A stretch of DNA of 8,636 nt from Candidatus Altarchaeum sp. (GTDB lineage: Archaea; Altiarchaeota; Altiarchaeia; Altiarchaeales; Altiarchaeaceae), in NCBI GenBank assembly GCA_018260755.1, contig JAGTWP010000030.1, forward strand, positions 1 to 8,636, given 5' to 3'. The notes under the pieces were generated by a model that was given only the letters and a program-made list of their open reading frames with translations, had not been told where the DNA came from and did not search any database. Shown here piece by piece: positions 1-8,636 of the stretch. The stretch's first letter is position 1. Every line of letters begins with the position of its first letter. The translations under genes were made by a program, and so were the position numbers.

Positions 1-21
1 GAAAATTTATAAATAAATTTT
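1..21. repeat. AT-rich perfect palindrome, copy 1
   Basis: Bases 2-21 read AAAATTTATAAATAAATTTT: 9-base arms around a 2-base centre. The same 21 bases, including the leading G, recur at 2330-2350, where they abut the inverted-repeat element at 2349-2543. The copy here is at the window edge, so any larger unit it belongs to is cut off. It could be a transcription-terminator-like hairpin, a preferred insertion target, or part of the repeat family. Confidence 0.7.
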
Positions 22-26
22 CAATC

Positions 27-205
27 TTAAAAAATATTTCAAATATTTTTTAATGCCTGCGATTTTCAAACTTGTTTGAAAATGCACGAACGAAGTGAGC
101 GTAAAATTTCAAAAAATACAATTTTAAAATCTCAAAGATTTTAAAATACACGAACGAAGTGAGCGTAAAAATCAAAAAATTTACTCGTAATTTTTTGGGT
201 GGCTG
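27..205. repeat. Palindrome/spacer array A
   Basis: No gene is visible here. The stretch is a chain of perfect palindromes: 27-39 with 41-53 (13-base arms, 1-base centre), 62-71 with 74-83 (10-base arms) and 121-132 with 136-147 (12-base arms). The latter two are each followed by the same 22-base sequence at 85-106 and 149-170, core ACGAACGAAGTGAGCGT. The palindromes differ in sequence while the spacer is identical, which suggests the fold is kept rather than the arm sequence. The spacer itself sits between ACG and CGT and can form an alternative hairpin. An imperfect hairpin follows near 174-196. Confidence 0.75.
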
Positions 206-291
206 AATAGTTACAAAAGGCTTTTATTAAACAATGCATGATTAATTATACTTGTTATAAATTATACTTGAAATGAAAACGAAAAAAAACC

Positions 292-821
292 ATGTATCTT
301 ACTGAAGAAGATTGTCTTAAAATGATAGAAAAAGCACGCTGGAAAGGAGGCGTTTTTTGTTCATATTGTAAATCAAAAGAAGTCGTGAAGAATGGAGGGA
401 ATGGTTCAGGAGGTATAAGAGTGGAAAGATAGGTATGCAAACATTGTGAAAAAACCTTTAATGTTAAAACGAAGACAATATTTGAAAATTCAAAAGTCCC
501 TTTACAAAAATAATTCGTAATGATCGCCCTTTTAGACACAAATACGATACTATTTCTATCAGAATTCTTAAATGTTGCTTCATAAATAACTGTGAAAATC
601 AACATTCTCTACTTAGCCCTTTTCTCATAATCAGGCGAGGAGTATCAAAGTACAATTTACAATCTTACGCAAATCTCTTTCAATTCTTTTTCAATACAAG
701 GTTACAACCTCATAATTATATTGAAATAGTGTCGCAAGCCATTAATAAGATCATTATTTTTTTGTACTTTTTACAATATCTAAAAAATCGACAATTTTTG
801 AAAATTTTAACATCATTTTAA
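292..821 (+). pseudogene. IS1595-type transposase remnant, internally deleted
   Basis: From ATG 292 the frame encodes a transposase N-terminus with a zinc ribbon: RWKGGVFCSYCKSKEVV, then an in-frame TAG at 430-432 in place of the expected aromatic codon, then VCKHCEKTFNVKTKTIFENS and a TAA at 511. The four ribbon cysteines are intact. From 513 to 821 another frame encodes what reads as the C-terminal end of the same family: NNCENQHSLLSPFL, then RGVSKYNLQSYANLFQFFFN. Such transposases usually run to roughly 280-330 residues, so most of the catalytic middle is missing and the two ends are now in different frames. Weak terminal inverted similarity starting GGCT is seen at 201 and, reversed, at 846, so the element may span 201-846. 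It is dead on its own; whether a relative could mobilise it depends on those ends. Confidence 0.75.
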
Positions 822-851
822 GCGTATCACTCTCTTAAAAATATGAGCCTT

Positions 852-873
852 AAAAAATTAAAAATTAAAAAAA
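852..873 (-). terminator. Oligo-T terminator after the exported protein gene
   Basis: Read on the minus strand this is three T-runs in succession (about 7, 5 and 6 T) separated by AA. They lie 70-90 bases beyond the stop codon of the membrane-anchored protein gene. Archaeal transcription commonly ends at such oligo-T tracts without a GC hairpin. The region is AT-rich overall, so the call is moderate. Confidence 0.45.
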
Positions 874-943
874 GTATTTTATGTAGGAGTTATGTTTTTC
901 ATTGAGAGTTATGTCATGTTTCCAAGGCAGGATGTCCGGTGAA

Positions 944-1792
944 TTAAAGTCCAGAAACCATGTTCATATCACTTACAAGTAAATTCCCACTATACATCTG
1001 CATTTTAACAACAATTCTTTTTTCAACATCAACCCAGAAAATGATTTTTCCTTCATCTCCAGTCATCTGTTTGCTTTTGACCTTCATTTCAACTTTAAAA
1101 CAATCTCTTTTATTAACTTTCTCTTTTTCATTAACTTGATATTCAATTGTTTCTATACTTGGTGCACTCCCAAAGGATGTATCCTCGGCATTTACTTTCC
1201 ACTTGAAATTATCAGTTAAGGAAAGCATCCATGTTGCAAACATACCATTTCCGGATATCGAAGCTGCGTCCTTGCCCATTGTAATCTCTTGTCCACCTAT
1301 ACTTGTTACTATCTTCAGTATCTCACCATTCTCTTTATTTATATAACTTTTTGTTTCAGTAGTTATGTTCATAATTGCACCTGTTTGCGGATCTTGCATC
1401 TGACTTGTCTGTGAATTAACTACAACATAGTAATCAGTGCTATTAATTCGTTCTATTTTGTCAACAGAATAAACACTTCTCAAAGTATTTGAAACTCCTT
1501 GCATTTGTGTGGTTGTTTCATATTCAAATTTCTTTCCTATTTCAAACTGTGGTTTCGCGTTTGGAATAAGTTTTTCACCAGAGATTTTAACATTATACTC
1601 TGCAGCAGGTTTTGTTGTGTTTTCTACGTAAGAACTTTCATTATTTTGAATAGTATTATTTTTAGGTTGTTCTGTTGGATTTTTATCATTTGAAATTAAA
1701 TATAGCCCACCAACTAATAATATTACTATTCCTGCTATTGATATCAGCATTAATAAATTATTTGGTTTTGTCATTTCTTTTAGATAGTTCAT
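944..1792 (-). CDS. Membrane-anchored exported protein, beta-rich, unknown function
   Basis: A 282-residue protein from ATG 1792. A TTG lies one codon upstream and an ATG six codons downstream (1774) is equally possible. Residues about 11-32 (LLMLISIAGIVILLVGGLYL) form a single membrane helix, with a lysine and asparagine-rich polar linker to about 60 containing several N-x-S/T sites. The rest is predominantly beta-like, with alternating polar and hydrophobic residues and repeated Y-x-V stretches (TDYYVVVNSQTSQM, DCFKVEMKVKSKQM, IIFWVDVEKRIVVKMQM). The strand-rich pattern ending in a charged strand recalls LolA-like or lipoprotein beta-sheet folds. That is a fold impression, not a family assignment. 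It probably faces outside the cell, anchored by the N-terminus. The start overlaps the 3' end of the upstream small membrane-protein gene by 35 bases, so the two were probably translated from one message. No function is assigned. Confidence 0.8.
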   Translation of the reverse strand: MNYLKEMTKPNNLLMLISIAGIVILLVGGLYLISNDKNPTEQPKNNTIQNNESSYVENTTKPAAEYNVKISGEKLIPNAKPQFEIGKKFEYETTTQMQGVSNTLRSVYSVDKIERINSTDYYVVVNSQTSQMQDPQTGAIMNITTETKSYINKENGEILKIVTSIGGQEITMGKDAASISGNGMFATWMLSLTDNFKWKVNAEDTSFGSAPSIETIEYQVNEKEKVNKRDCFKVEMKVKSKQMTGDEGKIIFWVDVEKRIVVKMQMYSGNLLVSDMNMVSGL

Positions 1793-2125
1793 CAATTTTT
1801 TTATTTATTTCATCAATTTTTTTGTCCATATTATTTCCTAAAAGAAATACAATCGCAGCGGAATATCCCATAAGACCTACCGTTGATGTATACTCCACAA
1901 CGGTGAAAACTGCGCTTTTTGTAGCACATTTTTCAAACTTTCATGAAATTTAACAATTACCCACAAGAGCATAAAAATCTGGGATTTGTTGGGGAAAGAT
2001 TTGAAAACTCAATTTATGAAGTTGTGCAGTATAGTTAAATTTCCTATTCCATTCCCTATTATAGTTGTTCCGAGACTAATAACACCTAATATTGCAAACC
2101 CTACTGCCTTACCATCAACATTCAT
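1758..2125 (-). pseudogene. Small two-helix membrane protein gene split by a MITE
   Basis: Two adjacent short ORFs are one broken gene. The 5' part (2125-2009, 38 codons) begins MNVDGKAVGFAILGVISLGT; the 3' part ends at 1758 and carries GYSAAIVFLLGNNMDKKIDE followed by a heptad-like charged tail. A 145-base inverted-repeat element at 1889-2033, bordered by TA on each side, separates them. Deleting its 141-base core and one TA restores a single frame across the joint, ..GNLTTSTVGLMGY.., giving 74 residues: two hydrophobic helices (about 8-29 and 35-50) and a C-terminal coiled-coil-like segment with repeated KKIDE. In-frame sense codons continue upstream of ATG 2125, so the true start may be earlier. 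The 3' end overlaps the next gene by 35 bases. Function is unknown. The 3' half could still be translated from GTG 1898 or ATG 1871. Confidence 0.8.
1889..2033. mobile_element. MITE-like element with TA target duplication
   Basis: The ends are inverted copies: TATACTCCACAAC at 1889-1901 and GTTGTGCAGTATA at 2021-2033, 12 of 13 bases matching. The outermost TA on each side is best read as the duplicated target, as in the IS630/Tc1 group, leaving a 141-base core (1891-2031) with no transposase. Excision restores the host reading frame exactly, which independently confirms both ends and the TA duplication. It must have been moved by a transposase encoded elsewhere; none with matching ends lies in this window. 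Confidence 0.85.
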
Positions 2126-2170
2126 TTTTTGTATATTTTGTTCGCTCTTATACTTATTTTTATTGATTAA

Positions 2171-2182
2171 AATAATTTATAA
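2171..2182 (-). promoter_or_regulatory. Candidate TATA box for the small membrane protein operon
   Basis: On the minus strand this reads TTATAAATTATT, resembling archaeal TATA boxes. It lies about 46 bases before ATG 2125, leaving room for a start site and a short leader. The surroundings are so AT-rich that this match is weak evidence. Confidence 0.35.
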
Positions 2183-2189
2183 CATTTTT

Positions 2190-2275
2190 AATTAATATTT
2201 GAACATATAAAATGAATGAATGAATAAATAAATAAATATCTAATATAAATAAATTAATATTTGAACATATAAAAT
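2190..2275. repeat. 24-bp direct repeat flanking tetranucleotide tracts
   Basis: Identical 24-base copies lie at 2190-2213 and 2252-2275, with core ATATTTGAACATATAAAA. Between them is a tetranucleotide tract, AATG units passing into AATA units (about 2211-2238). Each repeat contains a TATA-like CATATAAAA on the plus strand and TTTTATATG on the minus strand. The rest of the gene-free stretch 2126-2329 is simple A/T sequence with no supportable gene. Confidence 0.7.
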
Positions 2276-2329
2276 AAATTAAGAAATAAAAAAAATAAAG
2301 TAACTACTCACAGGTTAACAAAATTTACT

Positions 2330-2350
2330 GAAAATTTATAAATAAATTTT
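2330..2350. repeat. AT-rich perfect palindrome, copy 2
   Basis: Identical to positions 1-21. Here it directly abuts, and by two bases overlaps, the left inverted repeat at 2349-2365. Confidence 0.75.
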
Positions 2351-2543
2351 GGTATTTGTTTAGCTAATTGGATTTTTACCTAGTCATATTTGATTTTGCA
2401 GTTATTTTCAAAACCCAGAGTTTTGAAAATCTCCGAGCAACAGCGAGGTGATTTTTAAATTTATTTAAAAATCTCCGAATGAAATGAGGTGATTTTTTCA
2501 CACTTTTCACACTTAATTTTTTAAGCAGCTAAACAAATACCAA
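2349..2543. mobile_element. 195-bp inverted-repeat element holding palindrome/spacer array B
   Basis: Perfect 17-base inverted repeats bound it: TTGGTATTTGTTTAGCT at 2349-2365 and its reverse complement at 2527-2543. AATTTT stands on both outer sides if the ends are taken as GG..CC (2345-2350 and 2542-2547), a possible 6-base target duplication in an AT-rich context. Inside is ATTTTCAAAAC paired with GTTTTGAAAAT, then a spacer CTCCGAGCAACAGCGAGGTG, then TTTTTAAAT paired with ATTTAAAAA, then a spacer CTCCGAATGAAATGAGGTG. Each spacer is itself closed by ATC-T-CC and GG-T-GAT into a stem with one T/T mismatch. There is no coding capacity. It looks like a non-autonomous element or structured repeat and forms the left edge of the RM island. 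Confidence 0.65.
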
Positions 2544-2593
2544 TTTTTAATCCATTTTTGGATAAATTCCAAATGTTTTTGCTTATTTTCCAT
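2513..2593 (-). pseudogene. 5' stub of an unidentified gene, MENKQKHLEFIQ...
   Basis: ATG 2593 overlaps the stop of the upstream endonuclease fragment by 11 bases, the tight coupling of an operon. The first residues, MENKQKHLEFIQKW, look like a genuine protein N-terminus; I recall the start K-x-K-H-L-E-F-I-Q from small hypothetical membrane proteins in bacteria. After about 17 codons the frame runs into the inverted repeat at 2543 and stops within the element, giving 26 codons. The remainder of the gene is absent, so it was cut off at the island's left junction. Confidence 0.5.
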
Positions 2594-2950
2594 ATCTTAT
2601 TTTTTTATAAAGATTATCAAAGATTTCAACGATTTCTTTATCCTCGCTAACATTTTTCAAGTATCTGTCTAAATCCTCATATTTTATCGTCAAAAATTCT
2701 TTAAAAAATTTTTCGCCACGATAAATATGCGTTTCCTCCGACACATAAATATTGCCTTTCATTATTTTTCTGTTGAGATAGTAAAGAATCGGTTTTAATT
2801 GTTTTGTGTCTTTAATGCCAAGTTTTTGACTAAACCGGCATAAGTTTTTATGAATTTTCTGTTTATATCAACAAATTTCCCCGTGTCGTGGTCATCATTA
2901 TATTTCAACTCAACATAGTAATAAATTCCGTTTCTCTTGTCCTTAAAATT
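2583..2950 (-). pseudogene. C-terminal fragment of a type II restriction endonuclease, frameshifted
   Basis: After a TGA at 2953-2951, the minus strand reads NFKDKRNGIYYYVELKYNDD and continues HDTGKFVDINRKFIKTYAGL. The strand-then-ELK pattern matches the E-x-K half of a PD-(D/E)XK nuclease core. The first frame stops at 2797-2795. The homologous continuation (SQKLGIKDTKQLKPILYYLN.. NIYVSEETHIYRG.. to a TAA at 2583) is in the other frame, so a single shift lies near 2825-2833. The N-terminal half, including the first catalytic acid, is missing and there is no start codon. Its position downstream of a HinfI/CcrM-like methyltransferase fragment suggests it was the partner endonuclease, possibly for GANTC; that specificity is inference. 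It is almost certainly inactive. Confidence 0.7.
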
Positions 2951-3662
2951 TCAATTTTTCAAGCTCTAACCGTTTTTTGTAATAATCAATTGCTTCATCG
3001 TAGGTTTTAACAATAAATCTGTTTCGTTGGATTGAATACGGTTCGCGGCTTAATGTGTTTTGAATTTTTTCTATGTGTTTATCAGGAGTAAGCACATAAA
3101 AGTCGGTCTGAAATTCTTTAAGTTGATACATTCGGCTCAGCGATTCGCCGAGCGTGCCAATGCTATCAACTACCTCAATGGCTCTTTTCGGAAATTGATA
3201 ACCTTTACTGGAAAACCAAAGCACATCAATTCTTTTGGCGATAGCATTTATTTCAGGATAGGTAAAATTGGGAAATTCACCAAGTGTTGTTAATTGATTG
3301 ATAAAAACATTTTGTTGAAAATTTGCCGTTGGGTCGGCACAATAAGTAATATATTTTTCGTAATTGCCGAGTTCAACCATTATACCTTCCATATACGAAT
3401 GCATCCTAATTTGATCTTTACTGATTTCTTCAATTTGTTTTTCTTCTTGATATTCCTCCAACCCAAAAACGCCAAAACCTACCCTCTTAAAGTTTTGCTT
3501 ATTTTTAATTTCGCGATATAGCACGCCACGAATACCTGCTTCCCATTCAGGAGAAGCTTTTGCGGCGGTATAATATTTTTCAATGTTTTCGTAAATATAT
3601 TTCCACGAAGCAAGTCCGCCGTTATCCTGCATCAATTTTTTAATCGCTTCTACTTTTGTCAT
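2943..3662 (-). CDS. HARE-HTH domain protein, putative restriction-associated nuclease
   Basis: A 239-residue protein with an apparently intact frame. Residues 1-68 (AIKKLMQDNGGLASWKYIYE.., IRGVLYREIKN.., FKRVGFGVFGL) fit the HARE-HTH winged-helix module, which is found in restriction enzymes and chromatin proteins and is thought to contact DNA or modified DNA. After a short charged linker, residues 82-239 contain a nuclease-like core: RIDVLWF (D146) followed by AIEVVDSIGT (E163) and the helix LGESLSRMYQLKEF. This resembles the I-D-x-x-W-F ... E-V layout of some PD-(D/E)XK-like restriction proteins. I do not see a clear catalytic lysine. The start overlaps the 59-codon ORF upstream by 23 bases. 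It lies between methyltransferase and endonuclease fragments, so a defence role is likely but the exact activity is not established. Confidence 0.65.
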   Translation of the reverse strand: MTKVEAIKKLMQDNGGLASWKYIYENIEKYYTAAKASPEWEAGIRGVLYREIKNKQNFKRVGFGVFGLEEYQEEKQIEEISKDQIRMHSYMEGIMVELGNYEKYITYCADPTANFQQNVFINQLTTLGEFPNFTYPEINAIAKRIDVLWFSSKGYQFPKRAIEVVDSIGTLGESLSRMYQLKEFQTDFYVLTPDKHIEKIQNTLSREPYSIQRNRFIVKTYDEAIDYYKKRLELEKLKF

Positions 3663-3818
3663 ATTTTTCTTTTGTATTAATTTCTTTAATATCTTTTCTT
3701 TTAATATCTAAAGTATCTGCAATCGCCTCAAAAAAGAAGCCATCGTCTCGCAATTGCTCGCATTTTTTCGAATTACTTTTAATTTCAATTATAATTTTAT
3801 CGTTTTTCATATTTTCCA

Positions 3819-3819
<1 letters not shown>
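3640..3819 (-). CDS. 59-residue ORF between methyltransferase fragment and HARE-HTH gene
   Basis: ATG 3819 overlaps the stop of the methyltransferase fragment by one base (TAATG), and its own TAA lies 23 bases inside the next gene. The product starts MENMKNDKIIIEIKSNSKKC and continues EQLRDDGFFFEAIADTLDIK, a charged, mostly helical sequence with no membrane segment. The overlaps argue that it is or was translated by coupling. It could be a small DNA-binding or accessory protein, or the surviving end of something larger; I do not recognise it. Confidence 0.5.
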
Positions 3820-4277
<458 letters not shown>

Positions 4278-4289
4278 TTAGTACCCTTT

Positions 4290-4583
4290 GTTTGAAAATG
4301 CGCGAACCTTTTTTGAACAAAACTGACGCTCCGCCCCGCCGCCGCTCGCTAACGCTCGCTCCGCCAAAGAAAAGTTTTGTTTGCGGTTTTTGATTTGCGG
4401 CCGCCCAATTTTTTCTTCTAAAAGGAAAGGAAAACTTTTTTGCTGGCTTCTGCTCTGGCCGAGCAGGGCGGCGGGGCTTCGCTTCAGCTCGGGCGAGGCG
4501 GAATTCCTCCCACACCTCCCTTCCGCCTCGCCCTTGCTTTGGACGCCGACGGATTTGTGCCAACGAAGTTGGCGCGCCGCCCA
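4290..4583. repeat. GC-rich palindromic intergenic segment
   Basis: A block strikingly richer in G and C than everything around it separates the two RM gene sets. It contains perfect hairpins: 4450-4455/4461-4466 (CTGCTC/GAGCAG), 4491-4503/4521-4533 (13-base arms GGGCGAGGCGGAA, 17-base loop) and 4559-4564/4568-4573 (GCCAAC-GAA-GTTGGC). Near 4346-4362 CGCTCGC is repeated around TAA. Its left end (4290-4307) matches array A at 74-91 in 17 of 18 bases. No convincing gene lies in it; the long minus-strand frame here has arginine and proline-rich, low-information composition. It is probably a dispersed repeat carried in from the donor genome. A terminator role for the upstream endonuclease gene is possible, though no T-run follows the strongest hairpin directly. 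Confidence 0.7.
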
Positions 4584-5465
4584 TTACACCCAAAAAATTC
4601 GCTGACAAAATGCGCTTATACCAATGCCATTAGTATTATTCGTTTGAACTCTATAAGTCGGCTTATCGTCAACGAATATAATATAACCCACATTGGTCAT
4701 TTTGTCTTTTTTGGCTTCAATATTTTTTATCAACTTCAAATTTTTTTCAACTGGTTTATAGATTATAACATCGGTAGAATTTACTATAATCACATATAAA
4801 TCATCATCGTCGCAATCAGTAATAAAATTCAAAAAATTTATTTTTTGATTTAGAGAAAGGGAATTAAAACTCTTAAAACATAATTCATTTAGAATAATTT
4901 GATATTTTTTGCCATTTTCTGTGGCCCATTTTAATAATTTCTGATTTTTCTGTACCCTCTTTTTAATTTTATCTTGTGAAGAGGTGGAGTCGCTTAAATA
5001 TTCTCTTAATTCCCCCCACATTTGTTTGTAATCATTTGAAAAATCAATACCCAAATATTTTATGATTTGTCTAGCGCCAAGATTTTTTAATGTTCCGGTG
5101 CCAGTATTGGCTATTGATTTTATGGAAAATCTTGTTTTCTGTCTGCTGATATGTTCAGCATCAACATCCGAAGTAGTTTCAATTAATAAATTCCTACCAA
5201 CCCAAATAACATTTACGACTTTCCCTTTTTGACCTATTTCATAATCTAAAATTTCCTTAATTTTCGGTTGAATTTTAATGAAATTGTCATTTTGTAATTT
5301 CAATCTCGCCGTGCCACTTGGCAAAGATAGTATTTTATTAGAGAGTTCGGCCAAATCTTTGCTGTAAGAAAAAGTAATGTTATATAAATGACAAATATAC
5401 TGGCAAACCAATAATTCAAAATAATCTGCTTGTGCCCTATTTGATTTTACTTTTCTATTTTTCAT
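4584..5465 (-). CDS. Probable type II restriction endonuclease
   Basis: A 293-residue soluble protein starting 3 bases after the adenine methyltransferase stop, in the usual place of the cognate endonuclease. Residues 11-30 (AQADYFELLVCQYICHLYNI) form an N-terminal helix typical of the nuclease fold. The middle, VVNVIWVGRNLLIETTSDVD (83-102) then HISRQKTRFSIKSIANTGTG (105-124), has the strand-plus-basic-helix arrangement seen in many type II enzymes. D74 or D100, E96 and nearby lysines are candidates for the catalytic set, but a textbook P-D..E-x-K is not evident, so the active site could be divergent or damaged. The C-terminus (YRVQTNNTNGIGISAFCQRI) reads as a genuine conserved end and stops right against the GC-rich segment. 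Assignment rests largely on gene order. Recognition sequence unknown. Confidence 0.65.
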   Translation of the reverse strand: MKNRKVKSNRAQADYFELLVCQYICHLYNITFSYSKDLAELSNKILSLPSGTARLKLQNDNFIKIQPKIKEILDYEIGQKGKVVNVIWVGRNLLIETTSDVDAEHISRQKTRFSIKSIANTGTGTLKNLGARQIIKYLGIDFSNDYKQMWGELREYLSDSTSSQDKIKKRVQKNQKLLKWATENGKKYQIILNELCFKSFNSLSLNQKINFLNFITDCDDDDLYVIIVNSTDVIIYKPVEKNLKLIKNIEAKKDKMTNVGYIIFVDDKPTYRVQTNNTNGIGISAFCQRIFWV

Positions 5466-5468
5466 AAT

Positions 5469-6911
5469 TTATAAAATATATTTATTAACAATTTGGTTTA
5501 TCTGGTTTTGTTCAAAAGAGAAATCATATTCTAAATTATTTTTCTTTTGTTTAATTATATTTTTAACAATTTTAGTAATTTGTTTAATATCTTCATTATT
5601 AAAATCAAAAAATGGCAATTTTTTTATATCTCTAATTTGAATAGAATTTGTGTGGTTTAAAATTTTGATAATTTTATTATATGTCTCGCTATTAAGTATG
5701 CCAACAAAAAACTCCGGCGGATATTTGTCTGGCTCTTTTGGGAAGAAGCACATAGCTTTATTGCTTTCCCATAGCGCGCCGACAGTTGCCAACCTCGCTG
5801 ATAATGTAGAACAAACGCCAGAAATTAAAAATCCTTGTCTTTCGTCGTTTAAATTATAGTTTTTGGGCATTTTATAATTTTTTATCGCTTCGTCGTCCCA
5901 CTTAATACAATATTCCACTGGCAAATAGTATTTTGTGTCCCCACCTTTTTTGTGGTAAAATTTCCAACCGTTTTTTTTGACTTCATTAATTGGCACAATT
6001 TTTCTTACTCCATTTTTGGCGTATCTTATGCCTTCATAATCGACTATTCCTAAAAATTTTTCGTTGTCAGTAGTATGCATTCCCAATCCACCATCAACAA
6101 CATCAATCAACTTTCCAACTTTTTTAATTTTTTCAATTAATTTCCCGTTTCCATTAAAATCAAAAACATAGTCTGGGTAATTAAGAATTTTATTTTGTTT
6201 TATAGAATGTTTTTTGCCGTCATAATTTCCCACTTCCAAACTGCGGCAATCATTAAAAATAATGTCGTCATTATTGCTTGGTTTTTTGTTGATTAAATTG
6301 ATGATACAAGTATTCACTAATGCGCCAGTGTCTTTAAATAAATTATGCGGACACAATGTAATATTTTTTATAACAAAATTTTTTAATAGGTACTTTCTTA
6401 ATTTTTTGTGAATACCCAATGTTAGATAAGTATTGCTCGTAATAAAACATAATTGTCCGCTGTCTTCTAACAAATGGCAACAAAGATAAATAAAAAGAGC
6501 ATAGGTATCATTTACTCCAATTTCATCATAAAATTTTTTTAATTCCTTTTTATTTTTTTTAATATAACTACTCTGCTTATTTAGGTATGGAGGATTGCCA
6601 ACAATATGTGTAAATTTATTTATCTTATTAAATAAATCATCTTGTTGGAAAGTTGTTTTTATTAGCGTGTCTTTGAGTTCAAATTTAATACCAAACTTTT
6701 CAATATAATTTCTAACTTCTGGGTTTATATCCCACACAGATATTTGATTGGGTTTCAATAAATTATTTTCTAAAACAACAGATACGAAAGCGCCGTCTCC
6801 GCCACAGGGTTCTAGTAATTTACTTTTTTCATTAAATTCCGACAACAAACCAAGCATATAATTAACAGCGTGTTTCGGGGTATAGAATGCGCCTAAATCT
6901 TTTTTGTTCAT
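5469..6911 (-). CDS. Type II N6-adenine DNA methyltransferase, gamma class
   Basis: A 480-residue enzyme that transfers a methyl group from AdoMet to adenine in a specific DNA site, protecting it from the paired endonuclease. Motif order is that of the gamma class: motif X GAFYTPKHAV (7-16), motif I LLEPCGGDGAF (32-42) for AdoMet binding, motif II VWDINP (59-64), catalytic motif IV GNPPY (105-109), then a motif VIII-like region around 160-200 (ITSNTYLTLG.. TGALVNTCIINL). The C-terminal part (about 230-480) is the probable target recognition domain, containing GVCSTLSARLATVGALWESN and IQIRDIKKLPFFDF as in TaqI/Eco57I-like enzymes. Length and all motifs are consistent with an intact enzyme. It starts 2 bases after the XRE gene and ends 3 bases before the putative endonuclease, so the three form one unit. 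If active, it may be the only working methyltransferase left in the island. Confidence 0.92.
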   Translation of the reverse strand: MNKKDLGAFYTPKHAVNYMLGLLSEFNEKSKLLEPCGGDGAFVSVVLENNLLKPNQISVWDINPEVRNYIEKFGIKFELKDTLIKTTFQQDDLFNKINKFTHIVGNPPYLNKQSSYIKKNKKELKKFYDEIGVNDTYALFIYLCCHLLEDSGQLCFITSNTYLTLGIHKKLRKYLLKNFVIKNITLCPHNLFKDTGALVNTCIINLINKKPSNNDDIIFNDCRSLEVGNYDGKKHSIKQNKILNYPDYVFDFNGNGKLIEKIKKVGKLIDVVDGGLGMHTTDNEKFLGIVDYEGIRYAKNGVRKIVPINEVKKNGWKFYHKKGGDTKYYLPVEYCIKWDDEAIKNYKMPKNYNLNDERQGFLISGVCSTLSARLATVGALWESNKAMCFFPKEPDKYPPEFFVGILNSETYNKIIKILNHTNSIQIRDIKKLPFFDFNNEDIKQITKIVKNIIKQKKNNLEYDFSFEQNQINQIVNKYIL

Positions 6912-6913
6912 AA

Positions 6914-7057
6914 TTATTTGATTAAATCATCAACGCTTATATCAAGGGCTTTCGCTATTTTCTTGAGTGTATCAAGCGTTGGATTCTGGTTTTTGCCAGC
7001 TTCAATTTTAATAATAGTGTTGTAGGCGACATCTGCCATTTTTGACAACCTATCCAC
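6914..7057 (-). pseudogene. XRE-family HTH regulator missing its first helix
   Basis: The frame gives 47 residues from a GTG directly adjoining the stop codon of the aldolase/phosphatase gene: DRLSKMADVAYNTIIKIEAG, then KNQNPTLDTLKKIAKALDIS and VDDLIK. This is the C-terminal two-thirds of a Cro/C1-type helix-turn-helix domain, with helix 2 and the recognition helix present but the usual 15-25 residues around helix 1 absent. Such genes upstream of type II methyltransferases are often controller (C) proteins that delay endonuclease expression. The frame is closed by the TAA of the neighbouring gene, so the gene was cut at or within a few bases of 7055-7058. Translation from GTG 7057 or ATG 7039 is possible, but a domain lacking helix 1 is unlikely to fold normally. 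Only 2 bases separate it from the methyltransferase ATG. Confidence 0.85.
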
Positions 7058-8206
7058 TTAAATTAAAGGTTTCATCCTGCCTGCAAGCTTTTTCAAGATC
7101 TCCGGCTTTGTTGTGTATTCCATTTCATCCGATGCTAATGTTCCGGGCATAAACGGACCGTGTCCTCTCATATATCTTGACATATTCATTGACTGCCTTC
7201 GGACAACATCCCATACGGAACCCTCAAAATAGTCAAGAGGTGTGTGCACCCCTAATACACTTTCACCTTTTTCAGGATCTTCCAAACCTACAAGTGTTCC
7301 GTCACAAATCTGGAATCCGATTGCCGCTAATCTTGGAGGCCCGTCAAAATATGTCGGACTGGAATCTGCTACACTACAAGGATAGATTGCTCCGTAATGA
7401 CTTCCTCTCATCCATCCTGCAACAAAATGCGGAAATGCAAAGGGCTGTAAAATTTCTCCGATGGAAGGCAAACCTGACTGTGCTCTTACTATTGCAACAG
7501 GATCATCCTTACCGACATATTTCCCGGCCGTTAAATTTAGTTTATCTGTGCTTATAACAGCTGCTATTCCGAGTTTTTCATCTTTAGACCAGATTCTTTT
7601 TATTGCATATCTGTATGTATCACTGATTAATGCTAATGTTTCGTAGGACTCTTCCGGTGTGCTTAATGTTATGCCTTTATGACCTATAACATCCTGTATT
7701 TCAAAATTAAAGCCCTTTTGCATTCTTGCATCAATTACTAATCCGGTCGTTGTAAAGGGATCCATATAAATTTTTGATAATGGCAAACTATATGCCGATG
7801 GTTCTGTTTTATCCGCCATAAAGAAAACCGTTGGCTCTGACTTTCTTTCTTCAAATTCCATCTCTGCTGCACCAGGTCCCATACCTTTGACATTTCCCGA
7901 GAACGCATCACTCAATAAATCCTGACCTGCCCCGTATAAATGATATTTCTTTGCAAATTCGGTTGCTTTAAGAAAAGCATTCCATGCCAATTTATGAACA
8001 TCTTTATTATTTGCTCCTTTGTCATGTGTCATTATTAACTGCATATCATCTCCGACACGAGTAACATAAAAGTCCTTTATTGTTTTATCCTTAACACCTT
8101 CACTTAAGACCTTCCTGCATGCATCAAGCATCCTTGGGTGAGGTATGGTGTGTCCTGCCACAGAACCGACATCTGCCTTAATCAAACTTATTGTTGTTCT
8201 TACCAT
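7058..8206 (-). CDS. fbp: Fructose-1,6-bisphosphate aldolase/phosphatase, class V
   Basis: A complete 382-residue bifunctional gluconeogenic enzyme of archaeal type. It condenses dihydroxyacetone phosphate and glyceraldehyde 3-phosphate and then removes the 1-phosphate, giving fructose 6-phosphate in the cytoplasm. Signature segments run throughout: TISLIKADVGSVAGHTIPHP (D12 and H19), RVGDDMQL (D53, D54), YGAGQDLLSDAFSGN (Q95), FFMADKTEPSAYSLPL (D132, K133), LTAGKYVGKDDPVAIVRAQS with Y230 and K233 at the positions of the phosphatase tyrosine and Schiff-base lysine of characterised members, and SRYMRGHGPFMPGTL with a late active-site tyrosine near 345. Length matches the family. It starts at ATG 8206 with no clear Shine-Dalgarno, diverging from the kinase-like gene. 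Its last codons adjoin the truncated XRE gene, so the final residues (KPLI) may have been altered by that junction. No terminator follows. Confidence 0.95.
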   Translation of the reverse strand: MVRTTISLIKADVGSVAGHTIPHPRMLDACRKVLSEGVKDKTIKDFYVTRVGDDMQLIMTHDKGANNKDVHKLAWNAFLKATEFAKKYHLYGAGQDLLSDAFSGNVKGMGPGAAEMEFEERKSEPTVFFMADKTEPSAYSLPLSKIYMDPFTTTGLVIDARMQKGFNFEIQDVIGHKGITLSTPEESYETLALISDTYRYAIKRIWSKDEKLGIAAVISTDKLNLTAGKYVGKDDPVAIVRAQSGLPSIGEILQPFAFPHFVAGWMRGSHYGAIYPCSVADSSPTYFDGPPRLAAIGFQICDGTLVGLEDPEKGESVLGVHTPLDYFEGSVWDVVRRQSMNMSRYMRGHGPFMPGTLASDEMEYTTKPEILKKLAGRMKPLI

Positions 8207-8318
8207 TTTAAATTTGTTAAATTTTTAAATTTTAATTTATTTTTGTAATCTAATTAATATTAAAATAAGAAATATTTAAAATAAATAAATATATAAATAT
8301 ATGTTAAAGGTAATAACA
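8207..8318. promoter_or_regulatory. Divergent promoter region with plus-strand TATA candidate
   Basis: This short, almost purely A/T gap separates two divergent genes and must hold both promoters. On the plus strand TATATAAAT at 8290-8298 lies about 25 bases before ATG 8319, suggesting a transcript starting at or near that codon. AAAGG at 8306-8310 could act as a weak ribosome site for ATG 8319 if the leader is longer. For the minus strand, several TTTAAA-like stretches exist near 8215-8235 but none stands out. Confidence 0.4.
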
Positions 8319-8636
8319 ATGTCCCTTCCCGATGCCCTTACAGGAGCGTTAAAATATATAAAGAAATTTAAAGGAAAAATTTTTGTAATATTTACAGGAA
8401 AGAATGTGTTTTTGAACGGAGAAACAATGAATGAAATTGCTGGTGAGATTACACTCCTGAAACATGTTGGAATAAAGGTTGTTGTAGTTCACGAAATTCC
8501 CGATGCGGATTATTTCGGAGAGGATAAAAATTTTATATCGGAATTTGTTAATAAACATAATGAAGAACATAATGAAGACAATAAAGCAAATAAAGAACAT
8601 AATGAAGACAATAAAGCAAATAAAGAACATAATGAA
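8319..8636 (+). CDS. Acetylglutamate-kinase-like protein, divergent, partial
   Basis: 106 codons are visible and the gene runs off the right edge. ATG 8319 is chosen because AAAGG lies 8 bases upstream; an in-frame ATG at 8301 is the alternative. ALTGALKYIKKFKGKIFVIF followed by EIAGEITLLKHVGIKVVVVH matches the start of N-acetylglutamate kinase (amino acid kinase fold), which phosphorylates acetylglutamate in arginine or ornithine synthesis. The functional loops are changed: the usual K-Y-G-G is F-T-G-K, and the H-G-G-G phosphate loop is H-E-I-P. After FGEDKNFISEFV the protein enters a repeated decapeptide E-H-N-E-D-N-K-A-N-K. Loss of both glycine-rich signatures suggests a pseudokinase, a new substrate, or a decaying gene. 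It is a family relative rather than a proven argB. Confidence 0.75.
   Translation, partial: MSLPDALTGALKYIKKFKGKIFVIFTGKNVFLNGETMNEIAGEITLLKHVGIKVVVVHEIPDADYFGEDKNFISEFVNKHNEEHNEDNKANKEHNEDNKANKEHNE
8565..8636 (+). repeat. 30-bp in-frame tandem repeat in the kinase-like gene
   Basis: Two perfect 30-base units (8565-8594 and 8595-8624) and 12 bases of a third reach the window end; a partial unit AACATAATGAA precedes at 8554-8564. The unit encodes ten polar residues, EHNEDNKANK, so copy-number changes keep the frame. It probably forms a flexible hydrophilic insertion. Perfect identity indicates recent expansion. Confidence 0.9.

Follow-up and report, generated by a model that had tools for sequence, protein, structure and literature searches.

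Evidence for the recent insertion of an IS630-type MITE at a TA dinucleotide within a small archaeal gene, probably for a membrane protein

Results

The stretch of DNA that we analyzed (the window; 8,636 nucleotides of Candidatus Altarchaeum sp.) comes from an archaeal draft genome of 1,319,019 bases (1.32 Mb) in 78 contigs that is approximately 85% complete. Two short open reading frames (ORFs) on its reverse strand lie beside an element of 141 bp with ends TATACTSCACAAC and a TA on either side (Table 1), as a preliminary description of the locus had stated. The inverted ends, 1889-1901 and the reverse complement of 2021-2033, are identical at 12 of 13 positions, as that description also held, with the flanking TA counted in the 13. 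No transposase ORF is found within the element in the ORF list, and an Rfam search of the window gave no match. When 143 nt (1889-2031) are excised so that one TA is kept, the flanks form an ORF of 74 codons with no stop codon at the joint; the pre-insertion joint reads GGAAATTTAAC-TA-CATCAACGG. This reconstruction had likewise been proposed, and its length is that of an intact paralog at C40.

Table 1. Features of the interrupted locus (window positions) and the full-length IS630-family element
Feature	Position	Strand	Description	Basis or remark
MITE core	1891..2031	.	141 bp, non-coding, ends TACTSCACAAC	Bounds set by the C50 and C33 copies and by empty sites (paralog, repeat R)
TA, one copy of the target-site duplication	1889..1890	.		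Excision that keeps one TA brings the reading frame into line with the C40 paralog
TA, second copy of the target-site duplication	2032..2033	.		Paralog join and repeat R empty sites
Left terminal inverted repeat (with TA)	1889..1901	+	TATACTCCACAAC	Subterminal AACTGCGCTTTTT matches IS630 5' end
Right terminal inverted repeat (with TA)	2021..2033	-	TATACTGCACAAC	Subterminal ATTGAGTTTTCAAA matches IS630 3' end
5' part of the 74-codon gene (one TA included)	2032..2125	-		tblastn to paralog, 73% identity
3' part of the 74-codon gene, stop codon included	1758..1888	-		tblastn to paralog, 80% identity
Short ORF	2125..2009	-	38 codons	
Short ORF	1898..1758	-	46 codons	Opened by GTG inside the element
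GTG in MITE end	1896..1898	-	Start of the 46-codon ORF	Possibly used
Downstream gene	944..1771	-	275 aa, weak LolA_like match, hydrophobic N-terminus	ATG overlaps the small gene's end by 14 nt
Dispersed repeat R copy	2143..2194	-	At least 52 bp, sharp end in ATAAGAGCG	C33 MITE lies inside another R copy
Full-length IS630-family element	L038:1369-2506 (C36)		1,138 bp with both TAs	Ends TATACTTCACAAC / TATACTGCTCAAT

Under a first-order dinucleotide model of the window, inverted TA-ended pairs of this kind are expected by chance approximately 0.5 times per window, and at least one occurred in 24 of 60 simulated windows. The bare inverted pattern is thus not improbable by chance, and the case therefore rests on the recurrence of the element and on its empty sites.

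The proposal to look for the core in related genomes proved productive, as the element recurs both in its own genome and in three congeneric species. One own-genome copy (C50:11993-12137) is identical to the window element over 145/145 bp, and another (C33:37421-37565) differs from it at 4 positions. With unlike flanks and only 0 to 4 differences, the three are near-identical copies at unrelated sites, and each (3/3) is bordered by TATA on both sides. That the window copy and the C50 copy are the same points to recent movement. In the C50 region L002:1144-1648, a 107-codon ORF, perhaps all that is left of a larger gene, lies directly upstream of this identical copy. Among the 100 relatives searched, the element was present in exactly three species, all of them other members of the genus, in copies that are mostly 137 to 286 bp long. 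G002 carries at least 8 full-length relatives of about 140 bp with approximately 70% identity, G001 has copies of 163 to 286 bp with similar ends and dissimilar interiors, and G003 has a single copy. Exact-pattern scans with the MITE sequence found nothing in general genome contigs and viral contigs, collections in which the own and near records are possibly absent.

The paralog (L004:1407-1631) consists of exactly 74 codons. Its alignment with the joined window flanks has no gap and shows 203/222 bases and 56/74 residues to be identical, which makes the paralog an empty-site counterpart of the interrupted gene. The encoded joined protein has two hydrophobic segments, with 19-residue Kyte-Doolittle means of up to 1.96 and 1.79, followed by a charged tail rich in lysine and glutamate (DKKIDEINKKIDELSKRNDK). 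Of the two helices and coiled-coil tail that had been suggested, it is these two segments and the charged tail that we recover, and, as judged from hydropathy and sequence, the product is probably a small, two-helix membrane protein. The protein search that had been advised retrieved the paralog, but no homolog beyond the own genome: searches of 60 other related genomes and of viral contigs retrieved none, and PHROGs, NCBIfam, and Pfam gave no match above threshold.

These negative searches could be taken to mean that the short ORFs are spurious, that the element lies in non-coding DNA, and that the 74-codon join is luck in an A+T-rich sequence, all the more as the antisense strand of the block has no stop in either copy and the lack of any synonymous difference leaves no sign of purifying selection. 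We nonetheless regard this explanation as unlikely, because an independent copy that differs at 19 bases is free of indels and retains the start, the stop, and the length, because the frame encodes two hydrophobic segments and a charged tail, and because an 18-nt leader ahead of the ATG is conserved in both gene copies.

Between the two copies of the gene (1758-2125 minus 1889-2031 versus L004:1407-1631), 18 codons differ, all of them (18/18) non-synonymously (dS = 0), and the last 21 codons are identical. Such an all-non-synonymous outcome has a probability of about 0.002 to 0.008 under random substitution, a figure that applies to one pair examined post hoc, and the excess is at most a hint of diversifying selection in this single pair. 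A broader interpretation would see the split gene as one of a lineage-specific pair of small membrane proteins that diversify fast under positive selection, with repeat R at the block boundaries and with MITE insertion as one route among several by which copies are silenced or swapped. It strikes us as quite doubtful.

The LolA-like gene whose start overlaps the small gene belongs to a large paralogous family that is represented in all 4 genus members; the own genome has 11 matches and G003 has 19, some of them in tandem. Its product is predicted to be secreted. No small gene similar to the 74-codon one was seen upstream of the LolA-like paralogs. The C40 paralog lacks this LolA-like neighbor and is followed, a few bases past its stop codon, by repeat R, which abuts the paralog on its 3' side, whereas in the window it abuts the small gene on its 5' side. 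A gene beside the C40 copy is presumably ribosomal L35Ae-like. Copies of R, which contains a TATA-box-like stretch, occur on C2, C19, C33, C34, C40, C53, and C57, and R may represent one end of a further mobile element.

The window contains further repeats. A second element at 2329-2545 has perfect 13-base inverted ends (TATTTGTTTAGCT) at 2353-2365 and 2527-2539, and with 62 to 81 matches per genome in four genus genomes it represents an exceptionally abundant repeat family. The motif ACGAACGAAGTGAGCGT stands at 87-103 and 151-167; allowing up to 2 mismatches, it occurs 60 times in the own genome and 25 to 109 times in other genus members, with 0 occurrences of a reversed control. A relic of an IS1595-type transposase, of which only the zinc ribbon is left, lies at 292-432 (PF12760, E value of 2e-7). 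The assignment of the host to the archaea is supported by a match to an archaeal-type FBPase (PF01950) and by the presumed L35Ae-like gene next to the C40 copy.

Besides the paralog, two further sites allow the state before insertion to be compared. The C33 MITE lies inside a copy of repeat R, and other R copies cross the same point with a single TA. At C36, a full-length IS630-family element interrupts a hydrophobic ORF, whose frame is restored, as an ORF of 200 codons, only when exactly one TA stays and not when TATA or no TA is kept. Together, the window gene set against its paralog, the C33 copy in R, and the C36 element in its ORF establish that the target duplication is TA. The bounds of the MITE are fixed by the C50 and C33 copies and by the empty sites, so that the non-autonomous, TA-targeting element is indeed defined to the base, as had been claimed. 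The expectation of empty sites was borne out by the paralog and by the R copies at the C33 point, but a sequenced allele of the window locus that lacks the element was not found, the empty counterpart there being the paralog only.

The TATA on both sides of all three own-genome copies might instead indicate a 4-bp (TATA) target and an element that is not of IS630 type. To this we give practically no credence, since a TATA duplication would shift the frame of the window locus relative to that of its paralog and would leave the C36 gene broken, since the empty sites of the R repeats have a single TA, and since IS630 elements in both ANME archaea and bacteria also start with TACT after TA.

The preliminary description had pointed to an IS630/Tc1 transposase with such ends, and the C36 gene sits between ends of the same kind. 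Its 347-codon frame matches NCBIfam NF033545 (transpos_IS630; E value of 4e-61) and PF13358 (DDE_3; E value of 2e-27), and the conserved D, D, and E motifs are seen in the alignment. The frame has one in-frame TAG, located at the position of a Q in intact relatives from ANME-1 and ANME-2 archaea, which have 345 codons and 74 to 76% identity. The gene hit by this element encodes a putative, hydrophobic membrane protein, possibly a flippase-type transporter; a Pfam search with the tested part of the interrupted ORF gave no match.

ANME IS630 elements have 5' ends of the form TATACTC(A/G)GCACCG...TGCG(C/A)TTTTT and 3' ends of the form TATACTTCACACC...TTGAGCTTTTTCAAA. The left end of the MITE (TATACTCCACAACGGTGAAAACTGCGCTTTTTG) fits the 5' pattern, and its right end (TATACTGCACAACTTCATAAATTGAGTTTTCAAA) fits the 3' pattern. 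Beyond the shared 13 bp, the similarity score of matched ends was reached by 0 to 20 of 2,000 shuffles and that of crossed ends by 43 to 1,314 of 2,000, and the matched pairing beat the crossed one in every comparison, with own-genome and ANME IS630 elements alike. As its left and right ends match the IS630 5' and 3' ends, respectively, we assign the element to the IS630-type MITEs; its two ends stand in the same order as those of an IS630 element, which is what an origin from such an element by internal deletion would predict.

Our searches of the draft genome revealed no intact transposase with matching ends, and the remaining IS630 genes of the genus are either truncated or from other subgroups. 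The C36 element was the only full-length one that the draft genome yielded; given its in-frame TAG and ends that are not identical to those of the MITE, it need not be the mobilizing one.

Discussion

We are close to certain that 1891-2031 is an IS630 (Tc1/mariner-like) MITE (miniature inverted-repeat transposable element) that recently entered a 74-codon gene at a TA; the gene would encode a small membrane protein, probably with two helices. We infer that this MITE would be mobilized in trans. In such a scenario, an IS630 transposase would cut the MITE-type element at its ends from another site and paste it into a TA by 3'-OH attack at positions staggered by 2 bp, and gap repair would then double the TA. 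The insertion would cut the small protein short after its first helix. It may also exert polarity on the overlapping downstream gene, and the GTG contributed by the MITE end could partly rescue the expression of that gene.

The "removal" of the MITE describes the state before insertion, not precise excision. One might suppose instead that the MITE acts as a reversible switch, with precise excision in some cells restoring the small gene. Near-identical copies, which speak for recent movement, and the cut-and-paste mode in which IS630-type elements move (PMC2170065) would suit such a switch. We hold it to be very improbable, however, because only the paralog, and no allele of the window locus itself, is element free among the sequences and because the draft genome yielded no intact transposase with ends that match.

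MITE insertion is a well-known sort of event and involves no new mechanism, but the evidence is unusually complete here, as three independent empty-site comparisons support a clean definition, exact to the base, of a family of IS630-type MITEs from an archaeal genus that is uncultivated. Insertions of this sort can hide small genes from annotation. Furthermore, the likeness of the C36 transposase sequence to those of ANME-1 and ANME-2 suggests an exchange of elements between distant archaeal lineages.

Archaeal MITEs are known from Sulfolobus, halophiles, and others (PMC10969869). The Sulfolobus elements SM1 to SM4, SMN1, and SM3A are similarly short and non-coding, have inverted ends, and are mobilized in trans by a matching IS, with SM3A reportedly relying on ISC1058 and SMN1 on ISC1733 (PMC10969869, PMC3718332); they belong to other hosts, and our comparison is one of descriptions rather than of sequences. 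ISY100 of Synechocystis, a bacterial member of the IS630 family, is excised by double-strand breaks and pasted into TA, which is thereby doubled (PMC2170065). Unlike the MITE, ISY100 is autonomous, and it is likened here by mechanism and not by end sequences. The closest systems within the IS630 (IS630-Tc1-mariner) family are the ANME-1/ANME-2 elements (PQXF01000005.1, QBUL01000156.1, and PQXF01000004.1). Whereas the window element is only 141 bp long and has no transposase, the likeness to these elements comprises the TA target and its duplication, the TATACT... ends, a DDE_3 transposase (in the C36 element), and a left/right end asymmetry that they have in common with the MITE.
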